DNA from: Ilumatobacter coccineus YM16-304
GTDB taxonomy: Bacteria; Actinomycetota; Acidimicrobiia; Acidimicrobiales; Ilumatobacteraceae
Assembly: GCF_000348785.1 (NCBI RefSeq)
Contig: NC_020520.1
Coordinates: 496,001 to 560,000 of the forward strand
DNA length: 64,000 nt
Direction of reading: 5' to 3'
Of the stretch, positions 1 to 64,000 are shown in pieces; the stretch's first letter is position 1; each line of letters opens with the position of its first letter. The notes beneath the pieces were generated by a model, which saw only the letters and a program-made list of their open reading frames with translations, searched no databases and was not told where the DNA came from. The translations under genes were made by a program, and so were the position numbers.

Positions 1-824
1 AGCGGATGGCGGTGCCGCTCCCGCTTCTCGTCATCGGTATCCAGATGGGAGCGAACCCCGACGACATCTGGCGCATCAAGGCGTGGACCGATGCGTGGGT
101 GCAGCGTCTGGGGATGATGCAAACGCACGACGAAGTGGTCTGGTCGACCGAGATGGAGATCGAGGCGCAGCACTACTTCCAGCCGATCTTCGAGCGCCTG
201 CGCGAGCAGCCCGACGAGACGCTGCTGTCGGATCTGGTCAACACCGTCATCCCGGAGTGGGGGCGCACGCTCACCGACGAAGAACTCCACGCCGAGATGA
301 TGGCCGACACGTTCGTCGGCGGTTCGGAGACCACGACCAACGCGATCAGTCAGGGCCTGAAGCTGCTCGTCGAGCATCCCGAGCAGTGGGCGAAGCTCAA
401 GTCCGACCCCGAGCGCTACCTCCCCGTACTCGCCGAGGAGGCGATCCGGCTCGAAGGCCCGGTCCAGACGCTGTTCCGCTACACGACGCGCGATGTCGAG
501 GTGTCGGGCACGACGATTCCGGCCGGCTCGATGGTCGCGATGCGCTGGGGATCGGCGAACCGCGATGCCGACGTGTTCACCGACGCCGATCGTTTCGACC
601 TCGACCGACCCGACTACAAGCAGCACGTGGGCTTCGGGTTCGGCACCCACTTCTGTCTCGGAGCGCCGCTCGCCCGACGGGAGATCATCCACGCGTTCCG
701 CGCGCTGGTCGACCGCGTCGACGACGTCGCCTTCGTGGAGGGCGCCAACGACTTCCGCATCGCGCCCAACTACGTGCTCCGAGCGCTCGAAGAACTCCAC
801 GTCACGTTCACGCCGACCTCCTGA
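1..824 (+). CDS. Cytochrome P450, 5' end outside window
   Basis: Heme-thiolate monooxygenase; about the last 270 residues are present and the N-terminus lies beyond the window edge. Visible P450 marks are the I-helix oxygen-activation motif FVGGSETTT (about residues 103-111 of the visible part), the K-helix ExxR as EAIR, and the heme loop GFGTHFCLGAPLARRE with the axial Cys. No transmembrane segment is visible, as expected of soluble bacterial class I enzymes that take electrons from ferredoxin. Substrate cannot be read from sequence; steroid, terpene or fatty acid are all possible. It converges on soxR. The first in-window ATG at position 6 is very unlikely to be the true start, because a complete P450 is about 400 residues. 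Confidence 0.93.
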   Translation, partial: RMAVPLPLLVIGIQMGANPDDIWRIKAWTDAWVQRLGMMQTHDEVVWSTEMEIEAQHYFQPIFERLREQPDETLLSDLVNTVIPEWGRTLTDEELHAEMMADTFVGGSETTTNAISQGLKLLVEHPEQWAKLKSDPERYLPVLAEEAIRLEGPVQTLFRYTTRDVEVSGTTIPAGSMVAMRWGSANRDADVFTDADRFDLDRPDYKQHVGFGFGTHFCLGAPLARREIIHAFRALVDRVDDVAFVEGANDFRIAPNYVLRALEELHVTFTPTS

Positions 825-845
825 ACACACCCGCCGAAGCCAGTT

Positions 846-862
846 CGGTTCGGAGGGAACCG
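846..862. terminator. Weak hairpin between convergent P450 and soxR
   Basis: Inverted repeat CGGTTC-ggagg-GAACCG lies in the gap between the convergent P450 and soxR genes. The stem is only 6 bp and has no T-tract on either side, so a terminator role is weakly supported. Confidence 0.3.
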
Positions 863-888
863 CTTGCGGGACGAGTGCGACAACGCGA

Positions 889-1371
889 TCAGGGCGGCGT
901 GTCGCCGAGCAGCCAGCGCGGGCCGCTGCCGTGTTGGGCCGCGGTGTCGACGGGGTTGTAGAGCGCACACGCATCGAGGCTGAGGCAGCCGCAGCCGATG
1001 CACCCGTCGAGCTTGTCGCGCATCGACTCGAGGAGTGCGATCCGTTCGTCGAGCAGCGGGCGCCAACTCGTGGCGAACTTCGCCCAGTCGCGTTTCGTGG
1101 GCGTGCGACCTTCTGGGAGGGTGGCCAGCGACCGCTCGATCTCGCTCAGCGACAGCCCGATCCGCTGGGCCACCTTGATGAAGCTGACGCGGCGGAGCAC
1201 GTCGGCGCGATAGCGGCGGTGTCCCGACTCGTTGCGATCCGACGTGATGAGACCATTCGCCTCGTAGAAGCGGATCGCCGACGTGGCGAGGCCGGCTCGC
1301 TGGGCGACCTCGCCGATGGCGAGCAGCCGCGACCTTTCGGCCCGTGTGGATCGACCCTTGACTTCAACCAT
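889..1371 (-). CDS. soxR: SoxR, redox-sensing MerR-family regulator
   Basis: MerR-type activator of 160 residues. The N-terminal winged HTH (LLAIGEVAQRAGLATSAIRFYE, about residues 15-36) is followed by a dimerisation helix and the motif CIGCGCLSLDAC near residues 124-135. This matches the SoxR [2Fe-2S] pattern C-x2-C-x-C-x5-C exactly. Family members sense redox-cycling compounds by oxidation of the cluster and in actinobacteria usually control a few oxidoreductase or efflux genes. The ATG at 1371 is chosen because the longer frame upstream carries no SoxR homology and its start lies inside the divergent gene. The start codon sits inside the palindromic SoxR box, so binding there could also regulate soxR itself. 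Confidence 0.93.
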   Translation of the reverse strand: MVEVKGRSTRAERSRLLAIGEVAQRAGLATSAIRFYEANGLITSDRNESGHRRYRADVLRRVSFIKVAQRIGLSLSEIERSLATLPEGRTPTKRDWAKFATSWRPLLDERIALLESMRDKLDGCIGCGCLSLDACALYNPVDTAAQHGSGPRWLLGDTPP

Positions 1372-1388
1372 TGTTGAAGTCTTACGGT
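1358..1388 (+). promoter_or_regulatory. SoxR box and 19-bp-spaced promoter of the Rieske gene
   Basis: TTGACT (1358-1363) and TACGGT (1383-1388) are separated by exactly 19 bp, the long spacer typical of MerR/SoxR-activated promoters. The spacer contains the inverted repeat ACTTCAAC-catt-GTTGAAGT (1361-1380). Transcription would begin at about 1394-1397, at or next to the ATG of the Rieske gene, so the mRNA would be leaderless. The layout is seen in the sequence; SoxR binding is inferred from the divergent soxR. Confidence 0.8.
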
Positions 1389-1396
1389 GTGCCGAC

Positions 1397-3097
1397 ATGA
1401 CCGCAACACCCAATGCCGCAACACCGAACATCACCGCGACCGACGCCGAGCCGGAAGCCGAGGCTCGGCAGGCTCCCGTGGCCGATCTCGCCGACCTCGC
1501 CGACGGGTCGATGAAGATGCTCAAGGTCGACGGCCATCGCGTGTGCCTCGTGCGCACCAGCTCCGGAGTCCACGCGCTCGACCACGCCTGCCCGCACGAG
1601 GGCTACGGGCTCACGCAGGGCAACCTCGACGGCGACGTGCTCACGTGTGCGTGGCACAACTGGAAGTTCAAGGTCACCGACGGGACCTGCGTGCTCGGCG
1701 AGGAAGCGGTCCGCGTGCACGACGTCGACGTCGACCCCAACGGCGAGATCCGGGTCACGCTCAATCGGCCCGACCCGCAATCGCTCCGGCCACAGCTGAT
1801 GGCGAGTCTGCGGCGCGGTACCGAGAAGCACTACGTCGGTCAGATCGCTCGCGACACCGTCCGCCTCCTCAAAGCGGGAGCCGAGCCTGCGGAGATCATG
1901 TGGGACGCGGCGGAACACGGCCTCCCGCGCGCCGAGTACGGGTGGGACCACGCGCTCGCCTCGGCGACCGACTGCCTCGCCATGGTCGATCTGTACGACG
2001 GTGACGAGCGGGCGCTTCCCCTCGTGCAGGGCGTTGCCGGCATCGCCGAGACCGCGCGGGATCGACGAGTTCGGGAGCTTCCCGACCCGACGAACGACGC
2101 GAGCGTCGTGCATCACGAGGGGTTCCGTGCCGCCGTCGAACGAGAAGACCTCGACGCGGCGCAGGCGATCGTTCGAGCGGCGGTCGCTCGCGGCGACGGA
2201 CCAGCCGACCTCGTCGACTGGTTCAGCGGTGCCGTGTCGGATCACCACCTGTCGTACGGCCACGGCGCGATCTATTCGCAGAAGGCCTTCGAACTCCTCG
2301 AGATGGTCGGGTGGGAGCACGCCGACGCGGTGCTCGGGCACCTCACTCCTGCGATCGTCTACGGCACGCGCGAAGACACGTTGCCGTACATGAAGCCGTT
2401 CATGCGGGCGCTCGCCGAACTCGATCTCGACGCGCTGGCCGCCGAGGCGGCCAACGCCGCGACGCCTGACTGGACCGACGACGGGACCTTGCGGTCGGCG
2501 CTCCTCGGCTCCGACCGCACCGCGCCGGTTGCCGCGGCGGTGCGTGCCGTGCGTGACGGTGCAGGCATCGACGGTCTCCTCGATGCAGTCGTCGATGCCG
2601 TCAGCGAGCGCATGCTCCGGTACGACTTCGATGGCGAGTTCGACTTCGGTGACGACTTCGGCTGGCTCGACATCACCCACGGCCTCACCTATCCGAATGC
2701 CGTGCGGTGGCTCGCGGCGCACGACGACGGACGTCGGGCGGGCGACCTGCTGCGACTGGCGATGTTCACGGCGTTCCAGGCGCACTGGACCGGACGACAC
2801 GAGTGGCACACGAGCGTGGGCGAGCCGGAACAGGTCGAGCCGCTCGCCGCCGACGTCGTGGCCTACGGCGACGAACTCCAACGACGTGCACACCTCGACG
2901 GGACGACGGCGTTCATCGTCCACGCCCATGCCGTCAAGACGTCACGTGCGGCGGCGCTCGAAGCCCGCCGACGAGACACCACGCTCCCGCTCGATGCGAC
3001 GGCCAGGTTCCTCGCGTCACCGAAGCTCGAACGATTCGTGGCCGCCAACGTCGTCCGGTCGATCGACTTCCTCAACGGTCGGACGCAACGCGACTGA
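1397..3097 (+). CDS. Rieske-domain protein with long helical C-terminal region
   Basis: Protein of 566 residues. An N-terminal Rieske domain (about residues 25-125) holds CPH and CAWH, which give the Cys-x-His and Cys-x2-His ligands of a [2Fe-2S] cluster. The remaining 430 residues are rich in helix and contain several His-bearing stretches, for example DHHLSYGHGAIY and GRHEWH. I do not recognise this region with confidence. It lacks the typical ring-hydroxylase mononuclear iron site. No signal peptide or membrane segment is seen. The ATG at 1397 is chosen from the promoter position and because upstream codons belong to soxR. Position under a SoxR-type promoter suggests a redox-stress or quinone-linked oxidoreductase role. 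It ends 1 bp before a convergent gene. Confidence 0.8.
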   Translation: MTATPNAATPNITATDAEPEAEARQAPVADLADLADGSMKMLKVDGHRVCLVRTSSGVHALDHACPHEGYGLTQGNLDGDVLTCAWHNWKFKVTDGTCVLGEEAVRVHDVDVDPNGEIRVTLNRPDPQSLRPQLMASLRRGTEKHYVGQIARDTVRLLKAGAEPAEIMWDAAEHGLPRAEYGWDHALASATDCLAMVDLYDGDERALPLVQGVAGIAETARDRRVRELPDPTNDASVVHHEGFRAAVEREDLDAAQAIVRAAVARGDGPADLVDWFSGAVSDHHLSYGHGAIYSQKAFELLEMVGWEHADAVLGHLTPAIVYGTREDTLPYMKPFMRALAELDLDALAAEAANAATPDWTDDGTLRSALLGSDRTAPVAAAVRAVRDGAGIDGLLDAVVDAVSERMLRYDFDGEFDFGDDFGWLDITHGLTYPNAVRWLAAHDDGRRAGDLLRLAMFTAFQAHWTGRHEWHTSVGEPEQVEPLAADVVAYGDELQRRAHLDGTTAFIVHAHAVKTSRAAALEARRRDTTLPLDATARFLASPKLERFVAANVVRSIDFLNGRTQRD

Positions 3098-3098
3098 C

Positions 3099-4001
3099 TC
3101 ACGCCGCGACGGTCAGCTGATGGTCCCACTCGAACCAGTCGGGTCCGAGCGCCGCGCGGATCGATGCGGTGGCCCGGTCGCGGCGGTTGCGAATCGTGCG
3201 CGGGGTCACTCGCTGTTCCTGTGCGAGCAGTCCTGGCGAGCCGGTGCGAGCGAGCTGTCGGATCACCTCGAGTTCGTCGTCGGCGATGCCGGCCCGCGCT
3301 GCGGCGCGTACCGTCTCGGCGAGCGCGCTGATCGGGTGGACCGGATCGGGGGTCGCCGCCTTGCGCATGAAGACGCCGTTCGGCGTCGGGATCTCGGTGA
3401 ACGCCTTGCGTCGGGTCGCACGGCGGAACCCGGCCCAGACGGCGTCGGACACGAGTGAGGCGGCGACGTTGTGGCGCCGTGTCTCGATGTCGAACGAGCG
3501 GATCACCAGCCAGGCCGCGCCGATCGCGATGTCGGTGTAGTCGTCGTTGTAGGTCGTCCGCCGGAATCGCCGAGCCGACGCGATGACCCCGGGGAGAATG
3601 CGTTGGAGCACGACCCGTGCGGCCAGTTCGTCGGCGCGCGCCGCGGTGACGAGGGCACCGAGCACCTCGTCGGGATCGGCGACGTGCTCGGGGCGCCGAC
3701 CAGCACGTGCGCGACCGCGTCGATCGGTTGCGGCGACCAGATCATCGAGATCGCTCGCGGTTCGCAGCGCTTGGGCGAGTGCGCTGGCGGCGCGTTGGTC
3801 GTCGACCAGATCGGGCCAGGTACGTGCCCGGCGGAGACTGGCGGGGCGCCGGTTGGCTCGGTGCCAGTCGGCATCGAGTGCGTCGAGTTGACGTGATCGC
3901 TTGACGACAGACGAGGCGTGCCGTGGCGACCTCGGCGGGCGGGTCTGATGGGTACAGGACGATGCGGAGTTGCTCATGGAGGCACCGTCGCGATTCGCCA
4001 T
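3099..4001 (-). CDS. Sigma-region-4-like HTH protein, function unknown
   Basis: Hypothetical protein of 300 residues with no named family recognised. The C-terminus (DELEVIRQLARTGSPGLLAQ continuing through RTIRNRRDRA) has the pattern of a sigma-70 region 4 or LuxR-type HTH: acidic helix, turn, recognition helix with several Arg. The middle (DDYTDIAIGAAWLVIRSFDIE) somewhat resembles the helical core of phage- or plasmid-type sigma-like regulators. The ATG at 4001 is preferred because GGAG lies 5 bases upstream; an ATG at 3977 lacks this. It diverges from the EssC-like gene across a 163-bp gap with no clear palindrome. Confidence 0.6.
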   Translation of the reverse strand: MANRDGASMSNSASSCTHQTRPPRSPRHASSVVKRSRQLDALDADWHRANRRPASLRRARTWPDLVDDQRAASALAQALRTASDLDDLVAATDRRGRARAGRRPEHVADPDEVLGALVTAARADELAARVVLQRILPGVIASARRFRRTTYNDDYTDIAIGAAWLVIRSFDIETRRHNVAASLVSDAVWAGFRRATRRKAFTEIPTPNGVFMRKAATPDPVHPISALAETVRAAARAGIADDELEVIRQLARTGSPGLLAQEQRVTPRTIRNRRDRATASIRAALGPDWFEWDHQLTVAA

Positions 4002-4164
4002 CACCGCTCCGCTCACCGACCGGCTCAGCCGTGGGCTCACCGCCCGCTCTCAGCCCCTCACAGGGGCGACTCGGAGCTTCACAGCACCAGGTCAGCGCCC
4101 CTTTTTCGTCGTTGCGCAGAAAAATCGTTTCCGGTTCGCCCGGTTCGTGACCCACTGACCTGTC

Positions 4165-7100
4165 GTGGCCGAGAAACAACTCCCTCCGCTCGACGTGGTC
4201 AGCCCGACGGGTGACCTCGTCACGATCTCGCACCTCGACGGTGACACCACGGTCGCGTCGCTGGCCGCGTCGCTTCGAGTGCCCGCGCTGGGCGTCGACG
4301 GCACCGACCTCGACCAGGCGTGCCCCGTCGCTCGCACCGACGCCATCCGGAGAGGCGTGCACCTCACCGCAGCCGGATCAACGCGGGAGAGACCCGCGAG
4401 CGTCGACGACGGGGTCGAGGTGTCGTCGTCGAACGCGACCGAGGGTGAACAGCCGGAAGCGTCGACCCGCCGCTCGGTGGAAGTGGCGGTCATCGCCGGG
4501 CCCGCGTGTTCGACGTGGCACGAACTCCCCGTCGGACGCCACGTCGTCGGACGCGCACGGCATGCCGACCTCGCGATCGCGGACCCGGCGCTCGAAGCTC
4601 ATCACGCGTTGATCGACGTCGACGCCGATGCGAACGTGACGTTCACACAACTGGCCGGGGCGGTGCCCGCCTTGATCGACGGCGAGCCGGCCGCTCGTGC
4701 CGTGATCTCGCGCAACGGCTGCCGGGTGATCCTCGGCGCGTCGGTCGTCGAGTTCCGGCTGGGTCGACGACCATCGCTCGGTGAATCTCGTCAGCACGGT
4801 GGATCGATCGCTCCGCACGTGACCGATCCGTGGCGCCGGATGGTGTGGCGTGCCCCCGTCGACGCTCCGACCTGGAACCGCGCGCCGATCACCCCGCCGC
4901 AGCGCGGTGACGAGCGGCCGGGACCGGCGCTGACCTCGCTCGTCGGCGCAGCCGTTGCGGCGCTCGGAGCGATCGTCATCGCCTCGGTGATGAACAACCC
5001 GATGTTTCTCGTCTTCGCGGGCGTCGGAGCGATCGCCGCACTGTCGACCTGGTGCGTGGGTGCCGCGGTCGCGGCGCGACAGCGACGCGGCGTGCGCAAC
5101 GACCATCGGCGCGACATCGAGCGGTTTCGAACTGCCCTCGACGAGCTGGTGGCGGCACGCCGGGTCGTTCACGAGCGCCGCCATCGACGTGTGGACGAGG
5201 TGCTCGACCTCGCGCTCGGCGTGAGCGGCGACGTCTGGTCGACGCGGCTGCCTCCGGTGCGGCAGACCAGCGACGGGTCGGGTTCGGGCGAGCCGGACGC
5301 CGCCGACGGAGCGCCGAGCCTGGCCGCGACCATCGGCATCGGAACGGCTCGCTGGCGGCCACCGGTCGACGACGTCGGCAACGACCCCGAACTCGGTGCC
5401 GCTGTCGATGCCGCGAGTCACCTCACCCACATGTCGATCCCGCTGTCGATCGGCGACGGTGACGTGATCGCGCTGCACGGGTCGCTTGACTCGGGTCGCG
5501 CCGCGGCGCGGTCACTGATCGCACAGCTGGCGACGTTGGTCGGGCCTGCCGACTGGCGGCTCGTCGTCGTGACCTCGGCACCCGACGAGTGGGCGTGGAC
5601 CAACTGGCTACCGCACGCGGTGGCGGCCGGTCGCGCGGTCGTCCGTGCCGACGACCGTGAACAGCTCGCCGGCGAACTGGCGTCGATCGATGGGCGACGC
5701 CGAACGCTCGTCGTCACCGATGAACCGACCGCCTTCACCACACGAACCGGGCCGCTGCGTCGCATGCTCGCCGCGACGGGCGCTGCTTCGCTCGTGGTCG
5801 TCGACACCGAGGCGACCGTGCCGGCCATCTGCCGGCGCGTCGTCCGGCTCGGCGCCACCGGTCGGGCGCACCTGGTCGGCGAGACGCCGGCATCCGACGA
5901 CGCGGTCGACGTGCGCGTCTGCGGCATCACCGCGGACCTCGCCGATCGAGTCGCGCGACGACTCGCGTGTCTCGTCGATCCCGAAGACGACGACGCCGAC
6001 GTCTCGGGGGTTCCCGGTGCCGTGTCGTTCGCCGACGTGGCAGCCTCGGCCGTCGCGTCCGTCGCGTCCGTCGCGTCCGTCGCGTCCGGCGCGTCGAGCG
6101 TCGACGACGTGCTCGCCCGGTGGGCTGCGGGTGGCCACGACCCGGCACCGCGAACACCGATCGGGTGGTCAAGCGACGGCCTCGTCGAGATCGATCTCGT
6201 TCGCGACGGGCCGCACGGTCTCGTCGCGGGCACCACGGGATCGGGCAAGAGCGAACTGTTGCGCAGCCTCGTGCTCGGCCTGGCGTTGCACGTCAGCCCC
6301 GTCCATCTCAACGTCGTCCTCGTCGACTACAAGGGCGGCTCGACCTTCGACGCCTGTGTCGACCTGCCGCACACCGTCGGATTGGTGACCGACCTCGACG
6401 ACGGGCTCGCGGAACGAGCGCTGGTGAGCCTCGGCGCCGAGCTGCACCGTCGCGAGCGGATGCTGCGCAGGGTGGGGGCGAGCGACCTGGCCGACTACCG
6501 CTCGCGTGGCGACGTGGAACCGATCGCTCGCCTCGTGGTGGTGATCGACGAGTTCGCCGCACTCGCCAAGGAGCTCCCCGACTTCCTCGCGGCGCTGGTC
6601 GACATCGCGCAGCGCGGGCGCAGCCTCGGCGTGCACCTGTTGCTGGCGACGCAGCGCCCGGCAGGCGTGGTGAACGACGACATCCGAGCCAACACGAACC
6701 TTCGGCTCGCCCTCCGATTGCACGATCGGGCGGACGCCGTCGACGTGGTGGGCGATCCGCTGCCGGCGAGCTTCCCGCGGGGCGTACCCGGGCGGTCGGC
6801 GCTTAGCCTCGGCCCCGACGAACTCGTGGTGTTCCAGTCGGCTCGATGTACCGGGCCGATCGTGACGGCACCCTCCGGCGGGCTGTCGATCGCTGCGTCG
6901 ACGCGTCGCAGCGGCGCGCCCGATCGCAGCGCATGCGACACCGCATCGGTGGTTGCCGAGCACGCCGTCGGACACGGCACCGACGAGGAGTTGCCGACCG
7001 AACTCGACACGGTGGCGAACTGCATCGCGGCAGCCGCTGAATCGGCGGGCCTGGCCGAGCCGCACCGTCCTTGGCTCGAACCGCTGCCGTTCCCCTTGGT

Positions 7101-8466
7101 TCCCGACCGGTCGTTCGCCGGTGGAATCGGTCAGGTGGACGACCCCGCCGAACAGGCCCGGCGCGTGCTCGGGTGGACGCCTGTTGACGGGAGCCTCGCG
7201 TTGATCGGCGCCCTCGGTTCGGGCACGACGTCGACGCTCATCTCGCTCGCGGCATCGGTGTGTCGAACGCATCGTCCCGACGAACTGCACCTGTACGTCG
7301 TCGACGCGCGCGGCGACGACGGTCTCGGTGCGCTCGCCGCGCTCGCACACTGCGGTGGGGTGGTGCGAATCACCGAACACGAGCGGCTGCATCGGCTGTT
7401 CGCTCGGCTGGTCGAACTGATCGACGCACGCTTGTCGGGCGGAGCGCGCGACGCCGACCCGGCATCGGTGGTCGTCATGATCGACGGATGGTCGGCGCTG
7501 CGGACCGCGGTGTCGCACGTCGAGCGGACCGAACTCAACGATCTCGTCGGCCGCGTCGTACACGATGGCCTGGGCGTCGGCGTCGTCGCGATCGTGGCCG
7601 ACGGGTCGACGCCGGCCGCCGCGGCCCTGCCGGTCGCCGACCGCTGGGTCTTCCATCTCGACGACCCTGCCGACGCCCGCTCGCTCGGCGTGCGGCTTCC
7701 GGTGGGCGACGGCCGACCCGGCCGCTTGCGCATCGCGTCGAGCGGCCTCGAAGCACAGGTGGCGGTGGGCGCCGCCGGCCTCGCCGAGATCGCATCGCGC
7801 GACGCAGACGGGTCGGGCCCACCCGCGGTCGGCACGTTGCCCGACGTCGTCACGGCGTCGAGTGGTTGGACGAGCGCCGTCGACGGGTCGGGCGTGAGGT
7901 TGACGATCGGGATCGGAGGTGACTCGCTGTTTCCCGACGGGCCGACGGTGCCGCACGGCGACCCCGTCTTGGTCGTGGGAGCAGCGCGCACCGGCGTCAC
8001 CACCACGGTCGAGCGATGTGTGGCGGCGTGGACGGCAGCGCACCCGCTTGCCGTGCTGCGAATCGATCGGCGGACGTCCGTCGCCGCCGCCGCCGAGTTG
8101 GTGGATGCCGCGACCGAACACGAACGGTTGCTCGTGGTGGTCGACGACGCGCACCGAGTCGACGACGATGCTCGGGGGACGCTCGCTGCCGTTGCCCGCG
8201 GCGATCATCCCGGCGTCGACCTGATCGTCGGAGCGCGGGCCGACGCGGTGCGCTCGGGCTACGGCCACTGGACCCGAGAGGTGGCCAAGGCCCGCTGTGG
8301 CATCGTCATGGCGAACCGCACGGGAGCCGATGGTGACGTGTTCGGCGTCGACCTCCCACGGCGACCGCTCGTGGCTGCACGTCCCGGGCTCGGCTGGATC
8401 GTCGACGGCGGACCGCTCCGACAGATCCAGATCGCGCTCGAAGGAGCAGGTTCGCCAGCGCGCTGA
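4165..8466 (+). CDS. EssC/EccC-like FHA-FtsK/SpoIIIE ATPase
   Basis: Membrane-anchored ATPase of 1433 residues, built like the type VII secretion motor EssC/EccC. Order: an N-terminal domain (about 1-95, possibly a degenerate FHA), an FHA domain (about 105-205, with VGRARHADLAIADPALEAHH), two membrane helices (about 253-310), then three FtsK-like ATPase modules. Module 1 has an intact Walker A (GTTGSGKS, residue 689 onward) and Walker B (LVVVIDEFAALA, near 790). Module 2 (GALGSGTTS, near 1013) and module 3 (GAARTGVTT, near 1268) lack the Walker Lys. Start is GTG. No WXG100 substrate and no EccB, EccD or EccE gene occurs in the window. A run of Val-Ala-Ser repeats precedes module 1. It is followed by an ECF sigma gene. 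Confidence 0.85.
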   Translation: MAEKQLPPLDVVSPTGDLVTISHLDGDTTVASLAASLRVPALGVDGTDLDQACPVARTDAIRRGVHLTAAGSTRERPASVDDGVEVSSSNATEGEQPEASTRRSVEVAVIAGPACSTWHELPVGRHVVGRARHADLAIADPALEAHHALIDVDADANVTFTQLAGAVPALIDGEPAARAVISRNGCRVILGASVVEFRLGRRPSLGESRQHGGSIAPHVTDPWRRMVWRAPVDAPTWNRAPITPPQRGDERPGPALTSLVGAAVAALGAIVIASVMNNPMFLVFAGVGAIAALSTWCVGAAVAARQRRGVRNDHRRDIERFRTALDELVAARRVVHERRHRRVDEVLDLALGVSGDVWSTRLPPVRQTSDGSGSGEPDAADGAPSLAATIGIGTARWRPPVDDVGNDPELGAAVDAASHLTHMSIPLSIGDGDVIALHGSLDSGRAAARSLIAQLATLVGPADWRLVVVTSAPDEWAWTNWLPHAVAAGRAVVRADDREQLAGELASIDGRRRTLVVTDEPTAFTTRTGPLRRMLAATGAASLVVVDTEATVPAICRRVVRLGATGRAHLVGETPASDDAVDVRVCGITADLADRVARRLACLVDPEDDDADVSGVPGAVSFADVAASAVASVASVASVASGASSVDDVLARWAAGGHDPAPRTPIGWSSDGLVEIDLVRDGPHGLVAGTTGSGKSELLRSLVLGLALHVSPVHLNVVLVDYKGGSTFDACVDLPHTVGLVTDLDDGLAERALVSLGAELHRRERMLRRVGASDLADYRSRGDVEPIARLVVVIDEFAALAKELPDFLAALVDIAQRGRSLGVHLLLATQRPAGVVNDDIRANTNLRLALRLHDRADAVDVVGDPLPASFPRGVPGRSALSLGPDELVVFQSARCTGPIVTAPSGGLSIAASTRRSGAPDRSACDTASVVAEHAVGHGTDEELPTELDTVANCIAAAAESAGLAEPHRPWLEPLPFPLVPDRSFAGGIGQVDDPAEQARRVLGWTPVDGSLALIGALGSGTTSTLISLAASVCRTHRPDELHLYVVDARGDDGLGALAALAHCGGVVRITEHERLHRLFARLVELIDARLSGGARDADPASVVVMIDGWSALRTAVSHVERTELNDLVGRVVHDGLGVGVVAIVADGSTPAAAALPVADRWVFHLDDPADARSLGVRLPVGDGRPGRLRIASSGLEAQVAVGAAGLAEIASRDADGSGPPAVGTLPDVVTASSGWTSAVDGSGVRLTIGIGGDSLFPDGPTVPHGDPVLVVGAARTGVTTTVERCVAAWTAAHPLAVLRIDRRTSVAAAAELVDAATEHERLLVVVDDAHRVDDDARGTLAAVARGDHPGVDLIVGARADAVRSGYGHWTREVAKARCGIVMANRTGADGDVFGVDLPRRPLVAARPGLGWIVDGGPLRQIQIALEGAGSPAR
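6052..6087 (+). repeat. Four tandem copies of a 9-bp repeat in the EssC-like gene
   Basis: GTCGCGTCC occurs four times head to tail, encoding Val-Ala-Ser units in the linker before the first FtsK ATPase module. The 9-bp period keeps frame, so copy-number changes would only lengthen or shorten the linker. Confidence 0.9.
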
Positions 8467-8478
8467 CTCCCCAGAACT

Positions 8479-8525
8479 GACATTGTTGAGAAATGTCGGA
8501 ACCAACCAGCTGTCTCGTGCGTTTG
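8479..8525 (+). promoter_or_regulatory. ECF-type promoter plus inverted repeat before sigma gene
   Basis: GGAACC (8498-8503) and CGTTTG (8520-8525) are separated by 16 bp, matching the classic ECF pattern (GGAAC then CGT). This suggests autoregulation of the sigma gene that starts a few bases later. Just upstream, GACATT-gttgaga-AATGTC (8479-8497) forms a perfect inverted repeat that could be a regulator site or the end of the EssC-like transcript. Confidence 0.55.
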
Positions 8526-8536
8526 AGGGTGTGATC

Positions 8537-9106
8537 GTGGCCGAGTCCGAGCTTCCCGCACCGTCGTCAGCATCGTCATCGTCGTCGGCCGCGCCGGCAA
8601 CGAGCGCCGACGCCTCAGCGTTCGACACGGTTGCGCTCACGTTCGACGGGTTCTTCGCCGACCACTACGAACGCATCGCCCGTGCGCTCGCCGTGTCGCT
8701 CGGCGACGACCACTTGGGTCGCGATGCCGCGTCGGAGGGTTTCGCCAAAGCGTTGCAGCGGTGGAATCGTGTGCAGCAGTACGCCAACCCCGCCGGCTGG
8801 ATCTACCGCGTCGGCCTCAACTGGGCTCGTTCCCGTCGCCGCAAGTCACGACGCGAAGTCGCCCGTCCGGCATCGGTGCTCGACGGCGCGGTCACCGAGT
8901 TCGGCGATCACGAACCCGGCCTCGCACCGGCACTCGCCCGACTCTCGGTCGACCATCGCGCCGTCGTGGTCGCCCGCTACTACCTCGACTGGTCGGAAGC
9001 ACAGATCGCCACCGCCCTCGACATCAAACCCGGCACGGTCAAGAGTCGGCTGAGCCGAGCGATCGACGAACTCGCCACGTCGCTCGGCAGCGACTCGCAC
9101 CGCTGA
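8537..9106 (+). CDS. ECF sigma-70 factor
   Basis: Alternative sigma factor of 189 residues. A Ser/Ala-rich lead of about 40 residues precedes region 2 (FFADHYERIARALAVSLGDD through the RDAASEGFAKALQRW helix), and region 4 is near the C-terminus (LSVDHRAVVVARYYLDWSEA, then the ALDIKPGTVKSRLSRA recognition helix). The spacing is that of SigE/SigK-size ECF factors. GTG at 8537 has GAGG 8 bases upstream; GTG at 8531 would fit a leaderless message from the ECF-like promoter. The next gene, 64 bp on, encodes a one-pass membrane protein that is the likely cognate regulator. Confidence 0.85.
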   Translation: MAESELPAPSSASSSSSAAPATSADASAFDTVALTFDGFFADHYERIARALAVSLGDDHLGRDAASEGFAKALQRWNRVQQYANPAGWIYRVGLNWARSRRRKSRREVARPASVLDGAVTEFGDHEPGLAPALARLSVDHRAVVVARYYLDWSEAQIATALDIKPGTVKSRLSRAIDELATSLGSDSHR

Positions 9107-9170
9107 CCAGACCCATCTCACACCCGACCCCAGCGTCTCCACAACGCCGTCATCTCAGAAGGACATCACG

Positions 9171-11345
9171 ATGAGCAACGAACCCGAAGCACACACCACT
9201 CCCGACGCCGCCGACAATGTTCGCGCCGCGGTGTTCGGCGCCGCCGAGAACGTCGACATCGGGTCGCTCAGTGACCCGCTCGGCGAGGTTCGCGCCACGG
9301 TGCATCGTCGCCGGCGGCGTCGCAACGCGCTCGTCGGCACCGCAGCGGCAGCCACCCTCGTGGTCGGAGGCGTCGTGGTGGCCAACGTCGTGAGCGACGA
9401 CGGGAACGGCGATGAGCGGATCGTGTCGGCGCCCGCGACCGACCCGGTCGTCACCACCGGTGAAGCCGACGACGCTCCTGCCGTGACCGCACCGGTCGAC
9501 AGCACCGCACCCGTCACCGCTCCGGTCGTCGAGGTCGGTTCGGCCGGCACCGCCATCGCCGAGACGATCGCTCCCGCCGAGAGCTTCGTGGCGGGCAGCT
9601 ATCAGCAGATGGTCCCGTGGAAAGACGGCTTCCTCGTCATCGGTCAGACCCAGGCCGAGCAGGCGTTGCCGACCGAACTCCCCGACGAGATCAACGAGGC
9701 GTTCCCGCCCGAGGTCGTCCAGTTCTTCGAAGACGCGGGCGGGCTGCCGCCGACGATCAACGAAGCCATTGCGATGCTGCAGGAAGCGGGACTGTACGAC
9801 GTGGTCTCCGATGTCGTGTTGAACAACCCGGAGGTGTCGGAAGCGATCTACTCCGTCCCGATGGCTCCGCCCGAGCCCTTCGCTCGGGTGTCGGACGACG
9901 GCATCACCTGGACCGACATCGCCCTCGACATCTCGTTCGACGAGTACGGCGACCGGCGCGTGTTCAGCACCGGCGACCGGCTGGCCGTGGTCTCGCTGGA
10001 GTACGAGCCATTCGACCCCACCACCACATCCACCCCGTTGCAGCACGCACCGCGCGCTGCAGCCATCGTCGTGCAGACCACGACCGATCTCGAGACCTGG
10101 TCGGTGCAGCGCACCGAAATCGCAACGAACGACGCCGAGCTTCCCGACTACATCTACGAGAACACCTACCTCAGCAGCGTCGGCGTCAACGACGACCGGT
10201 GGGTGGCGACGATCGAGAGTTACCAGGAGGCCGACTACGACGCGCTGCTTCCCGACGACTTCGATCGCTCCTTCATGGACAGCCAGTACGGCTGGGGGAT
10301 CTACCACGACGCCGACGGTCTCGTCATCGACGTCTACGACGAGACCGGAGGGAGCGAGCAGCGTCGCTTCTCGTGGAGCGAGCTCGGGTTCACCGAGGTG
10401 CCGCCCGGCATCGACACGCATTTCGATGGCGGCAACCAGCGAGCAACCAGTTGGTCGGCTCCGTGGGGCGGCGATGCAACGGCGACCCCGATCAGCGGAC
10501 TCGTCTACGGCTCGATCACCGGCTTCGACGGTGGCTTCATTCGGCAAGGCGAGGTGCTCCGCCACTCCACCGACGGGGTGACGTGGACCGAGATCGATCG
10601 GCCCGACGCATTCGGTTGGATCAGCACGGTCATCTCCGTTCCCGACGGTCTGATCGGCTTCTTCCAGCAGGAGGACGGCTCGACCGACGTGCACCGACTC
10701 GACCTGACGACGCTCACGTGGTCGCCGGTCGACGAGCCGTCGGTTCCCGACGGGTTCTCGCCGTGGAGTGACGGATCGGCCGGTGGCGTCCTCTACTCGA
10801 TCGAGAACTACCAGTACGACGACGTCGTTGAGCCCATCGAGATGGAGCCGTTCGAGGTGTCGGTGCGCAACGACGACTACGTCCTCGACGGGATGTTCGA
10901 CAGCCTGACGCAGTCGTACACGGTGACCGACATCCTCACCGGCGACGTCGTCGTGTCGGAGACCGTCGACGCCGGCCCCTCCGAGTTCGAGTACCTCGTC
11001 GAGGTCGGTGACACCGTCGAGATCGTGTCGCCCGAGACCGGCGATGTGCTCACCGTGTTCACCGCCGAGCGGTTGGAGACGATGGAGACGTCGGCCGACG
11101 ACGTGTCGCCGCCGACCGTGGTCACCTACGAGGAGATGCCGGCCGACATGGAGTACGTGCAGCCGGAGCTCAACGTGTTGGCGACGAACGGTGAGGAGTG
11201 GATCAACCAACGACTCGATCTCGGCACCCCGGAGCCCAACGACGCCGGATGGTCCGACGTGCTCTATCCCAACGAGGTCGTGGTCAACAACGACATCGTG
11301 TTGATCTCGATGTCGGACGGATCGTTCGTCCGACTCACGTTCTGA
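9171..11345 (+). CDS. One-pass membrane partner of ECF sigma, beta-rich ectodomain
   Basis: Protein of 724 residues. The short cytoplasmic N-terminus (about 1-52, ending in a run of Arg) is followed by one membrane helix (about 53-73) and a Thr/Pro/Ala/Val-rich stalk. The large ectodomain contains spaced motifs of the type SDDGITWTDI, TTDLETWSVQ and TDGVTWTEID, which resemble Asp-box or propeller blade repeats. Position directly behind an ECF sigma gene, together with the topology, suggests an anti-sigma or sensor role. No zinc-anti-sigma HxxxCxxC motif is visible, so this rests on context. AAGGA lies before the ATG. The same arrangement recurs at 48372-50742. Confidence 0.7.
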   Translation: MSNEPEAHTTPDAADNVRAAVFGAAENVDIGSLSDPLGEVRATVHRRRRRRNALVGTAAAATLVVGGVVVANVVSDDGNGDERIVSAPATDPVVTTGEADDAPAVTAPVDSTAPVTAPVVEVGSAGTAIAETIAPAESFVAGSYQQMVPWKDGFLVIGQTQAEQALPTELPDEINEAFPPEVVQFFEDAGGLPPTINEAIAMLQEAGLYDVVSDVVLNNPEVSEAIYSVPMAPPEPFARVSDDGITWTDIALDISFDEYGDRRVFSTGDRLAVVSLEYEPFDPTTTSTPLQHAPRAAAIVVQTTTDLETWSVQRTEIATNDAELPDYIYENTYLSSVGVNDDRWVATIESYQEADYDALLPDDFDRSFMDSQYGWGIYHDADGLVIDVYDETGGSEQRRFSWSELGFTEVPPGIDTHFDGGNQRATSWSAPWGGDATATPISGLVYGSITGFDGGFIRQGEVLRHSTDGVTWTEIDRPDAFGWISTVISVPDGLIGFFQQEDGSTDVHRLDLTTLTWSPVDEPSVPDGFSPWSDGSAGGVLYSIENYQYDDVVEPIEMEPFEVSVRNDDYVLDGMFDSLTQSYTVTDILTGDVVVSETVDAGPSEFEYLVEVGDTVEIVSPETGDVLTVFTAERLETMETSADDVSPPTVVTYEEMPADMEYVQPELNVLATNGEEWINQRLDLGTPEPNDAGWSDVLYPNEVVVNNDIVLISMSDGSFVRLTF

Positions 11346-11393
11346 TCGACGCAAGCCCCTGAGACGGGGCCCAGTGTTTCCCCGGACGCGGCA

Positions 11394-11427
11394 ACGCCCG
11401 GTCGAGCCTCACGGCACGACCGGGCGT
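11394..11427. terminator. Bidirectional hairpin between convergent genes
   Basis: Arms ACGCCCGGTCG and CGACCGGGCGT (11 bp, perfect) flank a 12-base loop in the gap between the membrane-partner gene and the convergent hsp20. There is no T-tract, but the position and stem strength support a terminator for both directions. Confidence 0.7.
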
Positions 11428-11467
11428 CGTCGAGTGTTCGCTCAGAGGGGGATGAGCGAACGAGGGG

Positions 11468-11908
11468 TCAGGTGGAGCTCGCTTCGATCGCAGACGCCTT
11501 GGGGGAGGCGCTGTTGATGCTGATCTTTTTCGGCTGGGCCTGTTCGGCGACCGGGATCCGAAGCGTGAGGACGCCGTCGGTGTAGTCGGCTTCGATCGCA
11601 TCGGCGTCGAGTCCGTCGCCGAGGGTGACCTGGCGTCGGAACGTGCCGCGGCGACGCTCGGCCAAGTACAGCTGGTCGTCGTCGTTGCGCTGCCAGTTGC
11701 GTTCGCCGGTGACGGTCAACACGTTGCGCTCGACCGAGACGTCGAGGCTGTCGGCGGCGACGCCGGGGAGGTCGAGGTGGACCCAGATGTCGGAATCACG
11801 CCGGTAGGCGTCCATCGGGATCGGGTTGCCAGAGCTGGCGGTTGCACGCCCGGACAACTGGTCGAAGAGCGAATCGAGCTCACGGAATGGGCTGTTCATG
11901 ACAAGCAT
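11468..11908 (-). CDS. Hsp20/alpha-crystallin small heat-shock protein
   Basis: ATP-independent holdase chaperone of 146 residues. The alpha-crystallin domain spans about residues 35-130 (YRRDSDIWVHLDLPGVAADS, VTGERNW) and ends with the TDGVLTLRIPV strand. The usual I-x-I tail motif appears as ISI after PKK. ATG at 11908 has GGAG 5 bases upstream. It is monocistronic with a strong own promoter. No HAIR or CIRCE operator was found in that promoter. Confidence 0.93.
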   Translation of the reverse strand: MLVMNSPFRELDSLFDQLSGRATASSGNPIPMDAYRRDSDIWVHLDLPGVAADSLDVSVERNVLTVTGERNWQRNDDDQLYLAERRRGTFRRQVTLGDGLDADAIEADYTDGVLTLRIPVAEQAQPKKISINSASPKASAIEASST

Positions 11909-11978
11909 TGCATCTCCTTTGTCACGTGGGTCGTACTGTCTGTGTCGTCGGAACCTGATGGCCTCGACGTGAAAACAA

Positions 11979-12007
11979 TGATAAGCACATCATCAGAAAG
12001 TTGACAA
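11979..12007 (-). promoter_or_regulatory. Promoter of hsp20
   Basis: On the minus strand TTGTCA (12007-12002) and TTATCA (11984-11979) are separated by 17 bp, close to the housekeeping consensus. The predicted start leaves a leader of about 65 bases before the hsp20 ATG. Confidence 0.65.
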
Positions 12008-12029
12008 CCATCGACTCAGGAAAATCTGG

Positions 12030-12059
12030 GTGCGGCTCGGAGACGACTCCGAGCCGCAC
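12030..12059 (-). terminator. Strong terminator after the arsI/cadI-like gene
   Basis: A perfect 12-bp stem (GTGCGGCTCGGA and TCCGAGCCGCAC) with a 6-base loop lies 49 bp beyond the stop codon. On the minus strand it is followed by CCAGATTTTCC, giving a short U-rich tail. This is the most canonical intrinsic terminator in the window. Confidence 0.85.
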
Positions 12060-12107
12060 GGGTCGTGAGGGTCTGCGCGGCGTTCGTGGCCGCCGGGAGC
12101 AGGCCGG

Positions 12108-12530
12108 TCAGCAGCAGGAGGTGGCGACGGCTTCGTGTTCGAGTTGGTCGTTGTCGCCCGTCTTCACGTACCACTCCCAGCGAGCGCCCTCGGGCGACTC
12201 CATCCAGGTCTCGGTCTTGTCGGCGAAGCAGCACACGGCATCTTCGACGCCGGTGGTCTCGATGCCGGCGCTCGAGATGCGTGCTTCCGCGGCCACGACT
12301 TCGTCGGCGGTCTCGGTCTCGACGCCGAGGTGGTTGAGGTGCATGAACGCACCGTCGGCGACGTCGGCTCCGTCGGCCGTCTCGAACAGCACCAGCTTCA
12401 ACGGCGGGTTCTCGATGGCGAAGTTCGCGTAGCCGGGCTTGGTCTTGTATGGCGAGGCGTCGAACATCTTCGAGTAGAAGTCGATCGCTTCGTCGATGTC
12501 GCTGACGTTGAGGGCGAGTTGTAGGCGCAT
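12108..12530 (-). CDS. ArsI/CadI-like VOC-superfamily protein
   Basis: Protein of 140 residues of the vicinal-oxygen-chelate fold. It matches the CadI/ArsI group: N-terminal RLQLALNVSDIDEAIDFYSK, then GYANFAIENPPLKLVLFE, a central FMHLNHLGVE His, the vicinal cysteine pair in AVCCFADK, a metal-ligand Glu in WEWY, and a Cys-rich tail. ArsI cleaves the carbon-arsenic bond of trivalent organoarsenicals, and CadI proteins are induced by cadmium; sequence alone does not separate these. No arsR, arsenite pump or arsM is nearby, but an operator-like palindrome overlaps its promoter. Confidence 0.85.
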   Translation of the reverse strand: MRLQLALNVSDIDEAIDFYSKMFDASPYKTKPGYANFAIENPPLKLVLFETADGADVADGAFMHLNHLGVETETADEVVAAEARISSAGIETTGVEDAVCCFADKTETWMESPEGARWEWYVKTGDNDQLEHEAVATSCC

Positions 12531-12598
12531 GATGTCTCCAGTGTCGGATCAGGCGGGCTGATCGTGGTTCGATGCTCGAGTGAGCCATCGATGATGTT

Positions 12599-12631
12599 CG
12601 ATACGTTACCAATCGTATCGATGATCGTCAA
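12599..12631 (-). promoter_or_regulatory. arsI/cadI promoter with overlapping operator
   Basis: On the minus strand TTGACG (12631-12626) and TAACGT (12608-12603) are 17 bp apart. The perfect inverted repeat CGATACG-ttaccaat-CGTATCG (12599-12620) covers the -10 box and part of the spacer, as expected for an ArsR/SmtB-type metal repressor. No such repressor is encoded in the window. The site lies 58 bp from the divergent ABC transporter start and might influence it too. Confidence 0.65.
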
Positions 12632-12677
12632 TATGAATGTGCAACATTTCGCACGGCCCGAGGCGTAGTGTCGCCTC

Positions 12678-13727
12678 GTGATCGAGGTCAGAAACATCAC
12701 CAAACGGTTCGGCGACGTCACGGCGGTGAGCGACCTGAGCTTCGACGTCCACGACGGTCGCGTCACCGGCTTCCTCGGTCCGAACGGTTCCGGCAAGAGC
12801 ACCACCATGCGCTGCATGCTCGGGCTCGACCAGCCCCAGTCGGGTGAAGCCCGCTTCGCCGGCAAGCTCTACACCGAGCTCACCAACCCGCTGCACGAGG
12901 TCGGCGTGCTGCTCGACGCCGGCTACGTCCATCCGGCGCGCAGCGGCCGTGATCACCTGCGGTGGATGGCGACGTCCAACGGGATCGGCATCGAGCGCGT
13001 CGACGAGGTGATCGACACGGTCGGTCTGTCCGACGCCGCCGGTCGACCGGTCAAAGGGTTCTCGCTCGGCATGCGCCAGCGCCTCGGCCTCGCGGGGGTA
13101 CTCCTCGGCGACCCGCACACGATCATCCTGGACGAGCCCGCCAACGGACTCGACCCGGAGGGCATCCGCTGGATCCGTGATGTGCTGCGGCACCTCGCGT
13201 CCGAAGGGCGCGCCGTGCTCGTGAGCAGCCACCTCCTCTCCGAGATGGCGCTCATCGCCAATGAACTCGTCGTCATCGGGCAGGGTCGCCTCGTCGAACA
13301 GGGTCCGGTCGACCAGTTCGTCGAGCGCCACTCCGACGCCTGGGTGCAGGTGCGGAGTCCGCAACTCGCGCAGCTCGTCGACCTCGTCCAGGCCGATGGC
13401 GCTCGCGCCCGGCCCGTCGACCCGGCGGCCCCTGCTGCGGGTGCCGCGCTCACCAACATCTCGATCGAGCAGGTCGGCGCACTCGCCGCGGCGAACGGGG
13501 TGGTGCTGCACGAACTCGTCGTGCGTCGCGACTCGCTCGAAGACGCGTTCCTGCGAGCGACGGCCGGCGTTCAGGAGTACCGGTCGGGTGTGCCCGAGGT
13601 CCAGTCGATGCCGCCCGCCGCGCCGCCGACCGCCCCGCCGTCGGGGATGCCGACACCCGGCGGACCGCCACCGGGGATGCCGCCCGGTCCGCCGCAGACC
13701 GGATCGTTCGACGGAGGCGTGTCGTGA
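12678..13727 (+). CDS. ABC transporter ATPase
   Basis: ATP-binding subunit of 349 residues, drug/bacitracin-export type. Walker A is GPNGSGKS (about residues 35-42), the signature is LGMRQRLG, and Walker B is TIILDEPANG. The last 60 residues are an unusual Pro/Gly/Met-rich tail (PPAAPPTAPPSGMPTPGGPP) absent from most relatives and presumably disordered. Start is GTG at 12678. The stop overlaps the permease start by 4 bp. Substrate unknown. Confidence 0.93.
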   Translation: MIEVRNITKRFGDVTAVSDLSFDVHDGRVTGFLGPNGSGKSTTMRCMLGLDQPQSGEARFAGKLYTELTNPLHEVGVLLDAGYVHPARSGRDHLRWMATSNGIGIERVDEVIDTVGLSDAAGRPVKGFSLGMRQRLGLAGVLLGDPHTIILDEPANGLDPEGIRWIRDVLRHLASEGRAVLVSSHLLSEMALIANELVVIGQGRLVEQGPVDQFVERHSDAWVQVRSPQLAQLVDLVQADGARARPVDPAAPAAGAALTNISIEQVGALAAANGVVLHELVVRRDSLEDAFLRATAGVQEYRSGVPEVQSMPPAAPPTAPPSGMPTPGGPPPGMPPGPPQTGSFDGGVS

Positions 13728-14479
13728 ACAACCTGCTGCGTTCCGAGTGGATCAAGCTCCGCACCGTGCCGCTCCACATCATCCTGTGGTGCATCGCGGG
13801 CGGCTTCGTCTTCGTCATCACCGTCCTGGTCGGGGTCTTGACCGGGTCGCCGCGCTTCTTCAGCGCCGCCGACCTCGCCAACCTCGTGGGCGGCACGTCG
13901 ATCGTCGCCGGGCTGCTCGTGAGCGTCGTGTCGGCGCTCGCCATCACGTCGGAGTTCGCGCACGGCACCATTCGACCGACGCTGGCGGCCACGCCCGACC
14001 GGACGAAGGTGTGGGGCGCCAAGGCCATCCTGCTGCTCGTCACCGGCGTCCTGATCGGTGTGATCGTCGTCTGGGCCTCGTACCTCGTCGGCATGGTCAT
14101 CCTCAACATGCGCGACGGCGACATCGGCATCTCGGGTGACGACGGCAGCCTCGCCGTGCTGGTCGGTACCCCGTTCCTGTTCGGCATCCTGGCGATGTTC
14201 GGCTACGGGCTCGGTCTGCTGCTGCGCAACTCGCCGGCCGCCGTGTCGATCGCGATCCTGTGGCCGCTGCTGATCGAGACGGTGCTCGGCGGTGTGCTGA
14301 GCATCGCCGGCGTCGACGACCCGGTTCGCTACCTGCCGTACCAGTCGGCGTTCGCCCTCGCCGTCGCCGAACCCGACGACCTGGTCAACGGGCGCGTGGG
14401 CGGAGGGTTGTTCTTCGCTGTGGTGGTGGCGGTGCTCGTCGCCGTGGCGGTGGTGATCAACAACCGCCGCGACGTCTGA
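13724..14479 (+). CDS. ABC-2 type permease subunit
   Basis: Integral membrane protein of 251 residues with about six hydrophobic segments, beginning near residue 18 and ending with a helix before INNRRDV. The layout matches ABC-2 membrane subunits that dimerise with the upstream ATPase for export. It overlaps the ATPase gene by 4 bp, so translation is likely coupled. Two tandem 37-bp palindromes follow the operon. Confidence 0.88.
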   Translation: MNNLLRSEWIKLRTVPLHIILWCIAGGFVFVITVLVGVLTGSPRFFSAADLANLVGGTSIVAGLLVSVVSALAITSEFAHGTIRPTLAATPDRTKVWGAKAILLLVTGVLIGVIVVWASYLVGMVILNMRDGDIGISGDDGSLAVLVGTPFLFGILAMFGYGLGLLLRNSPAAVSIAILWPLLIETVLGGVLSIAGVDDPVRYLPYQSAFALAVAEPDDLVNGRVGGGLFFAVVVAVLVAVAVVINNRRDV

Positions 14480-14510
14480 GGCGCCGCTCCGTCAGTGCGA
14501 CCGCTGGACA

Positions 14511-14584
14511 GCTTGTTTCTTTTTGTCCCGGTCCGAGGGAAACAAGCGCTTGTTTCTTTTCGTCCCGGTCCAGGGGAAACAAGC
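14511..14584. repeat. Family C: two tandem 37-bp palindromic repeats
   Basis: Two directly abutting 37-bp units (14511-14547 and 14548-14584) differ at three positions. Each has perfect 9-bp ends, GCTTGTTTC and GAAACAAGC, and a CCC/GGG inner pair, so each folds into a hairpin. They lie between the convergent ABC permease gene and the Crp/Fnr gene; the stop codon of the latter is 3 bp beyond the second unit. Likely bidirectional terminators or REP-like elements. Confidence 0.9.
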
Positions 14585-14587
14585 GGG

Positions 14588-15250
14588 TCAGCGGGCGCGG
14601 AGTTCGAGGCGGTCGCGCTGGGTGATCTTGTAGGTGCGGTCCTGCTGCTCGAGCCATCCGAGTCGGATGAAGCTGGCGATCGCCTTGTTGACGCGCTCGC
14701 GTGACGCGCCGACCATGCCGGCGAGTTCTTCCTGCGTGACCGGCAGCGTGAACTGATCGGCGCCGTCGGCGAGTTCGAGCAGACGCTTCGCCGTGCGGCC
14801 GGTGACGTCGAGGAACACCGAGTCGGCGAGTGCTTCGTCGGTGACGCGGATGCGCTGCGCGAGCAGCCGGGTGACGTTCCAGAGCAGCTTCGGGTACTGG
14901 TCGAACATCGAGAGCACCGGCTCGAACGGGATCTCGAGCACCGTCGTCGGTTCGAGCGCACGGGCCATCGCCGAGCGCGGTCCGTCGTCGAGCATGCCCA
15001 TCTCGCCGAACAGGTCGTCGGGTTCCATGAGGGCGACGACGCTCTCGCGCCGGTCGATCGGGTTGGCGATGGCGATGGCCAGACGACCCCGCAGCACGAG
15101 GTACAGCGCCGCCGGTGGGTCGCCCTCGTTGAAGAGGACGTCACCTCGAATCAGGTGTCGTTCATGACCTGCAGCCGATACGGCCCTGAGTGCATCAGGA
15201 TCGGCATCGGCGAAGAAGTCGGTTCGGGCGAGGATCTCTTCATGGGCCAT
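14588..15250 (-). CDS. Crp/Fnr-family transcription regulator
   Basis: Regulator of 220 residues. The cyclic-nucleotide-binding beta-roll (about 10-125) contains LIRGDVLFNEGDPPAALYLV and DLFGEMGMLDDGPRSAMARA, where the GE...R-A pattern matches the cAMP phosphate-binding cassette. A dimer helix follows, then a winged HTH (about 165-215) with TQEELAGMVGASRERVNKAI, resembling mycobacterial Crp. No Fnr-type Cys cluster is present. ATG at 15250 is chosen; a longer frame would run into ispD. A consensus Crp-type site occurs in this window at 40602-40617. Confidence 0.88.
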   Translation of the reverse strand: MAHEEILARTDFFADADPDALRAVSAAGHERHLIRGDVLFNEGDPPAALYLVLRGRLAIAIANPIDRRESVVALMEPDDLFGEMGMLDDGPRSAMARALEPTTVLEIPFEPVLSMFDQYPKLLWNVTRLLAQRIRVTDEALADSVFLDVTGRTAKRLLELADGADQFTLPVTQEELAGMVGASRERVNKAIASFIRLGWLEQQDRTYKITQRDRLELRAR

Positions 15251-15281
15251 GACGCTCGTCACGGTACTACCCTCCGGGCTC

Positions 15282-15959
15282 GTGCCGCGTGCCAAGACCA
15301 AAGTGTGGACGATCATCGTCGGTGGAGGCAGTGGTCAACGCTTCGGACGACCGAAGCAGTACGAGAAACTCGACGATCTGCGCGTGATCGATCACGCACG
15401 GCGAACGGCCGACGCCGCGAGCGACGGCGTGGTGCTCGTCGTGCCGGCCGACGACGTCGCGCGTGAAGGTGGCGTGGCCGGTGGCGCCACGCGCAGCGAA
15501 TCGGTCAGGGCCGGGCTGGCAGCGCTTCCGGCCGATGTCGACGTGGTGTGTGTGCACGACGCGGCCCGTCCGCTCGCGTCGCTCGAACTGTTCGAGCGCG
15601 TGATCGACGCCGTGCTCGCCGGAGCCGACGCGGCGGTGCCGGGTGTGCCGCTGGCCGACACGATCAAGGTGATCGACGCCGCGGGTCTGGCGCCCGGTGA
15701 CATCGAGGGCGCACGTGGTGTCGTCGTCGACACGCCCGATCGGAGCACACTGGTGGCCGTGCAGACGCCGCAAGCATTCCGTGCCGATCGACTCCAGGCG
15801 GCGCACGCCTCGGGAGGCGAAGCGACCGACGACGCCGCGCTGATCGAGTCGGTCGGTGGGCGTGTCGTGGTCGTCGACGGAGAGGCGACCAACCGCAAGA
15901 TCACCACGCCCGACGATCTCGACTGGACTCGTGATCAGCTCGGTCGGAGGTCGTCGTGA
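15282..15959 (+). CDS. ispD: IspD, MEP cytidylyltransferase
   Basis: 2-C-methyl-D-erythritol 4-phosphate cytidylyltransferase of 225 residues, third step of the MEP isoprenoid pathway. Family marks are all visible: the nucleotide loop GGGSGQRFGRPKQ near the N-terminus, RSESVRAGL, CVHDAARPL, the substrate-site stretch PLADTIKV, TPQAFRADR, ATDDAAL, and NRKITTPDDLDW at the end. GTG at 15282 is preferred because an ATG at 15249 would overlap the divergent Crp/Fnr start and leave no promoter. It overlaps ispF by 4 bp. Confidence 0.95.
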   Translation: MPRAKTKVWTIIVGGGSGQRFGRPKQYEKLDDLRVIDHARRTADAASDGVVLVVPADDVAREGGVAGGATRSESVRAGLAALPADVDVVCVHDAARPLASLELFERVIDAVLAGADAAVPGVPLADTIKVIDAAGLAPGDIEGARGVVVDTPDRSTLVAVQTPQAFRADRLQAAHASGGEATDDAALIESVGGRVVVVDGEATNRKITTPDDLDWTRDQLGRRSS

Positions 15960-16489
15960 GTTTCTCGGCGAACGATCTCCGGGTCGGGCAGGGTTTCGAC
16001 ATCCATCGATTCAGCGACGACCCGAGCCGCGTGCTGGTGTTGGCTGGATCGGTGTTCGACGGTGAACGGGGCCTCGTGGGGCACAGCGACGCCGACGTGA
16101 TCTCGCACGCCTGCGCCGATGCGCTGCTCGGCGCTGTCGGTCTCGGCGACATCGGCATGCACTTCCCCGACACCGACCCCGAGTGGTCAGGAGCCGATTC
16201 GATCCGTCTGCTCGAGCACGTCGTGGGTCTGATCACCGCCGACGGGTGGGACGTGGCCAACATCGACTGCGCCGTGGTGTGTGAGCGTCCGAAGTTGGCG
16301 CCGCGCCGTAACGAGATGCAACAGCGATTGACTGACGTGGTCGGTGCTCCCGTGACGATCAAAGGCAATCGTGCCGAGCAACTGGGTGCCATCGGCCGCA
16401 CAGAGGGCATCGCGTGTTTCGCCACCGCGCTGCTCGTGCGCAGCGCGCCGGACACGGCGGTCTCGAACGAAACGGATGACGACGAATGA
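15956..16489 (+). CDS. ispF: IspF, MEcPP synthase with changed CDP loop
   Basis: 2-C-methyl-D-erythritol 2,4-cyclodiphosphate synthase of 177 residues. Metal ligands are present: GFDIHRF (Asp-x-His) and the His of VGHSDADVISHACADALLGA. GLGDIGMHFPDTDPEW is typical. The later loop, usually K-A-T-T-T-E-x-L-G-F-T-G-R, reads KGNRAEQLGAIGR, so the Thr residues that normally contact the CDP phosphates are replaced. It overlaps ispD (GTGA) and the next gene (ATGA) by 4 bp each, so all three are one translationally coupled operon. Confidence 0.93.
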   Translation: MSFSANDLRVGQGFDIHRFSDDPSRVLVLAGSVFDGERGLVGHSDADVISHACADALLGAVGLGDIGMHFPDTDPEWSGADSIRLLEHVVGLITADGWDVANIDCAVVCERPKLAPRRNEMQQRLTDVVGAPVTIKGNRAEQLGAIGRTEGIACFATALLVRSAPDTAVSNETDDDE

Positions 16490-17415
16490 ACAAGCCAGGT
16501 GGACGTGGAGCGAGCGGTCGAGGTGGCGGTCGGCCGCGCCCCGGCTCGAAGCCGGGCGGATCGAAGCGAGGCGGTTCCAAGTCGGGCGGCCCGAACCGTG
16601 GCCCTCGTGATTCCCGCGGCCCGTCGAGCGGCGGCGGCAACAAGGTGGGCGGACCCAAGTCGTTGGGCGGCCGACAGATCGAAGGCCGCCAGGCGACCCG
16701 CGAACTCCTGATGGGGGAGCGCCGCAAGGTCCACGAGATCTGGATCAGCGCCGAACTCGAAGGCGACAGCGGCGTCGAAGACATCGTGATGATCGCCGGC
16801 GCGCAGCGCGTCCCCGTGGCGTACGTCGCGAAGGCGAAGGTCGAGCGCGAAGCGCGCACCGATGCGCCGCAGGGCGTCATCGCGTTCGCCGCCGACATCC
16901 CGGAAGCGAAACTCGGCGACCTGATGCGCCACGGTCGTGACGGTGCTCCGCCGTTCCTCGTCGCCGTCGACGGCGTGACCGACCCGGGCAACCTCGGAGC
17001 CATCATCCGCAGTTGCGACGGTGCCGGCGTGTCGGGGCTGCTCGTCCCGCGTCACCGCGCCGTGCACGTCACGCCCACGGTGGCCAAGGCGTCGGCTGGA
17101 GCGGTCGAGCACATGCCTATCGCGCTCATCCCCGGTCTCCCGGCCACGCTCAAGCAGCTGAAGGAGCACGGCATCTGGATCGTCGGGCTCGACGACGGTG
17201 CCGATCACGACCTGTTCGAACTCACCGATCTCGCTCGCGAGCCGATCTGTCTCGTGCTCGGTGCCGAGGGTGCCGGACTGTCGCGTCTCGTTCGCGAGCG
17301 CTGCGACTCGATCGTGTCGATTCCGATGCTCGGCGGGGTCAGTTCCCTGAATGTTTCGGCCGCTGCGGCACTTTCGACCTACCAAATCACCCGGGTCCGG
17401 CGTAGCGAGTCGTAA
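16486..17415 (+). CDS. rlmB: RlmB/TrmH-type SpoU rRNA methyltransferase
   Basis: 2'-O-ribose methyltransferase of 309 residues, most likely modifying 23S rRNA G2251. The first 60 residues are a Gly/Arg/Lys/Ser-rich disordered tail (PRPGSKPGGSKRGGSKSGG) that probably binds RNA. A substrate-binding domain (GRQATRELLMGERRKVHEIW) follows. The SPOUT knot carries VDGVTDPGNLGAIIRSCDGA, LVLGAEGAGLSRLVRE and IPMLGGVSSLNVSAA, the three SpoU motifs with the catalytic Arg and cofactor loop. It is the last gene of ispD-ispF-rlmB, a common actinobacterial order. Confidence 0.93.
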   Translation: MNKPGGRGASGRGGGRPRPGSKPGGSKRGGSKSGGPNRGPRDSRGPSSGGGNKVGGPKSLGGRQIEGRQATRELLMGERRKVHEIWISAELEGDSGVEDIVMIAGAQRVPVAYVAKAKVEREARTDAPQGVIAFAADIPEAKLGDLMRHGRDGAPPFLVAVDGVTDPGNLGAIIRSCDGAGVSGLLVPRHRAVHVTPTVAKASAGAVEHMPIALIPGLPATLKQLKEHGIWIVGLDDGADHDLFELTDLAREPICLVLGAEGAGLSRLVRERCDSIVSIPMLGGVSSLNVSAAAALSTYQITRVRRSES

Positions 17416-17416
17416 C

Positions 17417-19249
17417 ATGACGGGCCTTATGGCTGACCAATCCGCCGACGGCCGTGGGGCGTTGACGACCCCGCTCGGACGCCGCACGTTCATCGCCGGA
17501 GCGACGGGTGCCGTTGCTGGCGCTGCACTGCTGCCGCGTACCTCCGCTGCTGCGACCCCCGACTTCAGTTCGTTCCAGGTGGTCACCCCCACACGTCTGG
17601 TCGACACCCGTCCGCAGATGGGCGACTTCGGCTACACCCGCGTCGACAGCAAGGTCATCCGCGTGCAGGTGACGGGGCGTGACATCACCGGGTCTGATGA
17701 TCCGGTGCCCGCCGACGCGTCGGCGGCCGTGTTCACGCTGGTCGGCATCAACCGGTCGGCGGCGGGCAACTACCTCTCGGCATATCCGACGGGCACGGCG
17801 TGGCCCGGCACGGCCAACCTCAACATGAGCGGCAACGGCGACGTGTCGCCGAACCTCGTCACGGTCAAGCTCGGCACCGGCGGTGCCGTCGACGTGCTGT
17901 CGAACCAGAACAGCGACATCGTGCTCGACCTCGTCGGGGTGTACGTGCCGACCGGCGGCGATCCGGTTCGTGCCGGTCGCTACAAGCTGCTGCCCACGCC
18001 GAAGCGTGCGCTCGACACGCGCAACACGTCGAAGCCAGGGGCCGACGCCGTCGTGCGTGTCGACCTGTCGTCGCTGCGCGACCAGGGCATCATCGACGCC
18101 GATGCGCAAGCCGTGTCGGCCAACATCACGGCAACGCAGGCGAACCGTGGGTTCATCGCGGCCTACCCGTTCGGTACCGAGAATCCCGGCACCTCGACGC
18201 TCAACGTCGCGCAGGACGCCACCCGCGGTATCGGCACCATGGTCAAGCTCGGTGTCGAGAACGGTCGACTCGGTTTCAACCTGTATCTGCAGTCGGGCGC
18301 GCACGTCATCGTCGACGTCGCCGGATTCATGACGGGCGAGAGCGCGTCACGTTCCACGACCGGCCAGTTCGTGCCGATCGAGCCGGCTCGCCTGCTCGAC
18401 ACTCGGCGTGGCGACGGTGGCAAGAAGCGACTGTGGCCGAAGTGGACGCGTGCGTTCACGCTTCCGGCTGAGTACGCGTCGCAGGCCAGCGCGATCGCGA
18501 TGAACCTCGCGGTCACCCGCACCATGGGTCGCGGCTACTTCACGCTGCTCGGTGCGCAGATGCGCCGTGAGGAGGTCTCGAACCTCAACGTCACCGGACC
18601 GAATCAGACGCTGTCGAACCATGCGATCACCGCGGTGAGCACGAAGGGCGTCGAGTGCTACTCGTCGGCCGGCGGCGACGTGATCTGCGACGTGGTGGGC
18701 TGGTACAAGGCCACGTCGGCCGGTCCGAGCCAGCCCGACCTCGACTTCCCGCCTGCCGACCCCGATCCGCCGGCCGCGCCGACGCCCTATTACATCAACG
18801 TGCCGCGCCTCAACCTCGGTCGCAACGTGTTGTCGGGCGAGTCGGAGCCGGTCGTCGACACGGGGCACTTCTGGCACTGGACCGGAACCGGCCTCGTCGG
18901 TCAAGGGCACGCCATTGCGACGTTCGCACACCGGACCGAAGCACAGGGGCCGCTGCGTCAGATCCACACGATGGTGCCGGGCGACCAGGTCGCACTGTTC
19001 ACCGGCGACCAGCGCAAGTACACCTACGAGTACTTCGACCGGGTGGTGACCTCGAAGGATCCCGACGAGATCCTCGCGTCCACCCAGTTCCGCAACAACG
19101 AAGAGACGTTGGCGATCGTGGCGTGCACCGTCGGTTTCGACGCGTCGAAGTCGGCGTATCCCGACAAGTGGGCGCCGACCAGCCTCGAATGGCGCATCAT
19201 CGTGCGCCTTCGGTACGTCCGCTGGGAAGACGTCATCCCAACCACCTGA
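17417..19249 (+). CDS. Tat-exported protein: three RLLDTR domains plus sortase-like domain
   Basis: Protein of 610 residues. A twin-Arg signal (GRRTFIAGATGAVAGAALL) ends near AAA. Three beta-rich units of about 130 residues each begin with TPTRLVDTR, PTPKRALDTR and EPARLLDTR (nucleotides about 17588, 17997 and 18381). The C-terminal 150 residues look like a sortase: YYINVPRLNL, His in ATFAHRTEA, Cys in LAIVACTVG, Arg in LEWRIIVRLR. This gives the His-Cys-Arg set of transpeptidases that attach or polymerise surface proteins. The start lies 1 base after the rlmB stop (TAAcATG), so coupling is possible. Substrate is unknown. Confidence 0.75.
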   Translation: MTGLMADQSADGRGALTTPLGRRTFIAGATGAVAGAALLPRTSAAATPDFSSFQVVTPTRLVDTRPQMGDFGYTRVDSKVIRVQVTGRDITGSDDPVPADASAAVFTLVGINRSAAGNYLSAYPTGTAWPGTANLNMSGNGDVSPNLVTVKLGTGGAVDVLSNQNSDIVLDLVGVYVPTGGDPVRAGRYKLLPTPKRALDTRNTSKPGADAVVRVDLSSLRDQGIIDADAQAVSANITATQANRGFIAAYPFGTENPGTSTLNVAQDATRGIGTMVKLGVENGRLGFNLYLQSGAHVIVDVAGFMTGESASRSTTGQFVPIEPARLLDTRRGDGGKKRLWPKWTRAFTLPAEYASQASAIAMNLAVTRTMGRGYFTLLGAQMRREEVSNLNVTGPNQTLSNHAITAVSTKGVECYSSAGGDVICDVVGWYKATSAGPSQPDLDFPPADPDPPAAPTPYYINVPRLNLGRNVLSGESEPVVDTGHFWHWTGTGLVGQGHAIATFAHRTEAQGPLRQIHTMVPGDQVALFTGDQRKYTYEYFDRVVTSKDPDEILASTQFRNNEETLAIVACTVGFDASKSAYPDKWAPTSLEWRIIVRLRYVRWEDVIPTT

Positions 19250-19300
19250 GTTCGGAGCACCTGAGTCGCTTCGCCAGACGCCGCTAACCTTGCCGCTCTC

Positions 19301-19376
19301 GCCGGGTTAGCTCAGTTGGTAGAGCACTTGACTTGTAATCATGTGGTCGCGAGTTCGACTCTCGCACCCGGCTCCA
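19301..19376 (+). tRNA. tRNA-Thr (anticodon TGT)
   Basis: Full cloverleaf of 76 bases with encoded CCA. Acceptor arms GCCGGGT and ACCCGGC pair, the D arm is GCTC...GAGC, the T arm is GCGAG-TTCGACT-CTCGC, and the anticodon loop CTTGTAA carries TGT. The anticodon stem (CTTGA against TCATG) contains one U-U mismatch at the second pair. Confidence 0.95.
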
Positions 19377-19522
19377 ACGATCGATCTTGCATCGCATCGC
19401 AGCCGTCTCCGCGACCAGGCCGTCGTGCCATCGGGGTCGGCTTTGCCGAGGTAGGCCTCGGTGATCTGCCGGCCGGATGCGGGGGTCTAGGTTTCCCGTA
19501 TGCGAACTCGGGGTGGGCGCTC

Positions 19523-19939
19523 GTGAATCTCACACGTTTCGTCGAGGCTCAGAACCTCGACAACATGTACGACCAAGCGCTGGCCGAAGTTCGGAACGGC
19601 AAGAAGGTCACGCATTGGATGTGGTTCGTGTTTCCCCAGCTCGAGGCGCTGGGGCACAGCGCGACGGCCAAGTTCTACGGAATCTCCGGCATCGAGGAGG
19701 CCCGCTCGTACCTGGATCATCCTGTTCTCGGGCCGCGCCTGCGTGAGTGTGCAGGTGCAGCGGCGGCCATCGAAGTCGGACGAATCAACGCAGCATTCGG
19801 CACGATCGACACCATCAAACTCAGGTCGTCGATGACCCTGTTCGAGGCGGCTGACCCAGACGATCACTCGTTTCCGGCCGTGCTCGACCGGCACTTCGAT
19901 GGGATCCGCGACGAGGCCACGCTCGATCTGCTCGGCTGA
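19523..19939 (+). CDS. DUF1810 family protein
   Basis: Small soluble protein of 138 residues. NLTRFVEAQNLDNMYDQALAEV, then KKVTHWMWFVFPQLEALGHS, KFYGISGIEEARSYLDHPVL and RLRECAGA are the hallmark stretches of DUF1810, a widespread bacterial family of unknown function. GTG at 19523 is taken because family homology begins right after it. The first 145 bases after the tRNA hold no other feature. Confidence 0.9.
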   Translation: MNLTRFVEAQNLDNMYDQALAEVRNGKKVTHWMWFVFPQLEALGHSATAKFYGISGIEEARSYLDHPVLGPRLRECAGAAAAIEVGRINAAFGTIDTIKLRSSMTLFEAADPDDHSFPAVLDRHFDGIRDEATLDLLG

Positions 19940-20093
19940 TCCGTTGTTGCGGCGGCAACTTCGATGATCGATTCCCCGTCATGGGCGCAGCTCGCTCGTC
20001 AGCCCTTCTCGTGAAACAGAGACCGGGGTGTCGGGGCCACACACGAGTTCGCGAGCGGTCACCCGTACGCCGACAACGGCGGTAGAGACGTCG

Positions 20094-20360
20094 TCAGGTC
20101 AGTTCGCCGACGGGTCGCAGGAGTTCGGCGGGCACCCACGCTCGCTCCCAGTCGTCGAAGTGGGCCGGCTCGACGTCGCCGGGCAGGAGATGACCGATCC
20201 ACAGTTCGCCGCGATCGTTGCGGACCGGGGTGAGCGCATCGGTGCCGCGGTTCGCGAACGTCACGATGCACCGCCGTCCGTCCGGGAGCTCGTAGATCGT
20301 GCCGACCGACCCCAGTGGGCCGTGGCGAACCGCCGACGGCAACTCCTCACGCTCGACCAC
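20094..20360 (-). CDS. Small hypothetical protein
   Basis: Frame of 88 residues with reasonable protein character: GTIYELPDGRRCIVTFANRG, TPVRNDRGELWIGHLLPGDV, then DDWERAWVPAELLRPV. No family recognised, no signal peptide or membrane helix. It sits 61 bp downstream of the SDR gene on the same strand and may be its operon partner. The 154-bp gap on the other side, towards DUF1810, holds nothing clear. Confidence 0.55.
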   Translation of the reverse strand: MVEREELPSAVRHGPLGSVGTIYELPDGRRCIVTFANRGTDALTPVRNDRGELWIGHLLPGDVEPAHFDDWERAWVPAELLRPVGELT

Positions 20361-20421
20361 GACGGCTGGTTTACCACGACGCGGCGCCGTGCTGCCCGGT
20401 CGGTGGTCGCGCCGAGCGACG

Positions 20422-21195
20422 TCAGGTCGGTTGGCCGCCGGCGACGTCGATGAACTGGCCGGTGATCCAGTTGGCGGCGGGTGACGCGAAGAACGCCGCG
20501 GCGGCAGCGCAGTCGGCGGGTTCGCCGGTGCGTCCGAGCGGAATGAGCTGTTCGAATCGCGCTCGTGCGTCTTCGTCGCTGATGCCCATCGTGTCGCGGA
20601 ACATGTCGGTGACGATCACGCCGGGGGCGATGCAGTTGACCGTGATGCGCTTGGGGGCGAGCTCGACGGCGAGGGTCCGCGTCATCGAGATCATCCCCAT
20701 GTTGGCGGCCGAGTAAACGCCGAAGCCGGGCGACGGCTTGTGCGCCGCGATCGAGATGATGTTGATGATGCGACCACCGTCGTCCATCCGAGCGGCGGCC
20801 TGCTGCGCACCCCACCACTTGGTCTTCATGTTGAGGTGGAGTTGCTCGTCGAACTTCTCGAGCGAGATGTCGGGCAGCGCGTACATCTTGTTGTCGAGCG
20901 TGCCGCCGGCGTTGTTGACCATGATGTCGAGCCGACCGAGTTCGTCGACGACGCGGTCGAGCGCGGCCGGGATCGACTCCCAGTCCATCACGTCGGCCGA
21001 GATGCCGAACGACCGCCGACCGAGTGCGCGGATCTCTTCGGCGACAGCATCGACGTCGGCCTGGCGGCGGGCGACGACGACCACGTCGGCACCGCACTCG
21101 GCGAGCCCGATCGCGATGCCACGCCCGATCCCGCGTCCACCGCCGGTGACGACCGCGACCTGTCCGTCGAGTCTGAACTGCTCTGAAAGTCCCAT
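20422..21195 (-). CDS. Short-chain dehydrogenase/reductase (SDR)
   Basis: Classical SDR of 257 residues. The cofactor site TGGGRGIGRGIAIGLA is near residue 17 and an Arg pair at the end of beta-2 (VVARRQ) hints at NADP(H). NNAG is at about 92-95. The catalytic Ser lies in IINIISIAAHK; the next element reads YSAANMG, so the usual Y-x3-K Lys position is Met. The loop is continuous enough that alignment could shift by a residue, but a catalytic Lys is not obvious. PGVIVTDM and a C-terminal WITGQFIDVAGGQ are standard. AAGGAG precedes the ATG at 21195. Substrate unknown. Confidence 0.88.
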   Translation of the reverse strand: MGLSEQFRLDGQVAVVTGGGRGIGRGIAIGLAECGADVVVVARRQADVDAVAEEIRALGRRSFGISADVMDWESIPAALDRVVDELGRLDIMVNNAGGTLDNKMYALPDISLEKFDEQLHLNMKTKWWGAQQAAARMDDGGRIINIISIAAHKPSPGFGVYSAANMGMISMTRTLAVELAPKRITVNCIAPGVIVTDMFRDTMGISDEDARARFEQLIPLGRTGEPADCAAAAAFFASPAANWITGQFIDVAGGQPT

Positions 21196-21246
21196 GTGAC
21201 GCTCCTTCGACTGCCTCCGTCGTGACCATAACGATCGGTGGCGAAG

Positions 21247-21263
21247 CCCTTCGGGTCGAAGGG
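21247..21263 (-). terminator. Hairpin after the giant secreted protein gene
   Basis: Perfect inverted repeat CCCTTCG-ggt-CGAAGGG lies 67 bp past the stop codon of the giant gene and before the SDR gene on the same strand. No T-tract follows. Confidence 0.4.
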
Positions 21264-21329
21264 AGCTCACGGTGCGCGTCGCGCAGGCGCTCGTCGATGG
21301 CCACCCACGCGGAGGGGGAGCCGACCGCG

Positions 21330-24300
21330 TCAGAATCTGAACGGCAGGGTGATGGTGCCGAATCCGCTCACGTCGATCCGCACGCTGAGGTCGAGCGGCG
21401 ACACGCTGCCGGCGAGGCGAACTCCGAAGATCTTGCTCCAGCCCGACCAACGAAGGTTGGTCTTGACGTGCTTCTCCTGCACCTCTGCGATCACAGCGAT
21501 GCTCCCGTCGACCGTCGGTGCCCCCGCCCCGTTGCCGTGCGCGGTGACGTCGAAGTCGCCGGCCGCATGGCCGCGGAAGCGAATCAGGCCGATGTCGATC
21601 GTGGGGCTGCTGATCTCGATCGACCCGGCGCCCTGGTAGGCGTAGCGACCGTCGTCGTGCAGCGTGCCCGACACCGAGTAGTTCGCCGGGATGCCGAAGG
21701 CGCCGTCGACGACGGCGTTGAACTCGACCTGCGCATCACCGTCGGAGTTCGACCGGAAGTGCAGCGTGACATCGGGTGAGCCGATGAGCTCGCCGGCCGG
21801 CCCACCGAGGCGGGTACGAGCGTCGAACGACATCGAGCCGTCGGCGGCCACCGCCACGGTCACGTCGATGCCACCGATCGAGGGCGCCGAGAATCGAGCG
21901 GTGCCGACCAGGCCGGCGGTGACGGCGCAGGCGGCGTCGGAGCACCCGTCGGCGACGAGGGGTCGCTCGCCGGCCACCCGGGCACGGATCGACTCGGGCG
22001 TCGAGGCGGCGGTGCCGGGCTCGGCGGCTTCGCGATAGAGCACGAACGACCCGTCGGAGAGTTCGAACCCGCCGATCTCGACGTCGGCGTCGCCTGCGAG
22101 CTGGAACAACGTGCCGTACTCGGGTGAACGTTGGAACGCTCCCGACAGTGCGATGTCGCTGAAGCCGGGCACGTCGAAGGTCCCGGTCATGGCGAGTTCG
22201 TCGGTGCCGAGCGGGTCGCGAGTGGCGCTGAACTGCGCGTCGGCGAGCGAGAACCCGGCGAGACGTACCGTGCCGGTTCCGTTCAGTTCGAGCCGACCGC
22301 CGGTGTCGAACTCGCCAGCGAGGGTGACGAAGGCGTCGGTGTTCCCGAGGCCGAGGTGGATCGAACCATCGATCGAGGCGTTGGTGTTCCCGCGGATCGA
22401 CGAGATGTCGATACGGCTCTGCATGTCGAATCCGGCGAGCCCGATCACCGCACCGACGGCGCTGAACCTGAAATCGCCGGGCTCGACGTCGGTGTCTGCG
22501 ACGTCGGAACTGCCCGCCTGCACGCTCGGGGTCGCGCTCGGGTCGAAGCCGTAGGCGATCATGCCGGTGACACGAGCGTCGACCAGCCCGTCGATGCCGA
22601 GGCGGGCGGCGACGTGCAACCCGTCGGGCTCGACCTGGCCGGTGGCCGAACCGAGATCGAGGCCGAGCGCTTCCAGCGACCCGTCGAAGCGAATCTTCGG
22701 GAAGTAGCCGCTCTCCATGTCGACCGTGACGTCACCTGCGAGTGACACGGCTGCGAGGTCGATGTCGACGCTGCCCGTCCCGGTCGCCTCGGTGACGCGC
22801 CCGTTGCGGACACCGAAGTCGAGATCGATGTCGACGGTGTTGCCGAGCAGGTCGATGGCAGTCGTTCCGGTGGCCGACAGCTCGCCGGTCTGCGGCGACG
22901 ACTCGAACTCGACGTCGAGATCATCGAGTCCGAAGCCGCCGAGCGAGGGGCCGGGGAACGAACCGGTGAAGCGGGTGCTCGTCGTGGTGGCGGAGCGAAT
23001 CACTTCGCCCTCGACGCGGGCGGTGGCACCGAAGACCGTCACCTCGCCGCCGAACGCGATCTGTTGCGACGTGGGCGACATGTCGAACTGCACGTCGACG
23101 CCGTCGATGGTGAGCCCACCGAGCCCGATACGGCCGAGTTCGATGTCGGCCGACATCGCCGAGGTCTGTGGCTGGACGCTCACGTTCACGACGGCGGGCA
23201 CCGAGAGCACGTCGCCGTCGAAGCCGACGGTGATGCCAGTCGGGTAGTCGTACACACCGATGGTGCAACCGTCGGGAGCGATGACGAGGCTTGCGTAGTC
23301 GGCTTCGATCACACCGGCGTTCAGCACGTCGATGGCGAGCGAGTCGCCGTCACCGATCTCGAAGGCGAAGCAGCCGTTCGGGCCGCCGAGGCGTGCGGCA
23401 AGCGTCACCGGCGTACCCGGAGCGATGCCGAGCGGATCGGCGATGAACCCGGGAAGGCTCGCGGTTCCGGCGAGTCCGATCACCGGACTCCCGCCACTCC
23501 GGACGTTGATGTCGGTCGACACGGCGAGGCCGGTCACGTCGAGGCCCGACACGCCGAGCACGTCATCCCATCGCTGGCCGGGAGCGAGCGACGCCGACAG
23601 TGCGAGCGTGCCCGTCGTGGGGTTCATCCCGGCCGACAGGATCACGTCGACCTCGGTCGGCGACGATCCGGCGACGCCGGGAAGCCGCAGACGGGCGGCC
23701 GCCGTGAAGTCGGAAGCGACGCGCGTGCCGCGACCGCGGAGGTGCAGGTCGAGTTCGTCGACGGCGATCGAGACGCCGGCGACGTCGACGAGTTCTGCTC
23801 CGCCGAGCGAGGCGACGCGCAGCGCGAGATCGAACTCGCTGGTGGAGAGGTCGATGCTGCCACTCGCATGGACCTGTGTGGCGGGGATGCCGAACAGGTC
23901 GGTGAGCCATGCCGGTGGCGTGGTCGAACCGGCGGCGGTCACCGTGCGAGCCGAGACGCTCACGGCTTCGCCGTCGATCACGAGCGTCCGGTTGCCGGAG
24001 GCGTACAGGACGCTGGCATCGCTGAACGTCGGTGCGCCGGTGAACGGCGTGAGTTCGTCGAAGGTCAGCCGGGCGACCCAGCCGCGCGGTTCGATGTCGA
24101 GCACGAGTCGGCCGGCCGTCCCTGCGATCGACGCGCTCCCGTCGAGGGCAACCGATGTGGCGCCGCTCTCGTCGCGTTCGATCGTGGCGGAGATGTCGGT
24201 GGCCGACACGCCGTCGAACGGCGAGAAGGGGGTGAGCGACGACACGGTCAGGTCGTAGGCACCGGTCGCGAGCTCGATCCGGCCGTCGACCACGCCGCCG

Positions 24301-27300
24301 ATCGCGACGCCGTCGAGGTCGATGCCGAGTCCGGCTCGAACGGCGAACGCGAGCGCACAGGAGGAGCCGTCGACGCATGCTGCCGATGCGGTGAGGTCGA
24401 GGTCGCTGATGGTGACGCCGTCGACGGCGTTCCAGTGATCGGCGCCGAGCGTGACGGTGACGGCCGTGGTGGATCCGCTGCGCTCGATCGACCCGGACGT
24501 GAGCGACGGGTCGATGCTCAGCCCGGTGACGAGCTGCCACGGTCCGGCGGTCGGATCGCCGGCGATGGCGACGCTCCAGTTGTCGGCGCTGGAGATCGAC
24601 ATCGAGACGGCCATGGTCGTGGATCCGGCGAGGTGGACCAGGCCCGATCCGCTGACCGTGCCGTCGCTCCAGGCGAGCACGATGCCACTGAGTTCGACGC
24701 CGTCGGCGATCGCGATCCGGCCGGGGTGTTCGGCGCCGATCTCGACCGAGAGCGGGAGGTCGCCGGCCGCGCGCCCGACGGACCCGGTGAGCGCGATCGG
24801 GCCGGTGCCGAGGTCGACGAGACCGTCGATGCGCGCATCGAGGTCGAGCCGTCCTCCGGTCGTCCAAGACCCGGAGAGGGTCACCGCTGGTGCTCCGTCG
24901 GCGACGACGGGCAGGCCGTTCTCGGTGCCGGTCGACGCCCCCGAGCCGGGCAGTGCCACGGCGTCGATGGCGACCGTGGCGACCCCGTCGTCGGACGTGA
25001 AGTCGAGTCGCGTCGCAGCCGACCAGCCGGCGGGTGCGTCGAGCAGCGCCAATCCCGGAGAGACGAACGATGCGTCGGCAGCGAACGTGTCGTCGCCGAA
25101 GTCGACCGAGAGCCCGTCGCCGACGAGGTCGAAGCGATGATCGCCGAAGACCTCGTCGTCGACACGCAGCGTGCCCGACGTGAGTCGGAAGCTCGACCGG
25201 TCGAACGACCCGGAGGCGTCGGAGACGATGAACGCGTCTCCGATGACGATCTCGGCGCCGGTGAACGTCGCCGTCGTGTCGCCCGTGCAGGCGCGAGCGT
25301 TGAGTGCGACCGATGCGAAACGGATCGTGATGTCGTCACCGAGGCGAGCGGTGCTCCCCGGAGCGCGGGCGGCCGCGACGACGTCGCAGAGACCGGCCGG
25401 TGCGGGCGTGGGCGGCGGTTCGTCGTAGGTGACCACGACGATGTCGGTGGCGGTGAGTTCGTTCGCGCCGCGAACCTCGAATTCGAACACGAGGGTGCCG
25501 CTGCCGGAGTCGGGCACCGTGACGTCGACGGCGCCTCCGTCGACCACGCCGTCGAGCACGGGGGTGCCGGCGGTCTGTGACCAGTGGGACGTGGACGGAG
25601 CGAGGGCGGTGCCGGTGCCGGAGAGCCGAATGGTCGTGCCGGTCAGCACGTCGCTGTCGGAGGCGTCGACACTCACGACGCGTGCCGGTTCGGTGTAGTC
25701 GATGCGTGTCGTCGCGCTGGCGGTCTGACCGTCGGCGGTCTCGATCGTGAGCGCGAACTCGAGCGTGTCGGCGCCGGTGATCGGAGTGGCGACGACGAGG
25801 TCGGCGACCGTCGCGTCGTCGATGTCGACGGCCGGTCCGGCGGTCTGCTGCCAGTCGTAGGTGAACGGTGCGATGCCGCGTGCTCGGGCATCGAGCGTCA
25901 CCGACGTTCCACCGACGACGACGTCGGTCGGGGCGATCACGTCGAGGCCGGCGGGTTGCGCGTAGTCGACCACGACGTCGGCGCTGTCGGTCCGGCCGTC
26001 ACCGGCGGTGACGACCAGTCGGAAGGTGAGCGTGCCGCGTCCGAGCGGCGGGGTGGTGAACGTGAGGACGGGGTCGTCGACCGGTTCGGCCACGACATCG
26101 GACCCGTCGATCTGCGTCCATTGCAGCGTCACGCCGTCGTGACCCGTGCCGGTGCCGGTGATCGTGATCGTCTCGCCGCCGCCGACGCTGAGGTAGCCGC
26201 CGTCGACGTCGGTACCGGCCACCGCTGGCGGGGTGTAGTCGATGTCGACGGATGCCGAGGCGGTCTGGCCGTCGCCGGTCACCAAGTCGACGCGGAACTG
26301 CAGTGTGTCTGCACCGGTCGGGGGTGGGGTGATGTCGAGTCGGGGTCCGGCCACGGTCGACGTGAGCACCTCGGTGCCACCGGTCTGGGTCCAGAGGAAG
26401 GTGTGCGGGGCGGGGCCGACTCCGGAGGCGACGACGGTCGCCGGTTCGCCGCCGACGAGCGGGCCGTCGGGTGCGGTGATGGTGACCGCTGCGGCGACGA
26501 CGACGTCGACGCGGACGATGGCCTCGGAGAACTGTTCGTCGGGTTGCGTGGCGCGGTAGGCGAACGTCAGCGATTCGGTGATGCCGTCGGGGGCGACGAA
26601 GTCGAGTTCGTCGCCGGAGATCGGTCCGTCGATCACCGACGTGCCGCTCAGCTGGGTCCACGTGGTGGTGAGCGCCCCGGTGCCGCTCGCCGAACCGATG
26701 ATCGTCACCCGTTCGCCGCCGATCGCGCCGATGGCGCCGCCGGGAGCGTCGGTGCTCACGGTCGGACCCGATCCGAGTGCGACGGGATCGGAGGCAGCGG
26801 TGAGTTCGGTCGTGGCTCCGTACGCGTTGCTCGCGGTCACGGCGACGACGAGGCGGCGGCCCAGCTCGGCGACGGGTGGCGTGTAGGACGTGCCGCTCGA
26901 CCGGTCGACGCAGTCGGCGAGGTCGGCGGTGCACGAGCGCCACTGGTACGAGAACGCAGGGGTGTCGGCGGTCCAGGTCGTCCAGGTGCCGGGGTCGACC
27001 GAGAGCTGGCGAGTCGCCAGTGGCGTCGACGACAGTGTCGGCGCCGTCGCGAGGCTCGGGGCCCCGTCGACGACCGCGCTGCTCTCGACCGATGCGGCTG
27101 ACTCGGCGACGCCGAGCCCGGTCGCGACGTGCTCGACGATTCTGATTCGGTCGCCGACGATCGCGTCGGTGATCGTGTAGGTCGGCCCGGTGGCCACCGT
27201 GGTGCACCCATCGCCGTCGCAGCGCTGCCAGTCGTAGGTGCGCTCGGTCACGAGGGGGTCGGTCGGCGGTGAGGTCCACGTGCCGGCGACGGCCGACAGG

Positions 27301-30300
27301 GTCATGCCCTCGTGTGGGCCGGTCGCACCGACGGGGAGTTGCAGCGAGGGCTCCGAGAGGTTGATCGGGACGTCGATGCTGACCGGGCCGACGGTGCTCG
27401 ACCTCGATGCGGCCGCTCGGCCCCACTGGTTCGTGGTCGAGATCTCGGCGCGGAGGTACGAGCCGTCGTCGGCGAGCGCGAGGTCGTAGTCGTCGGCGGT
27501 CTGGCCCGGCAGATCGACACAGCCGCTCGCGGGGGACGAGCAGCGTTGCCACTGCGTGGCGAACGTGGCGCCTGCCCAGTTCCATGCGCCCGTCGAGGTG
27601 ACGGTGGCCGTGGCTCCGGCGGTGGGCGACGCGACGCTGATGGCGGGCGTTGCGATGGCCACGGGGTCGGGTGCGGCGACGGGATCGACGGTTCGGCCCG
27701 CCGCCGACGTGACGGGGCCGAGTTCGTTCCACATCGTCACCACGACGGCGAGATGCGTGCCGATGTCGGCGGTGACCACGTCGTAGCTCGACGACGCACC
27801 AGCCTCCTGGACAATGGTGCACGACTCGATCGGGGTGGCCGCGCCGGCGCATCGGCGGAACTCGTACTCGACCGTGACCGACGGGCTCGCGCCGGTCCAG
27901 GTGCCGAGGGTGGCGGTGTAGCGCTGTGCCTCTGAGGTCGTCGCCGGTGCGACGACCGACGGCGGGACGGTGTTGGCGACGGGGGCTCCGACGACGGTGG
28001 CGAGCTCGGTGAACACGTTGATCGACCCGGCTGGGACCTCGACGGTGATCTCCGCACCGATCTGGTTGCCGGTGTACGACACGTGTGGTGCGAACGTCGG
28101 GCGCGTTGCGCCGCCGACGTCGAAGCACGAACTGCCTTCCGGTGAACACACCCGCCACTGGTACGCGGTGATCGTGGCATCGCTCGGTGCGTACGTGCCG
28201 AGCACGACCGACGTCGACTCCCCGGCGATCGGGGCCGTCAGCGTCGACGGCGCCAGTTCGAGGACCGGCGTCGAGAACGCGGGGACGGCAGCCGTCGTGG
28301 GGTCGTGGAGCGGAATCGAGGTGCCGACCGAGTTGGTGGCCGAGACCCTGGCTCGAAGCCAAGCGCCCGCGTGATCGGCGGTCGGTGTGAACTGCTTGCT
28401 CCGAGCACCGGAGATGTCAGAGCACGTCGCGAGGTCGACCTCGTCGGTGCACACCTGCCACTGGTAGGAGAACGTCGTGGGGTCGGTCTCGAGCAACCAG
28501 CCGCCTTCGTGTACCGACACGCTCTCTCCGAGTTCGGTCGCATCACCGGTGATCGTCGGGGGTTCCGACGCGGAAGGGAACGGCACGCGATCCATCACGG
28601 CGATGCGCACGATGTACTCACCGTGCAGCGTCGCCCCGTCGTGGGACGAGAAGCGGGCCTCGAGAATCTTGCCCGGGGCGATGTCGTCGGGCACGATGAG
28701 ATAGGGGTACCGATCGTCAGGCGGCGACGCGGCGATCTCGGTCTGTTCGACACATCCGACACTCGGAGCGTCGCACGCGAAGAAGCCGTCGAAATCGGTG
28801 GTGAGCCAGGTCCCGCCGGCCGACCAGCGCACCTGGCCGGCTCGTTCGAGACGACTCCGGCTCGTCGCATACGGCAGTTCCCGGCCGAACTCTGCGGCGG
28901 CGTCGGCGTCGGCCGGGTCATAGAGAACGATGACGCCACCGAGGGAGAAGGACCCGCTCCCGTGATCGATTCGCTCGTGGGCCTCGTACACGCCGTTGAC
29001 GACGTCGAGCGTGCTCGGCAGCGCCGAGTCGACGTTCGTCATCTGCGTGAGGTCGTCGCGCTCGCCCCGATGGTCATCGGTCGACGCCTTGGCGGTTCCG
29101 GACGCCGACCCGCCGTCGGAGGGTTCGGAGAGTTCGGACGTGGTCGTCTCGGCCGCCGACTCGGCGGGGATGGTGCGGGTCTCCGTCCCGTCGGTCGGCT
29201 CGCCGGTCTCGACGAAGTCGGCTTCGTCGCGAGCGTCGATCACCACGTCGATGAGGTCGATCGCTGTCTCGGCACCGTCGTTCACGGAGAGTTCGAACCG
29301 CAGCGTGGTGTCACTGTCGACAGTCGGTCGTTGGAACTGGACGACGCGTCCGACCGGCGAGCCGATCCATTCGACCGAGTCCTCGACGATGGCCGAACCG
29401 TCGAGGTCGACCTGGCGCCACGAATACGACGCGGTGCCGCCCTCGCTGGCTCGGGCGTCGAGCGTGATGGAAGCGTGCGCGGGTCCGGCCACGGCGGGAA
29501 TCGCCTCGGCGACGGCGGTCAATGGCGGGCGGATGTCGATGGTGACCGGAACGGGTTCGGCGCCGTCGGTGTCGGGAGATCGCACGATGGCGTCGGCGCG
29601 ATGATCGCTCGTCGCGTGGTCGTCGGCCTCGACGTCGAGGTGGACGGTGGCCGTCGAGCCTGCCTCGATCGAGTCGGCGAACGTGCACTCGACGACCGAC
29701 GCATCGACGACGCTGGCGAGCGGCCCGGACTCCACGAGACGGAGCGGCGCACACGTGCTCGACGTCCCCGCGAGATGCAGGCCTCGGCCGAGCGACACCA
29801 CGACACCGACGTCGTTGGCGCTGGCGTCGCCGTGGTTCTCGACGTGCAGGGCGAGCGTCGTACCACCGCCGGCGCGCAGCCGGGCCGGGTCGGCCGACAG
29901 CGACAGCCGGGGTGTCGTTCGTTCGATCGTCACGCGCACCGACGACGGGAGGGACGATTCGTCTCGCATGGCGCCCGATGCGTCGACCAGACCTGCTCGG
30001 GCTGGCCATGCTCCGAGCCGTTCGTTTCGTCGCACGTCATCGACGTGCCCGACCAGCGCTGGCAATCGTCCGTCGGGGCCGACACCGGCGGCGGTGGTCT
30101 GCGTGCAGGTGGTCTCGATGCCGAGCACGAACGGTGGGGTGCCGATCGGAGCCGACTCGCACGTCCAGTGCTCGTCCGACCAGGTGATGTCGAGCGACGC
30201 CGGGGTCGTGACATCGAGTCGCACGTCGGTGCCGGGGGCGATGTCGACGCTGCCGCGGTTGTGAGCGGTCAGGGCGATCGACTCGCCCGACCGGATCAGC

Positions 30301-31742
30301 GGGCTGCTTCCGTCGACGACGACCTCGACCGTGCCGTCGGGGAGGATGACCGACGGGAGCACCTCGAGCATCGGCTGCTCGCTCTCGGCCACGGCGAGCG
30401 TGACCGCTGTCGCGTTGTCGTGCAGGTGGGAGTCGAGTTCACCGGGGACGTCGAGGGAGAGGTCGATCGTGGTGAGACCCGTCGTGGTGTCGTCGGCGAT
30501 GGCGAGCGGAAGGCGCAGCGTGCTTGCGCGTGCTCCGCCGTCTGCCGAGTCGAACTGGCCGGCAGCGATCGTGCAGATGGCTTCGCCAGCGACCGCTCCG
30601 CACAACCACGGGGTGGTCGCGCGGTTGGCATCGAGCGTCAAGCCAACGGGGAGCGACGCAGACACCGTGAGTGTCTCCGCATCGAGATCGAACGCGGTGA
30701 CGTCGACGTCGAGGTCGATGCTGGCGGGAGCGACCACGACGACCGAATGCACGACGTGCGCCGACAGCGTCGCCGACGGCGCAGAAGGCGGAGCGATGGT
30801 GGCGACGTGATCGTCGACGATGGGGTCGTGCCCTGCCGGGGTGACGGTGCTCGACCACTCGACGGTCGAGTCGGCGGCGACGGCAGGATCGAGCACGCCC
30901 GTGAGCGTGAGCGGTGGTAGGTCGGCACCGACCTCGGGTGCCTCACCGTTCCACGTGCACGTCGGACCGCTGGAGTCATCGAGGCAGCGCCAGTCGTCGC
31001 CGGCCGACGACCAGTCGGTGACCGTCGGGGGAAGCAGTCCGTCGATGGCCACGAGGTCCGGTGCCGTGCCGCTGCCGCGGCCGACGTACGTGAGTGCTGC
31101 TGTCGCCGTGACCGACCGATCCGCGGTGATCGTGCTCGGCGTCTCCAGCGTGGCGAAGATCGGCAGCGCGGCGGTGTCGAGGAACTCGATCGTGGTGCTG
31201 GTCGACGCGGCGGTCGATCCGGTGCCGGCTGACGTCGAGATCTCGAGTGACGACGCCGTCACGTCGGTGTCGGTGTCGACGTCCACGTCGAGCACGAGGC
31301 GCCAGGGTGCGAACTGGTCGGCGGCGAGCGACATCGGTTCGGCCGTCTCGGTCGAGACGAGCGTGCAGGTCGATGCAGCGACATCACATTCCCACGCAGC
31401 GTCGGCGGGAGCGCCGGCCGTCGCGTCGAGCCGGTCGATGGCGACACCCTCCGTGTCGGAGTCGACGGCGACGACGATCGGCGCAGCCACGGCGGCTCCG
31501 TCGGTGTCGAACACCGCGCCGGCGACGACTGCGGCGCCGCCCGCGTGCAGGCCGGTGCGAGCCTCGGCGGTCACGGCCAGGCCCTCCGTGGCGACGTCGG
31601 GAATCGGGGAATGCCGGTCGTCGACGGTGTCTTGTGCCACTGCGATTCCCGAGGGGAGCCCAGCGACGGCGACGGCCGCAGCGAGCGTGATCGTCGCGAG
31701 GCGCAACACGCTCGTGCGCGACCGATGGTCGGGATCTCGCAT
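21330..31742 (-). CDS. Giant secreted multi-domain surface protein
   Basis: About 3470 residues. A Sec signal (TSVLRLATITLAAAVAVAG, cleavage probably after IAVA) leads into a DUF11-like region with repeated DWRCLDDSS/CTW motifs (nucleotides about 31.6-29.1 kb). Next come about seven Ig-like units marked by YQW-x2-C and Cys pairs (28.5-26.8 kb) and about six PKD-like units with GGE, TWTQLSG and LTFR strands (26.8-25.4 kb). The C-terminal 1350 residues (25.4-21.3 kb) are repeated amphipathic beta-strands (for example GLTIDGVDVQFDMS, GGFGLDDLDVEFESS) ending in LPFRF. No LPxTG signal or membrane anchor is seen. ATG at 31742 overlaps the TGA of the upstream gene as TGATG. Adhesion or matrix function is inferred. 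Confidence 0.85.
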   Translation of the reverse strand: MRDPDHRSRTSVLRLATITLAAAVAVAGLPSGIAVAQDTVDDRHSPIPDVATEGLAVTAEARTGLHAGGAAVVAGAVFDTDGAAVAAPIVVAVDSDTEGVAIDRLDATAGAPADAAWECDVAASTCTLVSTETAEPMSLAADQFAPWRLVLDVDVDTDTDVTASSLEISTSAGTGSTAASTSTTIEFLDTAALPIFATLETPSTITADRSVTATAALTYVGRGSGTAPDLVAIDGLLPPTVTDWSSAGDDWRCLDDSSGPTCTWNGEAPEVGADLPPLTLTGVLDPAVAADSTVEWSSTVTPAGHDPIVDDHVATIAPPSAPSATLSAHVVHSVVVVAPASIDLDVDVTAFDLDAETLTVSASLPVGLTLDANRATTPWLCGAVAGEAICTIAAGQFDSADGGARASTLRLPLAIADDTTTGLTTIDLSLDVPGELDSHLHDNATAVTLAVAESEQPMLEVLPSVILPDGTVEVVVDGSSPLIRSGESIALTAHNRGSVDIAPGTDVRLDVTTPASLDITWSDEHWTCESAPIGTPPFVLGIETTCTQTTAAGVGPDGRLPALVGHVDDVRRNERLGAWPARAGLVDASGAMRDESSLPSSVRVTIERTTPRLSLSADPARLRAGGGTTLALHVENHGDASANDVGVVVSLGRGLHLAGTSSTCAPLRLVESGPLASVVDASVVECTFADSIEAGSTATVHLDVEADDHATSDHRADAIVRSPDTDGAEPVPVTIDIRPPLTAVAEAIPAVAGPAHASITLDARASEGGTASYSWRQVDLDGSAIVEDSVEWIGSPVGRVVQFQRPTVDSDTTLRFELSVNDGAETAIDLIDVVIDARDEADFVETGEPTDGTETRTIPAESAAETTTSELSEPSDGGSASGTAKASTDDHRGERDDLTQMTNVDSALPSTLDVVNGVYEAHERIDHGSGSFSLGGVIVLYDPADADAAAEFGRELPYATSRSRLERAGQVRWSAGGTWLTTDFDGFFACDAPSVGCVEQTEIAASPPDDRYPYLIVPDDIAPGKILEARFSSHDGATLHGEYIVRIAVMDRVPFPSASEPPTITGDATELGESVSVHEGGWLLETDPTTFSYQWQVCTDEVDLATCSDISGARSKQFTPTADHAGAWLRARVSATNSVGTSIPLHDPTTAAVPAFSTPVLELAPSTLTAPIAGESTSVVLGTYAPSDATITAYQWRVCSPEGSSCFDVGGATRPTFAPHVSYTGNQIGAEITVEVPAGSINVFTELATVVGAPVANTVPPSVVAPATTSEAQRYTATLGTWTGASPSVTVEYEFRRCAGAATPIESCTIVQEAGASSSYDVVTADIGTHLAVVVTMWNELGPVTSAAGRTVDPVAAPDPVAIATPAISVASPTAGATATVTSTGAWNWAGATFATQWQRCSSPASGCVDLPGQTADDYDLALADDGSYLRAEISTTNQWGRAAASRSSTVGPVSIDVPINLSEPSLQLPVGATGPHEGMTLSAVAGTWTSPPTDPLVTERTYDWQRCDGDGCTTVATGPTYTITDAIVGDRIRIVEHVATGLGVAESAASVESSAVVDGAPSLATAPTLSSTPLATRQLSVDPGTWTTWTADTPAFSYQWRSCTADLADCVDRSSGTSYTPPVAELGRRLVVAVTASNAYGATTELTAASDPVALGSGPTVSTDAPGGAIGAIGGERVTIIGSASGTGALTTTWTQLSGTSVIDGPISGDELDFVAPDGITESLTFAYRATQPDEQFSEAIVRVDVVVAAAVTITAPDGPLVGGEPATVVASGVGPAPHTFLWTQTGGTEVLTSTVAGPRLDITPPPTGADTLQFRVDLVTGDGQTASASVDIDYTPPAVAGTDVDGGYLSVGGGETITITGTGTGHDGVTLQWTQIDGSDVVAEPVDDPVLTFTTPPLGRGTLTFRLVVTAGDGRTDSADVVVDYAQPAGLDVIAPTDVVVGGTSVTLDARARGIAPFTYDWQQTAGPAVDIDDATVADLVVATPITGADTLEFALTIETADGQTASATTRIDYTEPARVVSVDASDSDVLTGTTIRLSGTGTALAPSTSHWSQTAGTPVLDGVVDGGAVDVTVPDSGSGTLVFEFEVRGANELTATDIVVVTYDEPPPTPAPAGLCDVVAAARAPGSTARLGDDITIRFASVALNARACTGDTTATFTGAEIVIGDAFIVSDASGSFDRSSFRLTSGTLRVDDEVFGDHRFDLVGDGLSVDFGDDTFAADASFVSPGLALLDAPAGWSAATRLDFTSDDGVATVAIDAVALPGSGASTGTENGLPVVADGAPAVTLSGSWTTGGRLDLDARIDGLVDLGTGPIALTGSVGRAAGDLPLSVEIGAEHPGRIAIADGVELSGIVLAWSDGTVSGSGLVHLAGSTTMAVSMSISSADNWSVAIAGDPTAGPWQLVTGLSIDPSLTSGSIERSGSTTAVTVTLGADHWNAVDGVTISDLDLTASAACVDGSSCALAFAVRAGLGIDLDGVAIGGVVDGRIELATGAYDLTVSSLTPFSPFDGVSATDISATIERDESGATSVALDGSASIAGTAGRLVLDIEPRGWVARLTFDELTPFTGAPTFSDASVLYASGNRTLVIDGEAVSVSARTVTAAGSTTPPAWLTDLFGIPATQVHASGSIDLSTSEFDLALRVASLGGAELVDVAGVSIAVDELDLHLRGRGTRVASDFTAAARLRLPGVAGSSPTEVDVILSAGMNPTTGTLALSASLAPGQRWDDVLGVSGLDVTGLAVSTDINVRSGGSPVIGLAGTASLPGFIADPLGIAPGTPVTLAARLGGPNGCFAFEIGDGDSLAIDVLNAGVIEADYASLVIAPDGCTIGVYDYPTGITVGFDGDVLSVPAVVNVSVQPQTSAMSADIELGRIGLGGLTIDGVDVQFDMSPTSQQIAFGGEVTVFGATARVEGEVIRSATTTSTRFTGSFPGPSLGGFGLDDLDVEFESSPQTGELSATGTTAIDLLGNTVDIDLDFGVRNGRVTEATGTGSVDIDLAAVSLAGDVTVDMESGYFPKIRFDGSLEALGLDLGSATGQVEPDGLHVAARLGIDGLVDARVTGMIAYGFDPSATPSVQAGSSDVADTDVEPGDFRFSAVGAVIGLAGFDMQSRIDISSIRGNTNASIDGSIHLGLGNTDAFVTLAGEFDTGGRLELNGTGTVRLAGFSLADAQFSATRDPLGTDELAMTGTFDVPGFSDIALSGAFQRSPEYGTLFQLAGDADVEIGGFELSDGSFVLYREAAEPGTAASTPESIRARVAGERPLVADGCSDAACAVTAGLVGTARFSAPSIGGIDVTVAVAADGSMSFDARTRLGGPAGELIGSPDVTLHFRSNSDGDAQVEFNAVVDGAFGIPANYSVSGTLHDDGRYAYQGAGSIEISSPTIDIGLIRFRGHAAGDFDVTAHGNGAGAPTVDGSIAVIAEVQEKHVKTNLRWSGWSKIFGVRLAGSVSPLDLSVRIDVSGFGTITLPFRF

Positions 31743-32230
31743 CAGTTGCTCGTCAGCGTGTCGAGTGCGTCGGGGCAGTGGTCGCTGAGCTCGGAGGTCA
31801 CTCGCTCGGCGGCGTCCGCGATGGCTTCGACCCGATCCGATTCGCCGAGTGCGGTGAGGTCGCCGTCGGCGATGGCGGAGTACGAGTCGATGAGGATCGT
31901 CAGTTCGGCGTCGAGGTCGTCGCGCCCCTCGCGGATCCGCTCGAGGGCGGCGATGCCGTCGTCGAGCGGAGTGTCGCCGTCTCCGAACTCCGAGAACACG
32001 TCGACGGCGGCGTCGACATCGGCGCACTCGGCCACGCCCTCGTCACCGGCAGGGTCGCTGGAACCGGGTGATTCGGCGCCGCTGGCTGGCCGTCCCGCGT
32101 CTGCCGAGGAGGTCGTCTCCGAGCCGACGCTCGTCACGACCAGCGTGATGATCGCGACCGCCGCGAGCGCTGCGATCACCGCAATGGTGACGCGAGATCG
32201 AAGCACGTCGGTGACTGATTCCATGGACAC
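31742..32230 (-). CDS. Small one-pass membrane protein coupled to giant gene
   Basis: Protein of 162 residues with one membrane helix near the N-terminus (about 14-34), a Ser/Gly/Pro linker, then an acidic helical domain (DVDAAVDVFSEFGDGDTPLD through CPDALDTL) with two Cys. No family recognised. Its TGA overlaps the giant gene ATG by one base, so the two are probably made together; it could help display or export its partner. GTG at 32230 and ATG at 32224 are both possible starts. Confidence 0.65.
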   Translation of the reverse strand: MSMESVTDVLRSRVTIAVIAALAAVAIITLVVTSVGSETTSSADAGRPASGAESPGSSDPAGDEGVAECADVDAAVDVFSEFGDGDTPLDDGIAALERIREGRDDLDAELTILIDSYSAIADGDLTALGESDRVEAIADAAERVTSELSDHCPDALDTLTSN

Positions 32231-32252
32231 CTATCGGCGCGACGCCGACCTT

Positions 32253-32267
32253 CTTGAGTTTCTCAAG
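32253..32267. promoter_or_regulatory. Palindrome upstream of the giant-protein operon
   Basis: CTTGAG-ttt-CTCAAG is a perfect inverted repeat about 25-35 bp upstream of the small membrane protein start. Half-sites resemble HspR HAIR elements (CTTGAGT) but the spacer is 3 rather than 7 bp. The rest of the 182-bp gap to tetR shows nothing clear. Confidence 0.4.
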
Positions 32268-32412
32268 GCAGTGTCATGGCCTCTGACCAGGGTTTTCGCT
32301 GTCGTTCGCTCCTCCTGGCCCCGCTCGCTCGGTGACGGACGGGCCGGGACACCGCCGAGTTGTCCGCCCGCCATGGGCATCCGGGAGATGCTCCGAAGGC
32401 TCGGTGCGTGAG

Positions 32413-33006
32413 TCAGTCGAGGCGGATGCCGAGGGAGACGAGCGCGTCGGTCAGGACGCGACGTTGACGCGTCGCGGTCCACCGCGACGGGTCGAAGACC
32501 GCCTCCGCGGCGATGCCCGGTACGAGTGCCGAGAGACGGTCGGCGGCACGTTCGATGTCGACGCCGGTGGGGAGGGCTCCGTCGTCGCGCATCCGCTGGA
32601 GACAGGTGACGATCCGCTTCGTCTCGGCGCGAGCTCGCCGACGTTGGTCCTTCGCAAGCGCTGGGGAGGCGAGGGCTTCGCTCCAGAACGCGAACCAGAT
32701 GCGCCAGTCGTCGCGGCGCACCGCGTCGAGCGGCAGAACCGCCTCGATGAGTCCTCGGATGTCGGCCGGGTCACGATCGAGCACGGTCTTGATCCGCGCT
32801 CGGGCGCGGCCAGCGGCGTAGTCGTAGGTCTCGTGCAGCAGGTCGCCGATGTCGGCGAAGTAGTGGGAGACGACCTTGGTCGAGTAGCCGGCGCGAGTGG
32901 CGACATTGCGGACCGTGAGCGCCGAGCGACCCTCGGTCGCGATCAGTTCGGCAGCGACCGCCGTGACCTCGCGACGACGAGCATCGTGGTCGACGACTTT
33001 CGGCAT
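32413..33006 (-). CDS. TetR-family regulator
   Basis: Repressor-type protein of 197 residues. The N-terminal HTH (VTAVAAELIATEGRSALTVR then NVATRAGYSTKVVSHYFADI, about residues 13-52) is classic TetR. The ligand domain contains WRIWFAFWSEALASPALAK, recalling the BetI/AcrR group. ATG at 33006 gives the expected short lead before helix 1. It diverges from the FAD dehydrogenase gene, with a palindromic operator in the 102-bp gap. Confidence 0.9.
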   Translation of the reverse strand: MPKVVDHDARRREVTAVAAELIATEGRSALTVRNVATRAGYSTKVVSHYFADIGDLLHETYDYAAGRARARIKTVLDRDPADIRGLIEAVLPLDAVRRDDWRIWFAFWSEALASPALAKDQRRRARAETKRIVTCLQRMRDDGALPTGVDIERAADRLSALVPGIAAEAVFDPSRWTATRQRRVLTDALVSLGIRLD

Positions 33007-33059
33007 ACCGGGTTCACCTCGCTCCGCTTCGACTCGTGGATGTGTGCGACGGTACGTTA

Positions 33060-33075
33060 TGCAACAGGGGTTGCA
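33060..33075. promoter_or_regulatory. TetR-type operator
   Basis: Perfect inverted repeat TGCAAC-aggg-GTTGCA lies between divergent tetR and the FAD dehydrogenase gene, 34 bp before the latter ATG. Likely target of the adjacent TetR protein. Confidence 0.65.
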
Positions 33076-33108
33076 CAACATGGTGCGATGGGATGGAAGG
33101 GGAGAGCA

Positions 33109-34773
33109 ATGAGCAGCGATGTCAGCAGGTCGCAGGAGCAGGTCGGGGGGTACGACGTGGTCGTGCTCGGTTCGGGTGCCGCAGCGCTCGCCGCCGCGGT
33201 CGCGGCCCGTGGGCACGGGGCGGAGCGCGTCGGTGTGTTCGAGAAAGCCGACGTGGTGGGCGGCACGTCGGCCATGTCGGGCGGGATGATCTGGATCCCG
33301 TGCAACCACCACATGGACGCCGCAGGTGCGCCCGATGCCCGAGCCGAGGCCCTCCGCTACCTCGATTCGTTGTCACACGACCGCATCGTTCCCGAGTTGG
33401 CGGAGGCCTACGTCGACACCGGGCCCGAGATGCTGCGTTGGTTCGAAGACCACACGCCGGTCGTGTTCGAAATCGTCGAGAGCTTTCCCGACTATCACCC
33501 CGAGCATCCCGGCGCATGTCGTGAGGGTGGGCGATCGCTGGAGTGCCCGCTCTTCGCCTTCGGCGAACTCGGCGAGTGGCAGCACCGCGTGTCGCAGAGC
33601 CGCCAGATGAGCGCTCATCTGCTGATGAACGAGACGACGCTCGGCCGAGGCGCCCACACGTCGATCGCTCCGGGCGTGCTCGACGAGCGCAAGGCGGCCG
33701 ATCTCCGAGGGTGCGGTCAAGCGCTCATCGGTCGGCTGCTCAAAGCGTGCCTCGACCACGGTGTGGAGCTGCACACCGGCCACCGAGCGGCCGGGTTCGA
33801 TGTGATCGATGGTCGAGTCGCCGGCGTGCGCTTCGACACGGCCGACGGCGACGTCACCATCGAGGCCTCGGGCGGCGTGATCCTGGCGACCGGCGGGTTC
33901 GAGTGGAACCCGGCCATGGTGCGCGACTTCATCCGTGGGCCGATGGAGCGCCCCGCATCGATCGAGACGAACACCGGCGATGGGCTCACGATGTCGATGC
34001 GGATCGGCGCGGCGCTCGGCAACATGCAGGAGGCCTGGTGGGTGCCGGTGATCGACGTGACCAACGATGACGGTGACGAGATCCCGTGGATGATCAACCG
34101 AGAGCGAGTGCAGCCGCGCAGCATCATGGTCAACGCGGCGGGCAAGCGTTTCGCGAACGAAGCGGCCAACTACAACGCGTTCGGCGCAGCGTTCCATCGG
34201 CTCGACGCCGGAAGCTTCACCTACGAGAACATGCCCTCGTGGTTGCTCTTCGACCAGCCGTACCTCGTGAAGTCGGGCCTCGCCCGATATCGAGGCGAGG
34301 GCCCGGTGCCCGACTGGCTGCACGCCGCCGACTCGCTCCCCGAACTCGCCGACGATCTCGGCATCGACGGAGCCCAATTGGTCGAGACGGTGGAGCGATG
34401 GAACGCGCAGGTCGCCGACCTCGACGACCCAGACTTCGGCCGAGGCCGCAGCATCAACGACACCCACTGGGGTGACGGAACACGCACGCCGGCGGCCACG
34501 CTCGGCCCGATCGACACCGGCCCGTTCTATGCCGTGCAGGTTCGGCCCGGCGCACTCGGCACCAAGGGCGGACCGCGCACGACGGGCGACGCCCAGGTGC
34601 TCGACGTCGACGGCAACGTGATCGAGGGTCTCTACGCCGCCGGCAACGTGATGGCCTCCGCGATGGGGATGACCTACGGAGGCGCTGGCGGGACGCTGGG
34701 GCCAGGAATGGTCTTCGGGTTCGCCGCAGGCCGGCACGCGGCACGACGCGTGTCGAGCGAGGTGCCGGCATGA
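33109..34773 (+). CDS. FAD-dependent dehydrogenase, ketosteroid dehydrogenase-like
   Basis: Flavoprotein of 554 residues in the fumarate reductase/3-ketosteroid-delta1-dehydrogenase superfamily. The FAD site YDVVVLGSGAAALAAAVAAR is at about 15-34, followed by GGTSAMSGGMIWIP. A mid-chain ILATGGFEWN marks the second FAD contact, and the C-terminus has LYAAGNVMASAMGMTYGGAG and GPGMVFGFAAGRHAAR. AGGGGAG lies before ATG 33109. It heads a TetR-controlled operon with an SDR (4-bp overlap) and a phosphotransferase-like gene, a grouping often seen in steroid or alicyclic catabolism; the substrate is not proven. Confidence 0.88.
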   Translation: MSSDVSRSQEQVGGYDVVVLGSGAAALAAAVAARGHGAERVGVFEKADVVGGTSAMSGGMIWIPCNHHMDAAGAPDARAEALRYLDSLSHDRIVPELAEAYVDTGPEMLRWFEDHTPVVFEIVESFPDYHPEHPGACREGGRSLECPLFAFGELGEWQHRVSQSRQMSAHLLMNETTLGRGAHTSIAPGVLDERKAADLRGCGQALIGRLLKACLDHGVELHTGHRAAGFDVIDGRVAGVRFDTADGDVTIEASGGVILATGGFEWNPAMVRDFIRGPMERPASIETNTGDGLTMSMRIGAALGNMQEAWWVPVIDVTNDDGDEIPWMINRERVQPRSIMVNAAGKRFANEAANYNAFGAAFHRLDAGSFTYENMPSWLLFDQPYLVKSGLARYRGEGPVPDWLHAADSLPELADDLGIDGAQLVETVERWNAQVADLDDPDFGRGRSINDTHWGDGTRTPAATLGPIDTGPFYAVQVRPGALGTKGGPRTTGDAQVLDVDGNVIEGLYAAGNVMASAMGMTYGGAGGTLGPGMVFGFAAGRHAARRVSSEVPA

Positions 34774-35537
34774 GCAGCGACGACCTCACCGGCCGCACCG
34801 CTGTCGTCACCGGCGCCACCGGGGGAATGGGGCGAGCGATCGTCGCAGCGCTCGCCGGTGCCGGTGCCCACGTGGTGGCCACCGACCTGCGCGACGACGG
34901 AGCCGACGACCTCCTCGCTGCGGTCGCCGACTCCAGCGGCTCGGTCGTCTTCGTCAGCGGCGACGTCGCGAACGCCGAGCACATGGCCGACGTGGTCGAG
35001 CGCGCGGTGTCGCTGCACGGGTCGCTCGACTGCGCCGTCAACGCCGCGGCGATCGAGTTCGAGACCGTGCCGCTCGCCGAGTGCACCGTCGACGACTTCG
35101 ACCGCATGATGTCGGTCAACGTGCGCGGCACGTTCTTGTCGATGAAGGCGGAGATCGCCGCCATGCTCGACGCCGGGACCGGATCGATCGTCAACATCGC
35201 GTCGACGAACTCCTTTCGGCCGCAGCACGATCAGCCCGCGTACACCGCGAGCAAGCACGCCGTGCTGGGCCTCACCCGGAGCGCCGCGATGGACTATGCC
35301 GCTCACGGCATCCGCGTCAACGCCATCTGCCCCGGCGCGATCGACACCCCCATGCTGCGCAGCGCGATGGAACGTCGCGGCCGCAACGCCGACGACGTCG
35401 CCGGACGACTGAGCAGACTCGGCCGCTTTGGCCAACCGTCGGAGATCGCCGACGCGGCACTCTGGCTCTGCTCCGACTCGTCGTCGTTCACCACCGGCCA
35501 CGCCCTCTCCGTCGACGGCGGGATGCTCTCGAGCTGA
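34770..35537 (+). CDS. Short-chain dehydrogenase/reductase
   Basis: Classical SDR of 255 residues. The cofactor loop is TGATGGMGRAIVAALAG (about 14-30), followed by an Asp at the end of beta-2 (ATDLRDD) that favours NAD(H). The usual NNAG is NAAA. The catalytic set is Ser in NIASTNSF, Tyr-x3-Lys in YTASKHA, then CPGAIDTPM and the terminal TTGHALSVDGGM. It overlaps the dehydrogenase gene by 4 bp (ATGA), so both should act on the same pathway. Confidence 0.92.
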   Translation: MSSDDLTGRTAVVTGATGGMGRAIVAALAGAGAHVVATDLRDDGADDLLAAVADSSGSVVFVSGDVANAEHMADVVERAVSLHGSLDCAVNAAAIEFETVPLAECTVDDFDRMMSVNVRGTFLSMKAEIAAMLDAGTGSIVNIASTNSFRPQHDQPAYTASKHAVLGLTRSAAMDYAAHGIRVNAICPGAIDTPMLRSAMERRGRNADDVAGRLSRLGRFGQPSEIADAALWLCSDSSSFTTGHALSVDGGMLSS

Positions 35538-35632
35538 CCGCCACAGACGCCGCAACCAGCCATCTGCCGCCGACTACCCACCACCCGATCCGACAACCGA
35601 TCCACCCACCCGCACGTCCGAGGAGCGACACG

Positions 35633-36727
35633 ATGACCACGATCCCCATGCCCCGACACCACGACGACCTCACGGTTGACTGGCTGAACCAGATCATCCA
35701 CAATGCGGGGATCGAGGCGACCGTCGAGTCGTTCGACCGGCGACCGATGGGTGAGGGCGTCGGCATGATGGCCACCCTCGAACTCGTCGACCTCACCTAC
35801 AGTGACGGCGACGGCCCGGCCACCGTGGTGATCAAACTCCCGGCGGTCAACGACGCCAACCGGGCCGTGGCGCTCGCGTTCGACATCTACCGACGCGAGG
35901 TGCTCTTCTACCAACACATCGCGAACGAGACGTCGGCCGGAACGCCGCGGGTGTTGCTCGCCCAGGTCGACACGCCCGAAGACTTCGTGCTCGTCCTCGA
36001 AGACCTCTCCGACTATCGCCTCGGCGACCAGGTCGTCGGCTGCGACCGCGCCGACGCCGAGGCAGCGGTCGTCACGCTGGGCAGGTTGCACGCCCCGTTC
36101 TGGGACGACGTCGACCGACCCGAACTCGACTTCGTGCCCTACGAGACACCCTCGACGCACGGCGACGCGCTCCGTGACGGGTCGCTCGCTGGCTGGGACC
36201 CGATGGTCGAGGTGTTCGGCGACGCTGTGCCCGACCACATGCTCGCCGTGCGGGATCGATTCCTCGCGGTGGTGCCGGCGATGCAGCGATGGCTGGTGAC
36301 CGCACCGAGCACGATCGTCCACGGCGACTTCCGCATGGACAACCTCTTCTTCGGGCAGTCGCCCGACCACGACGAGATGGTGGTGATCGATTGGCAGGGT
36401 TGCCTGCGTTCCAAAGGGGCTCGCGACGTCGCCTACCTGCTCAGCCAGAGCATGCCGACCGACCTGCGCCGCGAGCACGAGCGCGAGCTCGTCGGCATCT
36501 GGCATCGCACCCTCGTCGAAGGCGGCGTCGAGAACTACTCGGCGGAGCTGGCGTGGGAGGACTATCGCCGATCGGTGCTCGCGCTCTGGACGCTCGTCGT
36601 CGTGATCGCCGGAACCCTCGACGCGAGCAACGAGCGCGGTCGAGCCTGGATGACCGAGATGATCCGTCGTTCGGCGACCACGATCGCCGACCTCGATCTC
36701 CTCGATCTGCTCCCGGAGTTCGAATAG
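35633..36727 (+). CDS. Phosphotransferase-family kinase-like protein (APH fold)
   Basis: Protein of 364 residues with the aminoglycoside phosphotransferase/choline-kinase fold. ATP-lobe strand VVIKLP carries the Lys; a FDIYRREVLFYQHIANE helix follows. The catalytic loop is IVHGDFRMDNLFF (Asp as base, Asn for metal) and the second metal Asp is in VVIDWQGCLRSKGARDVAYL. Such proteins near FAD dehydrogenases and acyl-CoA enzymes often act in catabolic clusters rather than in drug resistance; the substrate is unknown. GAGGAG precedes ATG 35633, 95 bp after the SDR. Confidence 0.88.
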   Translation: MTTIPMPRHHDDLTVDWLNQIIHNAGIEATVESFDRRPMGEGVGMMATLELVDLTYSDGDGPATVVIKLPAVNDANRAVALAFDIYRREVLFYQHIANETSAGTPRVLLAQVDTPEDFVLVLEDLSDYRLGDQVVGCDRADAEAAVVTLGRLHAPFWDDVDRPELDFVPYETPSTHGDALRDGSLAGWDPMVEVFGDAVPDHMLAVRDRFLAVVPAMQRWLVTAPSTIVHGDFRMDNLFFGQSPDHDEMVVIDWQGCLRSKGARDVAYLLSQSMPTDLRREHERELVGIWHRTLVEGGVENYSAELAWEDYRRSVLALWTLVVVIAGTLDASNERGRAWMTEMIRRSATTIADLDLLDLLPEFE

Positions 36728-36738
36728 TCACGGACCTC

Positions 36739-36752
36739 GACGCGCTCGCGTC
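36739..36752. terminator. Hairpin between convergent genes
   Basis: Inverted repeat GACGCG-ct-CGCGTC lies in the 43-bp gap between the phosphotransferase and the convergent GGDEF gene. Short loop and no T-tract. Confidence 0.4.
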
Positions 36753-36770
36753 TCGACCGATCGGCCGGGC

Positions 36771-38126
36771 TCAGCGGAGCGTCGACACGATGAGACCGTT
36801 GCGGCCGCGCCGCTTGCATCGGAGCATCGCCATGTCGGCGTCGTGCATCAGGTCGTCGGTGGCGTACGCGAGCCCTGCGCTCACCGTGACGACCTCGGGT
36901 CCGATCTCAGGCGGCATCGGCTCGGCGACGCTGGCCACCAATCGACGGGCGATCTTCTCGGCCATTGCGAGGTCGACGTCGTGCAGCAACACCGCGAACT
37001 CGTCGCCGCCGATCCGCGCCACGACGTCGTTCGGTCGACACACCGCGAGCATGCGCCGTGACAACTCGATCAGCACGGCATCACCGGCGGCATGACCGAA
37101 CGTGTCGTTGACCAGCTTGAAGTTGTCGATGTCGACGTAGAGCACCGCGGCGTGGTCGTCGGATTGCAGCGAACTGTCGAACGTGGTCCGGTTCGAGAGA
37201 CCGGTCAGTGCATCGCGTTCGGCGGCATCGCGGAGGAGTCGTTCGTCGCGTTCACGGCTCAGCGCCGATGTGAGCAGGCCGAGCGACCGCGCTTCCATGC
37301 GACCGACGTACCCGTCGAACGCTTTGGGATGGCTCCCGAAGCCGACGATGCCCAACTCGGGTTCGCCGGTCGACGACGCGACGCCGAGCGACACCGACTG
37401 CACGCCGTGACGCTCTGCGGCATCGGCGAGTTCGCCGGGGAGTAGGTCGAGCGCTCCGCTCACTCGCTCGTCACCGATCGGTTGATTCCAACGCGCTGTG
37501 GGTGCGTCGACGAGGTCGGCGAACGTGCTCACCAGCGCGGAGTCGGCGCGGCCGGATGCGACCGAGGTGAACAGACCGTCGACGCGCTCGTCGAGCACGA
37601 ACGTCTCGATCCAGACACCGCCGTCGGCTACCAGCGATCGCAGTTGGGCGAATCGTTGGGCCATCTCTCGCGCCGACGCGCCGTTGACATGGTCGTCGAT
37701 CAGCGACTGCTCAGGGGCGCGCACCGAGTGGGGCGTGAGCGCGAGCATCCAGAGATTGCCGTCGTGGTCGCGGTGCACTCGCGTGGCGAGGCAGTCCATC
37801 ATCTCGGTCGCGCCGCCGCGCCTGACCAGTTCGATCTCGAACATGTCGTGTTCGCCACGGATCAGGTGCTCGCCGCCCGCCACGAAGTGCGCGGCGATCT
37901 CGTCGGCCTGGCTGGGTGCGACGTAGTCGATCGCGTTCTTGTCGACGAAGCTGTCGATCGAATAGCCCAGCAGGTCGTCGAAGCCGGTCTCGATCTGGAG
38001 AATCTGACCGAACGGATCGATGACGATCAAGAACTGCCGAAGGTGCGCGATGAGCTCAGCCCGACTCAGCGGCGCATCGATCGACAGGGAAGCCATTGCT
38101 GATGCATCGGTGCGAACGGCGCGCAT
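36771..38126 (-). CDS. Diguanylate cyclase with N-terminal PAS-like domain
   Basis: Cytosolic c-di-GMP synthase of 451 residues. A PAS-like domain (about 28-135) begins with FLIVIDPFGQILQIETGFDD. A middle region follows, and the GGDEF domain spans about 290-450 (DALTGLSNRTTF, VDIDNFKLVNDTFGH, then RIGGDEFAVLL). RPND lies five residues before GGDEF, a canonical I-site (RxxD) for product inhibition. No EAL domain, signal peptide or membrane helix. ATG at 38126 or 38096 are both possible; the former lies 2 bp from a near-perfect palindrome. Confidence 0.92.
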   Translation of the reverse strand: MRAVRTDASAMASLSIDAPLSRAELIAHLRQFLIVIDPFGQILQIETGFDDLLGYSIDSFVDKNAIDYVAPSQADEIAAHFVAGGEHLIRGEHDMFEIELVRRGGATEMMDCLATRVHRDHDGNLWMLALTPHSVRAPEQSLIDDHVNGASAREMAQRFAQLRSLVADGGVWIETFVLDERVDGLFTSVASGRADSALVSTFADLVDAPTARWNQPIGDERVSGALDLLPGELADAAERHGVQSVSLGVASSTGEPELGIVGFGSHPKAFDGYVGRMEARSLGLLTSALSRERDERLLRDAAERDALTGLSNRTTFDSSLQSDDHAAVLYVDIDNFKLVNDTFGHAAGDAVLIELSRRMLAVCRPNDVVARIGGDEFAVLLHDVDLAMAEKIARRLVASVAEPMPPEIGPEVVTVSAGLAYATDDLMHDADMAMLRCKRRGRNGLIVSTLR

Positions 38127-38127
38127 C

Positions 38128-38145
38128 TTGACGACATGTTGTCAA
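38128..38145. promoter_or_regulatory. Operator-like palindrome between GGDEF and betB
   Basis: TTGAC-g-ACATGT-t-GTCAA is an 18-bp palindrome with a single mismatched pair in the 98-bp divergent gap. No regulator gene adjoins it, so the binding protein would be encoded elsewhere. Confidence 0.5.
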
Positions 38146-38224
38146 CCACCGAGCCAAAGGGCGGCCGTCGCCCGTGACACCGCGCCGGATCGCCGGTCGG
38201 ATTCTCGCAAGTAGCGTGCCGCGC

Positions 38225-39709
38225 ATGAGTCTCGTCGATGCGAACACCACCCTGCCGACACAGCGATCGTTCATCGGCGGGCGGTACGTCGAGTCGACGT
38301 CGGGCGAGTGCTTCGACGCGGTGTACCCCGGCACCAACCGAAAGATCTGCGACGTCGAGCAGGCCGGCGAGCGCGAGATCGAGTTGGCGGTCGAGAGCGC
38401 CACCGCCGGCTTCCACGAGTGGTCGGCGATGCCGGCGCTCGAACGCCAACGCGTGCTGCTGCGCGCCGTCGCGATCCTGCGCGAGCGCAACGACGAACTC
38501 GCCTACCTCGACACGCTCGACACCGGCAAGCCGGTCGCCGAGACGACGACCGAAGACGTCGTGACCGGCGCCGACGTCATCGAGTTCTACGCCGGCATCG
38601 CGCAGACGCTGCACGGCGAGACGATCGACTTTCCCGGACACGGCTTCGCACGCATGAAGCGTGAGCCGCTCGGCGTGTGTCTCGGCATCGGCGCCTGGAA
38701 CTATCCCATCCAGATCGCGATGTGGAAGTCGGGTCTGGCGTTGGCGTGCGGCAACTCGATGATCTTCAAACCGGCCGAGGTGACGCCGCTGTCGGCCACG
38801 AGACTCGCCGAGATCTACCTCGAAGCGGGCGTGCCCGCCGGTGTCTTCAACGTCGTACACGGCGACGCGCGAGTGGGGCAGGCGTTGGTCGAGCATCCGG
38901 GCATCGCCAAGGTGTCGCTCACCGGAGAGGTCGGCACGGGGAAGGTCGTCATGGCCAACGCGGCACAGACCTTGAAGAAGGTCACCCTCGAACTCGGCGG
39001 CAAGTCGCCGATCATCGTGTTCGACGACGCCGACATCGACAGCGCTCGCAACGCTGCGCTCACCAACAACTTCTACTCGACCGGGCAGGTCTGCTCGAAC
39101 GGCACCAGGGTGTTCGTGCAGCGCGGCGTGTACGAGTCGTTCCTCGAGCCGATCGCCGAGCGCGTGGCCGCGCTGAAGGTGGGCGACCCGTTCGAGCCCG
39201 ACACGATGATCGGACCGCTGGTGAGCGCCGAACACCACCGGAAGGTGATGCACTACATGACGTCGGCGAAGGCGTCGGGTGCTCGCCACGTCGTCGGCGG
39301 GGACGTGCCCGACGACCCGGCACTCGCCGACGGCAACTACGTCACCCCGGCGGTGTTCGCCGACGCGACCGACGACATGGAGTTCGTGACCGACGAGGTC
39401 TTCGGCCCGCTGATGGCGGTGCTGCCCTTCGACACCGAAGACGAGGTCCTCGCCCGCGCGAACAACACGCCGTACGGGCTCTCGGGAGCGGTGTTCTCCT
39501 CCGACTTCGCGCGAGCGAACCGAGTCGCCAACGCGCTGCAAGCCGGTTCGGTGTGGATCAACGACTACGGCACGCTGCCCGCGTCGCTTCCGTTCGGTGG
39601 CTACAAGCAGTCGGGCGTGGGTCGCGAGAACGGGGCCAACGCCATCGAGCACTACACGCAGGTGAAGGTGATCTACTCGTCGCTCGTCGAGCACCCGCGT
39701 TACATGTAG
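38225..39709 (+). CDS. betB: Betaine-aldehyde dehydrogenase-like enzyme
   Basis: NAD(P)-dependent aldehyde dehydrogenase of 494 residues. Marks are LGVCLGIGAWNYPIQIAMWK (cofactor entry), the FKPAEVTPLSA loop, LTGEVGTGK, the general-base Glu in LELGGKSP and the nucleophilic Cys in YSTGQVCSNGTRVFV. The last is the BADH form of the motif, and a C-terminal FGGYKQSGVGRENG is typical. It would make the osmoprotectant glycine betaine from betaine aldehyde, though related aldehydes are possible. No betA, betI or choline transporter is present here. ATG at 38225 is chosen because ALDH homology starts just after it. Confidence 0.88.
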   Translation: MSLVDANTTLPTQRSFIGGRYVESTSGECFDAVYPGTNRKICDVEQAGEREIELAVESATAGFHEWSAMPALERQRVLLRAVAILRERNDELAYLDTLDTGKPVAETTTEDVVTGADVIEFYAGIAQTLHGETIDFPGHGFARMKREPLGVCLGIGAWNYPIQIAMWKSGLALACGNSMIFKPAEVTPLSATRLAEIYLEAGVPAGVFNVVHGDARVGQALVEHPGIAKVSLTGEVGTGKVVMANAAQTLKKVTLELGGKSPIIVFDDADIDSARNAALTNNFYSTGQVCSNGTRVFVQRGVYESFLEPIAERVAALKVGDPFEPDTMIGPLVSAEHHRKVMHYMTSAKASGARHVVGGDVPDDPALADGNYVTPAVFADATDDMEFVTDEVFGPLMAVLPFDTEDEVLARANNTPYGLSGAVFSSDFARANRVANALQAGSVWINDYGTLPASLPFGGYKQSGVGRENGANAIEHYTQVKVIYSSLVEHPRYM

Positions 39710-39785
39710 CGGCGAGCCCGTTCGCGGATTGTTCATCGCCGTTCCTCGGCCCGCACCGCCGACGCTTCGTAGTATCGGTCGGGTG

Positions 39786-40529
39786 ATGGGGCGGACGAGC
39801 ATGCTGACCGGGCTCGCGCTCGCCGTCCTGGTGTCGACCGCGGTCAGCGCCGCGCCGACCGCCATCGACGGAGGCGCGGTGGCGTCGTCGCCCGCAGTTC
39901 GCGGCGAGGCCTTCCAGGTCGGCGACGACCCGGTCGAGCCGCAACCGCTCACCGCTCGCTACCGCATCACGCTCAGCATCGAGTGGTCGCCGCAGACCCA
40001 CCCGGCCACGATCCCGCCGGTTGGCCGCAGCCCGCACGTGTCGCCACCCGTCGTCGCCACACACCGCGCGGCCGACGACATGTTCCGCCTCGGCGCGCTC
40101 GCCTCGCCCGGCGTCGAGGCGATGGCCGAGACCGGATCGACCAGCGCACTCGTCGGCGAGATGCAGGCGAACGCGAACGTTGCCACCGTCGACGTCGGTT
40201 CGAGCATCTACGGCGCCGGGTCGAGGTCGTTCGACGTGGAGTTGCGCCAAGACGTGAGCCGCGTGTCGTTGGTGACCATGCTCGCCCCCAGCCCCGACTG
40301 GTTCGTCGGCGTCAACTCGCTGCCGGTGTTCGTCGACGGTGTGTGGGAGTCGGTCGTGTCTGCCGACCTCGAGGCGTACGACGCCGGAACCGACAGCGCT
40401 CCAGGTTTCGTTCACTCGAACACCGACACCGACCCGGCACAGCCGATCAGTGGTCCCGTCGACACCGAGTTCGCCCGAGCCGACGACGAAGGCCGGTTCG
40501 GCTTCGTCACGATCACTCGCCTGTCGTAG
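39786..40529 (+). CDS. Secreted Spondin_N-domain protein
   Basis: Exported protein of 247 residues. Signal peptide MGRTSMLTGLALAVLVSTAV is cut near SAA. The mature part matches Spondin_N: ARYRITLSIEWSPQTHPATI, a His/Pro stretch, FRLGALASPGVEAMAETGST, then VSLVTMLAPSPDWFVGVNSL and PVFVDGVWE. In eukaryotes the domain occurs in extracellular matrix proteins; bacterial versions are secreted and of unknown role. The end reads PISGPVDTEFAR, also typical. It stands alone between betB and the conservon. Confidence 0.85.
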   Translation: MGRTSMLTGLALAVLVSTAVSAAPTAIDGGAVASSPAVRGEAFQVGDDPVEPQPLTARYRITLSIEWSPQTHPATIPPVGRSPHVSPPVVATHRAADDMFRLGALASPGVEAMAETGSTSALVGEMQANANVATVDVGSSIYGAGSRSFDVELRQDVSRVSLVTMLAPSPDWFVGVNSLPVFVDGVWESVVSADLEAYDAGTDSAPGFVHSNTDTDPAQPISGPVDTEFARADDEGRFGFVTITRLS

Positions 40530-40601
40530 ACGTTCGTCGGCCAGTCGTCGACGGTCAGCGCTCCTCCGGCGGGTGGGGCGCACGACCATCCGATCGGTGG
40601 A

Positions 40602-40617
40602 TGTGACCAACGTCACA
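40602..40617. promoter_or_regulatory. Consensus Crp-type binding site upstream of conservon
   Basis: TGTGA-ccaacg-TCACA matches the Crp consensus (TGTGA-N6-TCACA) exactly and is fully symmetric over 16 bp except the central 4 (TGTGAC-caac-GTCACA). It lies 94 bp before the cvnA start. The window encodes a Crp/Fnr protein (14588-15250) that could bind it. The rest of the 181-bp gap has no other clear element. Confidence 0.7.
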
Positions 40618-40710
40618 ATCAAGGAATCGGCAAATTCATCCGACGGACCTTGTGGACATTTCGCTGCGACATGACGGTCGTGGCGAATCTCACGCCGAGG
40701 AGGCAGTCCG

Positions 40711-43527
40711 TTGTCACTCCGATCGATACCGCTCAGATTGAAACTGGTCGCCGCGCTGGTGCTTCCCATGCTCGTGGTCGCCGGCTACCTCGCCGTCAAC
40801 GTCAGGTCCGCCACCGAACAGCGGTCGGTTGCATCTCAGCAACAGGATGAAGTCGACCACTTCGTCGCCGTCGCGTCGTTCTCCGATGCCATCAGCGTCG
40901 AGAACCTCGTCATCATCGACCGCGACGCCACCGACTCCGACCTCGCCGCCGCCCGCGCCGAGACCGACGCGATCGTGATCCTCCTCCGCTCCGACGAACT
41001 CGGTCTGCGCCCCACCACGCTCGAAGCCGTCGAAGCCCGCTATGCCGAACTCCTCGAACTGCGAGCGCTCATCGGCGATCGTCCGTTCGAGATCCGCCTG
41101 ACCGCACAGAGTGAACTCCGCTCCGGCGACCTCACGTCGACCGGCGAGATGATCCCCGCCCTGACCGCGATGAGCTCGCTCCCGTCCGAGATCCTCGCCG
41201 ACTTCGACTTCGACGCCTCGCTCTCCGCCTCGGCCACCGCCGAACTCCTCGACGACTACTTCCTCGTCCAGCGCTACCGAGCCGACCTCAGCCGTGAGCT
41301 CTCGACGCTCCTCCGAGTCAGCTCGCTGCCGGGCAACCTCGTCGACGCATCGGTCACCGAACTCGTCGGCGTGTCGATCGGGGCCACCGACCAGAGCCGT
41401 CAGCTGATGAGCGATCTCGGTTCGGCCAACCTCGCCGAAGCCGCCGAACCGGTGCTCACCGGGGCGAGCATCAACCAGTACGAATCATTCCGCAGCATCG
41501 TCGACGCCACGCCGATCGGACAGACCCCCGACGTCGACAGCGAACAACTGCAGGTCGCCGCTTCCCGTCTCGACGTCGCCCTGTCGGGCGTCGCCAGCTC
41601 GACGATCAACGAACTCGACTCCCGGTCGAGCGACTCGGTGTTCCGCGCCAACCGCGACCTCATCGTGTCGGCCCTCATCGGCTTCTGGCTCCTGGTCCTC
41701 GTCGGCATGTTGCTGCGAGTCCTCTACCGAGCCATCAAGGCGCCGATCGAACGCCTCACCGAGCAGGCGCAGCAGATCTCGCTGATCGAGCTTCCCGAGG
41801 TCGTCGCCCAGATGCGTCGAGGGGAGATCGAGGACCTGCCCGAGATCGAGGAGATCAAAGCCGAGTCGAACGACGAGATCGGCGACCTGGTCAACGCGTT
41901 CAACGGGATGCACCGCACCGCCGTCGAACTCGCTGCCGAACAGGCCAACTCGCGTCGTGTCGTCGCCGACATGTTCGTCAACCTCGGCCGCCGCAACCAG
42001 CGCCTGGTCAACCGTCTCCTCAAGGGGCTCACCGTGCTCGAACAGCACGAACAGGACCCCGACAAGCTCGCCTCGCTGTACGAGATCGACCACGTGGCGA
42101 CCCGCATGCGTCGCAACGCCGAATCGCTGCTCGTGCTCGCCGGTGCCGGACAGTCCCGTCGCTGGGACCGCCCCGTCGCCATGTACGACATCGCTCGTGC
42201 GTCCCTCGCCGAAGTCGAGAACTACGAGCGGGTCCAGATCGACGTCGCCGACGGCATCGAGATCGACGGTGCCATCGTCGCCGACCTCACGCACCTCCTC
42301 GCCGAGATCGTCGAGAACGCGCTGTCGTTCTCGCCCCCGACCGCACCGGTCGAGCTCGTCGCCCGACAGATCTCGAGCGGACTGCTCATCGCCGTCACCG
42401 ACCACGGCGTCGGCATGTCGCCCGAGCGCCTCGTCGAGGCCAACCACCAGATCACGCAAGCCGCCGGTGAGGACGAAACGCCCTCCGAGTTCCTCGGTCA
42501 CTACGTGGTCGGCCGGCTCGCCGCACGTCACGGCATCAAGGTCGAGCTCGTCGAAGGAGCGGCGGGCGGCCTCACCGCTCGTGTGCTCCTGCCGCAGCAG
42601 CAGGTGCAGTCGACCGCCGACGCCCAGCCCGACGTCGTCGCCGATCCACTCGCAGCGCTCAGCGTCGCCGAACCCGACGCCGTGGCGGCTGCGTCCAGCC
42701 CGGTCGCAGAATCGCCCGACGACACCGCCACGCTCGAGTCGCTGGCCGCCTCGTTCGACGTCGACAGCGTCGTCGCCGGCCCGGTCGGCACGCGCCCCGA
42801 ACACGACGAGGTGCGAGCGCCAGTGGCTCCCGTCGAGCGTGCCGTTCCGCAGGAGCCGAGCCCTGTGGCGATGACCCTCGCAGAACAGGCGCCTCGCCGT
42901 CGCACGCCCGACGTCGCTGCACCGGCCGCGGCACCGGCCGCTGCACCGATTCCGAGCGACCCTCGCCCGGCTCCGGCTGCCGCTCCCGCGGCCGCTCAGC
43001 CGGCGCCCACGACCGCCGAACCGAACCCTGCCTCCTTCGAGTGGCCATCACCACTCGAGGTGGATCCTCTGTCGAACGAACGTCGTCCTGCCGCCAGCAA
43101 CGCGACGGCATCATCGGCCAACGGAGCGTCGGCGACCCCGGTCGCTGCCACGCCGTCGACGATGCCGCTCGGAGGAACGACACCACCCGAAACCGCCATC
43201 CCCGCCGCACCGACCACACCGCTGCAGCCGTCCAACGATGCGACCTCGGAGCTCAATCGAGCAGCCGACGAGGCGGTCAACGACGCGATCAGCGTGTTCG
43301 GCACGCAGCGCCGCACGCCCGGAGCGCAGCTCCCCGCCACCGACCTGTTCGCCTCGATCTCCGGAACGATGGCGCTCGGCGGTTCCGACACACCCGCTCC
43401 ACCAACACCTCGACCGGCATCACCGGTCACCGACCTCGGAGACGAAGACCAGGTCCGCTTCGACCTCTCCGGATTCCAACAAGGGACCACGCGAGCTGAC
43501 CGCGAAATTGGAGACATGAACTCATGA
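40711..43527 (+). CDS. cvnA: CvnA-type sensor histidine kinase
   Basis: Membrane kinase of 938 residues, first gene of a conservon. TM1 is at about 10-28 and is followed by a 280-residue extracytoplasmic helical sensor (NIT-like) and TM2 at about 312-335 with a HAMP linker. The dimerisation helix region holds NLGRRNQRLVNRLLKGLTVL and HVATRMRRNAESLLVLAG, as in Streptomyces CvnA. The ATPase domain shows EIVENALSFSPP and VTDHGVGMSPERL. The last 300 residues are a Pro/Ala-rich tail. Start is TTG at 40711 with GAGGAGG 7 bases before it. Overlaps cvnB by 4 bp. Confidence 0.9.
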   Translation: MSLRSIPLRLKLVAALVLPMLVVAGYLAVNVRSATEQRSVASQQQDEVDHFVAVASFSDAISVENLVIIDRDATDSDLAAARAETDAIVILLRSDELGLRPTTLEAVEARYAELLELRALIGDRPFEIRLTAQSELRSGDLTSTGEMIPALTAMSSLPSEILADFDFDASLSASATAELLDDYFLVQRYRADLSRELSTLLRVSSLPGNLVDASVTELVGVSIGATDQSRQLMSDLGSANLAEAAEPVLTGASINQYESFRSIVDATPIGQTPDVDSEQLQVAASRLDVALSGVASSTINELDSRSSDSVFRANRDLIVSALIGFWLLVLVGMLLRVLYRAIKAPIERLTEQAQQISLIELPEVVAQMRRGEIEDLPEIEEIKAESNDEIGDLVNAFNGMHRTAVELAAEQANSRRVVADMFVNLGRRNQRLVNRLLKGLTVLEQHEQDPDKLASLYEIDHVATRMRRNAESLLVLAGAGQSRRWDRPVAMYDIARASLAEVENYERVQIDVADGIEIDGAIVADLTHLLAEIVENALSFSPPTAPVELVARQISSGLLIAVTDHGVGMSPERLVEANHQITQAAGEDETPSEFLGHYVVGRLAARHGIKVELVEGAAGGLTARVLLPQQQVQSTADAQPDVVADPLAALSVAEPDAVAAASSPVAESPDDTATLESLAASFDVDSVVAGPVGTRPEHDEVRAPVAPVERAVPQEPSPVAMTLAEQAPRRRTPDVAAPAAAPAAAPIPSDPRPAPAAAPAAAQPAPTTAEPNPASFEWPSPLEVDPLSNERRPAASNATASSANGASATPVAATPSTMPLGGTTPPETAIPAAPTTPLQPSNDATSELNRAADEAVNDAISVFGTQRRTPGAQLPATDLFASISGTMALGGSDTPAPPTPRPASPVTDLGDEDQVRFDLSGFQQGTTRADREIGDMNS

Positions 43528-43967
43528 CCGTTCAACCAGCCAACACACAGGCAGGCGCGACCGAGTCGCTCGACCTCGACTTCGTGCTCAACCGGTTCGT
43601 CGACGACACCGATGGCGTGCTGTTCGCTCAGACCGTCTCGGCCGACGGCATGCACCTCGCCGCATCGGCCGGCTTCGACTCGGCCCGTCACGACACGTTC
43701 GCCGCGATCGCTTCGGGACTCGCCAGTCTGAGCGACAGCTCCGTCGACCTCTTCGGTCTCGGCGCAGTGACGCGACAGATCATCGAGGCCAGCGACGGCT
43801 GGGTGCTGCTCAGCCGCATCTCGAACACCGCGAGCCTCGGTGTGGTCGCTCGCCGACAGGCCGACCTCGGCCTGATCGGCTACGAGATGACCCGCCTCGC
43901 CAAGCAACTCGGCCCGTCGCTGTCGCCGGCTGTGGTCGACCGCCTGAAGGGCTCGCTCCGGTTGTGA
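43524..43967 (+). CDS. cvnB: CvnB, Roadblock/LC7-domain protein
   Basis: Protein of 147 residues with a single Roadblock/LC7 domain: DFVLNRFVDDTDGVLFAQTV, ADGMHLAASAGF, FAAIASGLASL, and the C-terminal GYEMTRLAKQLGPSLSP helix. In conservons this protein modulates the GTPase encoded by the fourth gene. It overlaps both neighbours by 4 bp. Confidence 0.93.
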   Translation: MTVQPANTQAGATESLDLDFVLNRFVDDTDGVLFAQTVSADGMHLAASAGFDSARHDTFAAIASGLASLSDSSVDLFGLGAVTRQIIEASDGWVLLSRISNTASLGVVARRQADLGLIGYEMTRLAKQLGPSLSPAVVDRLKGSLRL

Positions 43968-44335
43968 GCCACCTCGACGCACCCGACGAAGACGACGCCA
44001 TCATCGGTGGTGACGTCGTGCGCGGGTTCATGCTGACCCGCGGTCGTACCCGTGCGTCGGTCCCTGAACTCGCGATCGAGACGGTCGTGAACGTGACGGC
44101 GATGGTGAAGTCATCGGTCGCCGGACTCCAAGTCGACCATCGGCGGATCGTGCAGATCCTGTCCGGACCCCTCTCGATCGCCGAGATCTCGGCGCACCTC
44201 ACGATTCCCCTTCGCGCTGCGGTCGTTCTCGTCAGCGAGATGGTCGACGCCGGCACGCTCAGTGCCGGAAGCTCGATCGACGACGCCGACACCGACCTGC
44301 TCGAGAAGATCCGCTCGGCCCTCCAACTGCTGTGA
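43964..44335 (+). CDS. cvnC: CvnC, DUF742 protein
   Basis: Protein of 123 residues matching DUF742: GDVVRGFMLTRGRTRASVPE, IVQILSGPLSIAEISAHLTI, then PLRAAVVLVSEMVDAGTL. The latter half looks like a winged-helix. Third gene of the conservon, GTG start overlapping cvnB by 4 bp and followed by cvnD with a further 4-bp overlap. Confidence 0.93.
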   Translation: MSHLDAPDEDDAIIGGDVVRGFMLTRGRTRASVPELAIETVVNVTAMVKSSVAGLQVDHRRIVQILSGPLSIAEISAHLTIPLRAAVVLVSEMVDAGTLSAGSSIDDADTDLLEKIRSALQLL

Positions 44336-44970
44336 CCGGTCAGGAAGAACCCATGAACCCCACTCAGACAAACACCCCCGACGTTCACGTGTCGTCGACC
44401 TCTGCGACACAGTCGGCGAAGATCGTCATCGCAGGTGGCTTCGGTGTCGGCAAGACCACCTTCGTCGGCGCCGTGTCGGAGATCCAACCGTTGCGCACCG
44501 AAGCGTCGATGACCGCCGCCGCCGAGAAGCACGACGACGCCAGCCGAGTCGACAAGAAGACGTCGACGACCGTTGCGATGGACTTCGGCCGCATCGCGGT
44601 CAGCGACGACATCGTGATCTATCTGTTCGGTACGCCCGGCCAGGACCGCTTCGCGTTCATGTGGGACCAGGTCGCCATGGGCGCCCTCGGTGCCGTGGTG
44701 CTGATCGACACCGCTCGGCTCGCCGACGGGTACGCCGCGATCGACTACTTCGAGAGCAAGAACATTCCGTTCATCGTCGCGACGAACCAGTTCGCACACT
44801 CCCCGACGGGAACCAGCGAGCAGATCCGCGACGCGCTGGCGCTCGACCCGAAGGTCCCGATCGTCACGGTCGACGCTCGCGATCGCCAGTCGGTCAAGCA
44901 TTCGCTCATCGCGCTGGTCGAGCACCTCATCCGCTTGCGCCTGCACGCTGCCCAGGCCGCTCCGGCCTGA
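44332..44970 (+). CDS. cvnD: CvnD, conservon small GTPase
   Basis: Ras-like ATP/GTP-binding protein of 212 residues. The P-loop is GGFGVGKTTFVGAV (about 34-47), the switch Thr lies in KTSTTVAMDFGRI, and G3 is FGTPGQDRF. The G4 position reads ATNQF instead of NKxD, as in other CvnD proteins, so base specificity is relaxed. Overlaps cvnC by 4 bp (GTGA); an ATG at 44353 with AGGAAG is an alternative start. Together the four products resemble a G-protein-coupled sensor at the membrane. Confidence 0.93.
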   Translation: MTGQEEPMNPTQTNTPDVHVSSTSATQSAKIVIAGGFGVGKTTFVGAVSEIQPLRTEASMTAAAEKHDDASRVDKKTSTTVAMDFGRIAVSDDIVIYLFGTPGQDRFAFMWDQVAMGALGAVVLIDTARLADGYAAIDYFESKNIPFIVATNQFAHSPTGTSEQIRDALALDPKVPIVTVDARDRQSVKHSLIALVEHLIRLRLHAAQAAPA

Positions 44971-45015
44971 CGTCGCCGTACTCGGCGCCACTCCGCCGTC
45001 TCGTTGCGTTCGCCT

Positions 45016-45029
45016 CCGGACCAGTCCGG
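45016..45029. terminator. Hairpin between cvnD and udk
   Basis: Inverted repeat CCGGAC-ca-GTCCGG lies in the 79-bp gap between the convergent cvnD and udk genes. Very short loop, no T-tract. Confidence 0.4.
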
Positions 45030-45049
45030 CGGGAGCTCGGTTCCGGCGT

Positions 45050-45682
45050 TCAGCCGTCGTTCGGTGTCGTTGCCACTTCGCGGACGCGGGCGAGCAGCAC
45101 GTCGATCGCCGGTCGGTTGAGGCCGCCCTCGGGGATGATGACGTCGGCGTATCGCTTGCTCGGCTCGATGAACCGTTCGTGGGCCGGCTTGACCGTGGTG
45201 AGGTACTGCTCGATGACGCTCTCGACGGTCCGGCCGCGCTCGGCGACGTCACGTTCGAGACGTCGGATCAGCCGCACGTCGGCCGCGGTGTCGACGAAGA
45301 TCTTCAGATCGAACCGGTCGCGCAGCGCTCGGTCGTAGAGCACGAGGATGCCGTCGACCACCACGATGCGGTTCGGTGTGACCGTGCGTGTCTCGCCCGA
45401 CCGGTTGTGATCGGCGTAGTCGTAGATCGGCACCTGCACGCTCGCGCCGTTGGCCAGCGCCGCGAGATGGTCGTTGAGCAACGCCCAGTCGAACGCGTCG
45501 GGGTGGTCGTAATTTGCAAGCCGCCGCTGTTCGAGCGGCTCGTCGGTCCGGTCGAGGTAGTACGAATCGAGCTCGATCCGCGACAGATGGTCTTCGCCCG
45601 TGAGCTCGACGAGGCGGGCGGAAATCGTCGTCTTGCCGGAACTACTGCCGCCTGCAACACCGATGAAAAAGGGCCGTGACAC
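45050..45682 (-). CDS. udk: Uridine kinase
   Basis: Pyrimidine salvage kinase of 210 residues that phosphorylates uridine and cytidine. The P-loop is GVAGGSSSGKTTISARL (residues 7-23). LDSYYLDRTDEPLEQRRLAN then YDHPDAFDWALLNDHL is the uridine-binding stretch, PIYDYADHNRSGET follows, and VVVDGILVLYD holds Walker B. LID residues are RLIRRLERDVAERGR. GTG at 45682 starts just before the first strand. It converges on the conservon. Confidence 0.93.
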   Translation of the reverse strand: MSRPFFIGVAGGSSSGKTTISARLVELTGEDHLSRIELDSYYLDRTDEPLEQRRLANYDHPDAFDWALLNDHLAALANGASVQVPIYDYADHNRSGETRTVTPNRIVVVDGILVLYDRALRDRFDLKIFVDTAADVRLIRRLERDVAERGRTVESVIEQYLTTVKPAHERFIEPSKRYADVIIPEGGLNRPAIDVLLARVREVATTPNDG

Positions 45683-45784
45683 GCCCCGCAGCCTATGCGT
45701 GGAGGGCGGCGGCCGATCCCACGCCTGCGTCCGCGGGATTTTTCTGCCGAGAGATTTACTCCGATGCTTGTAATTTGGCGCGCC

Positions 45785-45800
45785 GACAGGCCAACCTGTC
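45785..45800 (+). promoter_or_regulatory. Leader hairpin before the DUF3263 gene
   Basis: GACAGG-ccaa-CCTGTC is a perfect inverted repeat ending 5 bases before the ATG at 45806. An AT-rich TTGTAATTT element just upstream may be the -10 region. The palindrome could be an operator or a leader hairpin limiting ribosome access. Confidence 0.4.
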
Positions 45801-45805
45801 AGGTA

Positions 45806-46075
45806 ATGCTCAGCGAACGCCATGCCGCCATGCTCGATTTCGAACGCTCATGGTGGACGAACGACGATCCTCGTGACCATGTGATCCGCGCGCGCTTCCA
45901 ATGCTCGCCGGACGAATATCATGCTGAATTGACCACGGTGCTCGAAGACCCCGCTGCGCTCGATCACGACCCCCTCGTCGTGCGTCGTCTGAAGCGGCTC
46001 CGTCTGCGGGCTCGCAAGTTGCGTCTGGACGAGGCTGCGGTCTCGTCCGGAACAGGAGAAGGGCAGCACGCATGA
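45806..46075 (+). CDS. DUF3263 protein
   Basis: Small actinobacterial protein of 89 residues. LSERHAAMLDFERSWWTNDD, IRARFQCSPDEYHAELTTVL, then DPLVVRRLKRLRLRARKLR matches DUF3263, probably a helical nucleic-acid-associated protein (basic C-terminus). Its gene stands directly before a LytR_C gene here as in mycobacteria, and overlaps it by 4 bp. ATG at 45806 fits the family N-terminus; ATG at 45764 is possible. Confidence 0.85.
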   Translation: MLSERHAAMLDFERSWWTNDDPRDHVIRARFQCSPDEYHAELTTVLEDPAALDHDPLVVRRLKRLRLRARKLRLDEAAVSSGTGEGQHA

Positions 46076-46821
46076 GTAACGAAGAGTCGATGGCCGCCGC
46101 TGCGGTCGCATCCCGCCGGGTTCCTCGACAGGGTGTGGGCGGTTCGCCGGTCGGCTCGACGTTGAGCATCGTGCTCGCTGTGATCGCCGTCGTCGCCGGC
46201 TTTCTGATTCTGCGCAACATCACCGACGACGGTGGATCCGGCTCGGCCGACGACGGCCTGCCGACCACGCCGATCGACGGTGCCGACACGACCGTTCCGG
46301 GTGACGACGTCGCCGAGCCGACCACGGTTCCGACCGTTCCGCCGCCCACCACGATCGCCAAGGTCACCGACGGGGCCACCGTTGCCGTCGCCAACGCCAA
46401 CACGGTCGGCGGTTCGGCCGGCGCCATGACGAAGTCGCTCGAGCTCGAGGGCTACACGATGGGCACGCCGGTCGACGCGACCGGCCCCAACATCGACGAC
46501 ACGATCGTCTACTACGACCCGGCCGTCGCCGCCTCGATCGACGTCGCCAACTCCGTCGCCCGTGACCTCGGCGGCGTCGCCGTGCTCACGGTCGTGTCGC
46601 CCGCTCCCACCGAGTCGGGTGACCTCGGCGATGCGTCGGTGCTCGTGCTGCTCGGCAACAACGAGGCCGGCAAGACGGTCGCCGAACTCGCCGTGACCGC
46701 CGACGAAGCAGCCACCGCTACGGCCGAAGCGCCCACGGTCGCCGGCTCCGACGACGCTGCCACCGACGACGCCGCGACCACCGACGATGCGGCAACCGAC
46801 GAAGCAACCACCGACGAATAG
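46072..46821 (+). CDS. Membrane protein with LytR C-terminal domain
   Basis: Protein of 249 residues. A cytoplasmic tail, one membrane helix (about 29-48, STLSIVLAVIAVVAGFLI), a Pro/Thr-rich stalk, then a LytR_C domain (about 100-200) with VAVANANTVGGSAGAMTKSL, GYTMGTPVDATG and DDTIVYYDP. The last 40 residues are an acidic Ala/Thr/Asp repeat. The domain often accompanies cell-wall polymer ligation, but the catalytic LytR-CpsA-Psr part is absent. Coupled to the DUF3263 gene by a 4-bp overlap. Confidence 0.85.
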   Translation: MSNEESMAAAAVASRRVPRQGVGGSPVGSTLSIVLAVIAVVAGFLILRNITDDGGSGSADDGLPTTPIDGADTTVPGDDVAEPTTVPTVPPPTTIAKVTDGATVAVANANTVGGSAGAMTKSLELEGYTMGTPVDATGPNIDDTIVYYDPAVAASIDVANSVARDLGGVAVLTVVSPAPTESGDLGDASVLVLLGNNEAGKTVAELAVTADEAATATAEAPTVAGSDDAATDDAATTDDAATDEATTDE

Positions 46822-46824
46822 TCG

Positions 46825-46863
46825 AACCTGGTTATTTCCATCTCGGATGGAAATAACCAGGTT
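46825..46863. repeat. Family A palindromic repeat, copy 1
   Basis: Perfect 18-bp arms, AACCTGGTTATTTCCATC and its complement, around a TCG loop. It fills the gap between convergent genes and is followed by GGTCAG, which contains the stop codon (TGA, minus strand) of the glycerate kinase gene. No T-tract on either side. Confidence 0.92.
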
Positions 46864-46865
46864 GG

Positions 46866-47906
46866 TCAGCTACGGGTGAGGTGCGCCTCGAGCAGGTGGC
46901 GCGCTGCAGTCTCGATGTGTCGTTTCGGCTCGGCGAACGCGGCCTCGCGGCCGACCAGTTCCGTGAGCGACACCACGTCAGCTCGCTCCGAGATCTCGTC
47001 GGCGACGTCGTCGTCGATCTCCCCGGCGATGACCGCGACCGGGATCCCATGTTCCTCACCGAGCGTCAAGAGCTCGCCGACGACCTTGCCGGCGAGACTC
47101 GTCCGGTCGAGTCGGCCTTCGCCGGTGATGATGAGGTCGGGCGGATCGCCGTCTTCGAGCAGATCGAACAGGCCGACCTCCTCGCCGATCAGCTCGACGC
47201 CTGGCACGAGGCGTCCACCGAGCGCGGCGAGCGCGCCTCCGAGTCCGCCTGCGGCCCCGCCGCCGTCGATCTCGGTGACGTCGATGTCGAAGTCGTCGGC
47301 GAACATCTGCACGAGGCGGTCGAGGCGTCGTTCGAGCAGCTTCACCTGAGCCGGTGTCGCTCCTTTCTGGGGCCCGAACACCGCCGCAGCATCGGTGAAC
47401 CTGGTGGTGACGTCGCACGCGACGAGCAACTCCACCTGCTTGATGCGGGCGATCGCGGTGATCGCCCGGATGGCGCCGAAGCCGCCGTCGGTCGTGGCCG
47501 ATCCGCCGAGTCCGACGATGATCCGCTTGGCACCCGAGTCGAGCGCATGGTCGATCAGCTCGCCGGTGCCGGTGGTGGTGGCTCCGAGCGGATCGTTGCC
47601 TTCCGCGCCGCCGGCGAGCACGAGGCCGCTGGCCCTCGCCATCTCGATGACCGCGGTCTCGCCGCGCATCCGCCACTCGGCGTCGACGATGTCGCCGAGT
47701 GGGCCGGTCACCTTCGTGGTGCGGTTGGCGCCTCCCAGCACGTCGAGGATGCCGTCGCCCCCGTCGGCCATCGGCAACTCGACAACGTCGATGCCGACCT
47801 CCCAGCAGGCGTGACCGATCGCTGCGGCCACCTCGGCCGCCGTGGCCGTGCCCTTGAACTTGTCGGGAGCGGCGAGAACCCGCTTGATCTGCCCGGCGCG
47901 CTTCAC
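46866..47906 (-). CDS. Glycerate kinase
   Basis: Glycerate kinase type-1 family protein of 346 residues, making phosphoglycerate from D-glycerate. N-terminal VLAAPDKFKGTATAAEVAAA, then ELPMADGGDGILDVL, GLVLAGGAEGNDPLGATTTG, the phosphate loop GLGGSATTDGGFGA, VFGPQKGAT and DLIITGEGRLDRTSLAGK are the family blocks in order. GTG at 47906. Whether the 2- or 3-phosphate is formed cannot be told from sequence. No neighbouring glyoxylate or glycolate genes. Confidence 0.92.
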   Translation of the reverse strand: MKRAGQIKRVLAAPDKFKGTATAAEVAAAIGHACWEVGIDVVELPMADGGDGILDVLGGANRTTKVTGPLGDIVDAEWRMRGETAVIEMARASGLVLAGGAEGNDPLGATTTGTGELIDHALDSGAKRIIVGLGGSATTDGGFGAIRAITAIARIKQVELLVACDVTTRFTDAAAVFGPQKGATPAQVKLLERRLDRLVQMFADDFDIDVTEIDGGGAAGGLGGALAALGGRLVPGVELIGEEVGLFDLLEDGDPPDLIITGEGRLDRTSLAGKVVGELLTLGEEHGIPVAVIAGEIDDDVADEISERADVVSLTELVGREAAFAEPKRHIETAARHLLEAHLTRS

Positions 47907-47991
47907 CGCCCGAACTGTACGAGGCCGACGAAGCGAACGTCACGCTTGAATCCCGACCGAATTGGTAGGGATTGGCGCTAGATTGCCGATC

Positions 47992-48267
47992 ATGGCTGCG
48001 ACCGTTCGAATCCCCACCACCATGCGTCCCCTCACCGGCGGCGAGAAGCAGGTCTCCGTCGAGCCCGGCTCCCTCAACGACGTGATCGCCGCCCTCGAAG
48101 CGGCGCACCCCGGCCTCGGTGAGCGCCTGCTCGACGACGACGGCAGCCTGCGCAAGTTCGTCAACATCTTCGTCGACGACGACGACGTTCGTTACCTCGA
48201 CGGCCTCGACACCCAGGTCGGTGACAACATCACCGTCTCCATCATCCCCGCCGTCGCCGGCGGCTGA
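47992..48267 (+). CDS. cysO: CysO-type sulfur carrier protein
   Basis: Ubiquitin-fold carrier of 91 residues ending in AVAGG, the di-Gly that is thiocarboxylated. VRIPTTMRPLTGGEKQVSVE, LRKFVNIFVDDDDVRYLDGL and ITVSIIPAVAGG follow mycobacterial CysO closely, more so than MoaD or ThiS. In mycobacteria CysO delivers sulfide to CysM for cysteine synthesis and Mec cleaves the product; neither gene is next to it here. A TAGATT element ends 7 bases before the ATG, so the message may be leaderless. Confidence 0.88.
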   Translation: MAATVRIPTTMRPLTGGEKQVSVEPGSLNDVIAALEAAHPGLGERLLDDDGSLRKFVNIFVDDDDVRYLDGLDTQVGDNITVSIIPAVAGG

Positions 48268-48289
48268 TTCGGTTCGATTCGGCCCCTCC

Positions 48290-48328
48290 AAGTTGGTGAC
48301 GCGGCTCCCGGAGCGATGTAATCAACTT
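48290..48328. repeat. Family B palindromic repeat, copy 1
   Basis: Imperfect palindrome starting AAGTTGGTGACG and ending GATGTAATCAACTT, with a CTCCCGGAG centre. It lies 22 bp after the cysO stop and is followed at once by a family A repeat. Confidence 0.85.
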
Positions 48329-48330
48329 TG

Positions 48331-48369
48331 AACCTGGTTATTTCCATCCGGGATGGATGTAACCAGGTT
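48331..48369. repeat. Family A palindromic repeat, copy 2
   Basis: Same 39-bp element as at 46825, with two mismatches in the arms and a CGG loop. The following GGTCAG again carries the TGA stop of the minus-strand gene that ends at 48372. Confidence 0.88.
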
Positions 48370-48371
48370 GG

Positions 48372-50282
48372 TCAGGAGTTGGTGGTGGTGAGTGCCGCGG
48401 GGAAGTCGGCGTTCTGGCCGGTGGCGATGCGGCTCACCTCGTTGCCGTCGAGGTCGACCTCGATGAACAGCGTCGTCACCCGCAGTTCGGGATCATCGCT
48501 CGGTTCGGCGTTCTCGTAGGTCTCGATCCACACCGTCCCCTCGGCGCCGAACGTGGAGCCACGCCAGATGTTCGACACGAGGTCGAGCACGGGACCTGGC
48601 TCCTCGGTGAAGCCGGTGATCGGCAGCAGACCGTCGATCGAGAAGTCGGTCTCGGCGTCGCCGACTCGGTCGCTGATGCGGACCATCGGGTTGTCGGGCT
48701 GGTCGAAGTCGGGCTCGTCGATGTAGTCGACCAGGTAGCCGTCGCGCATCCCGATGTGCACGGTCGCCTCGCTGTAGGCAGCCTCGTAGCTGGATGACAG
48801 ATCGATCCAGTCGTCCTCCAGCGAGTCGAAGTACGGCGTCGCGATCACCAAATCGTAGACGACGCCGCTGATGTCGGGCAGTGACTGCCCGTCGTTGAGG
48901 TCGACAGCGATGCTCTTCTCCCACACGCTGCCGAGGTCGCGGACGACACGGCGGTCAACGGCGAGCTCGGCGTCGATGGCGGGGATCGTGGCGACTTCGA
49001 GGACGCCGTCGCACTCGAACGTGCCATCCTGGCCACCGCTGCACGAGCCGGTCACCACCTGGTACAGGATCGTCGAGACGCCGTCGACGGTGGCAGCGTC
49101 CATCAGCACGATGCGTGCCGACCCGTCGTCGGGAACACCGTCGACCCACAGTTGGTCGAGCTCGGCATCGGACTCGGCGCGCGGATCAAGGATGCGAAGC
49201 TCGCCGGGAAGGCCGCGGCCGGTGCCGGTGGTGGCGATGACTCTGCCATCGGGCAGGCCGACCGCCGAGCCGGCGGGTTGAGTCGTGAGCTGGCGCTCGC
49301 CATCCCAGCTGTCTCGGGCGACGATGCCGCTCGCATCGGCCACGATGATGCCGTCGCTCGAGATGGTCGGGCCGCCGGTGGTGACCGCTGGTCGGAAGAA
49401 CGGCACGCGCTCGGCGCCGTCGACGAGCTGTCCGGCGACGTCGACGAGGCGAGCCAGGAGCTCGTCCGGATCGGCAGTCGACTCGTCCGAACCTGGTCGC
49501 GCCATCCACTGGATCGAGACGGTGGTGGACTCGTCCCAGGGCACCCAGACGGCACACGTCAGGTCGGAACAACCTTCGCTGCTGTTGGCGTCGTACACCG
49601 CTCGGCCGCTCGGAAGCGTCGCCAGGGCCGGATCGCCCTCCGGTTCTCCCTCCCCAGCGGTCGAACGGATGTAGACCGCGTGTTGCCGGTCGCTCGTTCG
49701 GTACCGAGCCGTGTGCAGAACTTCGCCGACGTCGGTCGTCGTGGCGAAGTCGAAGTCGTACACCTCGCGGCTGGTGGCCGTCGGTGTGATCGCGACTCTG
49801 GTCGGCTCCCCATCGGCGTCGGCGGGCTCGTCGGTCGTCGAGGGTGCGGCTGTCGGCTCCGGCTGTGTGTCGTCGGTGTCGGACGGCTGTTGCTCCGGTG
49901 CCGTTGTGGGAGCGAGCTCGGGCACCGTGCTGTCGGTGGGCCCCGGAACGGTCGTCTCGGGAACGAGCAGCGGTTCGGTGATCGGCACCGTGGCGGGGAC
50001 CAGGGTGTCGGTCGGTTCGTTGTCGAAGACGAGGAACGTGACCGCTGCGGCGGCCGCGGTGAGGCCGATCGCTCCGCCGGTCAGCCAGCGGCGTCGGCGC
50101 TGTCGAGCGGTGTCGAGCGAGCGCACGGCGCCGGGCGTGCCGGGGACGAACGTGGCGGGATCGGGAGCGGGCGGAGCGTCGGCGGAAGCGTCGGCGACGA
50201 GTTGGCGCAGACGTGCGTCGATCGGGTCGCCGGACGAGTTGCCGAGGTTGCCGGGGTCGATGGGGTTGCGGGGATCAGACAT
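48372..50282 (-). CDS. One-pass membrane partner of second ECF sigma
   Basis: Protein of 636 residues. The cytoplasmic N-terminus (about 1-65, RLRQLVADASADAPPAPDPA then RQRRRR) is followed by a membrane helix (about 67-87), a Thr/Pro/Glu/Asp-rich stalk to about 165, and a beta-rich ectodomain with two Cys pairs (EGCSDLTCAVW and GSCSGG...FECDG) and blade-like stretches such as TISSDGIIVADASGIV. No zinc-binding anti-sigma motif. It overlaps the upstream ECF gene by 8 bp, so the two are co-translated. Anti-sigma or receptor role inferred from this pairing. Confidence 0.7.
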   Translation of the reverse strand: MSDPRNPIDPGNLGNSSGDPIDARLRQLVADASADAPPAPDPATFVPGTPGAVRSLDTARQRRRRWLTGGAIGLTAAAAAVTFLVFDNEPTDTLVPATVPITEPLLVPETTVPGPTDSTVPELAPTTAPEQQPSDTDDTQPEPTAAPSTTDEPADADGEPTRVAITPTATSREVYDFDFATTTDVGEVLHTARYRTSDRQHAVYIRSTAGEGEPEGDPALATLPSGRAVYDANSSEGCSDLTCAVWVPWDESTTVSIQWMARPGSDESTADPDELLARLVDVAGQLVDGAERVPFFRPAVTTGGPTISSDGIIVADASGIVARDSWDGERQLTTQPAGSAVGLPDGRVIATTGTGRGLPGELRILDPRAESDAELDQLWVDGVPDDGSARIVLMDAATVDGVSTILYQVVTGSCSGGQDGTFECDGVLEVATIPAIDAELAVDRRVVRDLGSVWEKSIAVDLNDGQSLPDISGVVYDLVIATPYFDSLEDDWIDLSSSYEAAYSEATVHIGMRDGYLVDYIDEPDFDQPDNPMVRISDRVGDAETDFSIDGLLPITGFTEEPGPVLDLVSNIWRGSTFGAEGTVWIETYENAEPSDDPELRVTTLFIEVDLDGNEVSRIATGQNADFPAALTTTNS

Positions 50283-50742
50283 CGAGGACCTCCCTCAGTC
50301 GGGCGCGGGCTCTGGAGAGTTGTTTGCGGATGGTTCCTTCGGTCACGTCGAGCGCCGCGGCGATCTCGGCGGGTGACATGTCGCACCAGTAGGCCATGAA
50401 CGTCGCGGCGCGTTGCTGCTCGCTGAGTTCGACCAGCGCGGCTCGGGCGTCGAGCGACGAGTCGGGCGGGGCGGTCGCTGGGCGCCGAGACAGCTCGTAG
50501 CGGGCTTCGCGGCGCTCACGTCGAGACCGCGACCTCGACACGTCGACGATGCGGTTGTGGACGGCTCGAAACAGGTAGGCCCGGGTGTTGGCGACGTGGG
50601 AGAGGTCGTCGTTGCGGGCGAACGCGGCGACCATGGCGTCGGTGACGACGTCGGAAGCATCGTTCGGGCCGACCATGGTGGTCGCAAACCTGATGAGCTC
50701 GTCGGCGTGTTGTCGGTACGCCGATTCGAGAGTCTCAGTCAT
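50275..50742 (-). CDS. ECF sigma-70 factor
   Basis: Sigma factor of 155 residues. Region 2 begins with AYRQHADELIRFATTMVGPN and runs through VVTDAMVAAFARNDDLSHVA and NTRAYLFRAVHNRIVDVSRS; region 4 has LSEQQRAATFMAYWCDMSPA and ALDVTEGTIRKQLSRARARL. SigE-like size without extra domains. ATG at 50742 is preferred over GTG at 50751. Downstream it overlaps the membrane-partner gene by 8 bp. Confidence 0.88.
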   Translation of the reverse strand: MTETLESAYRQHADELIRFATTMVGPNDASDVVTDAMVAAFARNDDLSHVANTRAYLFRAVHNRIVDVSRSRSRRERREARYELSRRPATAPPDSSLDARAALVELSEQQRAATFMAYWCDMSPAEIAAALDVTEGTIRKQLSRARARLREVLDV

Positions 50743-50746
50743 GGTG

Positions 50747-50766
50747 GTCACACACGTGTGACGTCA
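50747..50766. promoter_or_regulatory. Overlapping palindromes at the ECF sigma start
   Basis: GTCACAC-ac-GTGTGAC (50747-50762) is a perfect inverted repeat, overlapped by the 8-bp palindrome TGACGTCA (50759-50766). It lies immediately before the sigma ATG and could be an operator blocking transcription or translation. No ECF-type GGAAC element was found here. Confidence 0.5.
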
Positions 50767-50808
50767 CCGCCCGCCGCCCTGGGTGACGCCGTCGGCCAGA
50801 ACTCCGCC

Positions 50809-50846
50809 AAGTTGATTACGGCGCTCCCGGAGCGATGTAACCAACT
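50809..50846. repeat. Family B palindromic repeat, copy 2
   Basis: AAGTTGATTACGGCGCTCCC continuing to GATGTAACCAACT; same element as at 48290. It lies upstream of the ECF sigma gene in the 251-bp gap before aquaporin. Confidence 0.85.
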
Positions 50847-50918
50847 CGGGCGCCGACGCCCGCTTCAGCAGGAACCGAGCCATTCGCGAACCAGCAGGTC
50901 AGCCGTGCCATCGAAGCG

Positions 50919-50957
50919 AAGTTGATGACGGCGCTCCGGGAGCGATGTAACCAACTT
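50919..50957. repeat. Family B palindromic repeat, copy 3
   Basis: AAGTTGATGACGGCGCTCCG continuing to GATGTAACCAACTT. Its last bases merge into a degenerate family A element. Confidence 0.85.
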
Positions 50958-50991
50958 GGCGATTTCCCTCCGGGATCGAAATGACCAGGTT
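50953..50991. repeat. Family A palindromic repeat, degenerate copy 3
   Basis: AACTTGGCGATTTCCCTC, then CGG, then GATCGAAATGACCAGGTT. Several arm mismatches compared with copy 1. It is followed by GCTCAG, whose TCA is the aquaporin stop codon, matching the placement of the other two copies. Confidence 0.75.
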
Positions 50992-50993
50992 GC

Positions 50994-51782
50994 TCAGTCG
51001 GTGTCGCCGGTCGCAGCGTTCTGGAGGTCGTCGACGAACGTGTCGTCGAAGATCGTGTCGTCGATCTCGGCGTCGTCGATCATCAGCCACACGAACACCG
51101 CGGCGACCGCAGCGACCAGCGGGACGACGATGAACACCCAGACCTGACCGAGCGCATTGGGGTCGTTGTCGGAGAAGATCGCCGAGCCGAGCGAGCGAGC
51201 CGGGTTCATTCCGCCGCCGTCGATCCCGCCGAGCACCAGGTGGCCGATCGCGTACGCGAGCCCGGTGAACGCTGCGATCGACGCCTTCGACAAGCCCTGG
51301 CTGATCGACGAGAGCAACACGACGACCACGATGATCGTGAAGACGAGTTCGGCAGCCATGACCGATCCGAGCTCGCGGAAACCGCTGCGGTCCCAGCCGT
51401 TGGCGCCGAGGCTCGACCGCGTCTGGTCGTTGATCCCCCACACGACCGCGGCGCCGAGGATGCCGCCGGCGATCTGACCGATCCAGTCGCCGACCGCGTC
51501 GCGGATCGAGATCTCGCGCACGACGAGGAGCGCCAGCGTGAATGCCGGGTTGGCGACGGCGCCGATCACGCCGATCGCCACGGCGAGGCCCGCTCCGAAC
51601 GACAGGGCGACAGCGAGGTCACTCGCCTGGCCGTTCGAGAGCACGATGAGCCCCGGCCCGGCGAGCATCAGCACCAAGGTGCCGACCAGTTCGGTGACGA
51701 CGTTGCGCGACAGCCCGGCCGGCGCAGGGGTCGTACCGGAGGCACCGGTCGGCGGGGGGAACGAAGCAGCGTCGTCGGCCAT
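50994..51782 (-). CDS. Aquaporin/MIP-family channel
   Basis: Membrane channel of 262 residues with six hydrophobic helices. Both half-helix motifs are present: NPAFTLALL and NPARSLGSAIF (with GGIDGGGMNPARS before it), placing it in the MIP family of water or small-solute channels. The N-terminal 25 residues are Pro/Ala-rich and the C-terminal 25 residues are strongly acidic (DDAEIDDTIFDDTFVDD), both atypical additions. Water versus glycerol specificity not decided. Confidence 0.9.
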   Translation of the reverse strand: MADDAASFPPPTGASGTTPAPAGLSRNVVTELVGTLVLMLAGPGLIVLSNGQASDLAVALSFGAGLAVAIGVIGAVANPAFTLALLVVREISIRDAVGDWIGQIAGGILGAAVVWGINDQTRSSLGANGWDRSGFRELGSVMAAELVFTIIVVVVLLSSISQGLSKASIAAFTGLAYAIGHLVLGGIDGGGMNPARSLGSAIFSDNDPNALGQVWVFIVVPLVAAVAAVFVWLMIDDAEIDDTIFDDTFVDDLQNAATGDTD

Positions 51783-51940
51783 GTCGCAACCGTACTCGTC
51801 GGCTTCGTCCCGACGGTGATGACCGAGGAGCGATGGTGCAGCGAACCCTGCTCGCGAACGGAGTGGTCACCTCGAGACGTTGGCGACCGACCGCTCGCGG
51901 CGCGGTGGCCCGGGTGCCTGCCGGTTCCTAGGCTGGCGTG

Positions 51941-52855
51941 ATGCTCGGACTCGTGACCGCCGACGTGGCGGCGCCACTCGACCCTGACCTGTCACCGTTC
52001 GACGCGGCGTGCCGCGCCCGCCTCGGCGACGACGCGGTGCGCATCGTGTCGTGGGACGACCCGGAGGTCGAGTGGTCGGCCTTCGACGCGGTCGTCATTC
52101 GATCGACGTGGGACTACACCGAACGGCTCGACGAGTTCCTCGACTGGGTCGACCGCGTGAGCAACGTGACCGAGTTGATCAACGGCGCCGCCGCCGTGCG
52201 TTGGAGCACCGACAAGCGATACCTGGCCGAACTCGCAACCGAAGGCATCCCGATCGTCCCCACCACGTTCGTCGCGCCAGGTGAACCGGCGCCGGTCGTC
52301 GACCGACTACACGTCGTCAAGCCGACCGTCGGTGCCGGCTCAAGTGGGGCTCGCCGGTGCGAGCCCGACGAAGTGGCTGCGCACGTCGCCGAGCTGCACG
52401 CGCAGGGCCGCACGGCGATGGTGCAGCCGTACCTCGACCGGCTCGACGAACTCGGCGAGTCGGCATTCTGTTTCGTTCCTGCGGCTGCCGGCGACGGTCT
52501 CGAACTCAGCCACGTCTTCCGGAAGGGCGCGATCCTCACCACCACCGATGTCGAGCAGGAGGGAGACCTCTTCGCCAAGGAAGACATCACGGTGCGCGAA
52601 CCCGACGAGCGCGAGCGTGCGCTGGCCGATGCCGTGCTCGAGACCCGCGCCGTCCAACAGTTCGACCGCATCGCGTTCGCCCGCGTCGATGTCGCTCCCG
52701 CTTCCGACCCGACGGCCGACGAGCCCTTCGTCGTGATGGAACTCGAGCTGATCGAGCCGTCGTTCTACCTCGGGCTCAACGTGGGGTCGGCCGACCTGTT
52801 CGCCAACCGCCTGATCGCCTGGATGCGGCGACACCGCATCGGGGTGGCGAGCTGA
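51941..52855 (+). CDS. ATP-grasp domain protein
   Basis: Protein of 304 residues with the RimK/glutathione-synthetase-like ATP-grasp layout. Early VVIRSTWDYTERLDEFLDWV is followed by WSTDKRYLAELATEGIPIVP, an ATP-binding Lys in HVVKPTVGAGSSGARR, and the metal-site strand FVVMELELIEPSFYLGLN. Such enzymes join a carboxylate to an amine using ATP; the substrate is unknown. ATG at 51941 with TAGGCT seven bases upstream suggests a leaderless message. fdhD follows after one base. Confidence 0.82.
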   Translation: MLGLVTADVAAPLDPDLSPFDAACRARLGDDAVRIVSWDDPEVEWSAFDAVVIRSTWDYTERLDEFLDWVDRVSNVTELINGAAAVRWSTDKRYLAELATEGIPIVPTTFVAPGEPAPVVDRLHVVKPTVGAGSSGARRCEPDEVAAHVAELHAQGRTAMVQPYLDRLDELGESAFCFVPAAAGDGLELSHVFRKGAILTTTDVEQEGDLFAKEDITVREPDERERALADAVLETRAVQQFDRIAFARVDVAPASDPTADEPFVVMELELIEPSFYLGLNVGSADLFANRLIAWMRRHRIGVAS

Positions 52856-52856
52856 C

Positions 52857-53690
52857 ATGGATCGTCGTCGTTCGGAACGACTGATCGTCACCCGCGTCGC
52901 CGGCGGTGCCGGTGAGCGGGTCACCTCGCGGCGCCCCGACGACCTGATCGTCGAAGAGCCCATGTCGATCCAGCTCGACGGCACGCTGGTGTCGACCACC
53001 ATGCGCACGCCCGGTCACGACTACGAGTTGGCCGCCGGGTTCTGCCTCACCGAAGGGCTGCTCGGCGACGTGCCGATCGTCGGTGTGCGCTACTGCGCCG
53101 ACGGCTCGGCGACCGACACCGAGTTCAACGTGGTGACCGTCGAGACGGACGGGCGTGCCCCAGCGCCGACGCCCCGGCTCGGCAACGTGTCGTCGAGTTG
53201 TGGATGGTGCGGCAGCGAACAGCTCGACGAGCTCTGCGAGCGCCTCGACCCGCTCGAGCAGCGCATCGAGCCGCTCGACCTCGACCTCATCGCTGCGATT
53301 CCCGACGTGGTCCTCGGCGGTCAGGGGCTGTTCGCCACGACGGGAGCGGTGCACGCTGCGGCGGCGTTCGACGCCGACGGGACGGTGGTCGTCACCCGGG
53401 AAGACGTCGGTCGGCACAACGCGGTCGACAAGGTCATCGGTGCGCTGTTGCTCGACCGTCCGGCACGGGTACCGGCGCACGATCTCGGGCTCTTCGTGAG
53501 CGGTCGGGCGAGCATCGAGATGGTGCAGAAGGCGTGGGCTGCCGGATTCCACACGCTGGTCGCGGTGAGCGCACCGACCGCCCTCGCCGTCGACGCCGCT
53601 CGGCGCGCCAATCTCGTCCTCGCCGGCTTCGTCCGCGGCGACGAGTTCAACGTCTACGCCCCCGAGCACCCGCGCACCGCACCGAGCTGA
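52857..53690 (+). CDS. fdhD: FdhD, formate dehydrogenase sulfurtransferase
   Basis: Protein of 277 residues that passes sulfur from a cysteine desulfurase to the molybdenum cofactor of formate dehydrogenase. Marks: EEPMSIQLDG, HDYELAAGFCLTEGLL, the active CxxC in SSSCGWCGSEQL, FATTGAVHAAA and REDVGRHNAVDKVIGALLL, and FVSGRASIEMVQKAW near the end. The ATG lies one base past the ATP-grasp stop, an unusual partner. No formate dehydrogenase or moa gene is in the window. Confidence 0.95.
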   Translation: MDRRRSERLIVTRVAGGAGERVTSRRPDDLIVEEPMSIQLDGTLVSTTMRTPGHDYELAAGFCLTEGLLGDVPIVGVRYCADGSATDTEFNVVTVETDGRAPAPTPRLGNVSSSCGWCGSEQLDELCERLDPLEQRIEPLDLDLIAAIPDVVLGGQGLFATTGAVHAAAAFDADGTVVVTREDVGRHNAVDKVIGALLLDRPARVPAHDLGLFVSGRASIEMVQKAWAAGFHTLVAVSAPTALAVDAARRANLVLAGFVRGDEFNVYAPEHPRTAPS

Positions 53691-53733
53691 CGTCGCCCCG
53701 GCCGGTCACACCCACCGGCAACCCCACCCACCC

Positions 53734-53998
53734 GGGTTCTGCCCCGGGAATCCGTCATCGGTGACGGATCTGAGGGGCAAAGCCAGCGGTGTTGGGTTTT
53801 GCACCGGGGATCGGTCATGGGTGACGGATCCGAGGGGCAAAGCCGACCGACTGCTGGGTTCTGCTCCGGGAGAGAGCCCGCGGTGTTGGGTTTTGCCCCG
53901 GGAATCGGTCATGGGTGACGGATCTGAGGGGCAAAGCCGGCGGTGTCGGGTTTTGCTCCGGGAATCGGTCATCGGTGACGGATCTGAGGGGCAAAGCC
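53734..53998. repeat. Family D: five tandem about 60-bp palindromic repeats
   Basis: Four full 51-bp units (53734-53784, 53794-53844, 53888-53938, 53948-53998) and one truncated unit (53856 to about 53880), joined by 7-11-bp linkers of the form gGCGGTGTt. Each full unit is a palindrome: outer arms TTTGCCCC/GGGGCAAA (some mismatched) and inner arms around GTCA-TGAC, so each RNA copy folds into a hairpin. They occupy most of the 360-bp gap between fdhD and the HemQ-like gene. Confidence 0.92.
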
Positions 53999-54050
53999 GG
54001 GGATGGGGCGGGGAGTCGGAGGTGGGTGGGTGATCGTTAGCCTTGAGGTC

Positions 54051-54704
54051 ATGCTGATGGATGACGGACTGACGGTGTTGCACCTCCTTGCTCGACGGAC
54101 TCCGTCGACCGACAAGGGAGCGGTCGCCGCAGCGATCGAAGCAGCCGAAGCCGACGACTGCCAGGTCATCACGGCCGCGATGCTCGGCCACAAGGCCGAC
54201 ATCTGCTTCATGGCGCTGTGCGCCGACTGGCGCACCCTGCGGCGCTTCCAGTCCGCGCTGCAGCGAGCGGGCCTCGACGTCGGCGACAGCTACGTGTCGG
54301 TCACCGAGGTCAGCGAGTACGCCAAGGGCATGCCGGAGGAGATGCTGCGCGGCCGCCTCCACCCGGTCATCCCGCCCGAAGGCCTCAATGCGTTCTGCTT
54401 CTACCCGATGAGCAAGAAGCGCGAGGCGCACGCCAACTGGTTCGCCACGCCGTACGACCGTCGTCAGGAGATGATGATGGAGCACGGCAAGAGCGGGCGC
54501 ACGTTCGCCGGTCAGGTCGCGCAGGTCATCTCCGGTTCGACCGGTCTCGACGACTTCGAGTGGGGTGTGACGCTGTTCGCCAAGAGCCCCGACGTCATCA
54601 AGAAGGTCGTCTACACGATGCGATTCGACGAGGGCTCCGCGCTCTACGGCGAGTTCGGCGCGTTCTACGTCGGCTACCTCGACTACGTCGACAACATTCT
54701 CTGA
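54051..54704 (+). CDS. HemQ/chlorite-dismutase family protein with Phe at catalytic Tyr
   Basis: Protein of 217 residues aligned along the coproheme decarboxylase (HemQ/ChdC) family: KADICFMALCADWRTLRRFQ, FCFYPMSKKRE, the proximal His in MMMEHGKSGRTFAG, GSTGLDDFEWGVTLFA and MRFDEGSALYGEFGAFYVGY. HemQ oxidatively removes two propionate carboxyls of coproheme to give heme b. The Tyr expected after N-W (NWY in Bacillus and Listeria as I recall) is Phe here (NWFATPYDRR); another Tyr lies four residues on. It is also shorter at the N-terminus than the roughly 250-residue relatives. ATG at 54051 or 54057. Confidence 0.82.
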   Translation: MLMDDGLTVLHLLARRTPSTDKGAVAAAIEAAEADDCQVITAAMLGHKADICFMALCADWRTLRRFQSALQRAGLDVGDSYVSVTEVSEYAKGMPEEMLRGRLHPVIPPEGLNAFCFYPMSKKREAHANWFATPYDRRQEMMMEHGKSGRTFAGQVAQVISGSTGLDDFEWGVTLFAKSPDVIKKVVYTMRFDEGSALYGEFGAFYVGYLDYVDNIL

Positions 54705-54751
54705 CCGAGCGCCGACGGGAGGTCGAACACGATCGCGACCAGCGGCGGGTG

Positions 54752-56011
54752 TCAGCGGCGCACGGTGAAGCTGCGAACCAGCACGTCGGTGCCGTCGGGT
54801 TCGAACCGGAACGTCTCGAAGACGGCTTCGGTCATCTCGCCTTCGCGATTGAGTTCGGTGACACCCGTCGGTCCGTTGTAGTCGATCTGCCGATCGTCGG
54901 CGACCTCTTCGGCACACGCCGCGAACGAACGGCAACGCAAGCCGCCCGACGACACGGGAGCCATGTAGCTGGCGATTTCGGTCGGGGAGTCGGAGCCCGC
55001 CTGCACGGCGGAGAGCGCGATCAGGTTCATGCAGTCGGTCACCTGCGGACCGAACGGTGCGGCGAGCGTGGGATCGGATCCCGACACGGTGATCTGAGGA
55101 GCGACGCCCGACACGCGGGTCCGCAGCGAGGCGGGAAGCGCTTCGATCACCGGTTCGGCTGCCGGGTCACGGATCGGGTCGTTGAGGATGACGTGCGACA
55201 GCCCGCCGAACGACTGCTGCCCGAGCGCGTCGAGAAAGCGGGCGCTGTCGCGAGCCGCACCGAGCACGATGGCCACGGTGGCGTCGCTCTCGACCAGGTC
55301 GATGGCCGCCGAATCGAACGTCTCGGCATTGACCGGGATGGAGATCGTGTCGGACAGGGTGAGCGGACGCCCTTCGAGCGCCTCGGCGACGGCGTTGGCG
55401 TACGGCCGACCGTACGCGTCGTCGACGTGCACGATCGCGATGTTGCGGGCACCGGTCTGCTCGGCCTCTTCGGCGATCGCGATCGCCTGGAGCGAGTCGC
55501 TCGCGATCGTCCGGAAGAAGAGTCGGTCGTCGGGGAAGTCGTCGAGCGAGATGGCCGTTGCCGTGGGCGAGCAGGTGAGGACTTCGGCGGCGACGGCATC
55601 GTCGAGCGCGCCGATGGCGGCGAGCGACGACGACGGGCCGATGATGGCGTCGACGCCGTCGTCGATCAGCGACACCGTGGCCGCCGACGCGGTTGCCGTG
55701 GTGTTGCCCTCGTCGACGATGATGACCTCGACGTCGTGCCCGAGCACGCCTCCTGCGTCGTTGATCGCTTGCTGGGCGGCGGTGACCGCGGAGGTCAACG
55801 ACGTGCCGATCAGCGTGTCGCCCACGGGAAGCAGTGCGCCGATGACGAGCTTTCCGTCGGATTCACGAGGCTCCGGCGGGAGCGTTGTGGTGGTGGCGAC
55901 CGTCGACTCGGGAGCGGTGTCGGGGTCGCCGGAACAGGCCGCGAACGCAACGGTGGCCGCCATCGAGATGGTCACCGCACGACAACGGGTGAATCGCGTA
56001 CGAACAGCCAT
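54752..56011 (-). CDS. Leu/Ile/Val-type solute-binding lipoprotein
   Basis: Periplasmic-binding-type lipoprotein of 419 residues. The lipobox is in TVAFAACSGD (Cys near residue 26). The two-lobe type-1 fold shows LVIGALLPVGDTLIGTSLTS, AINDAGGVLGHDVEVIIVDE, VDAIIGPSSSLAAIGALDD, LTCSPTATAI, FFRTIASDSLQAIAIAEEAE and NIAIVHVDDAYGRPYANAVA, as in branched-chain amino acid binders. No permease or ATPase genes adjoin it, so it may be an orphan receptor. TACCGT ends 7 bases before the ATG, suggesting a leaderless message. Confidence 0.9.
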   Translation of the reverse strand: MAVRTRFTRCRAVTISMAATVAFAACSGDPDTAPESTVATTTTLPPEPRESDGKLVIGALLPVGDTLIGTSLTSAVTAAQQAINDAGGVLGHDVEVIIVDEGNTTATASAATVSLIDDGVDAIIGPSSSLAAIGALDDAVAAEVLTCSPTATAISLDDFPDDRLFFRTIASDSLQAIAIAEEAEQTGARNIAIVHVDDAYGRPYANAVAEALEGRPLTLSDTISIPVNAETFDSAAIDLVESDATVAIVLGAARDSARFLDALGQQSFGGLSHVILNDPIRDPAAEPVIEALPASLRTRVSGVAPQITVSGSDPTLAAPFGPQVTDCMNLIALSAVQAGSDSPTEIASYMAPVSSGGLRCRSFAACAEEVADDRQIDYNGPTGVTELNREGEMTEAVFETFRFEPDGTDVLVRSFTVRR

Positions 56012-56176
56012 GGTCCGTACGGTACAGCGGCCGCGGAATCCAGTGAATCCAGGGGTCATAACATCACATTCAAGAAAGTGTCTGATTCGTCCGATGAACC
56101 CTGAGCAGGCGTCAAACCGCGCTGTCATGGTGACCGGTCCTGTGGTCCGGCCGCACGAACGAATCGCAGAGAACCC

Positions 56177-58651
56177 ATGAACCCCGCACCCATTCTCCCC
56201 AGCGACCGGCAACTGGTCGGCGCCGTCAGAAGTGGGAGCGACGCGGCTTGGAACGAGTTGATGGGGCGCCACGAGACCTCGGTGCGCTCGATGCTGCGAT
56301 CGCGCAAGGAACGCAAGGCGCTGGCCAAGCGGCTCGCCAATCTGCGCGACACGATCGAGAACGAAGACGACACGCACGAGGGCGATCCGGCGATCCGGGC
56401 CTTCCGCCCACGAGCGCTGGCCGCGCTGTCGGGAGGCACGTACGGGCCGACGCCCCGTGCCGACGGCGAGCACGAGCAGGAACGCAGCGACCCCTTCGAC
56501 GTGACCGACGACGAACTCATCGCCACGGCCTTCGCGCTGCTGCCCGAACCGTGGCAGACCGTGCTCTGGCACAGCCATGTCGAACAGCTCACGGCGGCCG
56601 AGATCTCGCCGCTCGTCGGCCGCACGACCAACGACGTCACCGAACTCGTCAACACCGCCGAGCGCGGTCTGGTCGACGCCTTTCTGATCGAGTACATCGG
56701 TGTCGGACCGCTCCCTCCGGAGTGTGAGCGCATCGTCTCGCTGCTCGGCGGGTACGTCCGCGGCACGCTGCCACCGCACGACCAGCGCCTCGTCGAACGG
56801 CACCTCGAGGGTGAGGCGTCCGTCGCCGAGTCGAGCGCGCTGAACGCTGCGCCTGCCGCGCACAACGCCGCGAACGCCGAAGCGTCACCGTTCGCCCCAC
56901 CCGCGGCGCGACGACACACCCCCGACGACAGCCGTCGGCTCGTCGAGGTCATCGCGTCGCTCGGATCGTTCGTCCCGTCTGCCATCGCTCCAGGAGTCAC
57001 CGGTTTGAGTGTCGAAGCACAACGTCAAGCGCTCGGAACCACGAGTCGCTCGTTCGGAAGCGCCGGGCTGCTCGCCGCGCGTTCCGATCGTTTCCGTCGG
57101 TTCGCCACGTTCGGCGCGATCGCCGGCATCGTGATCGCACTGGCCGGCGCCGCCTACCTCGTCCGCCAACCCTTCGACAACGACGGCACCCTCATCACCG
57201 CCGGCGGCGACGACACCCCGGCGTCGCAGGTGCCGGTCACCACCGTTGCCGACGAGCCCGACCCGACGGTCGCCACGACCGAACCCGCTCCCACCACGAC
57301 CGAAGGTCTCGACCTCCGGCCGCAGCCGTCCGGCCCGAGGAGCGCGGTCGAACTCGTCGTCACCGACGGGATCCGCGCCATCGGACTCCGACAGGCTGTT
57401 CCCGATCTCACGCTCGCCGTGTCGTCGCCTGCCCCGATCTACGCCGGCGGTACGGGCACGATCGACGTGGCGGTCACCAACTCCGGCGCGGCGGCAGCCG
57501 ACGCCACTGTCGAACTGCTCCTCCCCAACGGGGTCTCCCTCGAAGCGTTGGCAGCGGGCGATGCGGCGTGCACCGATCCGGAAGGTGACTCGCCGTTCTG
57601 CACCTTCTCGGTCGAGGCGGGCGCCACGCTCGACTTCGCGCTTCGTCTCCGTCTCGAGAGCAGCACCGTCGGTCGCCTCGTCGTCGAAGGTGACCTCGTC
57701 ACCGAACCGCTCGAAGCGGCGATCGTCGCGACGAGCGACCTCGTCCACTCCTCCGTCGGCACCGGTGGCGTCGTCACCATCGGCAACTCGCTGATGACGT
57801 GCGACGACACGGCGGCTGCCGAGCTCGGCATCGACTGCGCCGACGTGCGCGCCGGAGCCGGTGAGTTCGTCAACCGTTGGGACGTGCCGATGGAGTTCAT
57901 CGGCCCCGCACCGCAGTACGGCATCGTCAACTCGTCGAGCGCCGTGCTCGACCTGCCCGACGCATCGTCGATCGTGTCGGCGCACCTGTACTGGTCGGGC
58001 GACCTCGAAGAGCGCCAGCAGTCGATTCCCGACGACGGCAGCAACGAGTTGGTGACCGTGTTGGCCCCGAACGGCGAGGTGACGCAGGTCGTCGCCGACC
58101 GTCTGAGTCTCGGCGACATCGATGCCACGCAGTACCTCGGTTCTGCCGACGTCACCGACATCGTCGCTGCGGGCGGCACGGGCAGCTACCTCATCGGCAA
58201 CGTGCAATCGGTCGAAGTGCAGGGCTCGTACGCCGCCTGGTCGCTGGTGGTCGTGTACGACAACGACGCCGAGCCCCGCCGCCACCGTGTGGTGACCCGT
58301 CCGTTCGAGTGGGTCGCCCCTCAGCCTCGCTTCGAGTACGACGTCGACCTTCCGGTCCCGGTGGTCGCTGGCGCCGACGCGCACCTCTCGATCGTCGCTT
58401 TCGAAGGCGAGCGTGGTTTCCGACCCGAAGCCTTCACCGTCGGCGGCGAACCGCTCGGCGGAGACGCTGTGTTCGACAGCACGATCAGCGGTGAACGAGA
58501 TCCGTCGTACGACAACAATCTCGGTGTCGACATCGACGCCTATGATCTGGTGATCGACACCGCCGACGGCACCCTCCCCATTCGAGCGACTTCCGAGAAG
58601 GACGGCGTGCGCATCGCCGTCCTCGCGCTCTCCGTCGATCTGGCGTCGTGA
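56177..58651 (+). CDS. Sigma-like / one-pass membrane / ectodomain fusion protein
   Basis: Protein of 824 residues. Residues 1-175 resemble an ECF sigma: region 2 start DRQLVGAVRSGSDAAWNELM, a degraded -10-binding part with a charged insert, and region 4 ALLPEPWQTVLWHSHVEQLT then AEISPLVGRTTNDVTELVNT. Residues 185-215 (CERIVSLLGGYVRGTLPPHD then RLVERHLEG) recall a zinc anti-sigma domain without its CxxC. One membrane helix is at about 316-338. A Thr/Pro stalk, a DUF11-like domain (about 415-530) and a beta-rich C-terminal domain (SAHLYWSGDLEER, WSLVVVYDNDAE) follow. Fused ECF groups with membrane extensions are known in actinobacteria. Overlaps glnD by 4 bp. Confidence 0.72.
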   Translation: MNPAPILPSDRQLVGAVRSGSDAAWNELMGRHETSVRSMLRSRKERKALAKRLANLRDTIENEDDTHEGDPAIRAFRPRALAALSGGTYGPTPRADGEHEQERSDPFDVTDDELIATAFALLPEPWQTVLWHSHVEQLTAAEISPLVGRTTNDVTELVNTAERGLVDAFLIEYIGVGPLPPECERIVSLLGGYVRGTLPPHDQRLVERHLEGEASVAESSALNAAPAAHNAANAEASPFAPPAARRHTPDDSRRLVEVIASLGSFVPSAIAPGVTGLSVEAQRQALGTTSRSFGSAGLLAARSDRFRRFATFGAIAGIVIALAGAAYLVRQPFDNDGTLITAGGDDTPASQVPVTTVADEPDPTVATTEPAPTTTEGLDLRPQPSGPRSAVELVVTDGIRAIGLRQAVPDLTLAVSSPAPIYAGGTGTIDVAVTNSGAAAADATVELLLPNGVSLEALAAGDAACTDPEGDSPFCTFSVEAGATLDFALRLRLESSTVGRLVVEGDLVTEPLEAAIVATSDLVHSSVGTGGVVTIGNSLMTCDDTAAAELGIDCADVRAGAGEFVNRWDVPMEFIGPAPQYGIVNSSSAVLDLPDASSIVSAHLYWSGDLEERQQSIPDDGSNELVTVLAPNGEVTQVVADRLSLGDIDATQYLGSADVTDIVAAGGTGSYLIGNVQSVEVQGSYAAWSLVVVYDNDAEPRRHRVVTRPFEWVAPQPRFEYDVDLPVPVVAGADAHLSIVAFEGERGFRPEAFTVGGEPLGGDAVFDSTISGERDPSYDNNLGVDIDAYDLVIDTADGTLPIRATSEKDGVRIAVLALSVDLAS

Positions 58652-60966
58652 CGCCCGACGGCCGCGCCGACCAGCTGGTCGCGGCGGCCGACTCCGGCCG
58701 ACCCAAAGCGCCGAACCAGGGGCTCGACTACTGCCGGGCACTGTCGAGGATCACCGACGAGTGGGTCGTCGAACTGTTCGATGCAGCCATTGCCGCGCAT
58801 CCGACGAAGCACCGCGTCGCACTGCTCGCGGTGGGCGGTTATGGGCGAGGTGAGCTCGCGCCGTACAGCGATCTCGACCTGCTGCTCGTGCACGACTGCA
58901 AGGCCCGCAAGGTGTCGAACGAGATCGAGCCGATCGCGAGCGCGATCTGGTATCCGCTGTGGGACGCCGGGGTCAAGCTCGGTCACGCCGTCCGGCGCGT
59001 CGACGAGCAACTCGACCTGATCGACGGCGACCTCGACTCGGCAACGGCGTTGCTCACGGCACGACCGCTCGCAGGTGACGTCGACATCGCCACCGAAGTG
59101 ATCGAACGCGGCATGAAGTCGTGGGCGTCGAATCGGTCGACCTATCTCGGCGTACTCCGCGGCCGCATGCGCGAACGCCAGGCCAACGCCGCCGACGTGG
59201 CGTACCGGCTCGAACCCGACCTGAAGGCCGGCCACGGCGGGCTGCGCGACGTGCAGACCGTGTGGTGGGCTCGCGCGAGCGGTCTCGAGGTGATCGAGGA
59301 AGACCTCGTCGCGCTCGACGAGTGTTACGACATGTTGCAGCGGGCTCGCGTGGCACTGCATCAGGCCACCGGCAGACCCGGCGAGGTGATGCGACTCGAA
59401 GACCAGGACGAGATCGCCAAGTGCGGTGGGTGGCTCGACGCCGACGCGATGATGGCCGACGTCGCAGCGGCCGGTCGAACGGTCTCGTGGCTGTGCGACG
59501 AGAACTGGAACCGGGCCGTCGAACGTGATCAGGTTCCCGATCGGCAGATCGCGTCGGGCATCGCGCTGCAGAACGGCGAGATCCATCTGACCGAGGGCGC
59601 CGACCCGGTTGCCGACCCCACGCTGGCGCTCAAAGCCGCTGTGGCGGCCGCTCGGACCGAGTGTCGCATCGCGCGGTCGACGCTCGAACGCCTCCGCGAC
59701 GAAGTGGAGCCGTGGCCGTCGATCTGGCCGATCGGCGCACGAAACGAGTTGGTGGCACTCCTCCTCGAAGGGCACCGTGCGATCCGAGTACTCGAGTCAC
59801 TCGACCAGTTCGAGCTGCTGTCGCGGTTCCTGCCCGAGTGGGAACCCGTTCGGTCGAAACCGCAGCGCAACGCCTACCACCGCTTCACGGTCGACCGTCA
59901 CCTGTGGGAAGCCGCCGCCAACGCCGCCGAGTTGGTCGACCGCGTCGGTCGTCCCGATCTGCTCGTCGTCGGCGCGCTGTTCCACGACATCGGCAAGGGC
60001 TACCCGGGCGATCACACCGAGGTCGGCATGGACATGGTGCGTGACATCGCACCGCGGATCGGCTTCAACGGCCACGACACCGATGCGCTCGTGACCATGG
60101 TCGAGCATCACCTGCTGCTCCCCGACGTGGCGATGCGTCGCGATCTCACCGACGAAGCGACCATCGACCTGGTGGCCGGCCTCGTCGGTTCGGTCGAGAA
60201 GCTCGAATTGCTCGACGCGCTCACCGAGGCCGACTCCAAGGCGACCGGTCCGTCGGCGTGGGGGTCGTGGAAGGAAGAGCTCGTCGACGAACTGGTGTCG
60301 AGGACGAAGCACGTGCTCGGCGGCGGTCGAGCGTCGGAGGTCACCTGGCGGTTGTTTCCCGACGAGGCGACGCTCGCCGTCATGGCCAAGGGCGAGGTCG
60401 ACATCTCTCGCGACGGCGATCTCATCACGATCATCAGCCCCGACTCGACGGGTACGTTCAGCCAGGTCGCCGGTGTGCTGTCGCTGCACGGGCTCGACGT
60501 CGTCACCGCTCGTGCCTACTCCGACGAGCAGGGCATGGCGGCCTCACAGTTCCGGGTCGTCGCGCCGAAGGCCGAGATCAAGTGGCGCTCGCTCAAGGCC
60601 GACCTGCGCAAGGGCATGAACTACGAGCTGGCGATCGAAGCGCGGCTCGTCGAGCGGGCCAAGACCTACCGTCGGCGCCGTCGCACACAGGCCGACGCGC
60701 CGGGGCCGCCGAGGGTGAAGTTCATCGAGGGCGGCTCGAGCAATGCGACGGTCATCGAGGTGCAGGCGGTCAGCAAGATCGGGATCCTGCATCGCATCAC
60801 CAAGGCGCTCAACGAGGTGGGGCTCGACATCCGCCACGCCACGGTCCAGACGATCGGCATGGAAGTGGTCGACACGTTCTACGTCCGTACACGCGCCGGT
60901 GGTCTGGTGACGCGCACGTCGCACCGCAAGGAGATCCAGAAGGCGCTCCTGCACGCCGTGTCGTAG
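58648..60966 (+). CDS. glnD: GlnD, protein-PII uridylyltransferase
   Basis: Nitrogen-status enzyme of 772 residues that adds and removes nucleotidyl groups on PII. The nucleotidyltransferase site is GGYGRGELAPYSDLDLLLVH (residue 62 on), the helical GlnD domain contains LEPDLKAGHGGLRDVQTVWW, the HD hydrolase is at about 405-560 (LFHDIGKGYPGDHTEVGMDM), and two ACT domains start near 590 and 700. All catalytic parts look intact. GTG start overlaps the stop of the sigma-like fusion by 4 bp; no glnB, amtB or ffh-rpsP neighbours, which is unlike the usual actinobacterial setting. Confidence 0.95.
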   Translation: MTPDGRADQLVAAADSGRPKAPNQGLDYCRALSRITDEWVVELFDAAIAAHPTKHRVALLAVGGYGRGELAPYSDLDLLLVHDCKARKVSNEIEPIASAIWYPLWDAGVKLGHAVRRVDEQLDLIDGDLDSATALLTARPLAGDVDIATEVIERGMKSWASNRSTYLGVLRGRMRERQANAADVAYRLEPDLKAGHGGLRDVQTVWWARASGLEVIEEDLVALDECYDMLQRARVALHQATGRPGEVMRLEDQDEIAKCGGWLDADAMMADVAAAGRTVSWLCDENWNRAVERDQVPDRQIASGIALQNGEIHLTEGADPVADPTLALKAAVAAARTECRIARSTLERLRDEVEPWPSIWPIGARNELVALLLEGHRAIRVLESLDQFELLSRFLPEWEPVRSKPQRNAYHRFTVDRHLWEAAANAAELVDRVGRPDLLVVGALFHDIGKGYPGDHTEVGMDMVRDIAPRIGFNGHDTDALVTMVEHHLLLPDVAMRRDLTDEATIDLVAGLVGSVEKLELLDALTEADSKATGPSAWGSWKEELVDELVSRTKHVLGGGRASEVTWRLFPDEATLAVMAKGEVDISRDGDLITIISPDSTGTFSQVAGVLSLHGLDVVTARAYSDEQGMAASQFRVVAPKAEIKWRSLKADLRKGMNYELAIEARLVERAKTYRRRRRTQADAPGPPRVKFIEGGSSNATVIEVQAVSKIGILHRITKALNEVGLDIRHATVQTIGMEVVDTFYVRTRAGGLVTRTSHRKEIQKALLHAVS

Positions 60967-60971
60967 CGGCG

Positions 60972-61604
60972 TCAGGCGGTCGGCGCGCCGGTCGCCGGTG
61001 GCGTTGCCAACACGGCGCGGGTGACGAAGTCGGCGATCGCGTCGGGCGACCATCCGAGGCGTTGGAGGTCGAGTACCTCGCGCGGATCGCTGGTGACGTT
61101 CCACATGAACAGCATCATCGTGGTGTCGCCGTCGAGTTGTTCGAGCAGCGGTTCGATCTGCGCACACGCGTACTCGATGACCGGGTCGTGCTCGTCGCGT
61201 CGTTGCAGGAACCCGATCGGGGAGCGCAGATGGACGGCGAGTTCGCCGTGTTCGACGCAGGCATCGACCCACGCGCGGTTCCAGCGGGCGAACGATTCGA
61301 CCGGGTCGTCGGTGGTGCCACCCGATTCGGTGAAGCGTTCGACGGCGCGGATCGGCAACTGCAGCACGAACGCCTGGATCGCGTCGTCGTGGCTGGCGAA
61401 GTGTCGGTACGCGGTGGCGGTCGAGACGTCGGCCATCGCGGCGATGTCGGCGAGGCGCTCGGGTGGCGCGCCGTGCGTGGCGACCCACGCCTGCACGGCA
61501 TCGATGAGCCGCTGATGGGTCTCGCGCGTGTCGGCGCGCGTCGAGGTGGCCCGACCGGCGAGTCCGGTGAGATCGGTGGGTGCATCGCTCGACACGGCGG
61601 TCAC
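60972..61604 (-). CDS. TetR-family regulator
   Basis: Protein of 210 residues. HTH: RLIDAVQAWVATHGAPPERL, then ADIAAMADVSTATAYRHFAS, typical of TetR. The ligand domain has a WNRAWVDACVEHGELAVHLR stretch. Two GTG codons (61604, 61595) are candidate starts. It diverges from the PrnB-like/kynureninase pair and a strong palindrome lies between them, so it most likely represses that operon and responds to one of its metabolites. Confidence 0.88.
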   Translation of the reverse strand: MTAVSSDAPTDLTGLAGRATSTRADTRETHQRLIDAVQAWVATHGAPPERLADIAAMADVSTATAYRHFASHDDAIQAFVLQLPIRAVERFTESGGTTDDPVESFARWNRAWVDACVEHGELAVHLRSPIGFLQRRDEHDPVIEYACAQIEPLLEQLDGDTTMMLFMWNVTSDPREVLDLQRLGWSPDAIADFVTRAVLATPPATGAPTA

Positions 61605-61621
61605 GATACAGTCGACATGAC

Positions 61622-61639
61622 GTGAGAATCTATTCTCAC
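61622..61639. promoter_or_regulatory. 18-bp TetR operator of the PrnB-like/kynureninase operon
   Basis: GTGAGAAT-ct-ATTCTCAC has perfect 8-bp arms and a 2-bp centre, placed midway in the 94-bp gap between the divergent tetR and the PrnB-like gene. Size and symmetry are typical for TetR-family repressors. Confidence 0.75.
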
Positions 61640-61698
61640 CTACAATCGACGTCGTCGGACAGCGACGGCCGACGCAACACGAGAGAGGCCACCGACAC

Positions 61699-62901
61699 AT
61701 GGCGAATCGACAACCACACTCGGCCACGACGCCGCGGGTCGCAGCGTTCGACGACTGGATCCGCAACCGGTTCATCGACCTCAACTCCGAACTCGAAGAT
61801 CTGTACGAAGCGCAGGAGAACCGGTCGCAGGTGGCGGGAGTCGGCGACGATCTCAAACAGGTGCTCGTCGACGAAGGTCGTGAGCTCATCGTCGACCTGC
61901 TCGAGGAAGGCAACACCGACGAAGGGTTCGATCGAGCGTTCGAACTGCTCGGCAACGTCGGCTACTACATGGCGGCATGTCGCCGGCACGACATCACCGA
62001 GCCGTCGCGTGAGCGCACCTCGCCGCTGGCGGAAGCGTCGGCGCTGGCGATGCACCTCGGTGCGTCGCTCGGCACCGTGCCGCGGTTCGTCAGCAGCCAC
62101 ATGGAGACCTACAACCGGTCGATCAACGGGCGCTACCGCACGTTCACCTGGCGGCCCGCCGAGAAGATCTTCCTCGACTACAACACCCGGTCGGCGCTCG
62201 CCTACATGCGTGCCGCCGACGCGCTCGGCCGGATCCATCCCATGGGGCTGTCGCATCCGGCGGCCAACGACCTCCTCGTCGATGCCCGCAACGCGCTCGA
62301 CGACGTGCTCCGGCTCAACACCGAACTCGCCGACCGGCTCGACGTCGACGAGTTCTTCTTCTGCGTGCGCCCGTACTACAAGCCGTACCGCGTCGGTTCG
62401 CAGGAGTACCGCGGGGCCAATGCCGGCGACTTCGCCGCGTTCAACCAGGTCGACATGTTGCTCGGCCTGTGCTTGCCGACCGAGGCGCAGTACACCCAGA
62501 TCGTCATCGAGAAGATCCCGTATCTGACCCCCGACGAGCAGCGACGGCTGCACGACTCGTTCCGCCACCCGAACCTGCTCGACAGTCTGCTCGAACAGCG
62601 CGAACACGCCGGTGAGGCCTGGTTCCGCGAGAACGCGCAGGCGTACCTCGAGGTGTGTGCGGCCCACGGCGCGGCCGCCGCGCACCACCACGACGAGTTG
62701 GTCGCGCGCTTCATCACGGCGCCGTCGACGGGGATCCCGCCCGAGTTCTTGGAGGGCATCACCGCGAGCGGGCCGCCGCTCGACGTGCTCCTGCGAGCGC
62801 TCGAAGGGCTGCGCGATCGCCGGCTCGCCGCCCCGCGCGACGACATTCCGACTCGGCACGACGATCTCGTCGAGCTCCGCTCGTTGATCGCCGCACCGTG
62901 A
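61699..62901 (+). CDS. PrnB-like protein of the tryptophan dioxygenase superfamily
   Basis: Protein of 400 residues that I assign to the PrnB family (formerly DUF1864), heme proteins structurally related to tryptophan and indoleamine 2,3-dioxygenases. Recognisable stretches are FDDWIRNRFIDLNSELEDLY, MHLGASLGTVPRFVSSHMET, YRTFTWRPAEKIFLDYNTRS and FFFCVRPYYKPYRVGSQEYR then FAAFNQVDMLLGLC. PrnB itself rearranges 7-chlorotryptophan in pyrrolnitrin synthesis, but no halogenase is present. The 4-bp overlap with a kynureninase-like gene suggests a tryptophan ring-opening or related oxidation. GAGAGG precedes the ATG. Confidence 0.72.
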   Translation: MANRQPHSATTPRVAAFDDWIRNRFIDLNSELEDLYEAQENRSQVAGVGDDLKQVLVDEGRELIVDLLEEGNTDEGFDRAFELLGNVGYYMAACRRHDITEPSRERTSPLAEASALAMHLGASLGTVPRFVSSHMETYNRSINGRYRTFTWRPAEKIFLDYNTRSALAYMRAADALGRIHPMGLSHPAANDLLVDARNALDDVLRLNTELADRLDVDEFFFCVRPYYKPYRVGSQEYRGANAGDFAAFNQVDMLLGLCLPTEAQYTQIVIEKIPYLTPDEQRRLHDSFRHPNLLDSLLEQREHAGEAWFRENAQAYLEVCAAHGAAAAHHHDELVARFITAPSTGIPPEFLEGITASGPPLDVLLRALEGLRDRRLAAPRDDIPTRHDDLVELRSLIAAP

Positions 62902-63995
62902 GCGCCGCCGACCTGTTCGCCTCGCCGCCGGGGACGTACCTGCTCAGCCACTCGGTCGGCCTGCCGCTCGCCGGAGCTCACGAGCAGCTCGGCACCGACT
63001 ACTTCGACACGTGGGCGACCGACCCGGAAGCCGCGTGGCCGACGTGGTTGCAGTTGATCGACGAGTTCAGAGGGTCGTTGGCCGGTCTGCTCGGTGGTGA
63101 CGCCGCGTCGTACTGTCCGCAGCAGAACGTGTCGAGCGGGTTCACGAAGATCCTGCAGGCGGTGCGCCCGGCCGGTCGGACCCCGGTCGTGTTGCTCACC
63201 GAAGAGGCATTCCCGTCGCTGGGTTTCGTGTGCGAGCACGCCGGCTACGAGGTGCGCTACATCCCGTCGAGCGTCGACGTGACTGACGTGTCGGCCTGGG
63301 CCGGTCACGTGGGTGACGACGTCGACGTCGTGCTGATCACCCAGGTGCATTCCAACACGGGCCAGCTCGTCCCGGTGGTCGACGTCGCCGCGCTGGCCCG
63401 CCAGAGCGGCGCGCTGTCGGTCGTCGACGTCGCTCAATCGGTCGGGGTGATCCCGATCGACGTCGTGGCCTGGAACGCCGACTTCCTCGTCGGCTCGTGC
63501 GTGAAGTGGCTCTGCGGCGGACCGGGTGCCGGGTGGATGTGGGTGGCGCCCGACGTGCTCGACCGGTGCGCACCCACCGACGTCGGGTGGTTCTCACACG
63601 CCGACCCGTTCGAGTTCGACATCCATCGGTTCCGCTACGCCGACGACGCCCTGCGGTTCTGGGGCGGCACGCCGAGCGTCCTGCCGTTTGCGGTCGCCCG
63701 CCGATCGATCGACGTGATCGCCGGCATCGGCGTCGACACGATTCGGTCGCACAACCTCGAGCTCACCGATCGGTTGATCGAACGCTGCGGGTCGATGGTC
63801 GTGAGCCCGCTCGACGCCGACCGCCGTAGCGGCACCGTCGTCGTCGACCCGGATACACCGATCGAGGACGCGCTCGCCGCGCTGCGCGCCAGCGGTGTCC
63901 GCGTCGACGCGCGGTCGACGGGCCTGCGCATTTCACCGCACGTCTACAACTCGGCCGACGACATCGAGCGTGCGGCGGCGATCCTCCGTCCCTGA
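62898..63995 (+). CDS. Kynureninase-like PLP enzyme
   Basis: Fold-type I PLP enzyme of 365 residues, class V aminotransferase superfamily, closest in motif to kynureninases. N-terminal YLLSHSVGLPLAGAHEQLG, then DTWATDPEAAWPTWLQLIDE, the PLP N1 Asp in SVVDVAQSVGVIPID, and the Schiff-base Lys in GSCVKWLCGGPGAGWMWV (residue 203). RFWGGTPSVLPFAVARRSID is also typical. Kynureninase cleaves kynurenine to anthranilate and alanine. Shorter than the roughly 410-residue classical form. GTG overlaps the upstream stop by 4 bp (GTGA). Cysteine-desulfurase-like activity cannot be excluded. Confidence 0.8.
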   Translation: MSAADLFASPPGTYLLSHSVGLPLAGAHEQLGTDYFDTWATDPEAAWPTWLQLIDEFRGSLAGLLGGDAASYCPQQNVSSGFTKILQAVRPAGRTPVVLLTEEAFPSLGFVCEHAGYEVRYIPSSVDVTDVSAWAGHVGDDVDVVLITQVHSNTGQLVPVVDVAALARQSGALSVVDVAQSVGVIPIDVVAWNADFLVGSCVKWLCGGPGAGWMWVAPDVLDRCAPTDVGWFSHADPFEFDIHRFRYADDALRFWGGTPSVLPFAVARRSIDVIAGIGVDTIRSHNLELTDRLIERCGSMVVSPLDADRRSGTVVVDPDTPIEDALAALRASGVRVDARSTGLRISPHVYNSADDIERAAAILRP

Positions 63996-64000
63996 GCGCC

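Follow-up and report, generated by a model that had tools for sequence, protein, structure and literature searches.

Introduction

The layout closest to the protein described here is that of group ECF52, to which SCO4117 of Streptomyces coelicolor belongs. It comprises an ECF domain, a zf-HC2 domain, a transmembrane (TM) helix, a linker rich in proline and threonine, and an extracytoplasmic binding domain, and release by proteolysis has been proposed (PMC5826349, PMC8999054). Given this published layout, fused sigma/anti-sigma sensing is not new, and an earlier note on the DNA analyzed here, made from its letters alone, was right that fused membrane domains are known in actinobacterial ECF groups. 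PhyR carries an ECF-like sigma2/sigma4 domain, is no sigma factor, and acts by binding an anti-sigma factor (PMC4598750). Among class I anti-sigma domains (ASDI), zinc-free forms are common (~44%), RskA and RseA being examples (PMC7406223). On the extracellular side, DUF11 is a stalk family, and a survey of fibrillar adhesins met both DUF11 and DUF3344 repeatedly, the latter as a cluster whose function is ambiguous (PMC9210967). Our literature search found no paper on Ilumatobacter sigma factors and none on a membrane pseudo-sigma.

Chains joining sigma, zinc-finger, TM and ectodomain parts are widespread in Acidimicrobiales. Outside the class, the frames in our phylum sample that best matched the intact set were 646 to 725 aa long and came from Streptomyces-sized genomes of 8 to 10 Mb, and L126 of that sample combines Sigma70_r2, zf-HC2 and NPCBM. 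Here, we analyzed a window of 64,000 nucleotides from Ilumatobacter coccineus YM16-304, the genome of which is a single contig of 4,830,181 bases. The same genome holds a second single-chain ECF fusion (G000 C1:1025841-1026536 (-), L094), a 659-aa frame with an intact Sigma70_r2, an HIDNCEVC anti-sigma motif (H-x3-C-x2-C-like), a TM helix and a Thr/Pro-rich linker. What is new at the locus in the window is the decay of sigma function within a known architecture.

Results

The locus contains the following features, with coordinates given in the window:

54752..56011 (-): LivK-like substrate-binding lipoprotein, a divergent neighbor and marker of the conserved locus (start codon set by eye)
56177..58651 (+): candidate pseudo-sigma, anti-sigma-like, membrane and ectodomain protein in one chain, 824 aa, ATG start
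58648..58651 (+): overlap GTGA between fusion stop and glnD start, 4 bp
58648..60966 (+): glnD, [protein-PII] nucleotidyltransferase, 772 aa, GTG start at 58648 (NF002895)

As seen, the single 824-residue frame and its 4-bp overlap with glnD are as the earlier note had described them. The downstream gene is a genuine glnD (NF002895, 716.8 bits against the curated NCBIfam cut-off of 631), and the overlap probably couples translation of the two genes. A promoter and terminator scan at the fusion locus yielded nothing useful. Scanning the genome contigs with the family alignment recovered only three relatives, none of them new, from genomes named Ilumatobacter or Ilumatobacteraceae metagenome genomes. 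Relatives of nearly full length occur in G001 (50% identical), G003 (two contig fragments) and G025 (37%). In each, the fusion is open in one frame and adjoins glnD with the same 4-bp overlap; the start is also conserved, as MNPxPxLPSD in G001 and G003. A sequencing frameshift that joined two separate genes was ruled out by the identical single frame in L031, L034 and both contig fragments of G003. Since three more genomes carry the same frame, the fusion is not a frameshift artifact.

The protein itself is laid out as follows:

56177..56476 (+): residues 1-100, sigma-region-2-like helices, with regions 2.2-2.4 unrecognizable as sigma (alignment, family profile, helical model)
56405..56449 (+): residues 77-91, new conserved motif RPRALAALSGGTYGP replacing regions 2.3/2.4 (invariant residues in four genomes)
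56477..56716 (+): residues 101-180, sigma-region-4-like fold, recognition-helix arginines lost (alignment, weak Pfam match, model)
56717..56956 (+): residues 181-260, zf-HC2-like anti-sigma segment, C183 and H209 kept, CxxC lost (Pfam, alignment)
57107..57163 (+): residues 311-329, single transmembrane helix, N-terminus inside (hydropathy 2.1; K/R before, D/E after)
57167..57376 (+): residues 331-400, exported Thr/Pro-rich linker, the fastest evolving of all parts (dN/dS)
57389..57721 (+): residues 405-515, DUF11/CARDB-like Ig-type stalk domain (sub-threshold Pfam match; beta-rich model)
57764..58642 (+): residues 530-822, DUF3344-like domain (sub-threshold Pfam match, 20.5 of 27.2 bits)

One helix with about 480 exported residues had been proposed, and we find ~490 residues outside, strongly acidic and with four cysteines. 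The cytoplasmic part has a single cysteine, C183, and positive charge before the helix. Pfam searches of the window protein showed neither NPCBM (smart00776), which the control L126 matches at 3.3e-27, nor a response-regulator receiver domain, and a sequence search of solved structures found nothing up to an E value of 1. The DUF3344-like domain is homologous to the corresponding part of a same-locus orthologue and to a 5239-aa open frame of the same genome (G000 C1:1409126-1410133 (+), L002/L038). In that frame, which resembles a giant surface protein, the domain is followed by repeated DUF11-like domains.

Next, the N-terminus was compared with sigma models, against which the window protein gave sub-threshold matches only: no Pfam match to Sigma70_r2, 17.7 bits for Sigma70_r4_2 (cut-off 25.7, intact orthologues themselves reaching only 20.6 to 25.1) and 18.3 bits for TIGR02937 against the NCBIfam cut-off of 42.9. 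G001 and G025 likewise had no match to Sigma70_r2 or TIGR02937 above cut-off. The same-locus controls G020 and G172 matched Sigma70_r2 at 1e-13 and 2e-13, and TIGR02937 at 7e-22 and 3e-19, well above cut-off. The sigma homology of the window N-terminus is secured by its relatives and by the fold search described below.

To locate the losses, positions with at least 80% conservation across 22 intact fusions served as the reference for an alignment with the window protein, G001, G003 and G025. These four degenerate members keep 8 to 10 of the 13 reference residues both in regions 1.2-2.1 and at the beginning of region 4 (4.1). The core-binding region 2.2 retains 0 to 2 of 8, regions 2.3-2.4 retain 1 or 2 of 5, and the recognition helix 3 to 5 of 10. 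The recognition-helix arginines of ECF region 4 contact DNA; here, two such -35 arginines have given way to other residues, one to Glu throughout the four members and another to Val or Phe. A family profile of regions 2.2-2.4 scores -9 to 2 bits in the degenerate four against 45 to 88 in ~50 other fusions of like kinship, with no intermediates, a contrast that is meaningful only within the family because low scores are also reached by other ECF groups of the genome, the second fusion among them. The -10-binding part of region 2, which had been suspected of being degraded, is therefore degraded indeed. In its place, the four members, from two genera, have in common a motif at residues 77-91 with the pattern R-x-R-x-x-A-x-L-x-x-G-T-Y-x-P, in which R77, R79, A82, L84, G87, T88, Y89 and P91 are invariant. 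The degenerate clade is monophyletic (support 100/100) on a long stem.

The structure of the N-terminus was modeled from four sequences, which makes the model weak (pLDDT 55.8, pTM 0.44), and helices were predicted where sigma2, sigma4 and the anti-sigma segment are expected. With this model as query, ECF sigmas made up the best ten Foldseek matches and almost the whole top 20; several are in complex with an anti-sigma, and no match fell below an E value of 0.001. VIA placed residues 104-176 on a solved region 4 (Z ~9-10) and residues 4-105 on sigma-E region 2 (Z 8-9, rmsd 4-5), values that are not decisive for helical proteins. The expected sigma-2/sigma-4 pair was thus aligned in both halves, on a weak model, and the overall fold is probably kept despite the residue loss. 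The ectodomain model (pLDDT 51) gave low-TM-score matches to adhesins, integrins and carbohydrate-binding folds, which we set aside because the model is too weak.

Selection on the parts was estimated from the G001-G003 pair (Nei-Gojobori). The dN/dS was 0.11 for the sigma2-like part, 0.14 for the sigma4-like part, 0.16 for the anti-sigma-like segment, 0.19 for the TM helix, 0.45 for the linker and 0.22 for the ectodomain; these values are rough, as dS is high and a single pair of metagenome-assembled genomes was compared. The window copy is itself fast-diverging; its identity to G025 is 50% over the sigma2-like part and 33% over the ectodomain. The order of the dN/dS values, with the sigma-like part most constrained, speaks for continued use of the dead sigma part, repurposed rather than simply decaying. 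Simple pseudogene decay is disfavored by the dN/dS values together with the shared new motif.

In the anti-sigma segment, residues 183-212 match zf-HC2 at 25.1 to 27.8 bits, above the Pfam cut-off of 22.2. As had been noted from the letters, the CxxC is missing: by alignment, the window segment has no Hx3Cx2C motif, both CxxC cysteines are gone, and C183 and H209 are the sole remaining ligands. The CxxC is present in G001, G003 and G025, displaced 20 to 60 residues downstream of the His. Loss of the CxxC alone is no proof of lost anti-sigma function, because zinc-free ASDIs are common and the class I fold survives without zinc.

In a sister genus, this locus carries intact orthologues. Both halves of the window protein align with G172 (ectodomain, 32% and 2e-40; N-terminus, 28% and 1e-20), and G172, G164 and G020 have FdhD, ACT-like and LivK-like genes upstream, a NUDIX gene downstream and an intact sigma. 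Their glnD lies elsewhere in the genome and is 43 to 45% identical to that of the window; in G001, G003 and G025, glnD sits between the fusion and the NUDIX gene. The fusion-glnD order is therefore conserved in all four degenerate members and not in the intact G020, G164 and G172. In five further genomes, the LivK-like gene is followed by glnD with no fusion, and G008 and G067 keep fusion deletion scars directly before glnD:

L072 5382-5692: scar in G008, a TM remnant plus the last 46 codons, 4-bp overlap kept
L075 5188-5331: scar in G067, a short 3′ end only

Two members of genus g11 (G065 and G135) have an intact sigma of 184 to 209 residues that ends right after region 4, freed of the anti-sigma half, and the same sigma-only form is seen less completely in G192:

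L049 1492-2046 (-), L051 1486-2115 (-) and L048: same-locus sigma of genus g11, ending after region 4

Sister species have lost the gene, two of them with scars, so the fusion is dispensable; absence in incomplete metagenome assemblies is weaker evidence than presence. Two types of glnD occur in Ilumatobacteraceae, ~53 to 78% and 41 to 45% identical to that of the window, and genera g11, g12, g18 and g21 mostly have the divergent type, at another locus. The two PII genes of the genome lie ~2 kb apart (G000 C1:1129054-1131229 (-)). Since the locus occurs with the fusion and without glnD, and the reverse, gene position is weak evidence of shared function, and the position before glnD is probably translational coupling of neighbors, not evidence of a nitrogen function.

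Discussion

We propose, with about even confidence, that the window protein could be a membrane-anchored pseudo-sigma that arose from an ECF52-like receptor and works by protein contact. The ancestor was an ECF52-like chain composed of a cytoplasmic ECF sigma, its own anti-sigma, a TM helix and, outside the cell, DUF11 and DUF3344 domains. On the branch of I. coccineus and its three relatives, region 2.2, which binds core RNA polymerase, regions 2.3-2.4, which melt the promoter and read the -10 element, and the two -35 arginines were replaced, so that the sigma module would have ceased being a sigma, and purifying selection holds the remaining sigma-like domain. Homology, orthology at the locus, residue loss and constraint are shown by the results above. 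An outside signal on the ectodomain might then alter or release the sigma-like domain, which, by analogy with PhyR (PMC4598750), may most simply bind an anti-sigma domain, either its own or one belonging to another ECF system, or else bind RNA polymerase in the absence of DNA. This contact step is what we infer. Against the proposal stand the weak structure model, the single genome pair behind the dN/dS values, the loss of the gene in sister species, and the fast divergence and missing CxxC cysteines of the window copy. The earlier note had pictured an outside-to-transcription sensor in a single polypeptide; the one-chain fusion stands, and a working sigma in it is unsupported because the core-binding region 2.2 is also lost.

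The main rival, possible in our view although we rather doubt it, holds that the cytoplasmic part is vestigial. The protein would then act at the surface alone, as an adhesin-like or ligand-binding protein that its helix anchors, with the sigma and anti-sigma parts as a passive plug nearing loss. Consistent with such a plug, many relatives have lost the gene, G008 and G067 retain 3′ scars ahead of glnD, the zinc CxxC is gone in the window, and DUF3344 and DUF11 recur both in the fibrillar adhesin survey (PMC9210967) and in the 5239-aa frame. However, constraint between G001 and G003 is strongest on the sigma-like domain, a newly fixed motif is common to two genera, and the ectodomain changes faster than the sigma2-like part in the comparison with G025.

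A bolder form of the pseudo-sigma proposal, which we consider unlikely, is a transmembrane sigma mimic: a dead, tethered ECF sigma, controlled by its ectodomain, that would capture the anti-sigma of another pathway or occupy RNA polymerase without DNA. If true, it would be a receptor-type counterpart of PhyR, with a working sigma of this locus as its ancestor.

A DNA-binding protein and a working sigma are both less likely. The first, a membrane-tied protein whose sigma-4-like helix-turn-helix sits on DNA without RNA polymerase, had been put forward from the letters and is weakened because arginines conserved in intact relatives are replaced in the recognition helix, by Glu in 4 of 4 members and by Val or Phe at the other position; the region 4 fold retained in the model (Z ~9-10 to solved region 4) speaks for it, and we regard it as improbable. 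It would be surprising, too, if this were a functional tethered sigma with a strongly divergent region 2, freed by proteolysis as proposed for ECF52. Such a protein would explain the retention of the whole ECF52-like architecture in a single frame and the helices still predicted for region 2, but the core-binding and -10 regions are unrecognizable in all four members, without intermediates among ~50 homologues, and the Pfam and NCBIfam sigma models that fail here pass on same-locus orthologues. A nitrogen-status regulator functionally joined to GlnD, as earlier suggested, is very improbable and unsupported, since the 4-bp overlap in 4 of 4 degenerate members of two genera is offset by intact same-locus orthologues without an adjoining glnD, by related glnD genes that mostly have no fusion and more often other genes before them, and by PII genes ~0.57 Mb away.

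The tethered sigma thus has several fates at one locus: intact (G164, G172, G020), freed (G065, G135, G192), dead but conserved (window, G001, G003, G025) and lost, with scars in G008 and G067. The origin of sigma mimics can thereby be tested directly, and a "sigma factor" annotation on a sigma-like fusion should be read with caution, as the protein may not be a sigma.

Among known systems, ECF52 (SCO4117) resembles the window protein in having a sigma-like part, a zf-HC2 segment, a TM helix and a Thr/Pro-rich exported linker in one chain. It differs in that region 2 and the recognition helix of the window protein are degenerate and the CxxC is lost, and in the ectodomain, DUF11/DUF3344 here and NPCBM in ECF52. 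ECF48, ECF53 and IutY (ECF243) also have a sigma fused to a membrane anti-sigma portion, but by their description they are set apart as working sigmas freed by proteolysis (PMC8999054). Segment 181-260 is zf-HC2-like, as in class I anti-sigma domains (PMC7406223), whereas it is fused in cis to its sigma, and in its relatives an insert of 20 to 60 residues splits the His from the CxxC. Like PhyR (PMC4598750), the window protein has an ECF-like sigma2/sigma4 domain; judged by sequence, this domain of the window protein would lack promoter and polymerase contacts. Unlike PhyR, which is soluble and carries a receiver, it has a TM helix and an ectodomain and no receiver.
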